Shown piece by piece: positions 1-64,000 of a stretch of 64,000 nucleotides of DNA (position 1 is the stretch's first letter; every line of letters starts with the position of its first letter). This stretch comes from Mycoavidus sp. B2-EB (lineage in GTDB: Bacteria; Pseudomonadota; Gammaproteobacteria; Burkholderiales; Burkholderiaceae). The notes beneath the pieces were generated by a model. It had not been told where the DNA came from and did not search any database. It saw nothing but the letters and a program-made list of their open reading frames with translations. The position numbers and the translations under genes were made by a program. The stretch lies in assembly GCF_014218255.1 (NCBI RefSeq), contig NZ_AP021872.1:1-64000 (forward strand). The letters are read 5' to 3'.

Positions 1-1452
1 ATGAAAGATTTTTGGCAACAATGCTCCACCCTACTGGAGCAAGAGCTTCCCTCCCAGCAATATCTGACTTGGATCAAGCCACTCTCTTTGCTTGAATTTG
101 ATACTGAGGCCAACATTTTGCGCATTGCTGCGCCAAATCGCTTTAAGCTCGATTGGGTCAAAAACCAATTTTCTGGTCGAATTACTGATATAGCATGCAA
201 TTTTTGGCGTAAGCCAATAGCCGTGCAGTTTGTCCTTGATCCCAAAGCTGGACGCCCAAACGGAAACCCCATAGCGAGCGCTGGTGTGTCCGATTCCAGT
301 TCTATACCTCGCGCAGAGGCGGCCTCCTCCGCTCCAATCACTTTATCCAACCCTGCGCCGATGAGCAGAGACGGCGACGCGGAGCGCTCAGGCACCTTAC
401 CCATGATTGCGGGCAGCGACACGCAGGAGCGTTCCAAGCTTAACCCTATGCTCACCTTTGAAAATTTTGTCACAGGTAAAGCCAATCAGCTTGCGCGCGC
501 AGCCGCGATTCAAGTCGCCGATAACCCCGGGGTTTCTTATAATCCGCTTTTTCTATATGGTGGCGTAGGTCTAGGCAAAACTCATCTAATTCATGCGATT
601 GGTAACCAGCTCAGACAACAGAAACTGGGCGCACGCATTCGCTACATTCACGCAGAGCAATATGTATCAGACGTGGTAAAAGCTTACCAACGCAAAGCCT
701 TCGACGAGTTCAAGCGTTATTATCACTCGCTTGATCTTTTGCTGATTGATGATATTCAATTTTTTTCTGGTAAATCGCGCACCCAGGAAGAGTTTTTCTA
801 TGCTTTTGAAGCGCTTGTCGCCAATAAAGGGCAAGTTATTATCACCAGCGACACCTATCCCAAAGAAATTTCCGGCATAGATGATCGGCTGATTTCACGC
901 TTTGATTCCGGCTTAACGGTAGCCATTGAACCGCCTGAGCTCGAAATGCGCGTGGCTATTTTGCTGCGTAAGGCGCTGTTAGAGGGCGTGGTTGGCCTAT
1001 CAGAGGATGTAGCGTTTTTTGTTGCTAAACATTTACGCTCAAATGTACGTGAACTTGAAGGTGCTTTGCGCAAAATCCTCGCCTATGCAAGATTCCATGG
1101 GCGCGAAATTACGATTGAGCTGACTAAAGAAGCACTTAAAGATTTGCTCACGGTACAAAATCGGCAAATCTCTGTTGAAAATATCCAGAGGACGGTCGCT
1201 GACCGTTATGGCATAAAAATCGCGGACATGTATTCAAAAAAACGGCCCGCGGATATTGCACGCTCGCGCCAAATTGCAATGTATCTAGCGAAAGAACTCA
1301 CCCAAAAGAGTCTGCCCGAAATTGGTGAGCTCTTTGGGGGGCGCGATCACACCACGGTTTTGCACGCGGTGCGCAAAATTGCGGACGCGCGGAGCAAAGA
1401 TGCGCTCCTCAACCGTGAACTGCACGTTTTAGAACAAACCCTGAAAGGGTGA
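1..1452 (+). CDS. dnaA: Chromosomal replication initiator protein DnaA
   Basis: DnaA is the AAA+ ATPase that binds DnaA boxes, melts oriC and helps load the helicase. The 483-residue protein has all four domains: an N-terminal domain I (about 1-85), a variable low-complexity linker (about 85-150), the AAA+ core with Walker [10 protein letters not shown] near 187-195 and Walker [10 protein letters not shown] near 246-254, and a C-terminal box-binding domain with [17 protein letters not shown] near 437-453. The window begins on its ATG, so the promoter and any origin upstream of dnaA cannot be seen. dnaN follows after 103 bp in the usual order. Identification is secure. Confidence 0.98.
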
Positions 1453-1555
1453 TTTTTCAGGCACAATATAGGTTTTTCTGTACCCATTTAAATAGAAAAC
1501 ATATCAGCGCTTATTTCAAGCACAGCGCAACCTGTTTAAGTTAAAAAGGATATGT

Positions 1556-2665
1556 ATGCAATTGGTTAAAACCGAACGAGATCAGCTTTTGCGCCCACTG
1601 CAAGCGGTCAGCGGCGTAGTTAAACGTCGCAATAATACGACTCTGCCCATTTTGACTAATCTCCTGATTACTAAACAGGGTTCCGAGGTTTCATTTTTGT
1701 CTACGGATCTTGAGTTACAGATCACCACCCGCGCCGATTTAAGTTCTGGCCAAGAGCAAGCCGCTACCACGGTCGCGGCGCTTAAATTGGTTGACATCCT
1801 GCGCGCCATGCCTGCGGGAGAAGTCAGCTTAAGCCTCTCTGACAAACGCTTAACCGTACACTCCGGCAAAAGCCGTTTTGCGCTGCAAACACTTGCCGCA
1901 AGCGAGTTCCCAACGATTACGCAAAGCCAGCCGTTTGAGGCAAGCGTCACGATTAGCCAAAAAGCCTTTCGGCAATTGCTCGGCTATGTACACTTCGCGA
2001 TGGCCCAACAAGACATCCGTTATTATTTAAACGGAATGTTGCTCATCATTGATGGTCAGCAACTGATGGCCGTGGCGACCGACGGCCATCGCCTAGCGTT
2101 TGCTTCAACTTCAGTGGATAGCTCATGCGCGCGGCAAGAAGTCATTATTCCACGCAAAACCATTCTCGAGTTACAGCGTTTACTTGAAGATAGCGACGAA
2201 ACGCTTTGTATCGATCTTGCCCCAACCCAGGCGCGCTTTACTTTTAGTCAAATTGAGTTGATTTCTAAATTGGTTGAGGGTAAATTCCCCGATTTCCAGC
2301 GTGTCATTCCCAAAGGCTATACCCATCACTTCACCATCGGCCGCGACGAATTCCAACAGGCATTGATGCGCGCCGCTATTTTGACCTCGGACAAATTTAA
2401 AGGCGTGCGTTGCCTCATTGCGCCGGGCCAACTAAAAATCACTTCAAGCAATGCAGAGCAAGAAGAAGCTCAAGAAGAGCTGGAAATCGCCTATGATGGC
2501 GTCTCTGCGGATATCGGGTTTAACGTCACCTATTTGCTTGACGTACTCTCCAATGTGAAAGCGGATACGCTGCAATTTAGCTTGGAAAACTCGAACTCTA
2601 GTGTGCTTCTCACCATTCCAGGCAATGAAGATTTCAAATATGTCGTCATGCCCATGCGAATTTAA
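1556..2665 (+). CDS. dnaN: DNA polymerase III beta subunit (sliding clamp)
   Basis: DnaN is the ring-shaped processivity clamp of DNA polymerase III. At 369 residues it has the family's normal length. It opens MQLVKTERDQLLRPLQAVSG and ends VVMPMRI; the C-terminal PMRI/PMRL tail is characteristic of the clamp. The ATG at 1556 follows an AAGGA ribosome site at 1546-1550 with 5 bp spacing. It lies between dnaA and gyrB, the standard replication cluster. A short hairpin separates it from gyrB, so the clamp may be co-transcribed with dnaA. Nothing unusual is seen. Confidence 0.98.
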   Translation: MQLVKTERDQLLRPLQAVSGVVKRRNNTTLPILTNLLITKQGSEVSFLSTDLELQITTRADLSSGQEQAATTVAALKLVDILRAMPAGEVSLSLSDKRLTVHSGKSRFALQTLAASEFPTITQSQPFEASVTISQKAFRQLLGYVHFAMAQQDIRYYLNGMLLIIDGQQLMAVATDGHRLAFASTSVDSSCARQEVIIPRKTILELQRLLEDSDETLCIDLAPTQARFTFSQIELISKLVEGKFPDFQRVIPKGYTHHFTIGRDEFQQALMRAAILTSDKFKGVRCLIAPGQLKITSSNAEQEEAQEELEIAYDGVSADIGFNVTYLLDVLSNVKADTLQFSLENSNSSVLLTIPGNEDFKYVVMPMRI

Positions 2666-5224
<2,559 letters not shown>

Positions 5225-5283
5225 TATGTAAATGGGTTTTTTAAATGTCAAAGAGCGGGCTTGTGCTGGAGATTAAACCAAAA

Positions 5284-5307
5284 GCAGCCCTCATTGTCGG
5301 GGGCTGC
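5284..5307 (-). terminator. Hairpin after gyrB with a T-rich tract on the minus side
   Basis: GCAGCCC (5284-5290) pairs with GGGCTGC (5301-5307). Read on the plus strand, no T-run follows. Read on the minus strand, the stem is followed by TTTTGGTTT, the form expected for a terminator of leftward transcription. The nearest minus-strand gene ends 1.2 kb to the right, beyond the AT-rich gene at 5430-6287. Confidence 0.35.
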
Positions 5308-5429
5308 GAAGCTCGAGTTTACTTCTGCATTTTAGTAGCTAGCGCAGTGTCGCTTTGTGCTTACAACGCGACATATGCTGTGAGTGTTTTTTTAATGACC
5401 TTCACTTCAGCCCAAAAAATCAATCTGAA

Positions 5430-6287
5430 ATGGAAAATCTCAAAATAGAATTTGAAGAGACCGCTACCAAAAACTGGAAACACCTTGCACAAATTTCTCA
5501 ATTAGAAGATATATTTTTTTCCGCAAAAATGATATTAGAAAAAATAAGAACTAATAAATATCGAGCTTCTATTTTTACGCAAAAAAATATTCAAATTACT
5601 ATTATTACTGATGCACTCTGCGATATGCATCAAACAATGCTATTCAGCTTAAAAGAAGGATTATTTTATTCAGTTAGTCCATTGGCTAGGATAAGTCTTG
5701 AACATGCAATAAATCTTATATATATATTAGACGATGACACTAGCCAGAGAACCAATCAACTTTCCCGAAATTATATCGAGACAACATATAAAAAATCTGA
5801 ACTCTGGTTTCAACATGAAAAAGAATTTGGGACTACAGAAGAAATATTTGCCTCAAAGAAAAAGTTTGATTTTATTAAATTTGTAAAAAATAGCAATGCG
5901 TCACTAATGAAAAAATGCTCAAATTGGCCTAATACCTTCGAGCGATTTAAGCAATGTGGTGCTGTAAAAGCATATAGAACAATTTATGCTATGAACTCAG
6001 ATTCGGTACACTGTTTGTCCGAAGATATGTTCAATTTTGGTACTATATCTAAATACCCTGCGCAGCTTCAGAAATGTGTTTTGGATTATTTGAAGTCTCA
6101 AAATGCATCCTTATCGGTCTATCTGTTTTGTCAAACACTTCGTTTTTTTTGCTTCGGCTTGCAAAAATACTCACTATTAGTAAAGAATGATGAGTGCAAC
6201 GCAAACCTTAATAGGTTATGTAAGGAATTATCATACATTTCTGAAATACACAATATTGATCTGTTCGAGGATTTAATCAAAAAATAA
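5430..6287 (+). CDS. AT-rich hypothetical protein (helical, possibly DUF5677-like)
   Basis: I do not firmly recognise this protein. From the ATG at 5430 it is 285 residues, lysine/asparagine-rich, predicted mostly helical, with no signal peptide. The central SPLARISLEHAINLIYILDD and the following arginine/tyrosine-rich helix recall DUF5677-type proteins, which are often near defence or mobile genes, but this is a weak resemblance. Codon use is strikingly AT-rich (AAA, ATA, AAT abundant) compared with gyrB just upstream, which suggests acquisition. No clear Shine-Dalgarno precedes 5430; a longer in-frame start at 5355 would add 25 residues unlike the rest. It stands alone between gyrB and an opposing operon. 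Confidence 0.6.
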   Translation: MENLKIEFEETATKNWKHLAQISQLEDIFFSAKMILEKIRTNKYRASIFTQKNIQITIITDALCDMHQTMLFSLKEGLFYSVSPLARISLEHAINLIYILDDDTSQRTNQLSRNYIETTYKKSELWFQHEKEFGTTEEIFASKKKFDFIKFVKNSNASLMKKCSNWPNTFERFKQCGAVKAYRTIYAMNSDSVHCLSEDMFNFGTISKYPAQLQKCVLDYLKSQNASLSVYLFCQTLRFFCFGLQKYSLLVKNDECNANLNRLCKELSYISEIHNIDLFEDLIKK

Positions 6288-6537
6288 ATTAATTTTATGA
6301 TTTATTGGATAATAAAAATAGAAGCGTGCTTCGGCATTTAACTTTAAGTTAGATAGCCATAGTATAATCAGAAAGCACTCACATTTCCAGGCAATGCTTT
6401 ATAGCCCATGGCCATTATCTAATAAGATAGGCCAAACGGGAAAGAGAAACTAGCGTTATCCGCTAAGAAAAACAATAGCTCCGCTATAGTGGTTCCGACT
6501 TTAGTAAATACTAACTAACACTATTGCAGTAATTGTA
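6288..6537. other. AT-rich spacer without a recognisable gene
   Basis: The 250 bp between the hypothetical gene and the convergent exonuclease gene stay AT-rich. I see no ORF with homology, no RNA gene and no convincing terminator. It probably belongs to the same acquired segment as the gene at 5430-6287. Confidence 0.5.
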
Positions 6538-7143
6538 TTAAAGTGATTCGTCCGCGCTAGGACTACAGTCCTCTTGCCGCGCCCGCAGCTCAGCCAACAT
6601 ATTACAAAACAACGCACCTTGTTCAATCGCATCATCCAGCGCAACATGGGTATGCGGATGCTGATCAAACCAATGCGCGGGAAAACGCGGTTTAATGCAT
6701 TTCCGATAAGGCAAGCCCGTCATAGCAAAGGCAAGCGTTTTAATATCAAGCGCCGACCAAGAAAACGGGCACCGACCGACAAAACGCATCATGTACCAAA
6801 ACATGAAGGTGAAATCAAAACCCGCCGGAAAGGCGACGAATACCGGTTTACCTGGCAGCGCTTCAACCCACGCAACGTAGTCCGTCAACGCCTGTTGAGG
6901 GGCTTGTAAGCTCTGCCGGCTAGCAGCCCATGCCTGCGGCTGTGTTTTCCACCAGGCGGCCTGCACGGGGTGCGCCGTGGCCTCTGGCAGCGTTTCGAGG
7001 TTTGCACTAAAAGTCGCGACTAGACGCTTATCTGAAGTGTAAGCGGCCGAAGCGAAACTAAGCATTGAGTGTGGTCCAGGAATTGGACCATCTGCTTCAA
7101 CGTCGGTACTGACGTAAATTTCTTCTTGTACTGAATTGTTCAT
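6538..7143 (-). CDS. DEDDh-type 3'-5' exonuclease family protein
   Basis: This 201-residue protein has an RNase H-like DEDD exonuclease fold. The first acidic motif is D14-V-E16 in [12 protein letters not shown], a middle aspartate lies in [11 protein letters not shown], and the last motif is H166-x3-DD in [11 protein letters not shown]. Such proteins trim nucleic acids; the substrate cannot be told from sequence. The chosen ATG (7143-7141) overlaps the TGA of the upstream SET gene in an ATGA arrangement, implying translational coupling; an in-frame start 27 bp earlier lies inside the SET gene. The pair reads as one leftward operon. The family call is good; the substrate is unknown. Confidence 0.8.
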
Positions 7144-7586
7144 TTTGGTGCAAGCATGGTTTTGCGGCATTTACGCGCGCCACAGTGGCATGCATAGGCA
7201 AGTTTCAAGGCTTTAGTGTGGCGCGCATCGCAGACTAGCCCATAATCATAAAATAATTCTTTGCCAGCTTCGATCGCGCGTGACGCATAGATATAAACGC
7301 GCCCATCAACTTCTTCAGCATGGCAATTTGGCGCGCATGAATGATTCACCCAACGCGCACTATTGCCCCCAAAATTAGCATCAATGACATCGCCGTCTTC
7401 CAAGGCAAAATAAAAGGTGTGATTAGGTTCATCTGGATTCCAAGGGTGACGTTTTTGAGCTTCATCCCATGAAATATGCTCGCCTTTGTATTCAAAGATG
7501 CGCTCGCCTGCAACGAGCCGACGCACCGCAAATACTCCTCTTCCGTGTATCCCTGAGCGACGTACTGTAATTTTGCGTGTACTCAT
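7140..7586 (-). CDS. SET-domain protein-lysine methyltransferase
   Basis: SET domains transfer a methyl group from S-adenosylmethionine to lysine side chains. In 148 residues this protein is almost entirely one SET domain: the SAM-binding GRG at 15-17, the pseudoknot motif NHSCAPNC at 81-88, the catalytic ELFYDYGL at 110-117, and a post-SET zinc cluster CHCGARKC at 133-140. All key residues are present, so it should be active. SET proteins are typical of eukaryotes but occur in some bacteria, including host-associated ones. It is a stand-alone short form with no targeting signal. It overlaps the exonuclease gene by ATGA. Its target in this cell is unknown. Confidence 0.85.
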
Positions 7587-7681
7587 CCAAGTATCCTTTT
7601 TCCTAGCGATGAGTTATTTACTTTATGCATCCGATAAATCTTTTAACATAATGCACAACAATCCATCTGTTATAGAAGATC

Positions 7682-8797
7682 TTAACTACGCCAAAGCAGG
7701 CATTGTTGGCGCACGGTTTCATGTAAAGAACTTTCTTTACGATATATATCGCGCAACCAAACTGCATCATTGGTTTGTGCTTGCACCAGCTTACGCACGA
7801 CTACAAGCGCGTCTGTGCAATCGAGTTCTTGCGCGTGCGGAGCAAGTGCATCTAGCGTCATTAAAATATCTTGCGCTATCGTTCGCCGTTCACCATTTTG
7901 TGGATTGACATTCATTCCCGCCAAGCCAAATCGGCAAGCTTCAAACCGGTTAAAGTTATAGACTAAATAATCGTCTTCGTGCAGCGTTAATGGTTTATCA
8001 AGCAACAAATAACGCGCTAGCGCCTGAATATAGCAAGCGATGGCGGCGGCTTTTTCGATTGATAATGGCGTATCCATCACCCTAACTTCAACTGTGCCAA
8101 AGTTAGGTTTTGGCCTTATATCCCAATAGAAATCCTTCATGCTTTTAATCACGCCGGTACTAATCATCTTCGAATAATATTCTTCAAAATCAGACCAAGT
8201 CAGCGCAAAAGGCGCGCGTCCACTCATTGGAAAAGCAAATACAGAATTGAGCCGTGCTGAATGAAAACCCGTATCCATACCTTGCACAAACGGCGATGAT
8301 GCTGACAAAGCAATCAGATGTGGGATATAGCGTGATAATGAATGTAATAAAAAAAGTGAGCTATCCGCATCTGGACAACCAATATGGACATGTTGCCCAA
8401 ATATCGTAAATTGTTTTGCGAGATAACCGTACAGTTCTGATATATAGTGAAACCGGGGTTCATCGGAAATCTGTCGATCACTCCATTGTTGAAAGGCATG
8501 AGTGCCACCGCCGCAAAGGCCAACATTAAGCTTCTCAGCCGCCGTCACCAATACATCGCGTAACACGCCTAAATCCGTCAATGCTTGATGGTAGTTAGTA
8601 CAAATACCTGTGGCCAGCTCGATCATGCTTTCCGTGATCTCAAGCTTAATATCGCCGGGCACTTTTTGGTCTTTAACCAAGCGCATTAGGTCTGAGGCTG
8701 CTTTGGTTAAGTCGTAATCGTGTGTATTAACGATCTGAATCTCAAGCTCTATGCCAAAAGTAAACGGTTTAGATGGATTAAAAGTTTCAAGACTCAT
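7682..8797 (-). CDS. YbdK-family carboxylate-amine ligase (glutamate-cysteine ligase type 2-like)
   Basis: The 371-residue protein belongs to the GCS2/YbdK family, which shows weak gamma-glutamylcysteine synthetase activity in Escherichia coli. The ATP-grasp-like core is visible from [13 protein letters not shown] near residue 13. The conserved [23 protein letters not shown] and [13 protein letters not shown] follow in order. No signal peptide is seen. It lies 95 bp upstream of the SET gene and 57 bp downstream of the antiporter gene, all leftward, so one transcript is possible. The physiological substrate of most YbdK proteins is unsettled; a role in thiol supply is a guess. Confidence 0.88.
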
Positions 8798-8854
8798 CGT
8801 AAAACTAACTCCTGTTTAGAACTACCCTCCAAAAAAGTCCTTTCGGATACTTTT

Positions 8855-10045
8855 TTACTGTCTTCGTTCACCAATAAACGATAGACTCCAATATACAAGC
8901 AGTGGCGTAAATAATTGCAATATAAGAATTGCACTTAGCATAATTGCTCGTAAGTTCGGATCAAAATTTGGATAAAGAGTATAAGTATTTTCAACGAGTA
9001 AATAAGCAAAAGCCGACATTGGTGCTAGCGTTAAACCCAATGCTAGACCTTGCTTCATGCTGATTCCGCTTGGTTTGGCAAAAGCTAAAACCCCAAGCAG
9101 TTTGGCTAACATCCGTGCGCCAATCATTGCTAGCGCCGCAAACCCGCCAAGCGCAAGGTAGGTCCACTGGAATGAAATCAGTGTGATCACAAAAAGGACG
9201 ACCGTTAAAAGCCAGCCAGCCGTGCCAAAATGGGCTTGCCATAACTGCGGACGTGGATCAAAGTTTTTAAGAATAATACCGGCTGTGAGCAAAGCCAGAA
9301 GCGTCGATAACTCTAGCATGTGCGTGACAGCGATTGCGAGTAACACAAGCCCAATCAAGATAACAAACGAATGCTCATCGTGTAGATTGACGCGCTGGCA
9401 ACTACGCGCAAGCACATAGGCTATAGCAAGCGAACCTAAGATCAGATATAACGGTTCAGTCAATGTAGCAAATAAATTGCCATAATACTCTTGGTGCATC
9501 CAAGTTGACACGAGTTCTAGCAAGATCACTGCATACATACTATTAAGTGCTGTCAAGGCAAGCAGCCTTTCTGTCACTTGTCCTTCACTTTTAAGCTCAG
9601 TTTTTAACTGAATCACCATCGTAGGCGAAGTGGCGATCGCAATAGATGCAATTACGGTCGTTGTCATGAGTGGAACATCCATCAACTGCAGTGCAATTAT
9701 TACTGTAGCGAAAGTCAATGTGGCTTCAGCAAGGCTGGTTGCAATGAGCCATGGATTTGTGCGAATCCACCGTAAATTAAGTCGGTTCCCCAATTCAAAA
9801 AGTAACATTCCAAGCGCAACATCCATTAAAAATCGCGCGTCATTGGCTAGTGCGTTATCAATCACGCCAAAGCCTGCCGAACCCGCCAACAAGCCGATGA
9901 CGCCATAGCCTGTAATGCGTGGCAAGCGCCATGCCTTCCAGCACAATTCGCCACATAAGCCTGCCATCAATAGAGTCAACCCAACCCAAAATACTGTGTC
10001 CGGAACGAGTGGCCAATGAGGCAGATATGAAAACGCCGATTTCAT
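8855..10045 (-). CDS. Na+/H+ antiporter, CPA2 (KefB-like) family
   Basis: This is a 396-residue inner-membrane protein with about 12 hydrophobic segments and no C-terminal TrkA-N nucleotide-binding domain, so it is a membrane-only cation:proton antiporter. Family features include ITGYGVIGLLAGSAGFGVID in the second or third helix and the later TSPTMVIQLKTELKSEGQVT loop. It probably exchanges protons for Na+ or K+ in pH and salt homeostasis; ion specificity cannot be read from sequence. It is the first gene of the leftward group (antiporter, ybdK, SET, exonuclease). Its promoter must lie in 10046-10210, which contains a long inverted repeat. Confidence 0.85.
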   Translation of the reverse strand: MKSAFSYLPHWPLVPDTVFWVGLTLLMAGLCGELCWKAWRLPRITGYGVIGLLAGSAGFGVIDNALANDARFLMDVALGMLLFELGNRLNLRWIRTNPWLIATSLAEATLTFATVIIALQLMDVPLMTTTVIASIAIATSPTMVIQLKTELKSEGQVTERLLALTALNSMYAVILLELVSTWMHQEYYGNLFATLTEPLYLILGSLAIAYVLARSCQRVNLHDEHSFVILIGLVLLAIAVTHMLELSTLLALLTAGIILKNFDPRPQLWQAHFGTAGWLLTVVLFVITLISFQWTYLALGGFAALAMIGARMLAKLLGVLAFAKPSGISMKQGLALGLTLAPMSAFAYLLVENTYTLYPNFDPNLRAIMLSAILILQLFTPLLVYWSLSFIGERRQ

Positions 10046-10156
10046 TAGTAACCTTTTCTTGGTTAAAGGGTGTTGCAGCTTTGAATGTACGTACTTGTAC
10101 AGCGCTTAGCGTAGTTCATATGACAAACCGCATATTCGTTATACAGGCTAAGCGAA

Positions 10157-10209
10157 TGCATCAAAAGATACAGTTCTGTATTTTTGTAATACAGAAATAG
10201 TTTGATGCA
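10157..10209. repeat. Nested imperfect inverted repeat upstream of the antiporter gene
   Basis: The inner arms TTCTGTATT (10174-10182) and AATACAGAA (10188-10196) are perfect and separated by 5 bases. The outer arms TGCATCAAA (10157-10165) and TTTGATGCA (10201-10209) are also perfect. The whole 53 bp could be a stem-loop or a two-layer operator. It starts about 110 bp upstream of the leftward antiporter ATG. Confidence 0.6.
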
Positions 10210-10394
10210 CTTGGAGAACCCTCATTGTGCCACATCTTTTTACGGATCATGCAGGATTTACAGACCGTACCGTGCTTAGAAAGCACTAGAGAAATTACAA
10301 GGAAATGGGCGACTTAAGGTGTGATGTTTGCGAAGAGTCGTGCGTTTTTTAACTTCAATGCAGTATCACGATGACTCATTGCCATTTGGGGTAT

Positions 10395-10766
10395 TACGCA
10401 TAGCAAATAATTTAACTATTTTGGTTAAATATTTAACCTGCTCGGGTAGCATCATCTAGGTTCTTTATATTCTTACAATAGTTTCTTATATATAAATAGT
10501 AATAACAATAAAACTCTAAGTTTTCTGTGGAAAAATGAAGAATTCTTTTTCTAATCAAATAGATAGAACTAGTATAAGTAGCCTAAAAAGTATCGTATGA
10601 AGAAGTGGACAAGAAGGATAACTTTTTTCTAATTTGGAAATGGTGGCAGTTATCCAGAATCAGTCCACAAGATGTCCTCAAGATTAAAGCCTACTTATCC
10701 ACAGCTTGGCGTGGATAGAATAGAAAAATTGAGCCACGTAAATGTGGAAACGTTTCACGTGAAACA
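10395..10766. other. oriC: Candidate oriC: AT-rich segment plus DnaA-box cluster
   Basis: An AT-rich run (about 10395-10520) is followed by several DnaA-box-like 9-mers. TGTGGAAAA is at 10526-10534, TTATCCAGA at 10650-10658 (one mismatch), the consensus TTATCCACA at 10695-10703, CGTGGATAG at 10710-10718 and TGTGGAAAC at 10743-10751. AGTGGACAA at 10605-10613 is a weaker match. A parS palindrome follows directly, then mnmG. An AT-rich unwinding element beside boxes and next to gidA/mnmG is the arrangement of oriC in many bacteria. The region upstream of dnaA, the other usual location, is outside the window. Confidence 0.55.
10751..10766. promoter_or_regulatory. parS: parS site (ParB-binding palindrome) upstream of mnmG
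   Basis: The perfect 14-bp palindrome GTTTCACGTGAAAC at 10752-10765 matches the bacterial parS core (15 of 16 positions of TGTTTCACGTGAAACA). It is the ParB loading site for origin segregation. parA and parB lie 2.8 kb downstream. Confidence 0.88.
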
Positions 10767-10862
10767 ACAACTAAAAAAGAGGGTTTATATGAGTTTCTTT
10801 AACCGTTATAATGAAAATCTATAAATTTTGAAGGTTCGCGCTGTAGCCGCGTGTGAAATGTA

Positions 10863-12806
10863 ATGTTTTATCCAACAGAATTCGATGTCATTGTTGTTGG
10901 TGGTGGTCATGCTGGTACGGAGGCGGCTTTAGCGTGCGCTCGTATGGGCTGTAACACACTATTACTGACTCATAATATTGAAACCTTGGGTCAAATGAGC
11001 TGTAATCCGTCGATTGGCGGGATCGGTAAAGGACATTTGGTTAAGGAAATTGATGCATTAGGTGGTGCGATGGCGCTGGCGGCAGATGAGGCGGGTATCC
11101 AATTTCGGATTCTTAATTCGTCAAAAGGCCCTGCTGTGCGAGCAACACGCTCTCAAGCAGATCGTTTGTTATATAGGCAAGCAATCCGGTATCGGCTAGA
11201 AAACCAACCTAATTTGAGCTTGTTTCAGCAGGCAGTGACAGATTTGACGGTTCAAGGTGATCGCGTAACCGGTGTTCAAACTCAGCTAGGCATTTATTTT
11301 CGCGCGCAGTCAGTGATACTGACCGCAGGCACGTTCTTAGATGGAAGAATTCATGTTGGATTAACTCATCATTCTGGCGGTCGTGCGGGAGATCCAGCTG
11401 CGGTTCAGCTTTCTGCACGCCTTAAAGAATTAAAGTTGGCGCAAGGCCGGTTAAAAACCGGAACCCCGCCACGCATTGATGGCCGTACCATTGATTTTTC
11501 AAAGCTGGAAAAACAATTGGGGGATAATCCGACGCCGACTTTCTCATTTATCGGGCATGCTCACTCGCATCCGGCTCAATTACCTTGTTGGGTAACGCAT
11601 ACTAATCAGCGCACACACGACATTATTCGTTCAAGTTTAGACCGGTCGCCTATGTATACGGGGGCGATTGAAGGAACGGGTCCGCGCTATTGCCCATCCA
11701 TTGAAGATAAAATCCATCGCTTTGCAGATAAAGCTGCGCATCAAATTTTTCTTGAGCCGGAAGGGTTGACAACTCATGAAATTTACCCAAATGGAATTTC
11801 TACCAGTTTGCCTTTTGATATTCAATTAGAGCTTGTGCATTCAATGTCTGGGTTAGAAAATGCGCATATTTTGCGGCCAGGTTATGCGATTGAATATGAT
11901 TATTTTGATCCACGTGGCTTGAATGTGTCATTAGAGACAAAAGCCATTCAAAATCTCTTCTTTGCGGGACAAATTAATGGTACTACGGGTTATGAAGAAG
12001 CTGCTGCGCAAGGGCTGTTGGCTGGCATAAATGCAGCGCTTAAAGTTCAAGGAAAGGCGCCTTGGGTTCCACGTCGTGATCAAGCGTATTTAGGGGTGTT
12101 GGTTGATGACCTAGTAACGCGTGGCGTATGTGAACCTTATCGAATGTTCACAAGCCGGGCTGAATATCGACTCAGCTTGCGGGAAGACAATGCGGATATG
12201 CGCTTAACTGAAATCGGTTGGAATTTAGGTGTAGTTGACAAAATTCGCTGGGAAATTTTTAGCCGTAAACGTGAAATGGTTTCACGTGAAACAGAAAGAT
12301 TAAAATCAATTCACGTGACGCCAAAAATGCTACCCGCTGAAGCAGCGACTTCATTGTTAGGTAAACCTATCGAACACGAATATAGTCTTGCCGATTTATT
12401 ACGACGCCCAGGCATTAGCTATGCAGCTCTCATGACGGTACAAGATAGCGCTTATGCGCCTGCTGAACCCCTTGCAGATGATGAATACCTACAACAACAG
12501 ATCCAAGAGCAAATAGAAATTAGCATTAAATACCAGGGATATATCGAGCGGCAGGCAAACGAGATTGAACGCAATGAAGCGCATGAAAATACCCCGCTAC
12601 CGAGTCAATTCGATTATGCAACGGTGCGTGGATTATCATTTGAAGCATGCCAAAAGTTAAATCAACACCAACCGGAAACCTTAGGACAGGCTTCTCGGAT
12701 TTCTGGCGTGACGCCAGCGGCAATTTCACTTTTAATGGTTTATTTGAAAAAAAGATTGAATCAAGGTATTCCATTCAATGCGACTGAAACACGTGATAAT
12801 TCATAA
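10863..12806 (+). CDS. mnmG: tRNA uridine-5-carboxymethylaminomethyl synthesis enzyme MnmG
   Basis: MnmG (GidA) is the FAD protein that, with MnmE, installs the cmnm5 group on wobble U34 of certain tRNAs. It has 647 residues, slightly longer than the E. coli protein (629). The FAD-binding Rossmann motif [14 protein letters not shown] is near residues 10-23, followed by [20 protein letters not shown]. The conserved [18 protein letters not shown] is near 427-444. The cysteine-containing FAD region is intact. It starts the mnmG-rsmG-parA-parB cluster beside the candidate origin. A parS site is embedded at 12278-12293 inside the coding sequence. Confidence 0.97.
12278..12293. promoter_or_regulatory. 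parS: Second parS site, inside mnmG
   Basis: GGTTTCACGTGAAACA contains the same perfect core GTTTCACGTGAAAC (12279-12292) as the site at 10751-10766, here within the mnmG reading frame. Two identical 14-mers 1.5 kb apart near parAB support genuine parS function. Confidence 0.85.
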
Positions 12807-12863
12807 TCGATGGATCAGTAAATTGAGCGCCATGATTCATTCAACACCACTTATTAACGTACT

Positions 12864-13526
12864 ATGCAAATAAATTCACCAGCGCTTGCTGATACGCTTA
12901 TTAAAGGTGCTATGGCGCTAGGTATTGTGCTGGATGATGATCAACAAACGCGCTTGCTTGCTTATCTTGACTTGCTTGCGAAGTGGAATCGTGTTTATAA
13001 CCTAACGGCAATCCGCGATCCATATCAGATGTTGGTTCAGCATTTACTCGATTCATTAGCGATTTTGCCTTATCTTACCCGTTGCACGCCATCGAAGGTG
13101 CTTGATGTGGGTTCTGGCGGTGGCTTGCCGGGAGTTGTGCTGGCTATCGCTCAGCCCGCTTGGAATATAACGCTGAATGATATTGTGCAAAAGAAAACGG
13201 CTTTTTTACTGCAAACTAAAGCAACGCTTTCATTGCCAAACGTCACGGTTGTAACCGGTCGAGTGGAATCATTGCGGCCAGGCATTGAGATTGAGCAGCC
13301 ATTTGATACGATCCTTTGTCGTGCTTTTGCTAAATTAGCGGATTTTGTGTCACTGGTCCGTCATTTACTGGTCCCTGGCGGTTCAATTTGGGCCATGAAG
13401 GGGGTGCAACCCACCACCGAAATAGCGGCCTTACCGGCTGATATGAAGGTTGTTAATAGTATTGAACTTGCTGTCCCATTTCTTAATGCAGAACGACATC
13501 TGGTTCAGATCAAATTTGGAGCTTGA
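12864..13526 (+). CDS. rsmG: 16S rRNA (guanine-527-N7)-methyltransferase RsmG
   Basis: RsmG (GidB) makes m7G527 in 16S rRNA using S-adenosylmethionine. The protein is 220 residues, normal for the family. [20 protein letters not shown] is near residues 44-63, the SAM-binding [16 protein letters not shown] near 78-93, and a late motif ending [12 protein letters not shown]. It follows mnmG by 57 bp and precedes parA by 16 bp, so the four genes probably share a transcript. Loss of this enzyme is known to give low-level streptomycin resistance in other bacteria; here it looks intact. Confidence 0.96.
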
Positions 13527-13542
13527 AGTAAAAGACGAGACA

Positions 13543-14313
13543 ATGGCTAAAATTTTTTGCATTGCAAATCAAAAAGGCGGGGTTGGCAAAACCACTACCT
13601 CGGTTAATCTTGCGGCTAGCTTGGCTAAGCAGAAGCAGCGAGTATTGTTGATTGATCTTGACCCACAGGGCAATGCAACAATGGGTAGCGGGATTGACAA
13701 AACACAGTGCGAAAATACGCTCTATGAAGTTTTGGTTGATGGCGTTGCGCTTGCCGAGGCGCGTTTAAAATCAGCGGCGGCTGGCTACGATGTGTTGCCG
13801 GCCAATCGTGAGCTTGCTGGTGCGGAAATTGAGCTGGTTAATCGGGCGCAAAGGGAGCGCCAACTTGGCGCCGCAATCGCCATAGTCCGGGCAGAATATG
13901 ATTTCATTTTAATCGATTGCCCCCCCGCTTTATCGTTACTTACCCTAAATGGGTTATGTTGCGCAAATGGCGTGATTATCCCCATGCAGTGTGAGTATTT
14001 TGCGCTTGAAGGTCTTTCGGATTTGATCGATACAATTAAGCGTGTACACGCCAATCTCAACCGTGAACTGCAAATTATTGGCTTATTACGCGTCATGTTT
14101 GATTCACGCATTACGTTACAACAGCAAGTGTCGGATCAACTCAAACAGCATTTCGAGGGTAAAGTATTTAATACGATTATTCCGCGTAATGTGCGTCTAG
14201 CAGAAGCGCCAAGCCATGGTATGCCTGGTATTGTTTTTGATCCAAGCTCTCGAGGCGCAAAAGCTTATATGCAATTTGGCGCGGAAATGATTAAGCGTAT
14301 TCGAGCAAAATAG
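13543..14313 (+). CDS. parA: Chromosome partitioning ATPase ParA (Soj)
   Basis: ParA is a deviant-Walker ATPase that binds DNA nonspecifically and moves ParB-parS complexes. It is 256 residues, with the signature KGGVGKTTTSVNLA at 11-24 and LLIDLDPQGNATMGSG near 38-53, the normal chromosomal short form without an N-terminal HTH. The ATG at 13543 was chosen because MAKIFCIANQKGG is the family start; an upstream in-frame ATG at 13450 lies inside rsmG. parB follows after 17 bp. Two parS sites lie within 3 kb, so the origin-proximal segregation system is complete. Confidence 0.97.
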   Translation: MAKIFCIANQKGGVGKTTTSVNLAASLAKQKQRVLLIDLDPQGNATMGSGIDKTQCENTLYEVLVDGVALAEARLKSAAAGYDVLPANRELAGAEIELVNRAQRERQLGAAIAIVRAEYDFILIDCPPALSLLTLNGLCCANGVIIPMQCEYFALEGLSDLIDTIKRVHANLNRELQIIGLLRVMFDSRITLQQQVSDQLKQHFEGKVFNTIIPRNVRLAEAPSHGMPGIVFDPSSRGAKAYMQFGAEMIKRIRAK

Positions 14314-14330
14314 AAGTGAAAGAGAGCAAA

Positions 14331-15221
14331 ATGAACGCAGTTAACAGAAAAAAAGGTCTGGGGCGTGGGCTTGACAGTTTGCTTGGCGCGGACCTTAGCA
14401 TGCTTGAAGCTACCCCCGTAGAAGGTAAGCCAACCACACTACGGCTTGCTCAATTGCAGGCAGGTAAATACCAGCCGCGCGCGAGAATGGATGAAAGTGC
14501 GTTGCAAGAACTGGCCGCGAGCATTCGCGCCCAGGGTTTAATCCAGCCGCTTCTGGTGCGTCCGTTGGCAGATAGCGAGCGCTATGAAATTATCGCTGGC
14601 GAACGCCGCTTTCGCGCAGCGAGCCTAGCAGGGTTGGATGAAGTGCCAGTTTTGGTCAGGGAGGTTTCTGACCAAGCGGCAGCGGCAATGGCGCTGATTG
14701 AAAATATCCAGCGTGAAGATTTAAATCCCCTTGAAGAAGCGCAGGGAATTCAGCGCCTATTAAATGAATTTGATTTTACGCACGAACAAGCAGCGCAAGC
14801 TGTGGGCCGTTCGCGTAGTGCGGTGTCGAATTTACTGCGCTTGCTTAATCTAGCGCAACCGGTGCAAATTATGCTAGTTGCGGGGGACCTGGATATGGGC
14901 CATGCACGAGCATTGTTGGCCGTGGATGCGGCCTCGCAGATCACGTTGGCTCATCAGATTGTTAACCGTCGGCTATCTGTGCGTGAAGCTGAAAAATTGG
15001 TAGCGGCTTCGCTTAAATCAATGACCTTAGCGGCACCTAAACGTGTGCATCAAAAAGGGCAAGATCTGATACGGCTTGAAGAAGAGCTCTCTGATACGTT
15101 AGCGGCGACAGTTAAAATCAAATTAAAGCGCAAAGGCCAAGGTCAGTTAACCATTGACTTTGGTGGCCTTGATGCGCTTGAAGGGATTATCGAACGCCTA
15201 CGTGTTCATCTGGAAAACTAG
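14331..15221 (+). CDS. parB: Chromosome partitioning protein ParB (Spo0J)
   Basis: ParB is a CTPase clamp that loads at parS and spreads on DNA. From the ATG at 14331 it is 296 residues, starting with the typical KKGLGRGLDSLLG. The CTP-binding GERRFRAASLAG motif is near residues 90-101. A helix-turn-helix (HEQAAQAVGRSRSAVSNLLR) is near 151-170, and a dimerisation tail ends the protein. A GTG at 14316 is an alternative start giving 5 more residues. The matching GTTTCACGTGAAAC sites at 10752 and 12279 fit this protein's usual specificity. Confidence 0.97.
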   Translation: MNAVNRKKGLGRGLDSLLGADLSMLEATPVEGKPTTLRLAQLQAGKYQPRARMDESALQELAASIRAQGLIQPLLVRPLADSERYEIIAGERRFRAASLAGLDEVPVLVREVSDQAAAAMALIENIQREDLNPLEEAQGIQRLLNEFDFTHEQAAQAVGRSRSAVSNLLRLLNLAQPVQIMLVAGDLDMGHARALLAVDAASQITLAHQIVNRRLSVREAEKLVAASLKSMTLAAPKRVHQKGQDLIRLEEELSDTLAATVKIKLKRKGQGQLTIDFGGLDALEGIIERLRVHLEN

Positions 15222-15303
15222 AAAATTACAGAAATTCCGTGTGTGCAGCAAGAGCTTTCTTAGCGGCGCATCCCCCCTCTTAAAGTGATGGTTTTGCAAG
15301 GGG

Positions 15304-15369
15304 CGTCTTGGTTATAGCTTGAGAAAAATTTTCTAACTAATCTGATAATCGTTGCTTATCACGACTCAT
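15304..15369 (-). pseudogene. Remnant of a HEPN (DUF86) toxin gene
   Basis: On the minus strand an ATG at 15369-15367 overlaps the TGA of the MNT gene in an ATGA arrangement. It reads MSRDKQRLSD and then hits TAG at codon 11. Past the stop the same frame continues LENFSQAITK before similarity fades. HEPN partners of MNT antitoxins usually begin exactly this way (MSRDKQRL-x-DY), with tyrosine where the stop now lies. I read this as a toxin inactivated by nonsense mutation and then truncated. The call rests on about 20 residues. Confidence 0.6.
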
Positions 15370-15656
15370 ACAGGGATTGCTTCCAATAGGACTTTAGCAC
15401 GGAATTTTTCTGGCAGTGCTTTGGGTGTAAGTATGTCTACAGGTATGCCTAGTAATTGCAGCAATTTATGCCGTATCGCTCCAATATCGAACAACGTCGT
15501 GTCCGGTGTGGGATCAATTAAAATGTCAAGGTCACTATTCTCGGTGTCTTTACCACGAGCAACTGAACCAAAGACACGAGGGTTTCGGGCGCGGTGAGAT
15601 TCTACTACGAGACGGATTGCTTCTCGGTGGGAAGCTAAAACTAGGGATGGCTTCAT
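15366..15656 (-). CDS. MntA-like minimal nucleotidyltransferase (type VII antitoxin)
   Basis: This 96-residue protein is a minimal nucleotidyltransferase (MNT). The pol-beta-type signature GSVARGKDTENSDLDILID spans residues 30-48, with catalytic aspartates D42 and D44 and a third at D74 in GIPVDILTP. In MNT-HEPN modules the MNT protein silences its HEPN ribonuclease partner by adding AMP residues to it. The partner normally follows in an ATGA overlap. Here that position holds only a broken stub, so this appears to be an antitoxin left without its toxin. All catalytic residues are kept. Confidence 0.85.
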   Translation of the reverse strand: MKPSLVLASHREAIRLVVESHRARNPRVFGSVARGKDTENSDLDILIDPTPDTTLFDIGAIRHKLLQLLGIPVDILTPKALPEKFRAKVLLEAIPV

Positions 15657-15679
15657 GACATTCTTTGTTTGGTTAATAT

Positions 15680-15943
15680 CAAATATTCCTAAACAACATA
15701 ATTCAGTTTAAGGATAGCATGGCGTCAATAAAAGATATAATAATAAAAGTTTGTGGATTATTACAAGAATTTTTCCGTGAGTTCATGGACTCAATCTGAA
15801 GATTGTCTCGTTAGTTATCCTGTATGGACTTTATAAATCTAGCCTTCTGGGACACTGGCGAACAATCTCAACAAATATTCCTGAACAGCGCAAATTCAAT
15901 TTAAGGATGGCATGGCGCCAATAAAAGATACAATAATAAAAGT
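15680..15943. repeat. Diverged direct repeat pair (about 72 bp) upstream of atpI
   Basis: Copy 1 at 15680-15750 and copy 2 at 15872-15943 are about 87% identical by eye, both starting CAAATATTCCT and ending AATAATAAAAGT. Both contain AAGGATRGCATGGCG, a ribosome-site-like stretch before an ATG. In copy 1 the ATG at 15719 opens a 26-codon frame (stop 15797-15799). In copy 2 the frame runs into the atp leader. The pair looks like a local duplication or two ends of a lost element. Confidence 0.7.
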
Positions 15944-15956
15944 CCGTAACAAAAAC

Positions 15957-15985
15957 TTGAGCTCTGTCGAAGAATCGCTTACAAT
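15957..15985 (+). promoter_or_regulatory. Sigma-70-type promoter of the atp operon
   Basis: TTGAGC (15957-15962) and TACAAT (15980-15985) are near-consensus -35 and -10 hexamers with the ideal 17-bp spacing. They lie about 105 bp upstream of the atpI start and directly after the second repeat copy. No other promoter of this quality is seen before atpI. Confidence 0.65.
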
Positions 15986-16089
15986 TGCCGGCGCTGTTTG
16001 TTTAATAAGCGTACAGTCTTGCTTAGCTGCCAGCCTCGTAAAAGTGGCAACAGATGAGTATCCTCTTGTTCTTCCGCTTAGTGGTTTAA

Positions 16090-16440
16090 ATGAAGCGCTC
16101 AATGCGGATCACTCCATTCAAAGTTGTGCAAGCGCAAATAGCTTTGTCCATTGCGATGGCAATGTTATGGGGCGTGTTTGCTAGTGAGCCAAGTCATGCC
16201 GCGCGCTCTGCTTTAATCGGCGGCGCAATAGGCTGGATACCCTCGGCTTTGTTTGCATTGCGCTTAAGCGCACGAGTGTCGGTGGCAAGCTGGGTGGTGG
16301 GTGAGTTAATAAAGATTGGCCTGACGATCGCGCTGTTTGTCGCGGCTGCGGTTTTTCTTCCCGCTCTAAATTGGCTGGCTTTACTGGTAACTTACATTGT
16401 TGTGCTCAAAACATATTGGGTCGCTCTGATTTTACGGTAA
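16090..16440 (+). CDS. atpI: ATP synthase subunit I
   Basis: AtpI is a small inner-membrane protein encoded at the head of F1Fo operons and implicated in c-ring assembly and Mg2+ uptake. The protein is 116 residues with four hydrophobic segments. The family features are visible in AMLWGVFASEPSHAARSALI and the closing VVLKTYWVALILR. The ATG at 16090 is chosen; an in-frame ATG at 16102 is possible. It is followed 69 bp later by atpB. Confidence 0.9.
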   Translation: MKRSMRITPFKVVQAQIALSIAMAMLWGVFASEPSHAARSALIGGAIGWIPSALFALRLSARVSVASWVVGELIKIGLTIALFVAAAVFLPALNWLALLVTYIVVLKTYWVALILR

Positions 16441-16509
16441 AGGTAACGCAAGTGCGGATAATCGCACAGAGAATTTTGTTGAATTGAGTTAAAAACGTAA
16501 ATTTGAGAT

Positions 16510-17361
16510 ATGACGGCCGATACAGCAACTCATGCCCTAAACCCCTCTGGGTACATTGGGCACCATCTGCAGAATTTTTCGAATAAGCCACAAACTTCGA
16601 TTGTGGATTTTTCAGTATGGCATCTAGATACCCTGTTCTGGTCAGTTCTAATGGGGTTGGTTGCGATTGGCATACTTTATTGTGCAGCGCGACGGGCAAC
16701 TAGCGGTGTGCCGTCCCGCTTCCAGTGCGCGGTCGAGCTCTTAGTTGAGATGGTCGAAAGTCAATCGAAGTCAATGATTCATGGTAGCCGCCGTTTTATT
16801 GCGCCACTTGCCTTAACGGTATTTCTTTGGGTTGCGTTGATGAACGCACTAGATTTGCTGCCGGTTGATTTACCTGCGCAAATCATCAGTTGGCTTGGCT
16901 TATCCGGCGTGATCCCGAATCATCGCATTGTGCCGACCGCTGATCTAAATGCGACCTTAGGGATTGCCCTGGGAGTACTGCTTTTAGTTCTGTACTACAG
17001 CGTTAAAGTAAAAGGTTTGGGTGGCTTTATACGTGAACTGTTGTCAGCGCCGTTTGGTAAGCATCCTGCACTCTGGCCTTTTAACTTATTGCTCAATATT
17101 ATCGAATATCTGGCTAAGACCATCTCCCTGGGCATGCGGCTCTTTGGCAATATGTATGCGGGAGAGCTGTTGTTTTTGTTGATCGCGCTACTTGGCAGTT
17201 TGTGGAGTTTCAATTTAGATGCTTCGGTTCTTGGTTTTGCTGGCCATGTGCTAGCCGGAAGCTTGTGGGCCATATTCCATATCTTAGTTGTGTTGTTGCA
17301 GGCATTTATCTTTATGATGCTGACGCTGGTGTATCTGGGTCAAGCACACGATAGTCATTAA
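16510..17361 (+). CDS. atpB: ATP synthase Fo subunit a
   Basis: Subunit a forms the proton half-channels beside the c-ring in the inner membrane. The protein is 283 residues with five to six hydrophobic segments. The essential-arginine helix is seen in [19 protein letters not shown] near residues 203-221. The conserved DLLPVDLP with MNALD upstream marks the channel region. The length agrees with Burkholderia homologues. It sits in the standard order between atpI and atpE. Confidence 0.97.
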
Positions 17362-17373
17362 TTTTTGTTTTAA

Positions 17374-17664
<291 letters not shown>

Positions 17665-17698
17665 AGATCCCCGTGTATTTGGATAATAAGGGCATATC

Positions 17699-18169
17699 GT
17701 GAATATTAACGCAACCCTCGTTGCGCAAGCGGTGGTGTTTTTGATCCTCGCATGGGTTACGATGAAATTCGTGTGGCCTCCGTTGATCAATGCACTGGAT
17801 GAGCGCACCCAGAAAATCGCTGATGGCTTGGCGGCAGCGGAAAAAGGCAAAGCTGAGTTGGCCGTTGTGAATAAACAAGTTGAGCAGGCTCTTGCGCAGG
17901 CGCGTGAGCAAGGTCAACAACGTGTTGCTGACGCTGAAAAGCGAGCCCAGGCAAGCGCCGAGGAAATCAAGCAGAATGCGCACAATGAAGCCGCGCGGAT
18001 TATTGCGCAAGCACAGTCACAGGCTGAACAGCAATTTATAGCAGCGCGTGAAACCTTGCGCAATGAGGTCGCTGACCTTGCAGTCAAGGGTGCGGAACAA
18101 ATCCTGCGGCGTGAAATTGATAGTAAAGCGCATGCTGCATTATTGCAGCAGCTCAAAGCCGAGCTTTAA
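17699..18169 (+). CDS. atpF: ATP synthase Fo subunit b
   Basis: Subunit b is the peripheral stalk: one N-terminal membrane helix (residues 5-25, ending FVWPPL) followed by a long charged alpha-helix or coiled coil rich in alanine, lysine and glutamate. The length, 156 residues, is normal. The start codon is GTG at 17699; the encoded start [15 protein letters not shown] matches Burkholderia AtpF. atpH begins two bases after its stop, so the two are probably translationally coupled. Confidence 0.97.
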
Positions 18170-18171
18170 TT

Positions 18172-18714
18172 ATGGCGGAACTTGCTACCCTCGCTCGTCC
18201 TTATGCTGAGGCGCTTTTCCAGGTCGCGCAAGGCAATGACCTTGCCGCCTGGTCTAGTTGGTTGCAGCAATTGGCGCACATTGCTAGTTTGCCTGAAGTC
18301 CGCGCATTAGCGGCTAACCCTAAGATAGAGCACGAGCAAATCTGCGAATTGCTGTTGTCAGGGTTGGTGTTGCCGGCGAGTGAACCGGCTGGGCAGATTA
18401 AAAACTTTGTGCGCATCATCACTGGCGCGCACCGGCTTAATGCTTTAAATGAAATCGCAGTGCAGTTTGATGCGCTGAAAAATGCCAGCGAAGGCGCGGC
18501 AGATGCGTTGATTGCCAGTGCTTTTGCGCTTGAAGGCGAGACTTTGTCCACCCTCATTTTAGCGCTAGAGCGTAAATTTGGCTGTAAGCTCAAGCCGCAT
18601 GTGACAATCGATCCGGCTTTGATTGGTGGCATTTGTGTCACGGTTGGCGATAAAGTGCACGATACTTCGGTGCGCACACGGCTAGCGCAGATGCGTTCAG
18701 CGCTCACAGCATAG
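18172..18714 (+). CDS. atpH: ATP synthase F1 subunit delta
   Basis: Subunit delta caps F1 and links it to the b stalk. At 180 residues it has normal length. It starts with the conserved LATLARPYAEALFQVA and ends with the GGICVTVGDKVHDTSVRTRL motif, both diagnostic of the family. The gene starts two bases after atpF, and atpA follows after 39 bp. Confidence 0.97.
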   Translation: MAELATLARPYAEALFQVAQGNDLAAWSSWLQQLAHIASLPEVRALAANPKIEHEQICELLLSGLVLPASEPAGQIKNFVRIITGAHRLNALNEIAVQFDALKNASEGAADALIASAFALEGETLSTLILALERKFGCKLKPHVTIDPALIGGICVTVGDKVHDTSVRTRLAQMRSALTA

Positions 18715-18753
18715 CAGATGGCTTTTCCAGAATTGAATGATTAGGAGCAAAAT

Positions 18754-20292
18754 ATGCAGCTTAACCCTGCGGAAGTGAGTGAACTTATCAAGACCCGAAT
18801 TCAAGGTCTTACCGCTGACACGGAGCTTCGCAATCAGGGAACCGTCTTATCCGTGACGGACGGGATCTGTCGCATTCATGGGCTTTCCGACGTGATGCAA
18901 GGTGAAATGCTTGAATTCCCTGGGCAGACTTTTGGTCTTGCGCTCAACCTTGAGCGTGACTCAGTGGGCGCGGTGATCTTGGGCGAGTACACACATATTT
19001 CTGAAGGCGATACCGTAAAGTGCACGGGTCGCGTCCTGGAAGTGCCGGTTGGGCCAGAGTTGATTGGACGCGTAGTGGATGCATTGGGCCAGCCAATTGA
19101 CGGCAAAGGCCCGATCAATGCCAAAGAAACCGATGCAGTTGAAAAAATTGCGCCAGGTGTGATTTGGCGTAAATCTGTTTCAGAGCCTGTGCAAACCGGG
19201 CTGAAATCGATTGATTCAATGGTGCCGATTGGCCGTGGTCAGCGTGAATTGATTATTGGTGATCGCCAAACAGGTAAAACTGCGGTTGCAATCGACACCA
19301 TTATTAATCAAAAAGGTAAAGATCTAGTCTGTATTTACGTTGCAATTGGGCAAAAAGCAGCATCGGTGATGAACGTGGTGCGCAAGCTTGAAGAACATGG
19401 TGCGCTTGAATATACGATTGTTGTCAGTGCCTCGGCTTCAGATTCGGCTGCGATGCAATATATTGCGCCCTATGCCGGTTGCACGATGGGAGAATATTTC
19501 CGCGACCGTGGCCAAGATGCATTAATTATTTATGATGATTTAACTAAGCAAGCCTGGGCCTACCGTCAAATTTCATTGTTATTGCGCCGGCCGCCTGGTC
19601 GTGAAGCATATCCTGGTGACGTATTTTATCTGCACTCGCGTTTGCTTGAGCGAGCGGCAAGGGTTAGCGAAGCCTACGTTGAGAAATTTACCGAAGGCAA
19701 AGTAAAAGGTAAAAGTGGTTCACTCACGGCGTTGCCGGTGATTGAAACCCAGGCGGGTGACGTAACCGCCTTTGTGCCGACCAATGTTATCTCGATTACG
19801 GATGGCCAGATCTTTTTGGAGACGGATCTCTTTAATGCGGGTATTCGGCCTGCGATTAATGCGGGGGTTTCGGTCTCGCGCGTCGGCGGTGCGGCACAAA
19901 CTAAGATCATCAAAAAATTGTCAGGCGGGATTCGCACGGATCTTGCGCAATATCGTGAGTTGGCTGCTTTTGCGCAATTTGCGTCTGATTTAGATGAAGC
20001 TACGCGCAAACAGCTTGAGCGTGGCCGGCGCGTGACAGAGCTGCTTAAACAGCCGCAATATAATCCGTTACAAGTATGGGAGCTTGCGGTTGCACTTTTT
20101 GCTGCAAATAATGGCTATCTTGATGAGATTGAAGTCAACGCAGTAGCCAGCTTTGAAAAGAACTTGCGCGAACACCTCAAAACCAGCCATGCTGATTTGG
20201 TGCAGCGGATTGAGCAGAAAAAAGAGCTCTCAGCAAGTGATGAAACGGCGCTACATGCGGTGCTTAAAGATTTCAAACGGTCAATTGCTTGA
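18754..20292 (+). CDS. atpA: ATP synthase F1 subunit alpha
   Basis: Subunit alpha forms the F1 hexamer with beta and binds non-catalytic nucleotide. It is 512 residues with the P-loop GDRQTGKT near 169-176, [20 protein letters not shown] further on and the conserved [25 protein letters not shown] site precedes the ATG. The sequence is fully intact and in normal operon position. Confidence 0.98.
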
Positions 20293-20374
20293 GGTCTCTG
20301 ATGCGCAACATGCGGAGCATAGAAGGCTGGGCGCTTGCAAGGGCTGGCCTTCGAGGCAAAATCAGGAGTGATGA

Positions 20375-21292
20375 ATGGCAGGCATGAAAGAAATTCGCGG
20401 CCAGATCAAAAGTGTTCAAAACACGAGTAAGATCACCAAAGCGATGGAAATGGTGGCAGCCTCAAAGATGCGCCGGGCGCAAGAGCGTATGCGCACGGCC
20501 CGTCCTTATGCCGAGAAAGTACGAGAGATCGCGGCTCATATGAGCCAGGCGAGCCTCGAATACAAACACCCGTTCATTACGCAAAATCAAGCGGCTAAGC
20601 AAGCGGGTGTCATTCTGGTGACAACCGATAAAGGGTTGTGCGGCGGTCTGAATACAAATATTTTGCGTGCAGCGGTGGCACAATTTAAAACCCTTGAAGC
20701 GCAGGGGTTGCGGATTGAAGCAACGGCAATTGGTGGCAAGGGCTTTAGCTTTTTGAGCCGCATGGGCGTCAAAGTAGTTTCGCATGTAGTGCAGTTGGGC
20801 GATACTCCACATCTGGAAAAATTAATCGGCGCGGTTAAGATACAGCTTGACGCTTATGCGCAAGGCAAGCTCAGTGCAGTATACCTAGCCTACACTCGTT
20901 TCGTTAATACCATGAAACAAGAGCCGGTGATCGAGCAGTTATTGCCGTTGGCCGCTGAACGATTTAACCAGCGTAGTGAGCATAATGTGGCGTCGCTTAC
21001 GGCACCGCATGTTACGCAGACGAGTCAGTCTCATGCATGGGATTACCTATACGAGCCAGACGCGCAAGCGGTGGTCGATGAATTGCTGCTGCGTTATGTC
21101 GAGACACTCGTCTATCAGGCCGTAGCGGAAAATATGGCGTCTGAACAGTCGGCGCGTATGGTTGCGATGAAAGCAGCCTCCGATAATGCCAAGACGGTGA
21201 TCAACGACTTGCAGTTGGTTTACAACAAAAGCCGCCAAGCCGCCATCACGAAGGAATTGTCCGAAATTGTAAGTGGCGCGGCAGCGGTTTAA
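20375..21292 (+). CDS. atpG: ATP synthase F1 subunit gamma
   Basis: Subunit gamma is the rotating central shaft of F1. It begins [20 protein letters not shown] and ends [20 protein letters not shown], the two coiled-coil helices of the shaft. It is 305 residues, somewhat longer than the usual 285-292; the extra length lies in the globular middle (around residues 195-220). No loss of conserved residues is apparent. AGGAG lies upstream of the ATG. Confidence 0.97.
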
Positions 21293-21334
21293 TGGCCTTT
21301 TGTGATGGCCCCAAACATGATCTGATGGGCATAG

Positions 21335-22768
<1,434 letters not shown>

Positions 22769-22792
22769 AGCGGGCTTCATGCAGGAATTCAT

Positions 22793-23212
22793 ATGGCAAC
22801 CATCAAAGTAGACGTCGTCAGCGCTGAGGAGCAAATTTTCTCGGGGCAGGCGCAATTCGTTGCGCTTCCGGGTGAGGAAGGTGAGTTAGGTATTTTGCCT
22901 GGCCATGTACCATTACTGACACGGATCCGCCCGGGTGCAGTGCGGATTGAGCTGGAGGGTGGCGTTGAAGAGTTTATCTTTGTCGCTGGCGGCATACTTG
23001 AAGTTCAACCGGGTGGGGTAACTGTTTTAGCGGATACCGCCATTCGCGGCCAAGACCTTGATCAGGCAAAAGCTGAGCAAGCGCGCCGCGCAGCTGAAGA
23101 GGCTCTACAAAATACGGGTTCGAACGTTGAATATGCGACGGCACAAGCGGAGCTGGCTTATGCGTCAGCCCAGTTGGCGGCGATTCAGCGCTTACGTCGG
23201 AATCGAAGTTAA
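22793..23212 (+). CDS. atpC: ATP synthase F1 subunit epsilon
   Basis: Subunit epsilon joins gamma to the c-ring and can inhibit ATP hydrolysis. The 139-residue protein has the N-terminal beta-sandwich ([34 protein letters not shown]) and a C-terminal helical hairpin rich in alanine, arginine and glutamate. It is the last gene of the operon; nine atp genes are present with none missing. Confidence 0.97.
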
Positions 23213-23218
23213 TTTGCG

Positions 23219-23238
23219 TACCCCCTTAATTGGGGTTT
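23219..23238 (+). terminator. Short hairpin after atpC, probable operon terminator
   Basis: An ACCCC/GGGGT stem lies directly after the atpC stop and is followed by TTTAATG. A second small stem, GCCGA/TCGGC, follows about 15 bases later. Both are short, so termination efficiency is uncertain. Confidence 0.4.
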
Positions 23239-23372
23239 AATGAAAACGCCGATGTGGTCGGCGCAATGGATGTTCTAAGGGCGGGGCACGCCCGGTTAGC
23301 CATTAGACTCACATGCATTATGATTGGCGTAATAAGTGCTGCCGTCACGTTCAATAAACTCTTCTGAATCAG

Positions 23373-23400
23373 TTTGCAGTCTTTTGAGTCGGTATATAAT
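23373..23400 (+). promoter_or_regulatory. Probable fumC promoter
   Basis: TATAAT at 23395-23400 is a perfect -10 hexamer 39 bp before the fumC ATG. A -35-like TTTGCA (23373-23378) lies 16 bp upstream. The -35 match is mediocre. Confidence 0.45.
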
Positions 23401-23438
23401 GTTTGGCTTGTTCCTCTTAGCCGTCCAGATTTCCGCAC

Positions 23439-24836
23439 ATGAAAGAAAAAACTCGCATTGAACGTGATACCTTTGGTGATATTGCTGTGCCTGCCGCCCA
23501 CTTATGGGGCGCACAGACGCAGCGCTCACGGCACAATTTCAAAATCTCAAATGAAAAGCAGGCGCCTGAATTGATCCGCGCGCTGGCCCAGGTTAAACGC
23601 GCGGCCGCTACCGTAAATCATGCGCTTGAGATACTCCCTGCTGATAAAACCAATGTGATTGTTCAGGCTGCTGACGAAATCATCGCGGGCCTGCACCCCG
23701 ATGAATTTCCGTTAGTGGTTTGGCAAACGGGTTCAGGCACTCAGACGAATATGAATCTGAATGAAGTGATTGCGAACCGCGCGAGTGAGTTACTGGGCGG
23801 TGAGCGCGGAGAGGCGCGTAAAATCCACCCGAACGATGAGGTTAATCGAGGGCAATCCTCTAATGATGTTTTCCCAACCGCGATGCACATTGCCGCGGCT
23901 GATGGCATAAAGAATACATTATTACCTGCGTTAAAAACCCTGCGCGATACGTTGGCGGCAAAAGCGCGGGCTTTTACGGACATCGTTAAAATTGGGCGAA
24001 CCCATTTACAAGATGCGACGCCTCTTACGCTAGGCCAAGAGTTTTCCGGTTATGTGGCGCAACTTGAGCAAGGAATGCGCCATCTAGAAGCGGCTTTGCC
24101 GCATTTATATGAACTGGCTTTGGGCGGTACTGCGGTTGGTACGGGGCTTAATGCGCATCCGGCTTTTGCCGATAAAGTCGCAGCCGAAATTAGCGCCCTC
24201 ACAGGACTTCCCTTTGTCAGCGCGCCGAATAAATTTGAAGTGATGGCGGCGGCCGATGCCCTGGTGCATGCGCATGGTGCTCTTAAAACCGTGGCGGCTG
24301 GCTTAATGAAAATCGCAAATGATATTCGTTGGCTAGCAAGTGGACCACGTTGTGGCTTAGGCGAATTATTGATCCCAGAAAATGAGCCGGGCAGTTCAAT
24401 CATGCCAGGCAAAGTTAACCCGACCCAGTCTGAAGCCGTTACGATGTTGTGCTGTCAAGTATTTGGCAACGACGTAGCCGTCAATTTCGGTGGCGCAAGC
24501 GGTAATTTTGAATTGAATGTTTTTCGCCCCATGATTGCGCACAATGTGTTGCAATCGATTCGGTTGCTTGCCGATGGTGCGCGCAGCTTTAACGATCATT
24601 GCGCGCTTGGCATTGAGCCAAACCGCGCGCGGATTGAAGCGTTGTTAAACGAATCTCTGATGCTGGTGACGGCGTTAAATCCGCATATTGGCTATGACAA
24701 AGCGGCACAAATCGCAAAAAAAGCCCACCGCGAAGGAACCACTTTAAAAAGCGCCGCGCTGGCTCTAGGTTATGTGAGCGACGCGGAGTTTGATGCCTGG
24801 GTGCAGCCACGAAAAATGGTGGGCGATAAGCATTAA
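23439..24836 (+). CDS. fumC: Class II fumarate hydratase (fumarase C)
   Basis: FumC interconverts fumarate and L-malate in the TCA cycle and is the iron-free, oxygen-stable form. It is 465 residues, a usual length. The start [19 protein letters not shown] and the superfamily signature [15 protein letters not shown] near 321-335 are present, as are [16 protein letters not shown] and [19 protein letters not shown]. It has its own promoter upstream. A GC-rich hairpin 14 bp after the stop probably belongs to the opposing ncRNA, but may terminate fumC as well. Confidence 0.97.
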
Positions 24837-24841
24837 CTAGA

Positions 24842-25025
24842 ATAAAAAAAGCGGGCCTAAAAGGCCCGCTCAAGCCGCACGCTACGGGGTTAGCGTGAGG
24901 AGACCAACATCAAGAGTCGTTGGTTAAAACGGCCTCCGCAGAGATGTCCTCGCTAAAGGGTAGAGCTTGGTGCTAAGCCGACCAGTGAGGGGGCTGCCGA
25001 GTATGTCCGCTCTCACGTTGTCAGT
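24842..25025 (-). ncRNA. ssrS: Probable 6S RNA
   Basis: On the minus strand the 24.84-25.02 kb spacer ends in an ideal terminator: GCGGGCC/GGCCCGC (24851-24869) followed by seven T residues. There is no minus-strand ORF. The transcript of about 170-180 nt can fold into one long rod. An outer stem pairs CGTGAG with CTCACG, a purine/pyrimidine bubble follows, and an apical arm starts GGTCGGC paired with GCC and ACC. That is the plan of 6S RNA, which mimics an open promoter and sequesters sigma-70 polymerase. The identification is by architecture and context only; another structured sRNA is possible. Confidence 0.55.
24843..24869 (-). terminator. Strong intrinsic terminator of the minus-strand ncRNA
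   Basis: A 7-bp perfect GC stem (24851-24857 with 24863-24869) has a 5-base loop and, reading leftwards, a run of seven T residues at 24850-24844. There is no T-run on the plus side, so its main direction is minus. Confidence 0.8.
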
Positions 25026-25093
25026 TGCTGTCCATCTGTGCTGAAACCGTTAATGGCATTGTGGTGGATGTGCGCGGTTTTAGGAGTAATAAA

Positions 25094-26188
25094 ATGTTGC
25101 AGTCTGTATCAAACGATACATTCTTACGGGCGCTGAAACGCGAGCCTACCGACTATACGCCGGTTTGGTTAATGCGCCAGGCGGGCCGTTATTTGCCGGA
25201 ATACAATCTAACTCGTGCTCGCGCGGGTAGTTTTCTTGGGCTGGCGAAAAATCCTGATTACGCCACTGAAGTGACCTTGCAGCCGCTTGAGCGTTATCCC
25301 TTGGATGCGGCGATTCTTTTTTCGGACATTTTGACGATACCCGATGCGATGGGGCTTGGCCTAAGTTTTGAAGCTGGCGAAGGACCACGTTTTGCCCATC
25401 CACTACGAACTGAAGCAGATATTGCGCGTTTGGCCGTGCCGGCGGTAGATTCGGCTTTATCTTATGTGACTGACGCAGTCACTCAGATCCGGCGCGCTTT
25501 AACCCATGCCAATGGCGTGCAACGCATACCATTAATCGGTTTTTCGGGTAGTCCTTGGACGCTTGCTTGTTATATGGTTGAAGGGGGCGGCTCGGATAAT
25601 TTTAGCCTGGTTAAAACCATGCTTTATCAACATCCGGCTTGGCTGCATCGCATACTTGAGATTAATGCGCAGGCTGTGGCTGCTTATCTTAATGCGCAAA
25701 TCGATGCTGGCGCGCAAGCAGTGATGATCTTCGATACTTGGGGTGGGGCCTTAGCTGAGGGAAAATTTCAGAAGTTTTCTCTGGCCTATACGCAAGCGGT
25801 GATCCAGCAACTGAAGCGTGAACATAATGGCGAACAAATACCGGTGATTGTGTTTACTAAAGGTGGCGGTCAATGGCTAGAAGAGATTGCGGCGATTGGC
25901 GCGCAGGCGGTTGGCCTTGATTGGACGACGAACCTCGCGCGTGCCCGTGAGCGTGTTGCCGGTCAAGTGGCCTTGCAAGGCAACCTTGATCCAACGGTGT
26001 TGTTTGCATCGCCAGCGACTATTCGTGCCGAGGTGCGCGCAATCTTAGAGAGTTATGGGAATCATCCCGGACATATTTTCAATCTTGGGCACGGCATTTT
26101 GCCCTTGACCCCCCCTGAACATGTCGCTGAAATGGTTGATGAAGTTCATTCTTATAGCCGTTCATTGCGACTCGCTGCTGGCGCTTAA
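25094..26188 (+). CDS. hemE: Uroporphyrinogen decarboxylase
   Basis: HemE decarboxylates the four acetate side chains of uroporphyrinogen III to give coproporphyrinogen III in haem synthesis. It is 364 residues from the ATG at 25094, which has AGGAG at 25083-25087. The N-terminal signature [16 protein letters not shown] and the second signature [20 protein letters not shown] are intact. An in-frame start at 25025 is too far upstream and would overlap the ncRNA promoter region. It is divergent from the 6S-like RNA. Confidence 0.97.
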
Positions 26189-26282
26189 TTTGGCTTTTGA
26201 GTGAGTGCTCATTCGGTTTTTAGATAGATTCTATAAGGGATCTGCCGATTAGCTAAGCCGCTGACTTATACACATTTAGAGA

Positions 26283-26312
26283 ACCTCTTGCAAGAGGTGA
26301 CTTAATTTTTTG
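26283..26312 (+). terminator. Probable hemE terminator
   Basis: ACCTCTTGCAAGAGGT (26283-26298) is a perfect 16-bp palindrome able to form a 6-bp stem with a 4-base loop. It is followed after a few bases by a T-rich stretch, TTAATTTTTT. Confidence 0.5.
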
Positions 26313-26454
26313 ATAAATTGCAAAAGAGTCCTGTTGGAATTGTCTAAGTGATTGATTAATAAGGGTTTGTGAAAATTGCTTTGAAACTGAGCAAACTAAG
26401 CGAGAGCGCTTGCCTTGGCCTTTTCAGCAGCTAAAAAGGGACTTTTCAACAAAG

Positions 26455-26477
26455 TTATCCACAGGTTTTGTGGAAAG
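26455..26477. promoter_or_regulatory. Inverted DnaA-box pair upstream of priA
   Basis: A consensus TTATCCACA at 26455-26463 is followed 5 bp later by TGTGGAAAG (26469-26477), a one- or two-mismatch box in the opposite direction. It lies 120-140 bp before priA. It may be a DnaA-responsive control element or a titration site. Confidence 0.5.
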
Positions 26478-26596
26478 CTCAAAAAAAGCCAAAAAATCCG
26501 GTAGTTAGCGGCGTATTGTATGCAATACTTTAAATTTAATTGGCCCTATCGGTCTATCCAGCGCGTTGCTTTAGGGATAATGAGCAAGAATCTGTA

Positions 26597-28669
26597 ATGA
26601 GTTGCCTAATTGTCCGTGTCGCCTTAGACCAACCTATCCCGATTTTGTTTGATTACGGTTGCGCTATCTCGCCGGCGCCCCAACTGGGTCAGTTGGTGTA
26701 TGTGCCGTTTGGCAGGCGCAACTTAGTGGGCTTGGTGTGTGAGCTAGCCGAACAGAGTGATATCCCGACGGAACGCTTACGCATGATTGAAGCGGTCTGG
26801 GCGGATGCGCCGGCGCTGTCGGCCCAATGGTTGGCGCTTGCGGCCTTTGCGGCGGATTATTACCAACGCTCATTAGGTGAAGTTGCGCTAGCCTCGTTGC
26901 CCTCAGCGCTACGTAATGCGAAGCGTTGGCAGCGGCTCGCCATACCGGCCTCTCCGGTCCTGTTGAGTGGTGAGTCGAGTCAAGAGTTGGCTGCTGGCAG
27001 CCGCCCCACGGCTGAGGCTCAAGCGTTGCCAACCGGGGAAAAAACTCTAACGTCTGAACAAACAAATGTGTTGCTCGCGCTTAACACCGCCCGCGGTTTT
27101 TCTCCTTTTTTATTACATGGGGTAACGGGGAGCGGCAAAACAGAAGTTTATCTGCGCATGATCGCGGATTTGCTAACGCGTGCTCCGCTGGCTCAAGTGC
27201 TCGTGTTGGTCCCCGAAATTAACCTAACGCCCCAGTTTGAGGCAGCCTTCCGGGCCCGTTTTTCAGCTGGGCCAGCGCAGGCCATTGTGACTTTGCATAG
27301 CGGTCTAGCCGAAGGGGTGCGAGCGCGGCATTGGTTGGCCGCCCATACTGGGCAAGCCCGTATTGTCTTGGGAACACGGTTAGCCGTATTAGCCTCTTTA
27401 CCGAGTCTGGCATTGATCGTAGTTGATGAAGAACATGATGTTGCCTATAAGCAGCAGGAAGGGCTGCGTTATTCAGCGCGTGACTTGGCGATTTGGCGTG
27501 CTAAACAACTCGGCATTCCAATTGTGTTGGGCTCTGCGACACCGTCGCTTGAAAGTTGGCGGCAAGCTGCACAGGGCCGCTATACGCATCTGACAATGCA
27601 GCGGCGCGCGCATGCTGAGGCTGTGCTGCCGAGTGTGCGCTTAATTAACATGACCCAAACTACACCCGCGCCGATTGCGGGACTATCTGCTCCCCTGATT
27701 CATGCGATACGGGAACGTTTAGCACGGCAAGAGCAGAGTCTGATTTTTTTAAACCGGCGTGGATATGCGCCCGTGCTGGCTTGCGATGCCTGTGGTTGGA
27801 TCGCGGGTTGCGTACGCTGTAGCGCTTATACGGTTTTGCATAAGCTTGAACGAGTATTGCGTTGCCACCATTGTGGTTGGCAAGCGCCAATTATGCGGGC
27901 CTGCCCGGATTGTGGCAATCTTGATTTGGCCCCACTCGGACGAGGTACACAAAGGGTTGAAGAGACGCTTGCCGAGCTTTTGCCCAGCGCTCGGATTTTA
28001 CGTATTGACGCCGATAGCACGCGCCGCAAAGGAAGTGCGCAAGCGCTATTAGAAGACGTACATGCAGGCGTAGCAGATATTCTAGTGGGTACGCAAATGG
28101 TCGCAAAAGGGCATGATTTCAAGCGCGTAACGCTAGTGGGAGTATTGAATACAGATGTTGCGCTGTTTTCACATGATTTTCGAGCCAGCGAACGACTTTT
28201 TGCCCAGTTAATGCAAGTCAGCGGGCGGGCGGGCCGTACCGGGCAAGGAGAGGTTTTGCTGCAAACGCGTTATCCACAGCACCCTCTGTATGAGGCGCTG
28301 ACACGACATGATTATGCAGGTTTCGCCGCCACGCTCCTGGCTGAGCGACAGCAGGCGCGTTTGCCTCCCTTTGTTTATCAGGCGCTCCTCCGTGCTGAAG
28401 CGCGCACGTTAGAAGCGGCGCAGGCATTTCTAATGCAGGGCATAACGCTGTTTAAAGGTTTGCCTGGCGCCGAATATGTTATCTGCTATGACCCAGTACC
28501 CATGGTTGTGGTTAAAGTTATGCATGTGCATCGGGCCCAATTGCTGCTTGAAAGCGCATCGCGCAGTGCACTGCAAAGCACCCTGCGCGCATGGCAGCCT
28601 TATTTGCGTACACTTAAAGTCAAAGGAATCGTGCGCTGGTCGGTTGAAGTTGATCCACTGGATATTTAA
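26597..28669 (+). CDS. priA: Primosomal replication restart helicase PriA
   Basis: PriA recognises stalled forks and reloads the replicative helicase. From the ATG at 26597 it is 690 residues (E. coli 732). It has an N-terminal DNA-binding domain, Walker A GVTGSGKTEVYLRM near 175-188, a DEEHD box near 276, and a zinc-binding insertion of paired CxxC motifs (CDACGW, CVRCSA, CHHCGW, CPDCG) near 396-440. A longer in-frame start at 26540 exists, but SCLIVRVALDQPIPILFDY is the family start. A DnaA-box pair lies upstream. Confidence 0.95.
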   Translation: MSCLIVRVALDQPIPILFDYGCAISPAPQLGQLVYVPFGRRNLVGLVCELAEQSDIPTERLRMIEAVWADAPALSAQWLALAAFAADYYQRSLGEVALASLPSALRNAKRWQRLAIPASPVLLSGESSQELAAGSRPTAEAQALPTGEKTLTSEQTNVLLALNTARGFSPFLLHGVTGSGKTEVYLRMIADLLTRAPLAQVLVLVPEINLTPQFEAAFRARFSAGPAQAIVTLHSGLAEGVRARHWLAAHTGQARIVLGTRLAVLASLPSLALIVVDEEHDVAYKQQEGLRYSARDLAIWRAKQLGIPIVLGSATPSLESWRQAAQGRYTHLTMQRRAHAEAVLPSVRLINMTQTTPAPIAGLSAPLIHAIRERLARQEQSLIFLNRRGYAPVLACDACGWIAGCVRCSAYTVLHKLERVLRCHHCGWQAPIMRACPDCGNLDLAPLGRGTQRVEETLAELLPSARILRIDADSTRRKGSAQALLEDVHAGVADILVGTQMVAKGHDFKRVTLVGVLNTDVALFSHDFRASERLFAQLMQVSGRAGRTGQGEVLLQTRYPQHPLYEALTRHDYAGFAATLLAERQQARLPPFVYQALLRAEARTLEAAQAFLMQGITLFKGLPGAEYVICYDPVPMVVVKVMHVHRAQLLLESASRSALQSTLRAWQPYLRTLKVKGIVRWSVEVDPLDI

Positions 28670-28674
28670 CGCCG

Positions 28675-29853
28675 CTAGAGCGGGTCATTTTCCGATGGCT
28701 CTATGCCTCGATCCACTATTTCTATATACCTTGCATAATTGAACAGGCGGTTTCGTTTTTGGGCGGTGAGTGCTTGTACGATACCTAGTTTTTCCATGTG
28801 AACCAATGCCTTATTGATAGTGGCTGGCGCCAGGCCCGTTTTCTCTACTAACCAGCCCGAGGTGATGACGGGGCGTTCTATGAGTGCTTGGTGGATTTGT
28901 AAAGCAGAAGGTGCTGCTCTGCCCAGCCTACTTATTTTTTCGCGATCTTGAGCGAACAACGCGAGAAGTTGTTGCGCCGTTTCTACGGCTTGGGTAGCGG
29001 TGACAGTAATGGCCTCAGTAAAAAAATCGAGCCAGGCTTCCCATTCACCCGTCACACGGACATTGTTGAGCAGCTCGTAATAATATTGGCGATGAGTTTT
29101 AAAATAGAGGCTCAGATAGAGCATGGGTTCTCGTAACACCTTTTGTTCACATAAGAGCAATGTGATTAAGAGGCGACCCAAGCGACCATTACCATCGAGA
29201 AATGGGTGGATCGTTTCAAATTGCACATGCGCTAATGCTGCTTTAAGCAATACTGGCATTGGTTCTGGCAGATCATGGAGAAATAGCTCGAGCTTGCCCA
29301 TACAAGCTAGTACTTCCTCAGCCGGAGGTGGAACGAACGCTGCATTGCCTGGTCGTGTGCCCCCAATCCAATTTTGACTACGTCGAAATTCCCCTGGTGT
29401 TAGCTTACAACCGCGACCTTTTGCTAACAGAACGCCATGCATTTCTTTAATCAGCCGCAATGATAATGGCTGCCCCTCTTTGAGCAGACGCAAACCGTGT
29501 TCGAGCGCTGCGACATAGTGACTGACTTCACGCACATCATCTAGTGGGACGCCTGGCATTTGATCTAGCTCGAACAGCAACAAATCGGAGAGTGACGATT
29601 GCGTCCCTTCGATCATGGACGAGAGCACTGCCTCTTTACGAACATACATGTAGAGAAAAAGCGAGGTGTCAGGTAGCAGCGTTGATACGCTATCCAACTG
29701 ACCGAGCGCGAGTAACGCTCGGTCAAACTTTCTGCGCAATTCAGTCGTCCAAGTGATAGGTGGGCAAGGCGGAAGCGGTGCGGGTACGAATGCCTGCGCT
29801 TTTTCACCGGTTGTCGATATCGTGACATAGTGGCCTTGGAGCGTTTGTTTCAT
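28675..29853 (-). CDS. Fic family AMPylase-type protein with C-terminal winged helix
   Basis: Fic proteins usually transfer AMP from ATP to hydroxyl groups of target proteins. This 392-residue protein has the full active-site motif HPFLDGNGRLGR at 216-227. The inhibitory helix motif SSMIEG at 78-83, N-terminal to the Fic core, makes it class II (self-inhibited). A C-terminal winged-helix segment (about 325-380, containing SGWLVEKTGLAPATINKALV) suggests DNA binding. It is convergent with priA. An inverted-repeat pair just upstream of its ATG is a likely autoregulatory operator. No secretion signal is seen; the target is unknown. Confidence 0.88.
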   Translation of the reverse strand: MKQTLQGHYVTISTTGEKAQAFVPAPLPPCPPITWTTELRRKFDRALLALGQLDSVSTLLPDTSLFLYMYVRKEAVLSSMIEGTQSSLSDLLLFELDQMPGVPLDDVREVSHYVAALEHGLRLLKEGQPLSLRLIKEMHGVLLAKGRGCKLTPGEFRRSQNWIGGTRPGNAAFVPPPAEEVLACMGKLELFLHDLPEPMPVLLKAALAHVQFETIHPFLDGNGRLGRLLITLLLCEQKVLREPMLYLSLYFKTHRQYYYELLNNVRVTGEWEAWLDFFTEAITVTATQAVETAQQLLALFAQDREKISRLGRAAPSALQIHQALIERPVITSGWLVEKTGLAPATINKALVHMEKLGIVQALTAQKRNRLFNYARYIEIVDRGIEPSENDPL

Positions 29854-29879
29854 TGCGCGTAACCTAAAATAAGAAAGGC

Positions 29880-29912
29880 TGTTATTTTACGATAACAACC
29901 CAAAGTAAAATA
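29880..29912. promoter_or_regulatory. Candidate fic operator (overlapping inverted repeats)
   Basis: TATTTTAC (29883-29890) and GTAAAATA (29905-29912) form a perfect inverted repeat with 14-bp spacing. TGTTAT/ATAACA (29880-29897) forms a second, overlapping one. They lie 27-59 bp upstream of the leftward fic ATG, where the promoter should be. Confidence 0.5.
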
Positions 29913-29996
29913 GGCAGAAAATTAATACCGTCATCGAGCGACTCTTATTGAGTCTAAATGTATGACGATAGTCTATCCTGCAGCAGCAGTAGCCAA

Positions 29997-30020
29997 AAAA
30001 GTTGCGCATGCGCAACTTTT
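29997..30020. repeat. Perfect 24-bp palindrome between fic and hipB-like gene
   Basis: AAAAGTTGCGC and its exact complement meet without a loop (29997-30020), with further A residues on the left. Transcribed either way it would give a GC stem followed by U residues, so it may act as a bidirectional terminator. Both flanking genes are transcribed away from it. The rest of 29913-30282 shows no gene. Confidence 0.55.
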
Positions 30021-30282
30021 AGAGCTTTCTAGCTTTCATAGTTAGCGCCTAATAAAAAGAAAGCGCGTTTATGTGCGGGGAAAGTGATAAGAAAAATAGG
30101 AAATGCTTATTTGTACTAATTGAGATCTGATCTGACCGGCTCTGTAGGTCAGCATGATGCTGTAAATGATTGAGCTTGCTCAGGTGCCTGCTACGGTATC
30201 ATTAAAAATCCAATTCTTGCGATTATGTTGAGCTCAGCATAGTCGCAGCGACCATTTAAAATAATTTCCCGATCAGGAGATT

Positions 30283-30573
30283 ATGGTGACTGTTATTCAA
30301 ACTCCATCAGATTTGGGGGCAGCGCTTCGCTGCACCCGTAAACGGCTCAAATTGACACAGCCGCAATTGGCGTTGGCCGCTAATGTGGGTGTGCGTTTTC
30401 TGGTTGAACTGGAAGCCGGCAAACCTACTATCCAACTTAAGGGAGTATTACGTGTTATCCAAGCTCGAATGCTACAAGCCGATTTTATGGCTCATTTTGC
30501 TGACCGGTCATTACTTGAAAAAATGATTGTTCTAATTGAGCGTCGCTGTGCGCTGATGATGGAGCGCCTCTAG
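30283..30573 (+). CDS. HipB-like XRE-family transcriptional regulator (orphan antitoxin)
   Basis: This 96-residue protein carries a helix-turn-helix at about residues 10-60 (LGAALRCTRKRLKLTQPQLA, then VGVRFLVELEAGKPTIQL), very close to HipB/Y4mF antitoxins. HipB normally binds DNA with the kinase toxin HipA, encoded immediately downstream. Here putA follows at 30686 and no hipA piece is visible. The last 35 residues (from about 60) do not look like a HipB tail and may be out-of-register sequence after a deletion. AGGAGA at 30275-30280 favours the GTG at 30286 over the ATG at 30283. Confidence 0.75.
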   Translation: MVTVIQTPSDLGAALRCTRKRLKLTQPQLALAANVGVRFLVELEAGKPTIQLKGVLRVIQARMLQADFMAHFADRSLLEKMIVLIERRCALMMERL

Positions 30574-30685
30574 GGCGCTTGGATTTGTCAATCTGCTAAT
30601 TTCAGCAAAGAACTTTTTCTTTACTAAGCCAGAGGGGTTAATTACACTGCCCTGAATTCGCTTCTCCTTAAAGAAACAAAAAAAG

Positions 30686-33600
30686 ATGCTGACATCTCTC
30701 GCATTATCTCAAGCGCCATTGCGGGCCGCCATTATCGCTGCCTACCGGCGCCCAGAATCAGATTCCATTGTCCCGCTGATCGATGCCGCCCGTTTAACGG
30801 CTGAGCAAAGCGTTGCCGCACGCATGCTTGCGAATGAGTTAGTTAAAGCGCTGCGCGCTAAACCAGCAAGCCGCGGGATTAAAGAGTTACTTCACGAATT
30901 CTCTTTATCGAGCCAAGAAGGGGTGGCGCTAATGTGCTTGGCGGAGGCGCTTTTGCGTATTCCAGATAGCGCCGTACGCGATGCCTTGATTCGAGATAAG
31001 CTCTGCTATGGCGACTGGAAATCACATATCGGCCAAAAATCCTCGTTATTTGTGAACGCAGCCGCGTGGAGCTTAATGGTAAGCGGCAAATTATTGACCA
31101 GCCATAGCGAGACAGGTTTGTTTGCGGCGCTTTCTCGGCTGATTGGTAAAGGTTGCGAGCCATTGGTGCGCAAAGGGGTGGGGCTCGCGATGCAGCTCAT
31201 GGGGGAGCAGTTTGTTTGTGGAGAAACAATCGCTCAAGCGCTCACGAATAGCCGCAAACTTGAGGCCCGAAATTTTCGTTATTCATATGACATGCTGGGT
31301 GAGGCAGCGCTGACAAGTGAAGATGCGCATCATTATTTTTTGGCGTATAAGCAAGCGATTCATGCCATTGGCAAAGTAGCGGGCACGCGTGATATTTATG
31401 ATAAAGCCGGTATTTCAGTCAAATTGTCGGCGCTGCATCCGCGTTATGCCCGGGCGCAGAAAGAGCGTGTTATGGCAGAGCTTTTGCCACGCTTACAGGC
31501 GCTAGCAACGCTCGCTCGTTATTACGATATTGGTTTAAACATTGATGCCGAAGAAGCAGACCGCCTTGAGCTATCGTTAGATTTATTAGAGGCATTATGT
31601 TTCGATCCGGCGCTAGCCGGTTGGAATGGCATCGGCTTCGTGATACAGGCGTACCAGAAACGTTGCCCGTTTGTGGTTGATTATCTAATCGATTTAGCTT
31701 TGCGCAGCCAACGCCGGTTGATGGTGCGGCTGGTTAAAGGTGCGTATTGGGACAGTGAAATTAAGCGCGCGCAAATGGATGGATTAAATGAATACCCCGT
31801 CTATACGCGCAAAATTTACACGGATATTTCTTACCTAGCTTGTGCAAAAAAAATGCTCGCTGCGCCCACGGCGATCTACCCCCAATTTGCTACACACAAC
31901 GCCTATACGGTGGCGGCTATTTATCATTTGGCGGGTCCCAATTACTATGCAGGCCAATATGAGTTTCAATGCTTGCATGGAATGGGTGAGCCGCTTTACG
32001 AAGCGCTGTATAAGCACTGCGACATCAAACGTCCATGTCGGATTTATGCGCCAGTAGGCACTCATGAAAGGTTATTAGCCTATTTGGTTAGGCGTTTGCT
32101 TGAAAATGGCGCGAATACTTCGTTTGTGAATCGTATTGCAGATGCGGCAGTGACGCTCGATGAGCTCATTGCGGATCCGATTGAGGAGGCTTTAAAAGTG
32201 GAGCCGCTGGGAGCGCCTCATCCGAAGATTGTTTTGCCACGCGCGCTATATGGGGCTGAGCGGGTGAATTCGAGTGGGTTGGATTTATCGGACGAAGACC
32301 AGCTGGCTCAGCTATCCTCTATTTTGCACGCTGGTGCACATCTGAAATGGCAGGCTGCGCCGATCCTAGGTCTGGATGTAGACCCAGATAAACATAGCTT
32401 AGTACGCAATAGTGTTAATCCGGCGCATGAAAGTGACATTGTTGGCACATTGATTGAGGCGAGTGACGCAGAAGTTCAGGCCGCGCTGGAGATGGCTTCT
32501 ATAGCGGCGCCCGCTTGGCGCATGACGCCGCCGTTAACGCGTGCAACCTATCTGATGCGCGCGGCGGATCTGCTTGAAGCGCAAAGATATACGTTGATGA
32601 GTTTGTTGGTGCGTGAAGCGGGTAAATCGCTGGCGAGTGCAGTGTCTGAAATACGTGAAGCCGTTGATTTCTTGCGCTATTACGCGGCGCAAATCCACCT
32701 CGAATTTTCCAACGACACGCATCACCCGTTGGGTCCCATTGTCTGTATTAGCCCATGGAATTTCCCGCTAGCCATTTTTATTGGGCAAATCTCCGCTGCT
32801 TTAGCGGCGGGCAATCCAGTGTTGGCTAAGCCGGCTGAACAAACGCCACTCATTGCGGCACAGGCGGTTCGAATTCTGCACGAAGCAGGGGTACCGATTG
32901 GCGTTGTGCAGTTATTGCCAGGCGCAGGCGAGACGGTGGGGGCTGCCTTAGTTGCCGATGAGCGCGTTGGCGGTGTAATGTTTACGGGTTCAACCGAGGT
33001 CGCGCGACTGATTGCGAGAGCGCTGGCTAAGCGGCTCGGTGCGGATGGCAAACCGATTCCGTTAATTGCCGAAACGGGCGGTCAAAATGCAATGATTGTG
33101 GATTCATCTGCGCTCGCTGAACAAGTGGTGTCTGATGTTCTCGTCTCCGCGTTCGATTCAGCGGGCCAGCGCTGCTCAGCGCTCCGGGTGTTATGCTTGC
33201 AAGAGGAGGTTGCGGAGCGCATTTTGACTATGCTCAAAGGGGCGATGCAAGAATTGGTGATCGGCGCTCCAAGTGACTTGGCGACGGATGTTGGCCCCGT
33301 GATCGATGCAGCCGCCAAATCCGCGATTGAAAAACATATCGATAGAATGCGTACCAAAGGGTGTAAAGTATTTCAGCCTTTGTTAGTTGACGCATCGAAC
33401 ACGCAGCAACTTGCGAATGGCACCTTTGTGTTGCCAACGCTGATTGAAATTGAATCAATCAACGCATTAACGCATGAAGTATTTGGACCCGTGTTGCATG
33501 TTGTCCGCTATCGCCGCCCAGCACTGGCTACCCTGCTTGACGAGATTAATTGCACGGGCTATGGCCTAACGCTTGGTCTGCATACGCGGATAGATGAAAC

Positions 33601-34408
33601 CATTGCTTATGTCAGCGCGCACGCGCGGGTGGGCAATCTTTATATTAACCGTAACATGGTCGGGGCGGTGGTAGGCGTACAGCCATTTGGTGGCGAGGGT
33701 TTGTCGGGGACGGGGCCCAAGGCAGGTGGGGCGCTGTATTTATTGCGCTTGCTAGCGCAAGCGCCACCACCGGCATTCGCTCAGTTGACCATGCAACACG
33801 TGCCACTGGATCCAGAGCTCGTTGAGATGGACCTGACGCGTGCTGCGGTGGAGAGATTAAATGCATACCGCACTTGGCTCATCGCACAAAATGATACGCT
33901 AACGGCGATGCGGTGTGAGCGTTATGCAGAGCAAATTATAGTGGGCAAAGTCTTCGAACTGTCTGGCCCGACCGGCGAAGAAAACCTGTATGCGCTCAAA
34001 TGCCGCGGCATCGTAAGGTGTGAGGCGGCTACGCTGTGCGGTGCGCGAGCACAACTGGCCGCGGTACTGGCAACGGGCAATCAAGCGTTATTTGCAGCAC
34101 ATAACCGTGCTAACCTTGAATGGATTCAGCGGCTCCCTGAAAGCCTGAAGAGCCAGATCAGCATAGAGCGTTGTGTTACAGATTCTTTTGACGCGGTATT
34201 ATTTGAGGGGGAGCGAGCTGCGCTGCAAACGCTGATTCAGAATATGGCGGAACGAACTGGTCCGCTGATTAGCGTACAAAGCGTTGCGCTCGACGCACTG
34301 GCTGCCAATCAAGAAGATTACCGACTAGAAAGGCTTTTGATTGAAGTTGCGATTAGTCAAAATACCGCGGCAGCGGGAGGTAATGCGAGTTTAATGACGA
34401 TTACATAG
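30686..34408 (+). CDS. putA: Bifunctional proline dehydrogenase / P5C dehydrogenase
   Basis: PutA oxidises proline to glutamate in two steps, feeding electrons to quinone and NAD+. The 1240-residue protein has the N-terminal FAD barrel (with GAYWDSEIKRAQMDGLNEYP) and the aldehyde dehydrogenase half with catalytic Glu in ETGGQN near 796 and Cys in SAGQRCSALRVL near 825. The C-terminal conserved fold follows. There is no ribbon-helix-helix domain at the N terminus, so it is the non-repressor form, not the trifunctional E. coli type. A solute-binding protein gene follows on the same strand after 94 bp. Confidence 0.95.
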   Translation: MLTSLALSQAPLRAAIIAAYRRPESDSIVPLIDAARLTAEQSVAARMLANELVKALRAKPASRGIKELLHEFSLSSQEGVALMCLAEALLRIPDSAVRDALIRDKLCYGDWKSHIGQKSSLFVNAAAWSLMVSGKLLTSHSETGLFAALSRLIGKGCEPLVRKGVGLAMQLMGEQFVCGETIAQALTNSRKLEARNFRYSYDMLGEAALTSEDAHHYFLAYKQAIHAIGKVAGTRDIYDKAGISVKLSALHPRYARAQKERVMAELLPRLQALATLARYYDIGLNIDAEEADRLELSLDLLEALCFDPALAGWNGIGFVIQAYQKRCPFVVDYLIDLALRSQRRLMVRLVKGAYWDSEIKRAQMDGLNEYPVYTRKIYTDISYLACAKKMLAAPTAIYPQFATHNAYTVAAIYHLAGPNYYAGQYEFQCLHGMGEPLYEALYKHCDIKRPCRIYAPVGTHERLLAYLVRRLLENGANTSFVNRIADAAVTLDELIADPIEEALKVEPLGAPHPKIVLPRALYGAERVNSSGLDLSDEDQLAQLSSILHAGAHLKWQAAPILGLDVDPDKHSLVRNSVNPAHESDIVGTLIEASDAEVQAALEMASIAAPAWRMTPPLTRATYLMRAADLLEAQRYTLMSLLVREAGKSLASAVSEIREAVDFLRYYAAQIHLEFSNDTHHPLGPIVCISPWNFPLAIFIGQISAALAAGNPVLAKPAEQTPLIAAQAVRILHEAGVPIGVVQLLPGAGETVGAALVADERVGGVMFTGSTEVARLIARALAKRLGADGKPIPLIAETGGQNAMIVDSSALAEQVVSDVLVSAFDSAGQRCSALRVLCLQEEVAERILTMLKGAMQELVIGAPSDLATDVGPVIDAAAKSAIEKHIDRMRTKGCKVFQPLLVDASNTQQLANGTFVLPTLIEIESINALTHEVFGPVLHVVRYRRPALATLLDEINCTGYGLTLGLHTRIDETIAYVSAHARVGNLYINRNMVGAVVGVQPFGGEGLSGTGPKAGGALYLLRLLAQAPPPAFAQLTMQHVPLDPELVEMDLTRAAVERLNAYRTWLIAQNDTLTAMRCERYAEQIIVGKVFELSGPTGEENLYALKCRGIVRCEAATLCGARAQLAAVLATGNQALFAAHNRANLEWIQRLPESLKSQISIERCVTDSFDAVLFEGERAALQTLIQNMAERTGPLISVQSVALDALAANQEDYRLERLLIEVAISQNTAAAGGNASLMTIT

Positions 34409-34501
34409 CTGACTAACTAAATTAAAGCAGCAGTATTGGAACTGATTTGATAGCTAGATTAGTTCATACCGATTTGACCAATCAGCAAATAGGAGAAATG
34501 A

Positions 34502-35647
34502 ATGCAACCAATGATTAAGCAACTCGCACGCATTATGTTGGCAGGGGGAGCCATGTACGCGAGCATGACGGTTTTTGCTCAGCCTGTCGAAGACATCAAA
34601 ATTGGGTGTGCTGCTCCGATGACGGGGCCGCAAGCTCATTACGGCAAAGATTTTCAGAATGGAGTTCTGCTGGCGGTAGAAGATTTCAATGCAACGAAAC
34701 CGACCATCGGCGGCAAATCGATTCGGATCGTGCTAAATACAGAAGATGATCAAGCTGACCCCCGCACGGCCACTACCGTTGCGCAAAAACTTGTCGATCA
34801 AGGCATTAAAGGAATGTTGGGCCATTTCAATTCAGGCACGACGATTCCCGCATCTCGGATTTATGCCAATGCAGGCATTCCACAAATTGCTATGGCCACG
34901 GCCCCTGAATATACGCAACAAGGCTTTAAAACGACGTTTCGCATGATGACTTCGGATACTCAGCAAGGGGCGGTGATTGGGGCTTTCGCAGTTAAGAATC
35001 TGGGCTTTAAACGGGTGGCCATCGTTGATGATCGCACGGCCTATGGTCAAGGCTTAGCCGATCAATTTGAGAAAGCGGCTAAAGCGGCTGGTGCAAAAAT
35101 CGTTGGCCGTGAATACAGCAACGATAAGGCCGTTGATTTTAAAGGGGTTCTAACCAAACTCAAACGCGTCAATCCACAGGCCATTTTCTATGGTGGGGCT
35201 GATGCACAAGCTGCGCCAATCGTTAAACAAATGCAAACGCTTGATATGAAAACTGTATTGATGGCGGGTGAAATGGTGAAATCAGACACATTTCTAAAGC
35301 TTGCTGGCAAAGCAGCCGAAGGCACGGTGGTTTCATTGGCAGGACGGCCACTGAATGAAATGCCGGGTGGCAAAGAGTATGCCGCTAAATATAAAAATCG
35401 CTTTAAAGAAAATGCGCAAACCTATTCGCCTTATGCTTATGATGGCGCGATGGCAATGTTTACCGCAATGCAAAAAGCCGACTCAACGGATCCAGTTAAA
35501 TACCTGCCTTTTTTGGCTAACATTGATATGCAGTCAGTCACGATGAAAAAGCTTGCTTATGACGCGCGAGGGGATTTGAGACAAGGTGATATTACGGTTT
35601 ATAAAGTCGAAAATGAACAATGGAAAGTGTTATCTGACGCTAAATAA
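34502..35647 (+). CDS. Branched-chain amino acid-type ABC transporter substrate-binding protein (LivK family)
   Basis: This 381-residue protein has a signal peptide (positive start, hydrophobic to about residue 24, then A-Q-P) and a type 1 periplasmic-binding fold. The start of the mature part, EDIKIGCAAPMTGPQAHYGK, is typical of LivJ/LivK proteins, as are GHFNSGTTIPASRIYANAGI and RVAIVDDRTAYGQGL. No cognate permease or ATPase genes are adjacent. Its place after putA suggests amino-acid uptake, perhaps proline-related, which is inference. GGAG precedes the ATG, and a strong terminator follows. Confidence 0.9.
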   Translation: MQPMIKQLARIMLAGGAMYASMTVFAQPVEDIKIGCAAPMTGPQAHYGKDFQNGVLLAVEDFNATKPTIGGKSIRIVLNTEDDQADPRTATTVAQKLVDQGIKGMLGHFNSGTTIPASRIYANAGIPQIAMATAPEYTQQGFKTTFRMMTSDTQQGAVIGAFAVKNLGFKRVAIVDDRTAYGQGLADQFEKAAKAAGAKIVGREYSNDKAVDFKGVLTKLKRVNPQAIFYGGADAQAAPIVKQMQTLDMKTVLMAGEMVKSDTFLKLAGKAAEGTVVSLAGRPLNEMPGGKEYAAKYKNRFKENAQTYSPYAYDGAMAMFTAMQKADSTDPVKYLPFLANIDMQSVTMKKLAYDARGDLRQGDITVYKVENEQWKVLSDAK

Positions 35648-35649
35648 AT

Positions 35650-35698
35650 CTTCAGCCCCTTGCCCGGAAATAAATGGGTAAGGGGCTGAAGTATTTTT
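35650..35698 (+). terminator. Strong intrinsic terminator of the livK-like gene
   Basis: A 16-bp stem (35650-35665 with 35676-35691, one G-U pair) has a 10-base loop and is followed by TATTTTT. Confidence 0.9.
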
Positions 35699-35700
35699 CA

Positions 35701-35770
35701 AAATAAGCAGGATCGAGCGCTTGTAAGAAACGGCGCAACGTATCATTACTTGTCATGTGGCAAATAGCGT
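35701..35770 (-). pseudogene. Transposase fragment, copy 1 (ISAs1-like)
   Basis: Minus-strand translation gives TSNDTLRRFLQALDPAYFEKY, matching the conserved N-terminal part (DTxxRxxxxLDPxxF) of ISAs1-type/H-repeat transposases. Compared with the copy at 37811-37891, about 11 bases are missing just upstream, breaking the frame. No inverted repeats or other transposase parts are attached. It lies directly after a terminator. Confidence 0.6.
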
Positions 35771-35870
35771 ATGAGTTGATCAAGCTTGGTCTTCCCAAAT
35801 AGCTCTATATCGTGCCAACCTTTGCACCCAGCTATCATCGTGCAAAATACGAACAGTACAGTGGAAAAAC

Positions 35871-35919
35871 GCTATTTGCTTTTTGTATATTTCGATTTCT
35901 TCATCGCACGATCTCCTTT
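35871..35919 (-). pseudogene. IS3-family OrfA 5' stub
   Basis: On the minus strand an AAAGGAG ribosome site precedes an ATG (35904-35902) reading MKKSKYTKSK then a stop. MKKSKYT is the usual opening of IS3-family (IS407-like) OrfA proteins. A one-base change appears to have broken the frame. The segment is tiny, so the call is tentative. Confidence 0.4.
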
Positions 35920-36034
35920 TACATTGCAAAATTGCACCAGTTTTTTCTATTTTTTAATGTCTAGTTTTTGGAGGGCAAATCCAAGCTTACGCCTCATTTC
36001 TTTCATATGTTGACTAGCACAAAAACTATAACGA

Positions 36035-36078
36035 CATATTTTCAGACAAAATATGGGAGAATCAGCATATTTTCAGAC
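36035..36078. promoter_or_regulatory. Candidate operator of the AbiEi-Fic gene
   Basis: CATATTTTCAGAC occurs at 36035-36047 and again at 36066-36078, start-to-start distance 31 bp (three helical turns). The first copy is also half of a perfect inverted repeat, CATATTTT-N5-AAAATATG (36035-36055). The elements end 25 bp before the ATG at 36104. Confidence 0.55.
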
Positions 36079-36103
36079 TGTGTGTAACACGAGAGGTTCT
36101 TGA

Positions 36104-37603
36104 ATGCACAAATCGGACATCGATACTGCGGAAGTGCTGTTCACGGGTGGCAAGTCCGAAGCGCAAGCACGAAAGCTGGTTCGTGCTGCCGCTTCTGGTG
36201 AAGTGCGACGCATCTATGCTGGCGTTTTTACGGCCAATTGCAATAGTCCCCTTGAGGCAGTGGTTTTACGCAACTGGGCAGCCATTGTTGGGTATTTGCT
36301 GCCTAACGCGGTACTTGCTTTCAGGTCTGCTCTGGAACACCGTCCGGTGGAGGGCGTATTGCACGTTAGCCGCATTGGTCAACGCCGACGAACACTTGAA
36401 TTGCCAGGATTAACCGTTCATGTCTATCCAGGCGCGTCTCCTATCTCGGCGCTGCCTCCAGTCGATAATCCGTACCGTGGCCTATTTTTGCCGAGCGAGG
36501 AAAGGGGGATACTGGAAAATTTATCGACTCGCCGTGGCAGCAAACACTTAGTCTTATCGCAACAGGCGCTCGAAGAAAGACTTGAAAAGATTCTGACCAT
36601 TCGCGGTGAGTTCAAACTCAACGAGTTGCGAGATAGAGCGAAGGCCGTGGCCGACCAGCTTGGAATGTATAAAGAGATGTCTCGTTTAGAGAGCATCATC
36701 GGCGCTATGCTTGGCACCCATAAGCAGAAAAAACTTAAGAGCCAGCTGGCTTTGGCGCGAGCGGCCGGTATGCCATACGACCCAGACCGTATCGATCTCT
36801 TTGAGGCGTTACATGCACAGCTGAACACGGCAGTGTTCGCGCCCATCCCGGATCCTGCGCCGTTGGGCATCGCAATGGAGAACTTTGCTTTTTTCGAAGC
36901 TTATTTTTCGAACTACATTGAAGGAACCACGTTCGAGGTTGAGGAGGCGGAGAAGATTGTCTTCGAAGGTACCATTATTTTGAACCGCTCGGAGGACTCG
37001 CACGACATCTTGGGCACTTTCCACGCCGCGACATCACCGCCGTGGCGGAATCAATCACCGCAGACGGAAGATGATTTTCTCAGCTGGCTCAAGAACGTGA
37101 ATGCGCTTGTCATGCAAGCTCGGCCAGACAAGGAACCGGGCCGGTGGAAGGCGCAAGCCAACCAAGCGGGTAATACGCTTTTCGTGTTGCCCGAACTGGT
37201 ACGGGGCACGTTGCGAGAGGGATTTGTACGGATTAAGGCGCTCACCGACCCAGTAGCCCGTGCACTGATGACGATGTTCGTCATAACCGAGGTACATCCC
37301 TTTAGAGATGGTAACGGCCGCACAGCTCGACTGGCAATGAACTGCATGCTCTGCGAAGCCAAGCTGTGTCGCATCATGATACCGACAGTGTATCGGGAAG
37401 ATTACCTGTTACCGTTAAAACGGTTGACGAACGAAAAAGATGCGCAGCCATTCATCCGGACGATGACACGCATCCATAACTGGACTGCGCAATTTAATTA
37501 TGCGCAGGACCGCCAGTTAGTCCGCGAACAGCTTGCACGCTGTAACGCGTTCCATGAGAATTTAAGGGACTATAGACTGATTTTTCCAAGTGACATGCCG
37601 TAG
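36104..37603 (+). CDS. Fusion of an AbiEi-like N-terminal region and a Fic domain
   Basis: In this 499-residue protein, residues about 1-130 resemble the winged-helix and following domain of AbiEi-type antitoxins (ARKLVRAAASGEVRRIYAGV, then an LRNWAAIVGYLLPNAVLAFRS-like stretch). Residues about 190-450 form a Fic module with inhibitory motif SNYIEG at 269-274 and active site HPFRDGNGRTAR at 398-409. Both motifs are complete, so it should be a self-inhibited (class II) AMPylase with a DNA-binding front end. It stands alone with a repeat-type operator upstream and transposase fragments on both sides, so it is probably cargo. Confidence 0.82.
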   Translation: MHKSDIDTAEVLFTGGKSEAQARKLVRAAASGEVRRIYAGVFTANCNSPLEAVVLRNWAAIVGYLLPNAVLAFRSALEHRPVEGVLHVSRIGQRRRTLELPGLTVHVYPGASPISALPPVDNPYRGLFLPSEERGILENLSTRRGSKHLVLSQQALEERLEKILTIRGEFKLNELRDRAKAVADQLGMYKEMSRLESIIGAMLGTHKQKKLKSQLALARAAGMPYDPDRIDLFEALHAQLNTAVFAPIPDPAPLGIAMENFAFFEAYFSNYIEGTTFEVEEAEKIVFEGTIILNRSEDSHDILGTFHAATSPPWRNQSPQTEDDFLSWLKNVNALVMQARPDKEPGRWKAQANQAGNTLFVLPELVRGTLREGFVRIKALTDPVARALMTMFVITEVHPFRDGNGRTARLAMNCMLCEAKLCRIMIPTVYREDYLLPLKRLTNEKDAQPFIRTMTRIHNWTAQFNYAQDRQLVREQLARCNAFHENLRDYRLIFPSDMP

Positions 37604-37639
37604 TGTATGTTGCCCATCTACACTCTTTAGTAGTTTACG

Positions 37640-37891
37640 TGTAACAAGCAGGGTAGCCCCATTTAAATTTGAGCATTTAAGACCTCGTGAAGGCAGTTTG
37701 GATCCCATCCAGCCATTTTTCTCATTTGCTTCGAAACTCGCGCGAGGTCTGCGTTGTTTAATGATATTGAACAAAATTAAGAGCGGTTTTCTTAACGATG
37801 GCAATATTTAAAATGAGCAGGATCGAGCGCTCGTAAAAAACGGCGCAACGTATCATCACTCGGTACCCCAGATTCATACGGCAAATAGCGT
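37640..37891 (-). pseudogene. Transposase fragment, copy 2, with possible C-terminal piece
   Basis: Minus-strand 37891-37811 reads RYLPYESGVPSDDTLRRFLR followed by ALDPAHF, the same N-terminal transposase segment as copy 1 and better preserved. Immediately beyond, after a frame change, 37804-37690 reads LFNIIKQRRPRASFEANEKN followed by GW, which resembles the C-terminal end of ISAs1-type transposases. The middle of the protein, including the DDE residues, is missing. It looks like an internally deleted IS relic. Confidence 0.55.
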
Positions 37892-38028
37892 CTATTGAGA
37901 CATTACCTGTTTTAGAAAAATTGAAGAATTTGGATTTATCTAAATCTAATTTGGATAGTAATAATGTTCAAATGATAGTCTGCATAACCCTAGTACCCTC
38001 AGCGCTAAATCTTGTATATGAGAGTTGA
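37891..38028 (+). pseudogene. Possible leucine-rich-repeat protein fragment
   Basis: The plus frame ending at the TGA 38026-38028 reads TLPVLEKLKNLDLSKSNLDS, which has the spacing of a leucine-rich repeat (LxxLxxLxLxxxxL). It has no start codon of its own, begins where the transposase fragment ends, and is AT-rich. LRR proteins are common effectors in host-associated bacteria. The evidence is one repeat long. Confidence 0.3.
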
Positions 38029-38103
38029 ATTAAGGTGGTGAAGAGGTTATGCAGAGTACCCTTAATTATTACTAGTCTTGTTTTTAAAAAGACTAAGTGT
38101 AAG

Positions 38104-39003
38104 TCAACGCCGAGTCACGGGGAATGTGAGGCTCTTAATTTTTCCCGAAGCCAACCCAGTACCCGCTAATATAATGGCGCACCCTACCATCATAAATACG
38201 GTTATCTGCTCTCCCAGAAAGCATACACCCCATAATGTGCCAAAAATAGGAACTAAGAAGGCGACTGACATTGCATACGATGCGCCAGCATGGGCGACAA
38301 GTCGAAAATAGAGTAAGTACGCTATCCCGCTACACAAGATACCGAGCGCGCTAACGGCATACCATGTGCTGGCGGCAATCGGCTGCTGTGGCCAGTAAAA
38401 CCATGCGAGCGGCAAGAGCGTGAGCGCGGCAAAAAATTGACTACTAAAAGCAACTAAATTGGGCGCTACCGCGGCGAGGCGATGTTTAGAATAATTTGTC
38501 GCAAAGGCATAGAGTAAAGTTGCGCTTAGCACGGCCCCAATTGCAAGCGAGGGTGAGACACCGTGTTCGGTTGCCATTTCTGCTTCGCTCATTCTGCCGA
38601 CGACCAAGATAATCACACCGATGAGACCGCCTGCTAGGCCTAGTATCTGGATTCTGGTCAGTGGTACACGTAGCCATACATAAGCAATGAATGCTCCCCA
38701 GAGGGGGGTAGTCGCATTTAAAATTGAATCAAATCCTGCATCAAGGGCAAGCGTTGAATAGGTGAATAAGCAAAATGGCAGAGCAGAGTTTGTCAGGCCT
38801 AAAATTAGCAGCGGTCCTATAAACTGGCGTAGCTGTGCGCGCGCAGAAGCGGTGCGCAGTACCGGCAGTAAGACCAGCGAGCCAATACTCACGCGCAATG
38901 CAGCCAAAACAATTGGGCCAAACTCAGGCGTGCCAATGCGCATGAAGAGAAACGATGCGCCCCAAATCGCGGCCAAAATAATTAATTCGATGAGGTTCAT
39001 CAT
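38104..39003 (-). CDS. EamA/DMT-family exporter
   Basis: This inner-membrane protein of about 299 residues has ten hydrophobic segments in two EamA repeats. The first begins LIELIILAAIWGASFLFMRI; the second has FALLGAVLSATLLYAFATN-like helices. DMT/EamA exporters move amino acids and small metabolites out of cells; the substrate is not predictable. The ATG at 39003 or 39000 is preferred over a TTG at 39015. It runs leftwards, 50 bp after the SBF-like transporter gene. Confidence 0.85.
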   Translation of the reverse strand: MMNLIELIILAAIWGASFLFMRIGTPEFGPIVLAALRVSIGSLVLLPVLRTASARAQLRQFIGPLLILGLTNSALPFCLFTYSTLALDAGFDSILNATTPLWGAFIAYVWLRVPLTRIQILGLAGGLIGVIILVVGRMSEAEMATEHGVSPSLAIGAVLSATLLYAFATNYSKHRLAAVAPNLVAFSSQFFAALTLLPLAWFYWPQQPIAASTWYAVSALGILCSGIAYLLYFRLVAHAGASYAMSVAFLVPIFGTLWGVCFLGEQITVFMMVGCAIILAGTGLASGKIKSLTFPVTRR

Positions 39004-39052
39004 AGTATTAGGCAAGGTGGATTTTATTGTGCGGGATTCTAACGTGAGGGGG

Positions 39053-40051
39053 TTAATCTCGGCTTGAAAGTGGCGCTAGTTTATAGGGCTTAGCCCGCGT
39101 ACGATAGTACTGCGCTAACAACGAGCCGACGATTAACTGCATTGGATGAAAGAGCAATAAAGGCAAAATGGCGATGCCTACTGCATAACCAGCAAAAACA
39201 ATTTGCGCGATGGCAACCCCTGAGGCCAGGCTTCTTTGTGATCCACAGAATAAAATGGTGATTCGATCGGCTTGGGTAAAGCCTGCGAGTTTGCTTAGAT
39301 AGCCGGTGACGATAAGTGCCAGTACAAGAAGCGCTCCATTCACAACGATCAGGCCCAGGAGTGAGTGCGGTGCAATTTGCGACCACAAACCTTGCACCAC
39401 GGCCTCGCTAAAGGCCGTGTAAGCAACCAGTGGAAGTGCGCACTGTTCGATCCATTCAAGGGGCCGGGCATGGCGCTCAAAAGAGGCGGCAAGCCAACGG
39501 CACGCTATCTGGCCGATGATAAAAGGCACGAGTAAAAGCAGTGTAACTTGTTTGACTGAAGACAACCATAAAGCATGGTTTATTCCATGCTGGCTGAAGA
39601 TTAAGCTGGCGAATAATGGCGTGATAAGAATGCCCAGCAGATTTGAGGCTGGCGCAGAACATATCGCTGCCGCTACATTACCTTTGGCAATTGCGGTGAA
39701 AGTAATCGAGGCTTGTATGGTTGAGGGCAATATGCATAAAAACAAAACGCCCGTATACAGAGTTGGGGTAACCAGTGGCGATAAAATCGGCTGGAGCGCC
39801 AGTCCAAGTAGCGGAAACATCGCAAAGGTGCAACCGAAAATCAGGAGATGAAGCCGCCAGTGCATGGCTCCAGCGATTAAGGTTGCACGCGGTAATTTTG
39901 CTCCATGCAAGAAAAAGATGAGGCTAATTGCGCCATTTGCAGCCCAACTGAAGGCCACCGTGGCTTCACCCTGGCAGGGCAGAAAATTGGCAAGAATAAC
40001 TGCGCTCAGGATCGATAAAGTCAGAAAATTTGGCTGAAATTTGGCGCGCAT
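39053..40051 (-). CDS. Bile acid:sodium symporter-like transporter (YfeH/SBF-like)
   Basis: This 332-residue membrane protein has about ten helices. ISLIFFLHGAKLPRATLIAG near residues 42-61, VLFLCILPSTIQASITFTAI and the late ILFCGSQRSLASGVAIAQIV are typical of the SBF-like group that includes E. coli YfeH. Family members use ion gradients to move organic anions; the substrate here is unknown. It lies 9 bp after the nitronate monooxygenase gene, so the two probably share a transcript. Confidence 0.85.
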   Translation of the reverse strand: MRAKFQPNFLTLSILSAVILANFLPCQGEATVAFSWAANGAISLIFFLHGAKLPRATLIAGAMHWRLHLLIFGCTFAMFPLLGLALQPILSPLVTPTLYTGVLFLCILPSTIQASITFTAIAKGNVAAAICSAPASNLLGILITPLFASLIFSQHGINHALWLSSVKQVTLLLLVPFIIGQIACRWLAASFERHARPLEWIEQCALPLVAYTAFSEAVVQGLWSQIAPHSLLGLIVVNGALLVLALIVTGYLSKLAGFTQADRITILFCGSQRSLASGVAIAQIVFAGYAVGIAILPLLLFHPMQLIVGSLLAQYYRTRAKPYKLAPLSSRD

Positions 40052-40060
40052 TAATCGAGC

Positions 40061-41011
40061 TCAGTCAAACTGTCTGTGCGCTTGGGTATATTCGCTTTTT
40101 AAACGTGTTACGAGTTCGGCTACGGAGGGAAGGTCGTCTATCAGACCCACTCCTTGGCCGGCTCCCCAAATATCTCGCCATGCTTTGGCTTGGTGATTGT
40201 TAAAAACCATTTTTGATTTGTCTGCGCTAGGGAGTTGGTTAGGGTCTAACCCAGCATTGACAATACTTTGTCGAATATAATTGCCATGCACACCGGTAAA
40301 AAGGTTAGTGTAAATAATATCGGTTGCCTGAGCCTCAATAATGGCATTTTTATATTGATCGGTAGCATGGGCTTCATGTGTTGCGATAAAGCGTGTGCCA
40401 ATATAAGCCAAGTCAGCCCCCATGGCTTGCGTGGCGAAAATAGCTTGGCCGGTTGTGATCGCTCCAGAAAGAACCAGTGGCCCCGTAAAGAAACGCCGCA
40501 CTTCGCCGACTAAGGCAAAGGGCGATAAATTGCCGGCATGGCCTCCCGCACCGGCGGCGACCAAAATCAAACCGTCCACTCCAGCCTCTAGCGCCTTATG
40601 TGCATGACGGATACTGATTACGTCATGGAGCACAATGCCGCCATAGGCGTGCACGGCGTCTATTAACTCTCTAATCGGCTCACGCAAACTGGTGATGAAA
40701 ATAGGCACTCGATGCTCAACGCAAACCCGCACATCGTGCTCAAGCCGTGTATTTGTGCTGTGGATAATCTGATTGACAGCAAGCGGGCCGATACGTGCTT
40801 CAGGCTGGGCTGCTTGGTACGCATCAAGGGCTTGTTTGATTTCTGTAAGCCAGGCATTCAGTAACTCAGGAGGCCGCGCATTTAAGGCTGGAAAAGCGCC
40901 CACAATGCCAGCTTTACATTGCGCCAACACCAATTCTGGGTAGCTAACGGTAAACATGGGCGCCGCGATAACCGGCAATACGAGGTTTTGCAAAACTGTG
41001 GGGAGAGCCAT
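40061..41011 (-). CDS. Nitronate monooxygenase (2-nitropropane dioxygenase family)
   Basis: This 316-residue FMN-dependent TIM-barrel enzyme is expected to oxidise toxic alkyl nitronates. Family features are visible: VIAAPMFTVSYPELVLAQCK near the start, the glycine motif GAGGHAGNLSPFALVGEV in the middle (catalytic His region), and GADLAYIGTRFIATHEA. No signal peptide is seen. It is first of a leftward pair with the SBF-like transporter. Family membership is firm; the natural substrate is not. Confidence 0.9.
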   Translation of the reverse strand: MALPTVLQNLVLPVIAAPMFTVSYPELVLAQCKAGIVGAFPALNARPPELLNAWLTEIKQALDAYQAAQPEARIGPLAVNQIIHSTNTRLEHDVRVCVEHRVPIFITSLREPIRELIDAVHAYGGIVLHDVISIRHAHKALEAGVDGLILVAAGAGGHAGNLSPFALVGEVRRFFTGPLVLSGAITTGQAIFATQAMGADLAYIGTRFIATHEAHATDQYKNAIIEAQATDIIYTNLFTGVHGNYIRQSIVNAGLDPNQLPSADKSKMVFNNHQAKAWRDIWGAGQGVGLIDDLPSVAELVTRLKSEYTQAHRQFD

Positions 41012-41095
41012 TGCATTTCCGCTTTTGTAAGATCACGGCGAAGCGTGATTGATGTGTTTGCTGGAAAGAACGTGTATTTTTACATCCGGCGCAGT

Positions 41096-41133
41096 CTTTT
41101 AAATTTTGCAGGTACGCTGTAAAAATTTAAAAG
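41096..41133. repeat. 12-bp perfect inverted repeat between bioB and the nitronate monooxygenase gene
   Basis: CTTTTAAATTTT (41096-41107) and AAAATTTAAAAG (41122-41133) are exact complements with a 14-bp spacer. It lies downstream of bioB and upstream of the next leftward gene. It could be a weak terminator for the bio operon or an AT-rich operator. Confidence 0.5.
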
Positions 41134-41208
41134 GCTGCTGACCTGGCACTGAATCTGAAACTTGCATCCTTGCCGGTTAAGTTTAACCAATGCTGCGCGG
41201 GCTGAGCA

Positions 41209-42237
41209 TTAAGCCGCGCAATCTGCTTCAGCACGCATCCCTAGCCGCGCGAGTAGAGTCCGGTCGGCCTCTGCTTGTGGATTGGTTGTAGTTAATAGTT
41301 TTTCACCATAAAAAATTGAATTTGCGCCAGCGAAAAAACATAATGCTTGCAGAGCCACATCCATTTGTTCGCGGCCGGCTGATAAGCGCACCATCGCGCG
41401 TGGCATAGTGATGCGCGCCACGGCAATTGTCCGCACAAATTCAAATGGATCTAACGGCTCTGTGCCGGATAAGGGTGTGCCTTCAACTTGCACCAAATTA
41501 TTAATGGGCACAGATTCTGGATAAGGATCTAAATTAGCGAGTTGCGCAATGAGCCCCGCTCGTTCGCGGCGTGATTCACCCAAGCCGACAATGCCGCCGC
41601 AGCAAACATTAATTTCTGCTGCACGCACATGTTCGAGGGTATCCAACCGCTCTTGATAGGTGCGTGTGCTAATAATTTGCCCATAAAACTCAGGGGACGT
41701 ATCCAGGTTATGGTTATAGTAATCAAGACCGGCTTCTTTGAGTGCTTGCGCTTGCGGTTTTTCGAGCATGCCTAAGGTGACGCAAGTTTCAAGTCCCAAC
41801 GCTTTAACTGCGCGGATCATCTCGAGTACGGGCGCCAAGTGCCGCTCTTTCGGGCTACGCCAGGCTGCGCCCATGCAAAAACGGGTTGCGCCATGCGCCT
41901 TAGCCGCCTTAGCCGCGCTGATGACTTCATCCAGCGGCATTAATTTATCTGCCGTAACGTCTGTCTCATAATGCGAAGATTGCGGGCAATATGCACAATC
42001 CTCTGGACAACCGCCAGTTTTGATTGAAAGCAAGGTAGACAGTTGCACTACATTTGCATCGAAATGCGCGCGATGTGTTTGCTGGGCACGGAACAATAAA
42101 TCATTGAACGGCAGCTCGTATAACGCAAGGACGTCGGCGATTTTCCACGGAGCTGAGTTAGCCTCACCGGTTGCGCAAGTTAACGGCTTTAAGGTCGCTG
42201 GCGCAGCATTATGTGATGCACACGTCGCTTGTGTCAT
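41209..42237 (-). CDS. bioB: Biotin synthase
   Basis: BioB is a radical-SAM enzyme that inserts sulfur into dethiobiotin to form biotin. It is 342 residues from the ATG at 42237, with AGGGA about 8 bp upstream. The radical-SAM cluster C77-x3-C81-x2-C84 lies in [18 protein letters not shown]. The conserved arginine-bearing end [20 protein letters not shown] and [16 protein letters not shown] are present. An extra N-terminal tail of about 30 residues is usual in Burkholderia. It is last of bioA-F-D-B. Confidence 0.96.
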
Positions 42238-42251
42238 GGTGTTTTCCCTTA

Positions 42252-42968
42252 TCAAAGGCGCTCAGCGCAGAGCGCGAGCAATGGATCGATATTTAAATAA
42301 AGCGCGGCAGTCGCAGCCGACGGAGATTCCAAATGCGGAATTTTACCTAATAGCGGTGCGCTGTATTGTTGCTCAAAACGTACCCGCAAAGTAGCCATGT
42401 TTTCGTCGACGTAGCGCATGGCTGGATCGATTTGATTGGCCACCCACCCTACGAACGAGAGTCCGTTTGCGCGGATTGCAGCGGCAGTCAATAATGCGTG
42501 ATTTAAACAACCAAGACGTAAGCCTACTACCAGCACCACGGGCAGCTTTAGCGCGCGGGCGAGATCGGCTGTATCGTAATGGTCATCGAGCGGCACCTGG
42601 AAACCGCCAACGCCTTCAACCACCACACAATTGGCCGCTTGAGCTACTGTAGCATAACATTGTAGGATTTGCTCAATCTCAAGATGGATTCCATCTTGTC
42701 TAGCGGCGAGATGCGGGGCCAGGGCCTCTTGACATAAATAAGGGGTCGTTAAGGCGGTTGGCAAAGCAACGTTTGCCGCCTGCGCCAGAAACTCGGCATC
42801 TTCATTACACCAAACGCCATTGCGATATTCTGCGCCGGCGGCAATGGGTTTCATCGCGGCCGTGCGTAGCCCGCGGGCGCCAAAGGCGTGCAATAACGCA
42901 GAGGATGTCAGCGTTTTGCCAATTTCAGTATCGGTGCCGGTTACAAAAAAAGAATAAGATCGATCCAT
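42252..42968 (-). CDS. bioD: ATP-dependent dethiobiotin synthetase
   Basis: BioD closes the ureido ring of dethiobiotin from diaminopelargonate, CO2 and ATP. The 238-residue protein starts [20 protein letters not shown]; the P-loop variant GTDTEIGKT is at 11-19. The second motif [14 protein letters not shown] is typical of BioD. Its ATG overlaps the bioF stop (TAATG), so translation is coupled. bioB follows 14 bp later. Confidence 0.96.
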
Positions 42969-44164
42969 TAGATTGCAGAGGTCAGTAATGCAGTGCTGAG
43001 TTGTTCGAGGTCAGCCGACGAATGATTGGCGGATAAAGAAATCCGTAACCTTGATGCGCCTGGCTCTACTGTAGGTGGGCGAATCGCGGGCACCCATAGC
43101 CCCTGTGCGGCAAGCTGAGCGGCGCATGCAAGCGTGGGTGCGTTAGCGCCGATAATTAATGGTTGGATCGCAGTTACAGAGTCGACGGCTTGCCAGGCGG
43201 TTTGTTGTAATAGCGCGCGCGTTTGTGCGATCCGCTGTTGCAATTGTGCCCGTCTGGTTTGCCCTTCGCTGCTGGCGATAAGACTCAAGCTGGCTGAAGC
43301 GGCATGCGCTATGGCCGGCGGTGAGGCCGTGGTGAAAATATAGGGCCGGGCGCGCTGGATCAGCCATTCGATTACGGTATCGTGCGCAATCACAAAGGCA
43401 CCCGCTACGCCGGCTGCTTTACCGAGCGTGGCAATATAAATCAACTGTGGCGAATGCAGTTCGAATGCCGCTAAAGTCCCTGCTCCATGGCTGCCCAGTA
43501 CGCCAAAGCCGTGTGCATCGTCCACCACCAGCCAGGCTCCGTATTTTTCAGCTAAAGCGAGTAGTTCGTTAAGCGGCGCAAGATCCCCATCCATACTGAA
43601 AAGTGCATCTGTCACAATCAGTTTTAATGGTGTCTTGCAAACGCTCAATAAAGTTTCAAGCGCGACAGTATCTGCATGTGGATAGATTTGCACGTTGGCG
43701 CGCGCTAGGCGTGCGCCATCAATTAATGACGCATGGTTAAGCGCGTCTGAGAAAATTGTTGCGGCCTGTTCAGAGGCGCTTTTGGCTGGGCTTGCGAGGG
43801 CGGATAGCGTAGCCAGATTCGCCATGTAACCCGTACAAAAATACAGGGCACGCGGTTTATCAATAAATCCGCCGGCAAAGGCGGCGAGCTGATCCTCAAG
43901 TAGAGCATGGGCGCGTGAATGTCCGCCTAACAAATGTGAACCACCACTGCCAACGCCATAGCGCGTAGCGCCATCGACCAGAGCCGCGACCAATTTAGGA
44001 TGAGAGGCTAATCCTAAGTAATCATTGCTGGCAAAATTAATCACCGCACGGCCGTCAACTTGCATATGCGTTGCGCAACTGGTTTCAGCGCAGCGTCGTT
44101 GGCGGCGCAGAGCCTGAGCATCAAGTTCCCGGAGCTGATTTGAAAGAGTGGCCAGAGCTTCCAT
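42968..44164 (-). CDS. bioF: 8-amino-7-oxononanoate synthase
   Basis: BioF condenses pimeloyl thioester with alanine (PLP-dependent) to form 8-amino-7-oxononanoate. It is 398 residues. [20 protein letters not shown], the glycine-rich [20 protein letters not shown] and the PLP-lysine region [16 protein letters not shown] are in order. It lies between bioA (2-bp gap) and bioD (1-bp overlap), a tight operon. No pimeloyl-chain genes (bioC, bioH) are in the window. Confidence 0.96.
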
Positions 44165-44166
44165 CT

Positions 44167-45567
44167 TTAGACGGACTCGCTAAGGACCTGCTCTAGCGTG
44201 GCGCAAGTACGCTCGGCCAGCAAGGTGATTTCATCGTTAGACAAAATATAGGGCGGCATCAAATATACGGTGTGGTGAATTGGACGTAGCAGGAGTTCGT
44301 TTTGCAAAGCAGTCTCGAAGAAACGCCGCGAAAAACTCATCGCTGGCGTCGAAATTTTTTGGGGGGGCATATCCGGAGCATGATCTGGCGTGACCATTTT
44401 TGGGGTTACATCAAACGCAATAATGGTTCCGCAACGCCGTAGATGTCGCACGTGTGGATGCGTTGTTAGCGGCTCTAAAAGCCGGGCGAGCAACTCTGAT
44501 TTTGAGCGATTACGCGCTAGCACATCTTCTTTCTCAAACAAATCAAGAGTTGCGAGTGCGGCGCGGCAGGCGAGTGGATTGCCGGTATACGAATGTGAAT
44601 GCAAAAAGCCGCGGGCGGTGTCATCTGCATAGAATGCAGCGTAAATCGCAGGGCGTGTTAACACGACGGAAAGTGGCAAATAGCCCCCGCTAATGCCTTT
44701 TGATAAGCATAAGAAATCAGGTTGAATGCCAGCTTGTTCATAGGCGAAAAAAGTACCGGTCCGGCCGCATCCAACCGCAATTTCGTCGGTAATTAAATGC
44801 ACTGCATAACGATCGCATAAGGCGCGTAGTTTTGTGATAAAGCTTGGATCATGCATCGCCATTCCGGCTGCGCACTGCACCAGGGGTTCAATAATGATGG
44901 CCGCAATATGGTTATGTCTGGCTTCAAATAATTCAGTAATCGCGGCAATGCTGCGCTGAGCGACGTCAGCCGCAGATTCTCCTGGCTGCGCTTGGCGGGC
45001 ATCGGGCGATGGCGCAATATGCGCATGGCGCAACAATGGATCATACGCAGTTTTAAATAAAGCAACATCTGTGACGCCGAGTGCACCAATGGTTTCCCCA
45101 TGATAGCCATTGGCAACGCAAACAAATTCTTGTTTGCTAGTCAGTCCGCTATTGCGCCAATAGTGGAAGCTCATTTTGAGTGCAATTTCAACCGCAGAGG
45201 CTCCGTCGGAAGCAAAAAAGGCATGCCCCAGTGCGCCTCCTGTGAGGGCGTTTAAACGCTCGGCGAGTTCGATCGCCGGCGCATGCGTGCAGCCCGCGAG
45301 CATGGCGTGTTCAAGCGTGTCAAGCTGCGCTTTGATGGCATCATTAATGTATGCGTTTGCATGACCAAATAGATTGACCCACCATGAACTAATTGCATCA
45401 AGGTAGCGATGGCTATCAACGTCATATAACCAGGCACCTGCGCCACGTGCCAAGGGTACCAACGGCAATTGTTCGTGGTGCTTCATTTGCGTGCACGGAT
45501 GCCATACGGCATGCAGGCTACGGGCGATCCATTCGGTTGCAAGTGGGGTCTGGTTGGGGGTCATCAT
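44167..45567 (-). CDS. bioA: Adenosylmethionine-8-amino-7-oxononanoate aminotransferase
   Basis: BioA transfers an amino group from S-adenosylmethionine to form 7,8-diaminopelargonate. It is 466 residues, class III PLP aminotransferase. The N-terminal [12 protein letters not shown] and the [13 protein letters not shown] substrate-loop motif are diagnostic; the PLP lysine is in [19 protein letters not shown]. Two ATGs in tandem begin the gene. It is first in the bio operon; only 64 bp separate it from mnmC upstream, with TATAAT 8 bp before the ATG, so promoter placement is unclear. Confidence 0.96.
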
Positions 45568-45631
45568 ATTTTTGATTATAGGGGCAGCAGGTTAGATGCG
45601 GACCCTATTTTATCGTGAACGGATTGCCAAC

Positions 45632-47557
45632 TTAGTTTTTTTGGCGCAAAGCGCGGAGCAAAAAACGCGCTGGATCAAGTACTTGGATGAGTGATCGTTC
45701 GATTGGCATAGGCTCACCATCCAGTTGTGAGGCGATCAATTCCGCGCCCAGCGTGGCCCAAACTAAACCGCGTGAACCATAAGCAAATGCGCCAAATAAA
45801 CCGGGCGCGCGTGGCACGTCTAGTGACTGAGCGTTGATGCGTTGAGCCGCATGCTCATCTGCGATAGGGCCGATGAATGGCATGCGGTCATTTGCCACGC
45901 AGCGAAAGGCGACATATCCAGCTAATGTATTTGGATCAAAGCGGTTAGCCAATGAGGGTGCGAGCTGCGCCAGCTGGTTTAGATTATGTTGATGACTTTC
46001 CACGCAGGGCATAGGGTTGGGGTCATCCAGCTCGTAACTCGCGCCGGCTAATAGACTGGTTGAAGTTAAGGGGGCGAGGTAGCCGCTACCTGTGATGGGG
46101 ATCTGTAACCTGACCGTTGGGGTGGGTAATGCGGTTAATTGCCCACGTATGGAGTGGGTCTGCACATAATGTAAACCGGCAAGGCGTGCGGCATCATTTG
46201 CATTCGCTAAGATAGCGACCGGCGCTGCGACGATGCTGCGGCCTGTGTCATCTAATGCGTGCCAGAGGTTTTCTCGATAGACTAGACGGTTGATTTTGTG
46301 TTGAAAATATGGCGTAAGCGCAGCGCCAGCCGTGATGAGTTGGGCCTGACATAGAGATGCCGGATCGAGCCAGCCCCCGCGCGGAAAATACCAACCGCCC
46401 TGCGCTAACTCTAGCCCTGCGAGCGCACTGGCTTCAGCGCGTGTGACAGAACTGACCAGCTCTGCCGGATAAGCTAAGCGGGAAAGAGTTGCCTGCATTG
46501 CATCAAGTGCGGTCTGATTGGCTGCAATTTGTATGAGGCCCTGTGCTCGCCAGAGAAACGTATCTATCGGGGCCAGCGTTTGCCAGCGCCGCAGCGCGTA
46601 CAAAAAACCGGCCCGTGAGGCGCGTGCAGCGGCGTTGTCATCGCGTGTTATGAACGGGTGGAACACGCTGACCGGATTGCCAGAGGCGCCGGCTGCGCAG
46701 GTTTTGCTTTGCTCAATTAATGAGACATGCCAGCCACGTGCGGCGAGCCGCTCAGTGAGTGCGCAGCCGGCAAAGCCAGCGCCAATCACTAGCGCATGCC
46801 GTTCACGCGCAACATAGGCCGTCGGCGGCTCATGGCGTCGTACCCGCCAGCGCGGTGCGAAGTGACCTATTAACATTTCGCGTTTCATCCCAAAGCCTTG
46901 CGCTTTATGTATTTCAAAGCCCGCGGCAATCAGCCCGTGCCGCACAACGCCAGCCGTCGTATACGTGGCGAGTGTTGCATTGGGGGCGGCCAAGCGGGCC
47001 AGCGCTTTAAAAATAGATGTGTGCCACATATCTGGGTTTTTTGCGGGCGCAAAACCGTCCAAATAAAACGCATCGGCGCGTAACCATAGCTGGGGCAGTA
47101 AATCGCGAATATCTCCCAAAGCAAGGGTTAGGATGACGCGCCCTTCCTCAAATTCCAAGCGATGTAATCCCGACGTCAAAATAGGCCAGGCTGCACATAA
47201 ATGGCGCGTCAATGGAGCGAGCTTGGCGTTAATCAGGCGTTGTTGGAGGAGGTGTAAATTCTCGCGCGTGAATGGATGTTTTTCAATCGAGACGAAATGC
47301 AAGCGTGCGCAACGTGCCGGGTCGTCACGCCAGGCCGCCCATGTCGCTAGAAAGTTAATGCCGGCACCAAAGCCGGTCTCAACGATCGAAAAAATCGCTT
47401 GGCCGGCCCAGCGCGCAGGCAGTTGATTCCCTGCCATAAAGACACGCTGTGCTTGCGTAAACCCACCTGCAGCACTATGGTAAATATCCGAGAATGCGGC
47501 GGAATAAGGCGTGCCGTCTTCAAGTAAGGTAAGTGGGGCCGGAATAATCGTAGGCAT
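45632..47557 (-). CDS. mnmC: Bifunctional tRNA mnm5s2U34 methyltransferase/oxidoreductase MnmC
   Basis: MnmC completes wobble-uridine modification begun by MnmE-MnmG: its C-terminal FAD half removes the carboxymethyl group and its N-terminal half methylates. The protein is 641 residues. The SAM domain shows SIVETGFGAGINFLATWAAW near 56-75, the catalytic region DAFYLDGFAPAKNPDMW, and the FAD domain begins ALVIGAGFAGCALTERLAAR near 256. Both halves are intact. With mnmG in this window, two of the three steps' enzymes are present. Confidence 0.95.
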   Translation of the reverse strand: MPTIIPAPLTLLEDGTPYSAAFSDIYHSAAGGFTQAQRVFMAGNQLPARWAGQAIFSIVETGFGAGINFLATWAAWRDDPARCARLHFVSIEKHPFTRENLHLLQQRLINAKLAPLTRHLCAAWPILTSGLHRLEFEEGRVILTLALGDIRDLLPQLWLRADAFYLDGFAPAKNPDMWHTSIFKALARLAAPNATLATYTTAGVVRHGLIAAGFEIHKAQGFGMKREMLIGHFAPRWRVRRHEPPTAYVARERHALVIGAGFAGCALTERLAARGWHVSLIEQSKTCAAGASGNPVSVFHPFITRDDNAAARASRAGFLYALRRWQTLAPIDTFLWRAQGLIQIAANQTALDAMQATLSRLAYPAELVSSVTRAEASALAGLELAQGGWYFPRGGWLDPASLCQAQLITAGAALTPYFQHKINRLVYRENLWHALDDTGRSIVAAPVAILANANDAARLAGLHYVQTHSIRGQLTALPTPTVRLQIPITGSGYLAPLTSTSLLAGASYELDDPNPMPCVESHQHNLNQLAQLAPSLANRFDPNTLAGYVAFRCVANDRMPFIGPIADEHAAQRINAQSLDVPRAPGLFGAFAYGSRGLVWATLGAELIASQLDGEPMPIERSLIQVLDPARFLLRALRQKN

Positions 47558-47871
47558 TTTAGATAGAACTAGCGGATTGGGCCGCCGGTTTAAGAGGGCG
47601 TTTAAGCTCGAATTTTCTGATTTTGGCGGTCCGCGGGTTGATTGTTAAGTAAAAAACAGCAAAAAACGTTGGCAAAAACCAACGTTTGCCTTGAATTGGC
47701 AATGGTTTGGCGCAAGATAGACACGCAGCTTGATATACACTGTAGCTGCATTGCGGCAGGGCTTGTAAACGGGCTTAAAGCCGCCCCGGTACTAGCTTTG
47801 TGGCGCTTTATGCCGGACCATGCTATGTTATGTTGACGCTGCTGCTACAAAAGACGGACGTAGCGACAAGC

Positions 47872-47901
47872 TTGTCAGTATTCTATGCTGACCGATATTC
47901 T
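47872..47901 (+). promoter_or_regulatory. Candidate promoter of the HU gene
   Basis: TTGTCA (47872-47877) and TATTCT (47896-47901) are -35/-10-like with 18-bp spacing, 34 bp before the HU ATG. The rest of 47558-47934 holds nothing else recognisable. Confidence 0.4.
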
Positions 47902-47934
47902 GTCTGTTTTAACTCAACTGAGAAGGAAATTTTT

Positions 47935-48222
47935 ATGAACAAGCAAGAACTGATTGATGCTATCTCCTCAAAAACGGAAGCGAGTAAGGCCACTATCGGT
48001 GCAATATTAAGTGAGTATGTAGAAGTCGTTAAAAAGACAGTGGCAAAGAAAGGGTCAGTCGAATGGCTTGGTTTTGGTAAATTTTCCTCAGGTGAGCGCG
48101 CAGCGCGTGAAGGCCGTAATCCAAAGACCGGTGAAAAAATCAAAATCGCCGAAACTAGAACAGTTAAGTTTACCGCTGGCAAAGCATTCAAAGAAGCGGT
48201 GAATGGTAAGGCGAAGAAGTAA
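47935..48222 (+). CDS. hup: HU-family DNA-binding protein
   Basis: HU is a small nucleoid protein that bends DNA and aids initiation and repair. It has 95 residues from the ATG at 47935 with AAGGAA upstream. The N-terminal [11 protein letters not shown] and the DNA-contacting arm with the [12 protein letters not shown] signature (IHF/HU PROSITE region) are visible. The lysine-rich tail NGKAKK is slightly longer than in E. coli HU. It is HU rather than IHF by sequence of the arm. A strong terminator follows. Confidence 0.93.
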
Positions 48223-48240
48223 GAACACTTTAGTACTTTG

Positions 48241-48263
48241 AACCCGCCCCGCGCGGGTTTTTT
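48241..48263 (+). terminator. Intrinsic terminator of the HU gene
   Basis: AACCCGC (48241-48247) pairs with GCGGGTT (48253-48259), 5-base loop, followed by TTTTT. Confidence 0.9.
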
Positions 48264-48307
48264 AGTCTATGCTTGCGGTGCTTATGCAAAAGTTTTTCAT
48301 TTGATGC

Positions 48308-48772
48308 TCAACGCGGCTGGGATGTGGCGCCCCATTTGGTCAGAATTTTAATAATCTGACCGGCATATTTGTCGCGATACTCCGGTGTTTCAGAGTGGTA
48401 AGAGCCGATCGCTCGCCAAGTATTGCCATATTTATCCATCTTTTGGCGCAAATGCCAAGCCGCGATATAGACGCTGGCGCAGGGCTCCATCAGTGTGTTG
48501 GATGAGACGCCATATTTAGAGAGCGCTGGAAGGTGGATTGAATTAATTTGCATCAGTCCGTAATCGGTTGAGCCATTATCATTTTTGCGCATGGCGTCTG
48601 GGCGATAGCGTGATTCTTGCCAGGCGATGGCGCGCAAAATGACCGGATTCACACGTTGGTAGCGCGCTGCATCGTCGAAACAATCGGCCTGTACTGGCAA
48701 CGCAGCAGATGCACTAAGCAAAATGATGAGGTAAATGAGCGACTTTAGCATTCCAATTCCTAGTTTTGACAC
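48308..48772 (-). CDS. Lytic transglycosylase (SLT domain, IagB/VirB1-like)
   Basis: This small murein lyase cleaves glycan strands to form 1,6-anhydro ends. It is 154 residues; a hydrophobic leader (about 8-29, ending PVQA-D) suggests export. The catalytic glutamate is E53 in AWQESRYRPDAM, and YGLMQINSIHLP is the second SLT motif. An in-frame ATG at 48751 (residue 8) is an equally good start. Proteins of this type often open the wall for secretion machines; it is divergent from the T2SS gene gspD next door, which fits. Confidence 0.88.
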   Translation of the reverse strand: MSKLGIGMLKSLIYLIILLSASAALPVQADCFDDAARYQRVNPVILRAIAWQESRYRPDAMRKNDNGSTDYGLMQINSIHLPALSKYGVSSNTLMEPCASVYIAAWHLRQKMDKYGNTWRAIGSYHSETPEYRDKYAGQIIKILTKWGATSQPR

Positions 48773-48870
48773 TGGGTGGGTGTGAGTAGCATAATCAGCG
48801 ACTTCGCGGTTCGCGGCATTGATGCGTACTCTAGCTTATATGAACGAAATTATCTGAAAATTGTATTCTA

Positions 48871-51117
48871 ATGCGCTGTCTAATTTATGTTCTTTTTATT
48901 GCCTGGCTTGCCATTCAGCCGGCGCGTGCTCAAGTTACGCTCAATTTTGTGAATGCGGAAGTCGATCAGGTTGCAAAAGCGATTGGGGCGGCGACCAATC
49001 AAACCATTATTGTTGATCCGCGCGTTAAGGGGCGGCTTAATTTAGTGTCTGAGCACTCCGTGACCGCGGCGCAGGCATTAAAAACCCTACAATCTGCGCT
49101 ACGCATGCAAGGTTTTGCTCTAGTGCAAGATCATGGCGTGTTAAAAGTCGTGCCAGAGGCTGATGCAAAGCAGCAAGGCGTGCCAGTTTATATTGGGAAT
49201 ACACCGCAGGCAAAAGGCGACCAGGTTATTACACAAGTTTTTCAGCTACGTCATGAAGCGGCAAGTAGTCTAGTGCCGGTGCTCCGCCCGCTGATTTCAG
49301 CGAATAATGCAATTACCGCATATCCAGCAAACAACACATTAGTGGTGACGGATTATGCAGATAATGTGCGGCGGATTGCTAATATTATTGCTGGCATTGA
49401 TGTGGCGGGCCGGAATATAGAGGTTGTAGCGCTGAAAAACGCTAATGCGCTTGACCTTGCGGCGCAATTACAAAAGATATTAGATCCTGCGCCGATTGGT
49501 GGCACGGATGCTACGTTGAAAATCTCGGTGCTAGCGGATATACGCACTAATTCACTGATTTTGCGCGCGGCTAGCCCGGCGCGCATGAAAGCGGCAAAAC
49601 AATTAATAGCAAAATTGGATTCACCTACGCAGGAGCTCGGCAATATCCATGTGGTGCCGTTACGTAATGCCGATGCAGTCGAGCTGGCTAAAACTTTGCG
49701 CGGTATCTTGGGCGAAAAAGGCGGTGGTGCTTCGACGGCAAATAGTGCGCAGGATTCTTTTAATTCGAGCGGTGGGTTTGGCGGTGCGACAGGCAGCGTT
49801 ATGCCTCCGTTGCCAACTGGCAAAGGAAGTGGCGCGGCGGGTGCTCAAACCAATTCTTCATTAGGCAATCTATTTGGCAGTGCGCCTAACAGTGGTGCTG
49901 GCAATAGCGGTGACAGTTCAGCGGGCGGCATGGTGCAAGCTAATGCGGCCACTAATTCACTGGTGATTACGGCTTCTGAGCCGGTTTACCGGAACTTGCG
50001 CAGAGTGATTGATCAACTCGATACGCGGCGCGCCCAAGTCTATATCGAGTCATTGATTGTCGAAGTTTCATCCATCGATATGGCCCGCTTCGGGATTCAA
50101 TGGCAAGCTGTATTGAATATGGATAAAACTAACGCCGTGTTTGGCGGCGCTAATTACACTATGGATAATGATGCTGGCACGAATATTGTTAAATTGGCTA
50201 CGAGTCCTTATTTAGCGGCGAAAGATCCGCGGCAATCGTTGGCTCTTCCTGCGGAAGGTTTGAATATTGGTTATTTGCGTAACTATGGCAAATTTTTGGG
50301 CTTGGGAGGGTTGTTGCAGGCGCTGAATTCGTTGGGCAACACGAATGTGCTCTCTACCCCAACAATGGTAACGCTGGATAATGAAGAAGCTAGAATTGTT
50401 GTGGGCCAAAATGTCCCTATTTTGACTGGCGCATACCCGCAAACGGTAGGGGCCGGCCAATCCATTAATCCCTTCCAGACGTTTGAAAGACAGGATGTTG
50501 GCGTTACGCTACACGTAAAGCCCAAAATCACTGAGGGGGGGGTGATTCAGCTCCAGATCTATCAAGAAGACTCCGGCGTGGTTCAAAATTCCCTAAACAG
50601 TGCGGCTGGAGTGACGCTTAATAAGCGCGCCATTCAATCAACGGTTTTGGCGGATGATGGCCAGATCATTGTGTTAGGGGGGTTATTGCAAGATAAATAT
50701 AGCGACGGTAATTCTAAAGTGCCTGGGTTGGGCAGTATCCCAGTGCTTGGAGCCCTCTTTCGTTACGAAAACAAAAAGCGAGACAAAAACAATTTGATGG
50801 TATTTCTGCGCCCAGTGATTATACGTAACGCCCAAGATGCGCAACGTGTTTCGCTTGATCGATATGATTATATGCGGGCGCAGACGACGAATTTTGGCTC
50901 GGATAATTGGTTGATGCGCGATCAAAATACACCGGTGATGCCAAGCGCTCCGCTACCGCTTGACCAGGGCGGAACAACTCTGCCGGCGTTTACTCCGCAG
51001 TTGCGCGCGGCTCCATCCGTTAAGCAAGATCAAGCCCCAGCTTCAGCCGCGCCCTCTAATGCGCGTTGGCTGAATGCGATTCCCGGTATGGAGGATGAGC
51101 CGGGGACGCGGCCGTGA
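48871..51117 (+). CDS. gspD: Type II secretion outer-membrane secretin GspD
   Basis: GspD forms the outer-membrane pore of the type II secretion system. It has 748 residues with a signal peptide (cleavage after about A20, ARA-Q). The N0 domain (VTLNFVNAEVDQVAKAIGAA), three N-domains and the secretin core with LSTPTMVTLDNEEARIVVGQ and LHVKPKITEGGVIQLQIYQE are present in order. A glycine/serine-rich loop lies at about 285-355. No ribosome site is evident; a -10-like TATTCT abuts the ATG. It overlaps gspE by 4 bp. Confidence 0.96.
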   Translation: MRCLIYVLFIAWLAIQPARAQVTLNFVNAEVDQVAKAIGAATNQTIIVDPRVKGRLNLVSEHSVTAAQALKTLQSALRMQGFALVQDHGVLKVVPEADAKQQGVPVYIGNTPQAKGDQVITQVFQLRHEAASSLVPVLRPLISANNAITAYPANNTLVVTDYADNVRRIANIIAGIDVAGRNIEVVALKNANALDLAAQLQKILDPAPIGGTDATLKISVLADIRTNSLILRAASPARMKAAKQLIAKLDSPTQELGNIHVVPLRNADAVELAKTLRGILGEKGGGASTANSAQDSFNSSGGFGGATGSVMPPLPTGKGSGAAGAQTNSSLGNLFGSAPNSGAGNSGDSSAGGMVQANAATNSLVITASEPVYRNLRRVIDQLDTRRAQVYIESLIVEVSSIDMARFGIQWQAVLNMDKTNAVFGGANYTMDNDAGTNIVKLATSPYLAAKDPRQSLALPAEGLNIGYLRNYGKFLGLGGLLQALNSLGNTNVLSTPTMVTLDNEEARIVVGQNVPILTGAYPQTVGAGQSINPFQTFERQDVGVTLHVKPKITEGGVIQLQIYQEDSGVVQNSLNSAAGVTLNKRAIQSTVLADDGQIIVLGGLLQDKYSDGNSKVPGLGSIPVLGALFRYENKKRDKNNLMVFLRPVIIRNAQDAQRVSLDRYDYMRAQTTNFGSDNWLMRDQNTPVMPSAPLPLDQGGTTLPAFTPQLRAAPSVKQDQAPASAAPSNARWLNAIPGMEDEPGTRP

Positions 51118-52610
51118 CAAAATTAGACCCTCCGCTTGTCGCCCAAGCAGGTCTGCCACCGCCGGAGTTGTCCCGTGCGGCGCCATCGTCTTTGGTGGCG
51201 CGCACCATACCCTACAGTTTTGCTCGGGCGGGGCAAGTTTTGGCGGCCCAGCAACATGGTGACAGCCTTGAAGTTTGGGTGAGCGAGCGTACGCATGCCA
51301 GTGCCTTAGCTGAAATTGCGCGGCAATTTGGTGCGTTGCGTCTAGTCCATTTAACGGCTGACGAACTTGCACAAGCCATTAACCGTGCTTATGCGCTTCA
51401 TGATGGAAGTGCGGCGCAAGTCGTCGGCGAAGTTGAAGGCGAGGTCGATTTATCTCGGCTTATGCAAGATATTCCTGAAATTGAGGACTTGCTTGAAACA
51501 GAGGATGATGCGCCGATTATCCGCATGATCAATGCGCTATTTACGCAAGCTGCGCGAGAAGGCGCGTCCGATATTCATATTGAATCCTTTGAGAATGCAT
51601 CCGTCGTGCGTTTTCGCATCGACGGCACGCTACGCGATGTGGTGCGCCCCAAAAAAGCCTTGCATGGTGCGTTAATCTCGCGGATTAAAATCATGGCGCA
51701 GCTTGATATTGCGGAAAAAAGATTGCCGCAAGATGGCCGCATTACCTTACGAGTCGCGGGTCGGCCAGTGGATGTGCGGGTTTCGACCTTGCCCACTGGA
51801 CACGGCGAGCGCGCGGTATTGCGCTTGCTTGAGAAAGATGGTCAACGGCTGAATCTGGATACGCTCGGCATGGCCACCGCGACGCAAGCGCAGTTTGATA
51901 AATTGATTGCGCATCCGCATGGCATTGTATTAGTTACCGGCCCAACGGGTTCAGGTAAAACCACCACTTTATATGCGGCGCTGTCGCGGCTTGAGACGGC
52001 CAGCACGAATATTATGACGGTTGAAGATCCGATTGAATATGATCTGCCTGGGATTGGCCAAACGCAGGTCAACGAGCGGATTGGCATGAATTTTGCGCGG
52101 GCTCTCCGCTCGATTTTGCGGCAGGATCCTGACATCATCATGATTGGCGAAATTCGAGATCTTGAAACAGCACAGATTGCTGTGCAAGCTTCGTTAACCG
52201 GGCATTTAGTCCTGGCTACGCTACACACCAATGATGCCGCATCCTCTGTCACTCGGCTAACGGATATGGGTGTCGAACCTTATTTACTTGCCTCTAGTTT
52301 GCTCGGCGTGCTGGCGCAACGACTCGTGCGTCGCTTATGTCCGGCTTGTCGGAGCCAGCACGCTGATGGCTGGCATGCCTCTGGCTGTGAGCAATGCGGA
52401 CAATCTGGCTATCAAGGCCGGTATGGTATCTATGAATTGCTGGTGCTCAATGACGAGATCCGGAGTTTGATCCACCGGCAAGCCGCCGATGCCGAATTGC
52501 TAGCAGCGGGACGGGCGAACGGAATGCATACTTTACGTGAAGATGCGCAGCGCTGGCTAGAGACCGGCGTGACCTCGCGTGAAGAGGTGATGCGGGTGAC
52601 TGGCGGATAA
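51114..52610 (+). CDS. gspE: Type II secretion ATPase GspE
   Basis: GspE is the cytoplasmic hexameric ATPase that powers pseudopilus assembly. It is 498 residues. Walker A GPTGSGKTTTLYAAL is near 276-290, the Asp box MTVEDPIEYDLPGIGQTQV follows, and Walker B and His boxes IIMIGEIRDLETAQIA and LVLATLHTNDAASSVTRL come next. The zinc motif CPAC-x-CEQCG lies near 411-426. The start is GTG at 51114, overlapping the gspD TGA in a GTGA arrangement. Confidence 0.96.
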   Translation: MTKLDPPLVAQAGLPPPELSRAAPSSLVARTIPYSFARAGQVLAAQQHGDSLEVWVSERTHASALAEIARQFGALRLVHLTADELAQAINRAYALHDGSAAQVVGEVEGEVDLSRLMQDIPEIEDLLETEDDAPIIRMINALFTQAAREGASDIHIESFENASVVRFRIDGTLRDVVRPKKALHGALISRIKIMAQLDIAEKRLPQDGRITLRVAGRPVDVRVSTLPTGHGERAVLRLLEKDGQRLNLDTLGMATATQAQFDKLIAHPHGIVLVTGPTGSGKTTTLYAALSRLETASTNIMTVEDPIEYDLPGIGQTQVNERIGMNFARALRSILRQDPDIIMIGEIRDLETAQIAVQASLTGHLVLATLHTNDAASSVTRLTDMGVEPYLLASSLLGVLAQRLVRRLCPACRSQHADGWHASGCEQCGQSGYQGRYGIYELLVLNDEIRSLIHRQAADAELLAAGRANGMHTLREDAQRWLETGVTSREEVMRVTGG

Positions 52611-52662
52611 AATTACCGGATTTAAAAATCTTCGATCTATCAAACTATAAGGTAGCCTGCTA

Positions 52663-53880
52663 ATGCCCGCTTTTCGCTTTGAAGCGATTGACTCGTCTGG
52701 CAAATCGCGGCGTGGCGTGCTGGAGGCCGATAGCGCGCGCGCGGCGCGCAGCCAATTGCGTTTGCAAGCGCTCACGCCGCTTGTCGTTGAAGCAGCCGGT
52801 AACCAGATGCGCAATACGCGTCACGCACGACTGGCATTCGGGCGGCGCTTATCTCAGCGTGAACAAGCCATTTTTACGCGTCAACTGGCGAGCTTGCTGA
52901 CAGCCGGTTTGCCACTTGATGAAATTCTTAGCGTGCTGGCCGAGCAAGCAGAGCGGGATTATGTGCGTGAACTGGTGGCTGCGATTCGGGCTGAAATATT
53001 AGGTGGGCAATCGCTCGCAGGAGCCCTGAGCGTCCATCCGCAGGATTTTCCCGAGATTTATCGCGCCCTAGTCTCTGCCGGTGAGCAAACCGGTAAGCTG
53101 GATATCGTCTTGGGGCGTCTTGCCGATTATATTGAACAACGCAATACATTGCGGCAAAAAATTCAATTGGCCTTTACATATCCAGCCATTGTGACCATCG
53201 TTGCCTTTGGCATCGTCATGTTTTTATTGAGTTATGTGGTGCCGCAGGTCGTCAGTGTATTTTCCAGCACTAAACAGCAGTTGCCATTATTGACGGTGGC
53301 AATGCTTGGATTGTCAAGTTTTGTTAAGCAGGGCTGGTGGGGTATGTTGATCGCTGGGCTGCTGATAGGCGGGGGGCTGCGGCGTATTTTACAACAGCCG
53401 CGCGCCCGTTTGGCTTTTCATCGCTGGCTGTTGGATGTGCCGCTCATCGGCAAACTTGTGCGAGGGTATAACACGGTCCGCTTTGCCAGCACGTTGGCCA
53501 TCTTGACTGCCGCCGGAGTGCCCATTTTACGGGCGTTGCAAGCCGCTGGCGAGACGCTTAGCAATGTTGCTATGCGCCAAAATATCGACCAGGCGATTGT
53601 GCGGGTGCGTGAAGGGACTTCTCTCTCTCGTGCGCTGGCTGGCACCCATACCTTTGCGCCGGTGTTGATTCATCTAATTCGCGCGGGCGAAGCGACGGGC
53701 GATTTGACGGCTATGCTTGAGCGAGCGGCGGCGGGTGAAGCGGCTGAACTTGAGCGCCGTACATTATTTTTAACGAGTTTGCTGGAGCCGTTGTTGATCC
53801 TTGCGATGGGTGGAGTGGTGTTAGTGATTGTTCTCGCCGTGATGATGCCGATTATCGAATTAAATCAAATGGTGGGGTGA
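52663..53880 (+). CDS. gspF: Type II secretion inner-membrane platform protein GspF
   Basis: GspF is the polytopic protein around which the T2SS platform is built. It has 405 residues with two T2SF domains and three membrane segments. The MPAFRFEAIDSSGKSRRGVL start, ALVSAGEQTGKLDIVLGRLA and LIRAGEATGDLTAMLERAA are the duplicated GspF signatures. It ends four bases before the convergent gspC stop, with no terminator between them. Confidence 0.95.
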   Translation: MPAFRFEAIDSSGKSRRGVLEADSARAARSQLRLQALTPLVVEAAGNQMRNTRHARLAFGRRLSQREQAIFTRQLASLLTAGLPLDEILSVLAEQAERDYVRELVAAIRAEILGGQSLAGALSVHPQDFPEIYRALVSAGEQTGKLDIVLGRLADYIEQRNTLRQKIQLAFTYPAIVTIVAFGIVMFLLSYVVPQVVSVFSSTKQQLPLLTVAMLGLSSFVKQGWWGMLIAGLLIGGGLRRILQQPRARLAFHRWLLDVPLIGKLVRGYNTVRFASTLAILTAAGVPILRALQAAGETLSNVAMRQNIDQAIVRVREGTSLSRALAGTHTFAPVLIHLIRAGEATGDLTAMLERAAAGEAAELERRTLFLTSLLEPLLILAMGGVVLVIVLAVMMPIIELNQMVG

Positions 53881-53884
53881 TACG

Positions 53885-54310
53885 CTAGCGCATATAAATG
53901 GTCGGCGCATCGGTCAATGCTGGCAAAAATACTTCACTTTTAACACCGCTATGTTCAATAATGACTGAGCGTGCGCGCACTTCATGTAGGCGTGTATTTT
54001 GATCGATGGGTTGTCCTACGGAAACGGCTCGTAAAGGTTGGCCGGTTAGTCCGATAATGGCTGCGGCGCCATGTTCTTGGGCCAGCACGCCGGCCAGTTG
54101 AAAGTCGCTGCGCACGGGGTTGGCTTGTCCGCCAAAGAGTCGGTTAGCGTATTCGATCTTAAGCGGTGCTCGACTTGCGCTGGCGGCAGCCAGAGGAGGT
54201 GTCTGATGAGATGTTAAAGTAATGCCCCAGTAGGTTACAGTTGCGCAGAAAAGCGCAACTAATATGAGCGAAATAATACGTGCAGCAGCAGAGTTTTGTA
54301 TAGAGATCAT
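53885..54310 (-). CDS. gspC: Type II secretion inner-membrane protein GspC (inverted)
   Basis: GspC links the inner-membrane platform to the secretin through its periplasmic HR domain. From the ATG at 54310 it is 141 residues: one N-terminal membrane helix (about 10-30) and an HR-like domain (about 52-140, ADNRLFGGQ-like then FQLAGVLAQEHGAAAIIGL). There is no PDZ or coiled coil, so it is the short Burkholderia type. It is encoded opposite to its neighbours, an arrangement also seen in Burkholderia. A longer frame to 54427 is unlikely. Confidence 0.85.
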   Translation of the reverse strand: MISIQNSAAARIISLILVALFCATVTYWGITLTSHQTPPLAAASASRAPLKIEYANRLFGGQANPVRSDFQLAGVLAQEHGAAAIIGLTGQPLRAVSVGQPIDQNTRLHEVRARSVIIEHSGVKSEVFLPALTDAPTIYMR

Positions 54311-54406
54311 GAAATAATAGGTATGAATAGCATTCACTAGGCAGAGTATAGTAAATTTACTGCGATATTGGGTTAGGTGTTTTATTTTTGAAGGTTGGAA
54401 ATAGTG

Positions 54407-54877
54407 ATGATGAATGGGAAAATGCACGATTATTCAAATAAGGCAAACGCTTTACGTCGTATCTCGCTGTATCAGCGCGGGTTTACTTTAATCGAGTTGA
54501 TGGTCGTCATCGCGATTCTAGGCATACTGGCCGCCCTAGTTGTGCCGAAAATCATGAGCCGGCCAGATGAGGCGCGCCGGATTGCAGCGCTACAAGACAT
54601 TAAGACTATCTCGCAGGCACTTAAGTTGTATCGTCTCGATAATATCCGCTATCCAACGCAAGAACAGGGTTTGCGCGCTCTAGTCGAAAAACCCTCTCTT
54701 GACCCCGTGCCGAGCAATTGGAAAGAGGATGGATATTTAGAGCGTTTGCCAAACGACCCTTGGGGCAATCCGTATCAGTACCTTAATCCAGGTGCGCATG
54801 GCGAGGTTGATATTTTTAGCTATGGCGCAGGTGGGGCATCAGATCATGAAGGGACGGCGATTGGCTCGTGGCAATAA
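54407..54877 (+). CDS. gspG: Major pseudopilin GspG
   Basis: GspG is the main subunit of the T2SS pseudopilus. The leader is long for the family (about 25 residues, ending QRG), then the cleavage/methylation motif [20 protein letters not shown]. The body shows the Ca2+-binding end [12 protein letters not shown]-like region ([20 protein letters not shown]). It is 156 residues from the ATG at 54407; a TTG at 54395 is possible. The gene heads gspG-H-I-J-K-L-M-N, in which neighbours mostly overlap. Confidence 0.95.
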
Positions 54878-55367
54878 CTTGATTCATGGGCCTCAGCCAG
54901 TACGCTTGGCAAGCGGATTTACTCTGCTCGAGATGTTGGTTGTACTGGTTATTGCAGGTTTGTTGATTTCTTTAGCCTCTTTATCGATCACGCGTAATCC
55001 ACGCACGGAGTTTGCCGAAGAGGCGCAACGGCTTGCATTATTGTTTGAGTCGGCAGCGAATGAAGCGCAAGTGCGGTCGCAGTTGATTGCATGGGAGCCT
55101 ACGCTAGGGGGCTATCGTTTCCTGATACAGGTCGAAAAAGATTGGCGGGTATTGCGCGACGATGTCTTTGCCCCGCGCCAATGGCGTACGCCGCTCAATG
55201 CTATAACAATTCGTTATGCGGGCGCGCAAGAGCTGGCTGAACGCGTCATATTCAGTACGGAAAGTATTGATGTTGCCGTGACGGTTACGCTTTATTTAAA
55301 TGCCACCCAACTGAGTGTGACGAGCAATGGCAATGGCCGTTATGACGTGCAAGAGAAAAAAATCTAG
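54846..55367 (+). CDS. gspH: Minor pseudopilin GspH
   Basis: GspH is a minor pseudopilin near the tip of the pseudopilus. The prepilin motif [20 protein letters not shown] is near residues 22-41, after a basic leader. The protein is 173 residues from the ATG at 54846, overlapping the gspG end by 32 bp. Other in-frame starts upstream lie inside gspG. The globular part has the GspH/FimT shape ([19 protein letters not shown]). Confidence 0.88.
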
Positions 55368-55743
55368 CCGCGTTATGGCGGGTTTTACACTTATTGAAGC
55401 GCTGATTGCGCTTGCTATTATCGCGATTGCTTTAGCTGCATCGTTGCGCGCATCAGGCAGTTTGGCGTTGGGGGGACGTGCATTGCACGATCGGCTATTA
55501 GCGGGTTTTAGCGCAGATAATGTGCTGGCGCAACTGCGCTTAGAGCACGCCTGGCTGCCGCTGGGGGCGGTGAATTTTCCTTGTGCACAGGGAAATATCG
55601 ATTTTATCTGCATCCGGACCGTGTCCGCGACGCCTAATCCGATTTTTCGGCGCGTTGATGTCGTGGTTAAGCAAGCTGGTTTTAATAGTGAGTTGGCGCA
55701 TTTGATGACGGTGATAGCGAATGAAACGCAACGGCCGTTATAA
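55342..55743 (+). CDS. gspI: Minor pseudopilin GspI
   Basis: GspI is a minor pseudopilin that nucleates the tip complex with GspJ and GspK. It is 133 residues, with a lysine-rich leader followed by GFTLIEALIALAIIAIALAA. The short globular domain has the GspI NVLAQLRLE and PNPIFRRVDVVV motifs. The ATG at 55342 overlaps gspH; the ATG at 55375 is less likely because it shortens the leader to one residue or so. Confidence 0.9.
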   Translation: MTCKRKKSSRVMAGFTLIEALIALAIIAIALAASLRASGSLALGGRALHDRLLAGFSADNVLAQLRLEHAWLPLGAVNFPCAQGNIDFICIRTVSATPNPIFRRVDVVVKQAGFNSELAHLMTVIANETQRPL

Positions 55744-56386
55744 ATATCAAATCGGCTTCACATTGGTTGAGTTATTGGTCACGATGACCATTCTGGCCTT
55801 GGTTGCAATTTTATCGTGGCGTGGACTTGATCAGATTGTGCGTGCCCGTGATGCCGTGACCTTATCTATGGCCAACGAGCGTGCGCTGGCGCAGTTCTTT
55901 GATCAGGTCGGGATTGATGTGCGGCAAGCGGCGCTTGAGCGAGACCTGGGTCAGCCAGCCATTGTTTTTGGTGCCGGGCAATTGCAAATTGTGAGGCAGC
56001 TTAATGTATCTGGACAGGCGCCGCGCTTACAAGTCGTGCGTTATCAAGTACCGCAGGGGCGGGTATTGCGCCTCGCTTCGCCGCCGCTTGCAACGTTTAG
56101 GCAATTGCAGGCTGCTCTCGCGGTTGAGGCGGGCATGGAGGATTGGAGCACGGTTGAGCTCATCAATGGAGTACGTGCCGTGAGTGTGCGCGGCTGGGTG
56201 CGACAACTCGGCTGGACTGCCAATATGCAGGATGTGCAAGCTGCTTTCAATAAAAATTTAACTCCATTGACGGCGCTGCAAGCGCGTCAGATTCCATCTG
56301 AGCGTAGTATGACGGGTATCAAATTGACCGTGCACGTAGTCAAAGCGCAGCATCCGCTCACGCGCATTCTATTGGTCGGGGAGTGA
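55721..56386 (+). CDS. gspJ: Minor pseudopilin GspJ
   Basis: GspJ is a minor pseudopilin of the tip complex. The 221-residue protein has leader MKRNGRYKYQIG then FTLVELLVTMTILALVAILS. The body shows RGLDQIVRARDAV and FFDQVGIDVRQAALE, typical of GspJ. It starts 23 bp before the gspI stop. Confidence 0.92.
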   Translation: MKRNGRYKYQIGFTLVELLVTMTILALVAILSWRGLDQIVRARDAVTLSMANERALAQFFDQVGIDVRQAALERDLGQPAIVFGAGQLQIVRQLNVSGQAPRLQVVRYQVPQGRVLRLASPPLATFRQLQAALAVEAGMEDWSTVELINGVRAVSVRGWVRQLGWTANMQDVQAAFNKNLTPLTALQARQIPSERSMTGIKLTVHVVKAQHPLTRILLVGE

Positions 56387-56390
56387 GGAT

Positions 56391-57482
56391 TTGCGTACGA
56401 TCCGACGTTATTCTTCCGGTTACAATGATCCCCGTCGGGCGCGTGGTGCGGCGCTGATCACCGCGCTGTTTGTGGTGACGCTGTCGGCGCTGTTGGTGTC
56501 TGGCCTGTTGTGGCGACAGCAAATTCAAATTCGCCGTATCGAAAATCAGCAGATGATGATGCAGGCCCAGTGGGTGCAACGTGGCGCGCTTGATTGGACA
56601 CGCTTCATCTTGCGCGCGGCAGCAGATACTTCGCCGATTGATTATCTCGGCGGCATTTGGGCCGTACCTATTGCCCAGACGCGCTTATCTGATTTACTCG
56701 GACGCGCTGGGGCAGCGGGCGATGCGTATGAGCAGGACACTTATTTATCCGGTTCGATTGAAGATGCACAAGCTAAATTCAATTTGCGCAATTTAATTAG
56801 TACGCCCCGGCCCGGGAAGTTAGAGCTAAATCTGGTGCAGGTTGCGAACTTTGAGCGCTTGTTAGCGATCCTTAATTTAAGGCCAGAATTAGCAAAAGCC
56901 ACAGCTTTGCAGCTCCGCGCGTCGCTGATGAACTCAAGGCAAACTTTGCAAAGCGGGGCGAATTCTAAGTTGCAGGATGCGGCTGGCAGCGAGAAGGTAG
57001 AGGGCCAAGCAGAAAATCCATCATTTGCGGCGAATTCGGAAGGCGGGCTTAACTCTCAAGGGTTGGCGATCAATTCTGTGGAAGCCTTGCTTGATGTCCC
57101 CGGCTTTAGCGCAGATATGGTGGCGCAACTCAAGCCGTTTGTCACGGTCTTACCACAGCCCAGCGCGGTTAATGTGAATACGGTAAGTGCCGAAGTGTTA
57201 GCCGCAATGATTCCAGGTTTGGAGGTACCCAATGCGCAGATGCTATTGACCTTGCGTGAGCAGGTTTTTTTCGTTAATACAGGTGACTTCACGAATCGCT
57301 TACGCACCATTACTGGGTCACAGCTTGAATTTGATACCAGCCAATTCGATGTAAGAACTGATTTCTTTGTCATTCATGGGCAGGTGCAGCATAATCGCGC
57401 GCGCTTATTGCGTGATGTATTAGTGTATCGCCACCGTTTGACGCGTAGTACACGTATCATTAGTATGCGTGATGCAGTATGA
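56391..57482 (+). CDS. gspK: Minor pseudopilin GspK
   Basis: GspK is the large minor pseudopilin at the pseudopilus tip and, unlike the others, lacks the +5 glutamate. It is 363 residues, beginning with a basic leader then GAALITALFVVTLSALLVSG. Later features are AALDWTRFILRA-like and the SAM-like fold with AVNVNTVSAEVLAAMIPGLE. The start is TTG at 56391, four bases after the gspJ stop; no better start was found. A linker rich in Q, S and N (about 175-220) is of low complexity. Confidence 0.9.
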   Translation: MRTIRRYSSGYNDPRRARGAALITALFVVTLSALLVSGLLWRQQIQIRRIENQQMMMQAQWVQRGALDWTRFILRAAADTSPIDYLGGIWAVPIAQTRLSDLLGRAGAAGDAYEQDTYLSGSIEDAQAKFNLRNLISTPRPGKLELNLVQVANFERLLAILNLRPELAKATALQLRASLMNSRQTLQSGANSKLQDAAGSEKVEGQAENPSFAANSEGGLNSQGLAINSVEALLDVPGFSADMVAQLKPFVTVLPQPSAVNVNTVSAEVLAAMIPGLEVPNAQMLLTLREQVFFVNTGDFTNRLRTITGSQLEFDTSQFDVRTDFFVIHGQVQHNRARLLRDVLVYRHRLTRSTRIISMRDAV

Positions 57483-57507
57483 TTATTTTGCGAAAGGGAT
57501 CAGCGTT

Positions 57508-58809
57508 TTGACAACACTTGTGGTTCAACTACCCGCCCGCGACCCAGCGCTAACCTCAGCGCAATGGCAGTTGTCGGCTTTGCCCTTTATTCTTTTTGAT
57601 CGGCGCGCCCGCGTATTGCGTGCAGGTCAGTCCTCACTTGCGCTGCTACCGAAAGCGCGGACAACCATTTTACTGGTTGCAGCGCGCGATGTACTCATGC
57701 TGACCGTAGCGCTTGCGCCCCTCAAGGGCACACGTTTACGGCAAGCTTTACCCAATGTAATCGAAGAGCATGTGATCCGAGATCCACAAACTTGCCATAT
57801 TGCACTTGATCCGATAGCCACTGAAAATAATCAACGGGTGTTGGCAACGATTGATCGCGCTTGGTTTCGTTTTGTATATGAGGCCTTTATCGAAGCGGGT
57901 CATCAGGCTTTACGCGCAGTGCCGATTACACGCTGTTTGGCCATACCTGAGGTTGAAGCCCCGGCAAGCCTTGAGGCCAAGCTTGAAAGTGTCGTGGATA
58001 AAAACGTTACGCCTTTATTGGTTGTGATGGTTGGGTATTCTGAGCCGAGCTCTGTAACTTCGCCGGTTGATGTGGCTGAGTCATGCGTTGAACTTGCTTT
58101 GATTCGCGCGGGTCAAGGCCAAGGTCTGACGGTCCCAATGCATGCGCTCAACCAGACGCTGAACGCATTGGCGGGGCCTGGGCCGCTGACGCTCTATCGA
58201 CTGACTGACGTGCCAGGCATGCCCTCTGTTACGGCAGCGCCGCCCCCTTTTGAGAATCAGCCATCCCTCTCATTTGAGGCCTTGGCGCGGCAGGCGTTAA
58301 GCTGCTCTTTTAACTTGTGCCAATTTGAATTTGCGGAGCAACCATGGCGCTTTAGGCGCGGTGCCTTAAAGCTCTGGCGTTTGCCGTTGGGTTTGGCGCT
58401 GGCTAGCTTACTGGCGATGGTCATTGGCGTCAATCTGCAATGGCTATTGCTGGTACGGCAGCAAACTATGCTGAGTACGCAGCAGATTGAGGTGCTGCTG
58501 AACGCTTTTCCAAAAACCACAGCCGTGCTGAACCCTCCCCAACAAATGACGCGCCAGCTCGATGCGCTGCGTACGGCTGTAGGTGAGCTTTCACCTACGG
58601 ATTTTCTAAGCCTTGCGGAGGGCCTGGCACGCGCGCTAGGGAGCATCTCGCCGACGGCTATTGCGCAGATGAATTACCGTAGCCGTGTGCTTGAAGTGAG
58701 CTTTAAACCGGGCGTGAAAATTGATGAAGCTTTTGGGCAACGGCTCGCTAGCCAAGGGCTGGACGCACATTTTGCGCAAGGCAAATGGATTATTAAGGGA
58801 CGAGGATGA
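57508..58809 (+). CDS. gspL: Type II secretion protein GspL
   Basis: GspL is a single-pass inner-membrane protein whose cytoplasmic domain holds GspE. From the TTG at 57508 it is 433 residues: an actin-like cytoplasmic domain (about 1-300), one membrane helix (LPLGLALASLLAMVIGVNL) and a periplasmic ferredoxin-like end. AAGGGA lies about 9 bp before 57508, and TTLVVQLPARDP is the expected family start. An ATG at 57472, inside gspK, is the alternative. It ends in an ATGA overlap with gspM. Confidence 0.88.
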   Translation: MTTLVVQLPARDPALTSAQWQLSALPFILFDRRARVLRAGQSSLALLPKARTTILLVAARDVLMLTVALAPLKGTRLRQALPNVIEEHVIRDPQTCHIALDPIATENNQRVLATIDRAWFRFVYEAFIEAGHQALRAVPITRCLAIPEVEAPASLEAKLESVVDKNVTPLLVVMVGYSEPSSVTSPVDVAESCVELALIRAGQGQGLTVPMHALNQTLNALAGPGPLTLYRLTDVPGMPSVTAAPPPFENQPSLSFEALARQALSCSFNLCQFEFAEQPWRFRRGALKLWRLPLGLALASLLAMVIGVNLQWLLLVRQQTMLSTQQIEVLLNAFPKTTAVLNPPQQMTRQLDALRTAVGELSPTDFLSLAEGLARALGSISPTAIAQMNYRSRVLEVSFKPGVKIDEAFGQRLASQGLDAHFAQGKWIIKGRG

Positions 58810-59309
58810 AAAGTGCTTTGATAACGCTTTGGAGAGATTTCTGGAGTGAGCGCAACGCCCGCGAGAAAATGCTTTGCATCACGTTAGGCTTGGTTTTCAG
58901 CATCGCTTTGCTGTATAGCGTGTTATGGATGCCTGCCCGCAGCGGGAGTACCAGGCTGATGGCTAAGCTACCGGCGATGGAGCGCGAGCTAGCGCAAATG
59001 CAAGAACAAGCACGACAAGCGCAGGAGTTAGGACGTCGGCCAGCCAATATAACGCCTATCGGCGATGGTTTACGTGACACTCTGATGACTTCGCTTGCGC
59101 AACACAACATGACCAATGCTCAGTTATCTGTGCTCAATGGCGCGGTACAAATAAAATTAACCAACGTTTTCTTCGCAGATTGGCTTGGCTGGCTTAACGA
59201 AATCCGCAAACAATATAAATTGCAAATCGCTGAAGCCCAGCTCACCAGTCTTAATGAAGACGGGCAAGTGGATCTTACGGCGTTGCTGCAAGCGCCGAGC
59301 GCCCGTTAA
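58806..59309 (+). CDS. gspM: Type II secretion protein GspM
   Basis: GspM partners GspL in the inner-membrane platform. It is 167 residues: a short basic cytoplasmic start (LWRDFWSERNAREKML), one membrane helix (about 23-42) and a small periplasmic domain after a coiled stretch (LPAMERELAQMQEQARQAQE). Its ATG overlaps the gspL stop. The assignment rests on size, layout and order, as GspM sequences vary. Confidence 0.87.
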   Translation: MKSALITLWRDFWSERNAREKMLCITLGLVFSIALLYSVLWMPARSGSTRLMAKLPAMERELAQMQEQARQAQELGRRPANITPIGDGLRDTLMTSLAQHNMTNAQLSVLNGAVQIKLTNVFFADWLGWLNEIRKQYKLQIAEAQLTSLNEDGQVDLTALLQAPSAR

Positions 59310-59337
59310 TTTTTATGTGTTCATCCTCTAAACGCTG

Positions 59338-60153
59338 ATGCAGTCAACCCATCAGATAAGTGCTGCGCGGAATATGCATCCACTCTTGCAAAAATTAAAA
59401 GAGGCCCTGCCATGGAGTTTGGCCGCGCTGGTTTCAATCCTATTCACCGTACTGGCGCTCTTGCCGGCCGCTTGGTTTTTGCCGCTCGTGGCGCAGGCAA
59501 CCGCCGGGCGTGTGAGTTTAGCGGCTCCGGCGGGTTCGTTATGGCATGGCTCAGCCGTGCTGATGTTAGCGGCTGGACCTAAAGCCAGTGCTCCCACCGC
59601 ACTAGCCGGGCGGATTGAGTGGCGCACCGCGTTTTGGCCACTTTTTTCGGGTAAAGTGAGAATCGCCATGCAGGCCAATGAGGCCAGCGCAGTACCCATT
59701 CACCTCAGCATAACGCCACGTGGCGCGACGCTTTCCTCCGGGCAGTTGGAGGTGCCGGCAAGCTTATTAACGGGGCTAGGCGCACCGTTTAATACATTTA
59801 ATTTGCAAGGTGGGGTGCAGCTTCAATGGAACGATTGGCGCTTTCTAGACAATAAGCTATTCGGCCAACTTACATTAAACCTAACGGATATCTCGTCGCG
59901 TATCTCACGCGTAAAACCGCTGGGCTCATATCGTGTCGTGATTCAGGCGCTAGGCCGTGACGCGACGCTGGCCCTGACCACGACACAAGGTCCTTTACTG
60001 CTTGACGGGACAGGTCAATGGGCGCGGCAGAAATTCTCTTTCCGTGGTACAGCTCAAGCAGAAGAAACCGAGCGAGAAAATTTACGCACTTTGCTGAGCT
60101 TACTTGGCAATCGTATGGAACGTGATGTGTACGCGTTAGTTTTAGATCTGTAA
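59338..60153 (+). CDS. gspN: Type II secretion protein GspN
   Basis: GspN is an accessory inner-membrane/periplasmic T2SS protein of unclear function. It is 271 residues with one membrane helix (about 25-50). Family features are GSLWHGSAVLMLAAGPKA and the beta-rich body GGVQLQWNDWRFLDNKLFGQ. It ends the T2SS cluster. No gspO (prepilin peptidase) gene is in the window; pilD elsewhere probably serves. Confidence 0.88.
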   Translation: MQSTHQISAARNMHPLLQKLKEALPWSLAALVSILFTVLALLPAAWFLPLVAQATAGRVSLAAPAGSLWHGSAVLMLAAGPKASAPTALAGRIEWRTAFWPLFSGKVRIAMQANEASAVPIHLSITPRGATLSSGQLEVPASLLTGLGAPFNTFNLQGGVQLQWNDWRFLDNKLFGQLTLNLTDISSRISRVKPLGSYRVVIQALGRDATLALTTTQGPLLLDGTGQWARQKFSFRGTAQAEETERENLRTLLSLLGNRMERDVYALVLDL

Positions 60154-60428
60154 AAATACGGTTGTTGAAGAAAGCTAGCGAATTCCGGTAAACCTAGGCT
60201 TGGTTGTTTCGTAGGCCAGTAAGACTCATTCAAAATCCCATTGTAGTAAGGTTATACAGAGATTGTCCGGCCTTTTATGCGCGGGATCCCTGCCAGAAAT
60301 GATGCAAATTAATAAAAATTTTTTAAAAAGATTATTTGCATAAAATAAATAATTGCGCAAGTTTATTTGGTGTTTTGAGAATCATCATTTAGACTGAGCG
60401 CATTACATATGATTAAACGGGGTGAATG
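60154..60428. other. AT-rich spacer before the CdiA-like gene
   Basis: I searched this 275 bp for a lost 5' part of the haemagglutinin gene and found none. There is no signal-peptide coding sequence and no ORF on either strand with homology. It becomes very AT-rich at 60300-60370. No terminator for the gsp operon is clear. Confidence 0.5.
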
Positions 60429-63400
60429 ATGTTAAGACCTATTCATGGGATATCCACTCAATATATTCGGACTCATTCGATTACACCAGATAGGCCAGAG
60501 CAAATAACCGCCCCTTCTAATTCAGAAGCGGATGCACCGACGGCGCACCGTGCTCACTCTGTACCCCGCAGCCTGAATCGCGTTATAAAGATTGCCGGAG
60601 AGCCGGCCCAATTGATTTTTTCTAATGCCAATGGGATGGAGTGCTGCGGCTATCAATTTCTCCATACCAACCGCCTTGTGCTCACAACCGGAGAACCGAT
60701 TTTAAATCGTGACGGTGAGTTTCAGGCCTTTCGTCTAAAAACAGGTCAAATAACGATTCAAAGCAAAACAACCCTCAAAGGATATGAGCAGATTGATGTA
60801 ATCGCGTATTCGATCAAAATAGAGGGCGAGTTATCCGCCAATCAAATTAACTTGAATACAGCGGTGAATGGCTCAAATCTGAGCCTGCCCGTTACGCTGC
60901 AACAGGACATAGCTGACACGACCATTCATTCGGAGTTCCCCCGCCAGCTGCAATTCACAGGCACTGCCAAGGTAAAAGCAGAAGAACATTTGAGCATTCA
61001 GGCGGATACGCTCGATAATGCCAGTTCTCAGATTCAATCAAACGGAAATATTACCCTCAAAGCCAACCGTTTGATCGGCGCAGGAACGCTCGGCGCCACA
61101 CTGGATCTTACGGCAAAGCTGGAAGAGCGTTATACGCATCGCACCCAACTCAACGCCGGTCGGCATCTATCGATTTCAACGGCCCAAAGTTTCACGAATC
61201 AAGGCACTCTAAAAACGCGAGGTGAAATCACGCTTAAAGCTAAAACGTTAGAAAATCAATCCACCTCTTTGATAGACGGTGTTCACCTTAAATTCAAGGT
61301 AGAAAATGTGCTTAAGAATTATGGAGTGATTCAGGGCAGCACAGTGGTGATTGATGCGCAGCATTTGCTCAATGATGGCACTGACGATACGGATGAGCAG
61401 CAGGCTGGGGCTATCCTCGGCCGAGATCAACTGATGCTTGGAGCTTGGTTCCTGCATAACCAGGAGCATGGGTTGCTGCACAGTGATGGTGAATTGACGA
61501 TAGGGGGCTCCTTCAATGCTCAGCACAAAGCAGAAGGTCCAGCATACAGTCTAACCAATATGGCGTCCTCTACCATTGAGTCAAGAAAACCGCTCTTAAT
61601 TCAAGCCCATATTTTAGACAATCAAAACGGGCAAATCACGACGGGTTCCGATCTTATACTGAAGAGTAAAATTCTCAACAATATGCAGGGCCATATAGAA
61701 ACCCACGGTGCTCAAAGCGCATTGGATGTGCAAGCAGACGTGATTGATAATACCTCAGGCCGGATACTCCATACTGGCACAGGGCCAATGCAGATTTTCG
61801 CTCACGCTTCGATCATGAACCGTAAGGAAGAAGGCGTAAAAGGAGCGGGCTTTATTATCGGTAAAGGTCTGGTGACGCTCACGGCCCCTCAAATATTGAA
61901 CTATGACGGGGCGACCATTCTTTCCCACCACACACTCAAAATAAAAACTTTTTATACAGATTCTCTGACATGCTGTTTATCCAATCTAGCCGGCACACTA
62001 TCGGCGCACCAAAAAATTGAGATTGATACATATCAACTAGATAACAGCAAAGGTCTGATTGCCGTAGGGAAAGATGAAGCTTCCGAACCGGAGATTTCAA
62101 GTGATCCAGACCGTTCCACACAGCCGACGTATCCAGGCAGTGTCCTTGAAATTCGTGCGCATACAGTCATTAACACGGAGGGGGGGCAAATCGTTCAAAG
62201 TGGACAGGGTCAGATCCAGCTTTTTTTAGATGCGAGCGGCGGTGGCTACATAGCACAAGGGGGCTTAATGAATGCCTGGGGTCGCATCACGATAGAAGCG
62301 CCGAATATTGTCCATACGAATAAGAGCCAGATGACGGGAAAAGACCTCAATCTGGTCATCGGAGAAAGAATTCTTAACCAAGCCAATGCAACGTTATTTG
62401 CCCGCGATAGATTGTCCTTAAAAGCCTTAGCGCTCGATAATATGCAACAAGGGGTTTTGCAAAGTGAGGGGCGCATCTTCATTTTAGCGATGGCTTTTTG
62501 TAACGAAGGCACGATACACAGCCAAGGGGAGATCCGGATCCTTTCTAATAAGATGCGTAACCGTCGAGAAAGTGGCACATTGACCCAGCACTTATTGCGT
62601 TTGGCGATTCACCCGGGCCTGATTACGGGCGATACGATTTTAATCAGTGCGCGTGGGCCTGACTCTCTGTTGAGAAATACGGAGAGCATGATTTTCGCGC
62701 AAAACAGCCTTCAAATCGGGGTTCATGAGATTCAAAATCGTGCCGGTGGTACGCTTTATAGTGGCGGTGGTTTAGCCATTGGCCGTAAGCTGAATGCGGA
62801 GTCTATCGTGCAGGGTCGCAGTGAACGCATTCTCAATCATGGCTCCACGATGGATGCGGTGGGAGATCTAACGATTCATGCAAAAGCGCTAGTCAATCAA
62901 AATGCAAGATTCGAAATCGAAGAAAGGCTGATTGAGGAGCGGGGCATACACGAATGTCACGATGACCAGACAAACCAACGCTTTGATGGCTCCCAAATCG
63001 CCTGGCACGGCGACGTAGGGGGCCTCTACCGTGTGCACAGCTCCGGTCATGAAATATTTCGTTTTATCAACTATGTCTTTACGCGCCGAGTGACCACAAC
63101 CAGGGTGACGCACAGCGAACCTGGCAAGATTCATGCAGGTGGCGCGATCTCTCTGTCAGACCAGGTGATGAACGATAAAAGCATGATTATCGCTGGAGGG
63201 GCGCTCAGCGACCTTGAAGGCAGGCCTGCCCAAATTGAAAACCGGGATGCCATCGGTCAACGCGTCACGACTGATCAGGGAACCTTGCAATACTCAGATA
63301 GAAAGTGGCGAGGCGGGTTCAAGCGCTATTTTCAACGGGAGTGGGGTGGGCACGCGCCCTACCATCCGGCACCAATGGTCGAGCATCACACGCTGACGGT

Positions 63401-64000
63401 CGCCGTCTCTCAACCGCATACGGCAGTAGAGCATTCTGCGCCCTCTACCGCCTTAGTGCCGAGTTCTTCGGCTTTAAGCCGTAATACTTTATTAAATAGC
63501 GGTTTATTGCGCCTCAACACCGATCCCAATCAACGCTATCTGATCCAGATCGATCCCCGTTTTACTCGCCACAGCGACAGCGTTTCGAGCGATGTATTGC
63601 TGCGCTTACTGAATCTGGATCCTCAGCACATTCCCAAACGCCTGGGCGATGGATTCTATGAACAGCAACTGATTCGAGACCAAATTATTGGTCTAACGGG
63701 CCATTACTACCTCTCTAACCATCGAAACCCGTTTGCTGAGATTCGGGACTTGATGCACGCCGGGGCAGACTGGGCCAAACGGTTCAATTTGATGCTCGGC
63801 ATTGAACCGACACCTGAGCAAATCAATGCGTTAACCACCAGCCCCGTCTGGCTAGTGAATCAACGTATTCAATTACCCGATGGCTCAGAACAGACGGTCC
63901 TGGTGCCTAAAGTGTATCTGGCCCCAAGCGATGCGCCGGCCATCCCACGAAGCAATGCACTGATTTCAGCCGATACGATCGAGTTAGAGAGCGACCGCCC
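60429..64000 (+). CDS. CdiA/FhaB-family filamentous haemagglutinin-like protein (5' atypical, 3' beyond window)
   Basis: The frame is open from the ATG at 60429 (GGGG 6-9 bp upstream) to the window edge, over 1190 codons. Residues about 50-125 match only the second half of a two-partner-secretion domain (SNANGMECCGYQFLHTNRLV, then LTTGEPIL). The first half and any signal peptide are absent; the first 50 residues are polar. Then come many haemagglutinin repeats (N-x-L-x-A/N-G patterns) to about 870. A CdiA transition region with SEPGKIHAGGAISL is near 895-915, followed by the KRLGDGFYEQQLIRDQIIGL block near 1070-1089. The toxin end is outside the window. Confidence 0.82.
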   Translation, partial: MLRPIHGISTQYIRTHSITPDRPEQITAPSNSEADAPTAHRAHSVPRSLNRVIKIAGEPAQLIFSNANGMECCGYQFLHTNRLVLTTGEPILNRDGEFQAFRLKTGQITIQSKTTLKGYEQIDVIAYSIKIEGELSANQINLNTAVNGSNLSLPVTLQQDIADTTIHSEFPRQLQFTGTAKVKAEEHLSIQADTLDNASSQIQSNGNITLKANRLIGAGTLGATLDLTAKLEERYTHRTQLNAGRHLSISTAQSFTNQGTLKTRGEITLKAKTLENQSTSLIDGVHLKFKVENVLKNYGVIQGSTVVIDAQHLLNDGTDDTDEQQAGAILGRDQLMLGAWFLHNQEHGLLHSDGELTIGGSFNAQHKAEGPAYSLTNMASSTIESRKPLLIQAHILDNQNGQITTGSDLILKSKILNNMQGHIETHGAQSALDVQADVIDNTSGRILHTGTGPMQIFAHASIMNRKEEGVKGAGFIIGKGLVTLTAPQILNYDGATILSHHTLKIKTFYTDSLTCCLSNLAGTLSAHQKIEIDTYQLDNSKGLIAVGKDEASEPEISSDPDRSTQPTYPGSVLEIRAHTVINTEGGQIVQSGQGQIQLFLDASGGGYIAQGGLMNAWGRITIEAPNIVHTNKSQMTGKDLNLVIGERILNQANATLFARDRLSLKALALDNMQQGVLQSEGRIFILAMAFCNEGTIHSQGEIRILSNKMRNRRESGTLTQHLLRLAIHPGLITGDTILISARGPDSLLRNTESMIFAQNSLQIGVHEIQNRAGGTLYSGGGLAIGRKLNAESIVQGRSERILNHGSTMDAVGDLTIHAKALVNQNARFEIEERLIEERGIHECHDDQTNQRFDGSQIAWHGDVGGLYRVHSSGHEIFRFINYVFTRRVTTTRVTHSEPGKIHAGGAISLSDQVMNDKSMIIAGGALSDLEGRPAQIENRDAIGQRVTTDQGTLQYSDRKWRGGFKRYFQREWGGHAPYHPAPMVEHHTLTVAVSQPHTAVEHSAPSTALVPSSSALSRNTLLNSGLLRLNTDPNQRYLIQIDPRFTRHSDSVSSDVLLRLLNLDPQHIPKRLGDGFYEQQLIRDQIIGLTGHYYLSNHRNPFAEIRDLMHAGADWAKRFNLMLGIEPTPEQINALTTSPVWLVNQRIQLPDGSEQTVLVPKVYLAPSDAPAIPRSNALISADTIELESDR

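Follow-up and report, generated by a model that had tools for sequence, protein, structure and literature searches.

A putative class II Fic AMPylase with a predicted AbiEi-type front half, preceded by phased direct repeats, in Mycoavidus sp. B2-EB

The window analysed in this study, a stretch of 64,000 nucleotides at the start of contig NZ_AP021872.1 of Mycoavidus sp. B2-EB, carries a gene for a single protein that joins an AbiEi-like region to a Fic domain, with a Shine-Dalgarno-like GAGAGG ahead of it at 36091-36096. Loci of relatives are denoted below by L numbers and genomes by G numbers. The gene and its parts are as follows.

36104-37603 (+): AbiEi-like/Fic fusion gene, an open ATG frame of 499 aa with Fic PF02661; 15 relatives aligned at 35-67% identity
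36104-36244 (+): predicted winged-helix part of the AbiEi-like region, approximately residues 1-47 (AlphaFold2 model; 6y8q_A alignment over residues 1-200)
36245-36709 (+): predicted AbiEi-type C-terminal nucleotidyltransferase-like domain, approximately residues 48-202 (within the 6y8q_A match; MenT1, 8an5_A, over residues 53-202 at Z 6.7)
36908-36925 (+): class II inhibitory motif SNYIEG, residues 269-274 (translation and DNA read-out)
37295-37330 (+): Fic catalytic motif HPFRDGNGRTAR, residues 398-409 (translation)

The 499-aa protein is a member of the Fic/Doc (Fido) family and a putative AMPylase, as judged from its motifs and its modelled fold. Pfam PF02661 matched residues 327-416 with an E value of 5.2e-12 and was the sole family matched in a search up to E 1, in which AbiEi gave no match; the Pfam Fic domain was detected in all 16 family members. 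The catalytic motif satisfies the Fic/Doc pattern HPFx(D/E)GN(G/K)R, and SNYIEG, placed N-terminal to it, satisfies (S/T)xxxE(G/N). Residues H398, P399, F400, D402, G403, N404, G405, R406 and R409 of the former and S269, N270, E273 and G274 of the latter are invariant across the 16 aligned sequences. SoFic was the best PADLOC match of the protein, and FICD was the best PDB fold match of the full-length AlphaFold model (pLDDT 85), over the Fic part. The original prediction of a complete Fic domain with an internal inhibitory motif, for which a profile search had been proposed, was thus supported by the Pfam match, the intact motifs and the FICD fold. Since the available parts of PMC9755527 define class II Fic proteins by an inhibitory helix N-terminal to the Fic motif on the same chain, the position of SNYIEG before HPFRDGNGRTAR makes the protein a class II Fic by that definition.

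For the front half, an AlphaFold2 model of residues 1-249 (built from 12 sequences, pLDDT 83) found its best PDB match by Foldseek in the AbiEi antitoxin of Streptococcus agalactiae (6y8q; probability 0.98, E 5e-3, TM 0.39-0.48, rmsd 7.4), with no PDB match at E 0.001 or better. VIA-align placed 6y8q_A at Z 10.4 over 172 residues (model residues 1-200), followed by the nucleotidyltransferase toxin MenT1 (Z 6.7) and Rv2827c (1zel; Z 6.4), with the remaining entries below 5 and the wHTH chain 3b73 aligning with residues 1-47 at only Z 3.0. Because a Z below 8 may, by the tool's own guidance, reflect merely a common arrangement, the AbiEi assignment rests on 6y8q, with Rv2827c and MenT1 consistent but weak for the second domain. 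At the sequence level, the search with AbiEi profiles that had been suggested gave a divided answer, a weak match of the window protein to the PADLOC AbiEi profile (E 0.0066) and none to Pfam AbiEi up to E 1; among 16 members, PADLOC model PDLC02267 matched four up to E 0.01 (best 1.1e-4) and Pfam AbiEi matched one at E 0.064. The predicted relation of the N-terminal region to AbiEi therefore stands, weak by sequence and much clearer by predicted structure, while its description as a DNA-binding front end was too narrow in extent: for residues 1-200 the model predicts the fold of an entire AbiEi antitoxin, with a winged helix and a nucleotidyltransferase-like domain.

The region immediately before the gene contains the following elements.

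36035-36047 (+): repeat copy 1, CATATTTTCAGAC, exact direct repeat
36066-36078 (+): repeat copy 2, CATATTTTCAGAC, exact direct repeat
36004-36016 (+): candidate copy farther upstream, CATATGTTGACTA, with a spacing of 31 bp to copy 1
36107-36119 (+): possible copy within the first codons, CACAAATCGGACA, proposed from its position, which is shared by L118 and L119
36035-36055 (no strand): palindrome CATATTTT-N5-AAAATATG, exact, overlapping copy 1, with spacer CAGAC

Both 13-bp copies are exact and lie 31 bp apart, an arrangement rarely matched in 300 dinucleotide shuffles (p=0.003), in agreement with the earlier description of two copies three helical turns apart. With all spacings open, the best triple of the window falls at 31/31 and makes use of CATATGTTGACTA (28/36 matches, p=0.016, 60 shuffles). 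On the downstream side, a GACA at +12 of the gene follows the GAC of copy 2 at a distance of 40 bp and occupies a place that has its counterpart in L118 and L119; since the corresponding 31/40 triple scores 22/36, below the control mean of 23.7, copy CACAAATCGGACA depends on position and relatives. The palindrome, which had been put forward as an operator, is indeed exact and, with 3 mismatches allowed, CATATTTT-CAGAC-AAAATATG is the only such site in the 1.88-Mb genome. Among 2000 shuffles of the 150 bp ahead of the gene, however, 52 contained an exact 8-bp-arm palindrome with a spacer up to 10, as did 20 of 426 tiles of the window (150 nt each), so that on its own it is only modestly surprising. 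By the same definition, comparable palindromes occur in only 2/21 family upstreams, counting the window, and we reject the palindrome as a family operator. No inverted pair of at least 10 bp was found in 35900-36104, where the repeats are direct.

A promoter might be built into the repeats: CAGACA at 36043-36048, in copy 1, could double as a -35 box and CATATT, 17 bp behind it in copy 2, could be a -10 box. The pair matches 8/12 sigma-70 positions, lies below the threshold of the promoter scan and was unlisted by it; the terminator and promoter scans of the window gave nothing decisive. As the sigma-70-like hexamer pair reaches 10/12 in just L038 and L122, with lower matches or none in the other 16 of 19 tested, we retain such a built-in promoter only as a suggestion.

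Arrays of repeats also precede the genes of relatives, with a sequence specific to each lineage: the repeat reads TTTTCAGACA in L118, TTTCGGACA in L119, AAAAACACGACA in Variovorax, GGAAAACGACA in L133 and TTAACAAAAGTTTGCA in the phage-borne L041. Direct repeats were scored as the best pair with 20-60 bp spacing between -200 and +20, at a significance of p<0.05. Within a first set, 14 of 19 members had a significant direct repeat, all 14 with spacings of 29-32 or 41-42 (L009, L016, L021, L022 and L024 had none). A second set, gathered later from the bacterial family of the window, gave 12 of 13, ten at 31-32 or 41 and two at 46 and 55 (L117 fell short at p=0.09); it overlaps earlier lineages and is thus not fully independent of the first. 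Upstreams of other long open reading frames at the same loci, used as controls, had a significant direct repeat in 11 of 149 cases. Direct repeats in phase, as noted before the window gene, hence recur in many members of the family, which lends support to a putative DNA-binding role. Left out of these statistics were the similar loci L008 and L116 (like L007), L028 (98% to L017) and L035-L037, L039, L123-L125 and L132 (like L038); L029 (Rhizobium), taken to be like L023 without comparison; L114 and L115, identical to L012 and the window, respectively; L014 and L130, whose N-terminal part is missing; the split frames L018 and L042; and L030 and L031, which have the Fic part only. L131 and L134 were kept, as their frames end early but their starts are intact.

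Triples of 12-mers were then assessed between -130 and +40 with every pair of spacings from 20 to 60 open, the triplet spacing having first been spotted in GACA positions of the same sequences. The best triple fell at 30-32/40-43 bp in 15 of 32 members; once these were grouped into 21 clusters at a protein identity of 70%, it did so in seven clusters. Over 40 rounds of shuffling, the number of clusters in this spacing window averaged 0.25 and never exceeded 1, and any equally sized spacing window held at most 3; among control upstreams, 1/152 had such a triple. Control triples score up to 36/36, so the evidence lies in the spacing and not in the score. In the 15 members with the triple, the first base of the third copy lies in the range -39 to +14 relative to the start codon; this copy covers the ATG in L016, L022, L040 and the later-found L185. 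On the coding strand of the 32 upstreams, GACA was observed 125 times against 39.7 expected, and its complement TGTC 30 times against 26.9; GACA is absent from six upstreams (L013, L015, L016, L024, L025 and L041). The p values for GACA periodicity, which count related upstreams as if they were independent, were set aside. In eight additional members, the best triple fell at 31-32/41-42 in five (L164, L166, L170, L172 and L185), one of them tied and that of L164 borderline (p=0.066); in L179, L199 and L200 it neither fell there nor was significant. Because L166 and L164 resemble L040, L170 resembles L121, and L172 and L179 resemble L038, the clearly new lineages are L185, which has the triple, and L199 and L200, which do not.

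The gene is sporadic in its occurrence. Its nearest relatives found are proteins of Burkholderia sp. OK233 and Paraburkholderia bryophila, both at 67% identity, and the gene is present in 18 of 398 genomes of the family of the window (6 of 25 genera) and in 2 of 100 genomes of relatives, its own included in both, as well as in 1 of 299 genomes of the phylum, which is its own. With three candidates scored per genome in the 398-genome search and five in the phylum search, these counts may be low. In the genus of G044, of which 11 genomes were searched, only G044 itself carries the gene. A further 19 plasmid records match with at least 80% query coverage and 35-43% identity, from Hymenobacter, Phocaeicola, Bacteroides, Variovorax, Sphingorhabdus, Novosphingobium, Rhizobium, Neorhizobium and Alteromonas; 13 of them were analysed, and the other six have the identity values of analysed ones and were taken as copies without comparison. 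On two IMG/VR contigs, AbiEi-Fic genes lie behind phage tail genes (L040, 3974-5464; L041, 3947-5410). Prophages or phages thus seem to carry such genes, and a search of GenBank phage records gave no match at E 1e-5.

In the window, the gene lies within a stretch that is absent from two congeners and holds a pair of relics on either side of it.

35690-38102 (no strand): stretch absent from the matching site of the two congeners searched (flank comparison)
35697-35750 (-): transposase-like gene relic, copy of a 54-nt direct repeat; reverse frame reads SNDTLRRFLQALDPAYFEKY
37807-37860 (-): other copy of the relic, past the 3' end of the gene; reverse frame reads SDDTLRRFLRALDPAHFKYC

The two flanks lie 75 bp apart in congener G002 and ~160 bp apart in G001, and the gene is missing between them in both; the congener genomes measure ~2.3 and 2.8 Mb, and that of the window 1.88 Mb in one contig. 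The two 54-nt fragments, which we take to be remnants of a 'transposase, ISAs1-like' gene, are 91% identical. Their presence at both flanks, together with the congeners that lack the gene there, indicates that it was probably acquired. Parts of 35867-35980 match five places in G002 at 78-81% identity, and this segment may belong to a repeated element. The list of open reading frames near 36104-37603, with neighbours judged by eye, held no plausible second operon gene. Elsewhere in the window, a second Fic gene at 28675-29853 (-) encodes 392 aa with SSMIEG and HPFLDGNGR, by eye in the SoFic/CccR order, and a small Xre/HipB-like gene, named by eye, lies at 30283-30573 (+; 96 aa); a HipA-like neighbour was not seen. 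The genome as a whole has six Fic-like places, of which the two beyond the first four are at E 0.03 or worse.

A free-standing partner of the fusion was not found among the loci examined. Two candidates for a two-gene ancestor were considered and rejected: in Hymenobacter DG25B (L018) the split looks like a frameshift relative to L016, and in the Acetobacter persici pair (L031) the upstream open reading frame has no detectable relation to the AbiEi half. The Acetobacter plasmid gene itself (L031, 3225-4831) is a related Fic gene that has a degenerate inhibitory motif, SNLLEK, and overlaps the 153-aa frame upstream by 4 bp; the two may represent a version split over two genes, the inhibitor being a protein of its own. 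We likewise discarded the notion that the N-terminal module is a widely shuffled cassette, since it was found in only 19 of 398 family genomes (up to 8 candidates scored per genome); 18 of its 21 matches there lie in open frames of 499-537 aa and the other three in shorter ones (L159, which is the gene of L131; L134; and the 62-aa L161). One other plasmid fusion was seen, of the N-terminal module to a ROK protein, in seven Klebsiella records of which one was analysed. The first ~130 residues of this 'ROK family protein' (L027, 2986-4698) are related to the AbiEi half (34% over 126 aa with L016), and it may represent another regulator fusion; its upstream holds one pair of repeats 32 bp apart, without the 31/41 triplet. 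On a Bacteroides fragilis plasmid, a DUF6088 gene (L028, 1398-2000, -) near the AbiEi-Fic gene is preceded by a long inverted repeat, TTTGTCACAAATAAATCATAAATTTGTGACAA, that occurs twice at a distance of 50 bp and differs from the direct repeats of the Fic gene. Apparently broken copies occur in relatives (L131, L134 with L130, and L018), where sequencing or assembly faults are possible.

The nearest characterised counterpart among known systems is CccR of Yersinia pseudotuberculosis. As far as the consulted parts of PMC9755527 describe it, CccR is a single-chain class II Fic protein that carries a DNA-binding domain, has its inhibitory motif N-terminal to the Fic motif, and binds and represses its own promoter. 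The principle of an autorepressing Fic protein is therefore not new, and fusions of Fic to HTH domains were already described in 2009 (PMC2686095, in part). The differences, on the same partial accounts, are that CccR has its Fic domain first and its HTH last, whereas the window protein has its AbiEi-like half first; that the CccR operator is an inverted 10-bp repeat with 26 bp between, whereas the repeats of the window are direct; and that secretion by a type VI system is a feature of CccR. The window protein also shares a Fic core and an N-terminal inhibitory helix with class II proteins of the SoFic/FICD type; in place of an N-terminal AbiEi half these have, according to the relevant part of PMC2686095, a winged helix at the C-terminus (SoFic) or TPR repeats (HypE, that is FICD). 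With class I modules of the VbhT/FicT type it shares a Fic domain held by an inhibitory helix, which there resides on a separate protein (PMC9755527, in part) and here on the same chain.

The other half recalls AbiEi of type IV abiE systems (6y8q; Rv2827c, 1zel) in its predicted two-domain fold and in the repeats over its own promoter. In those systems AbiEi is a separate antitoxin protein whose gene accompanies that of AbiEii, the nucleotidyltransferase toxin, whereas in the window the AbiEi fold is fused to Fic. The sections of PMC7319586 and PMC3985639 drawn on here describe AbiEi antitoxins as binding 23-bp repeats that also cover promoter elements and as repressing their own promoters; these sites are inverted repeats, whereas those of the window are direct. 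The S. agalactiae AbiEi half-site given there, TAAAAGCAACA, resembles the repeat GGAAAACGACA of L133, a likeness that is only suggestive. Our search of the open-access literature, with most subscription papers outside it, found no paper on an AbiEi-Fic fusion, and phased direct repeats before an AbiEi-Fic gene were not found in print by a search that was not aimed at the 31/41 spacing as such. On sequence and model evidence, a class II Fic with a predicted whole AbiEi-type half and a recurrent operator-like geometry is a new variation on a known theme.

Taken together, we consider it probable that the gene is mobile and encodes a class II Fic AMPylase whose AbiEi half binds the repeat array, so that the protein represses its own gene. 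Spacings of ~31 and ~41 bp correspond to three and four helical turns, so that proteins bound at the repeats would align on one face of the helix. The AbiEi half would thereby lie over the promoter region (and over the start codon as well in several members), shutting down its own gene. Known AbiEi proteins repress their own promoters through repeats, which makes self-repression the natural inference, and autoregulation of the AbiEi-Fic gene is likely. Inhibition by Glu273 would keep the Fic half inactive until it is lifted by a trigger, for which altered DNA binding, oligomerisation or a signal of infection may be candidates; the released Fic half would then AMPylate a target. A toxin-antitoxin or defence role would be in keeping with a gene found on plasmids, after prophage tail genes and within a strain-specific insert, and such a function is possible; this is the weakest part of the proposal.

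Of the competing explanations, the best placed, though we think it rather unlikely, is that the protein is an ordinary Fic transcription regulator of the CccR or SoFic sort, its DNA-binding part regulating the gene itself and perhaps further genes, its Fic part having a housekeeping or effector function and its likeness to an antitoxin reflecting a shared fold only. Self-repression by CccR (PMC9755527, in part), the Fic-HTH fusions known from 2009 (PMC2686095, in part) and the second Fic gene at 28675-29853 all speak for it; yet the match extends over both AbiEi domains and beyond the winged helix alone, and the DNA-binding part is N-terminal, with a fold and repeats unlike those of CccR.

Going further in the other direction, the gene might encode a single-chain toxin-antitoxin, as the original prediction had entertained, of a class so far undescribed, in which one chain unites the complete fold of a type IV antitoxin with a Fic AMPylase of class II: while a three-site operator (spacings of 31 and 41 bp, the last site at the start codon) is occupied, the gene would be silent and the enzyme off, and loss of this DNA address through plasmid loss or phage attack would switch AMPylation on. 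We regard this stronger form as unlikely.

That the gene is acquired but idle in a small genome, with no present function, we judge very unlikely. It lies on a strain-specific insert with repeat relics on both sides, and the broken copies in relatives would suit such a fate unless they are sequencing or assembly faults, but against it stand an unbroken frame, undamaged catalytic and inhibitory motifs, an intact ribosome-binding site and two exact, intact repeats. Least probable is that the repeats are iterons of a plasmid or phage, or are bound by some other protein (a host regulator, for example), with the AbiEi half acting otherwise: although their sequence differs between lineages and some plasmid members lie near replication or partition genes, the repeats precede the AbiEi-Fic gene on plasmids, chromosomes and prophages alike, keep the 31/41 spacing in many members while the remaining context changes and reach the start codon in several, and control upstreams at these loci show the triple in 1/152 cases.

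Class II proteins make up 80% of the Fic family, and the part of PMC9755527 concerned describes their functions and the modulation of their activity as nearly uncharted. Against this background, the AbiEi-Fic family offers a natural test case in which an enzyme is coupled both to a regulatory domain and to an identifiable DNA address, and the 31/41-bp spacing yields a sharp prediction about binding. The spacing would also allow further members to be labelled self-regulating in place of plain 'Fic family protein'.
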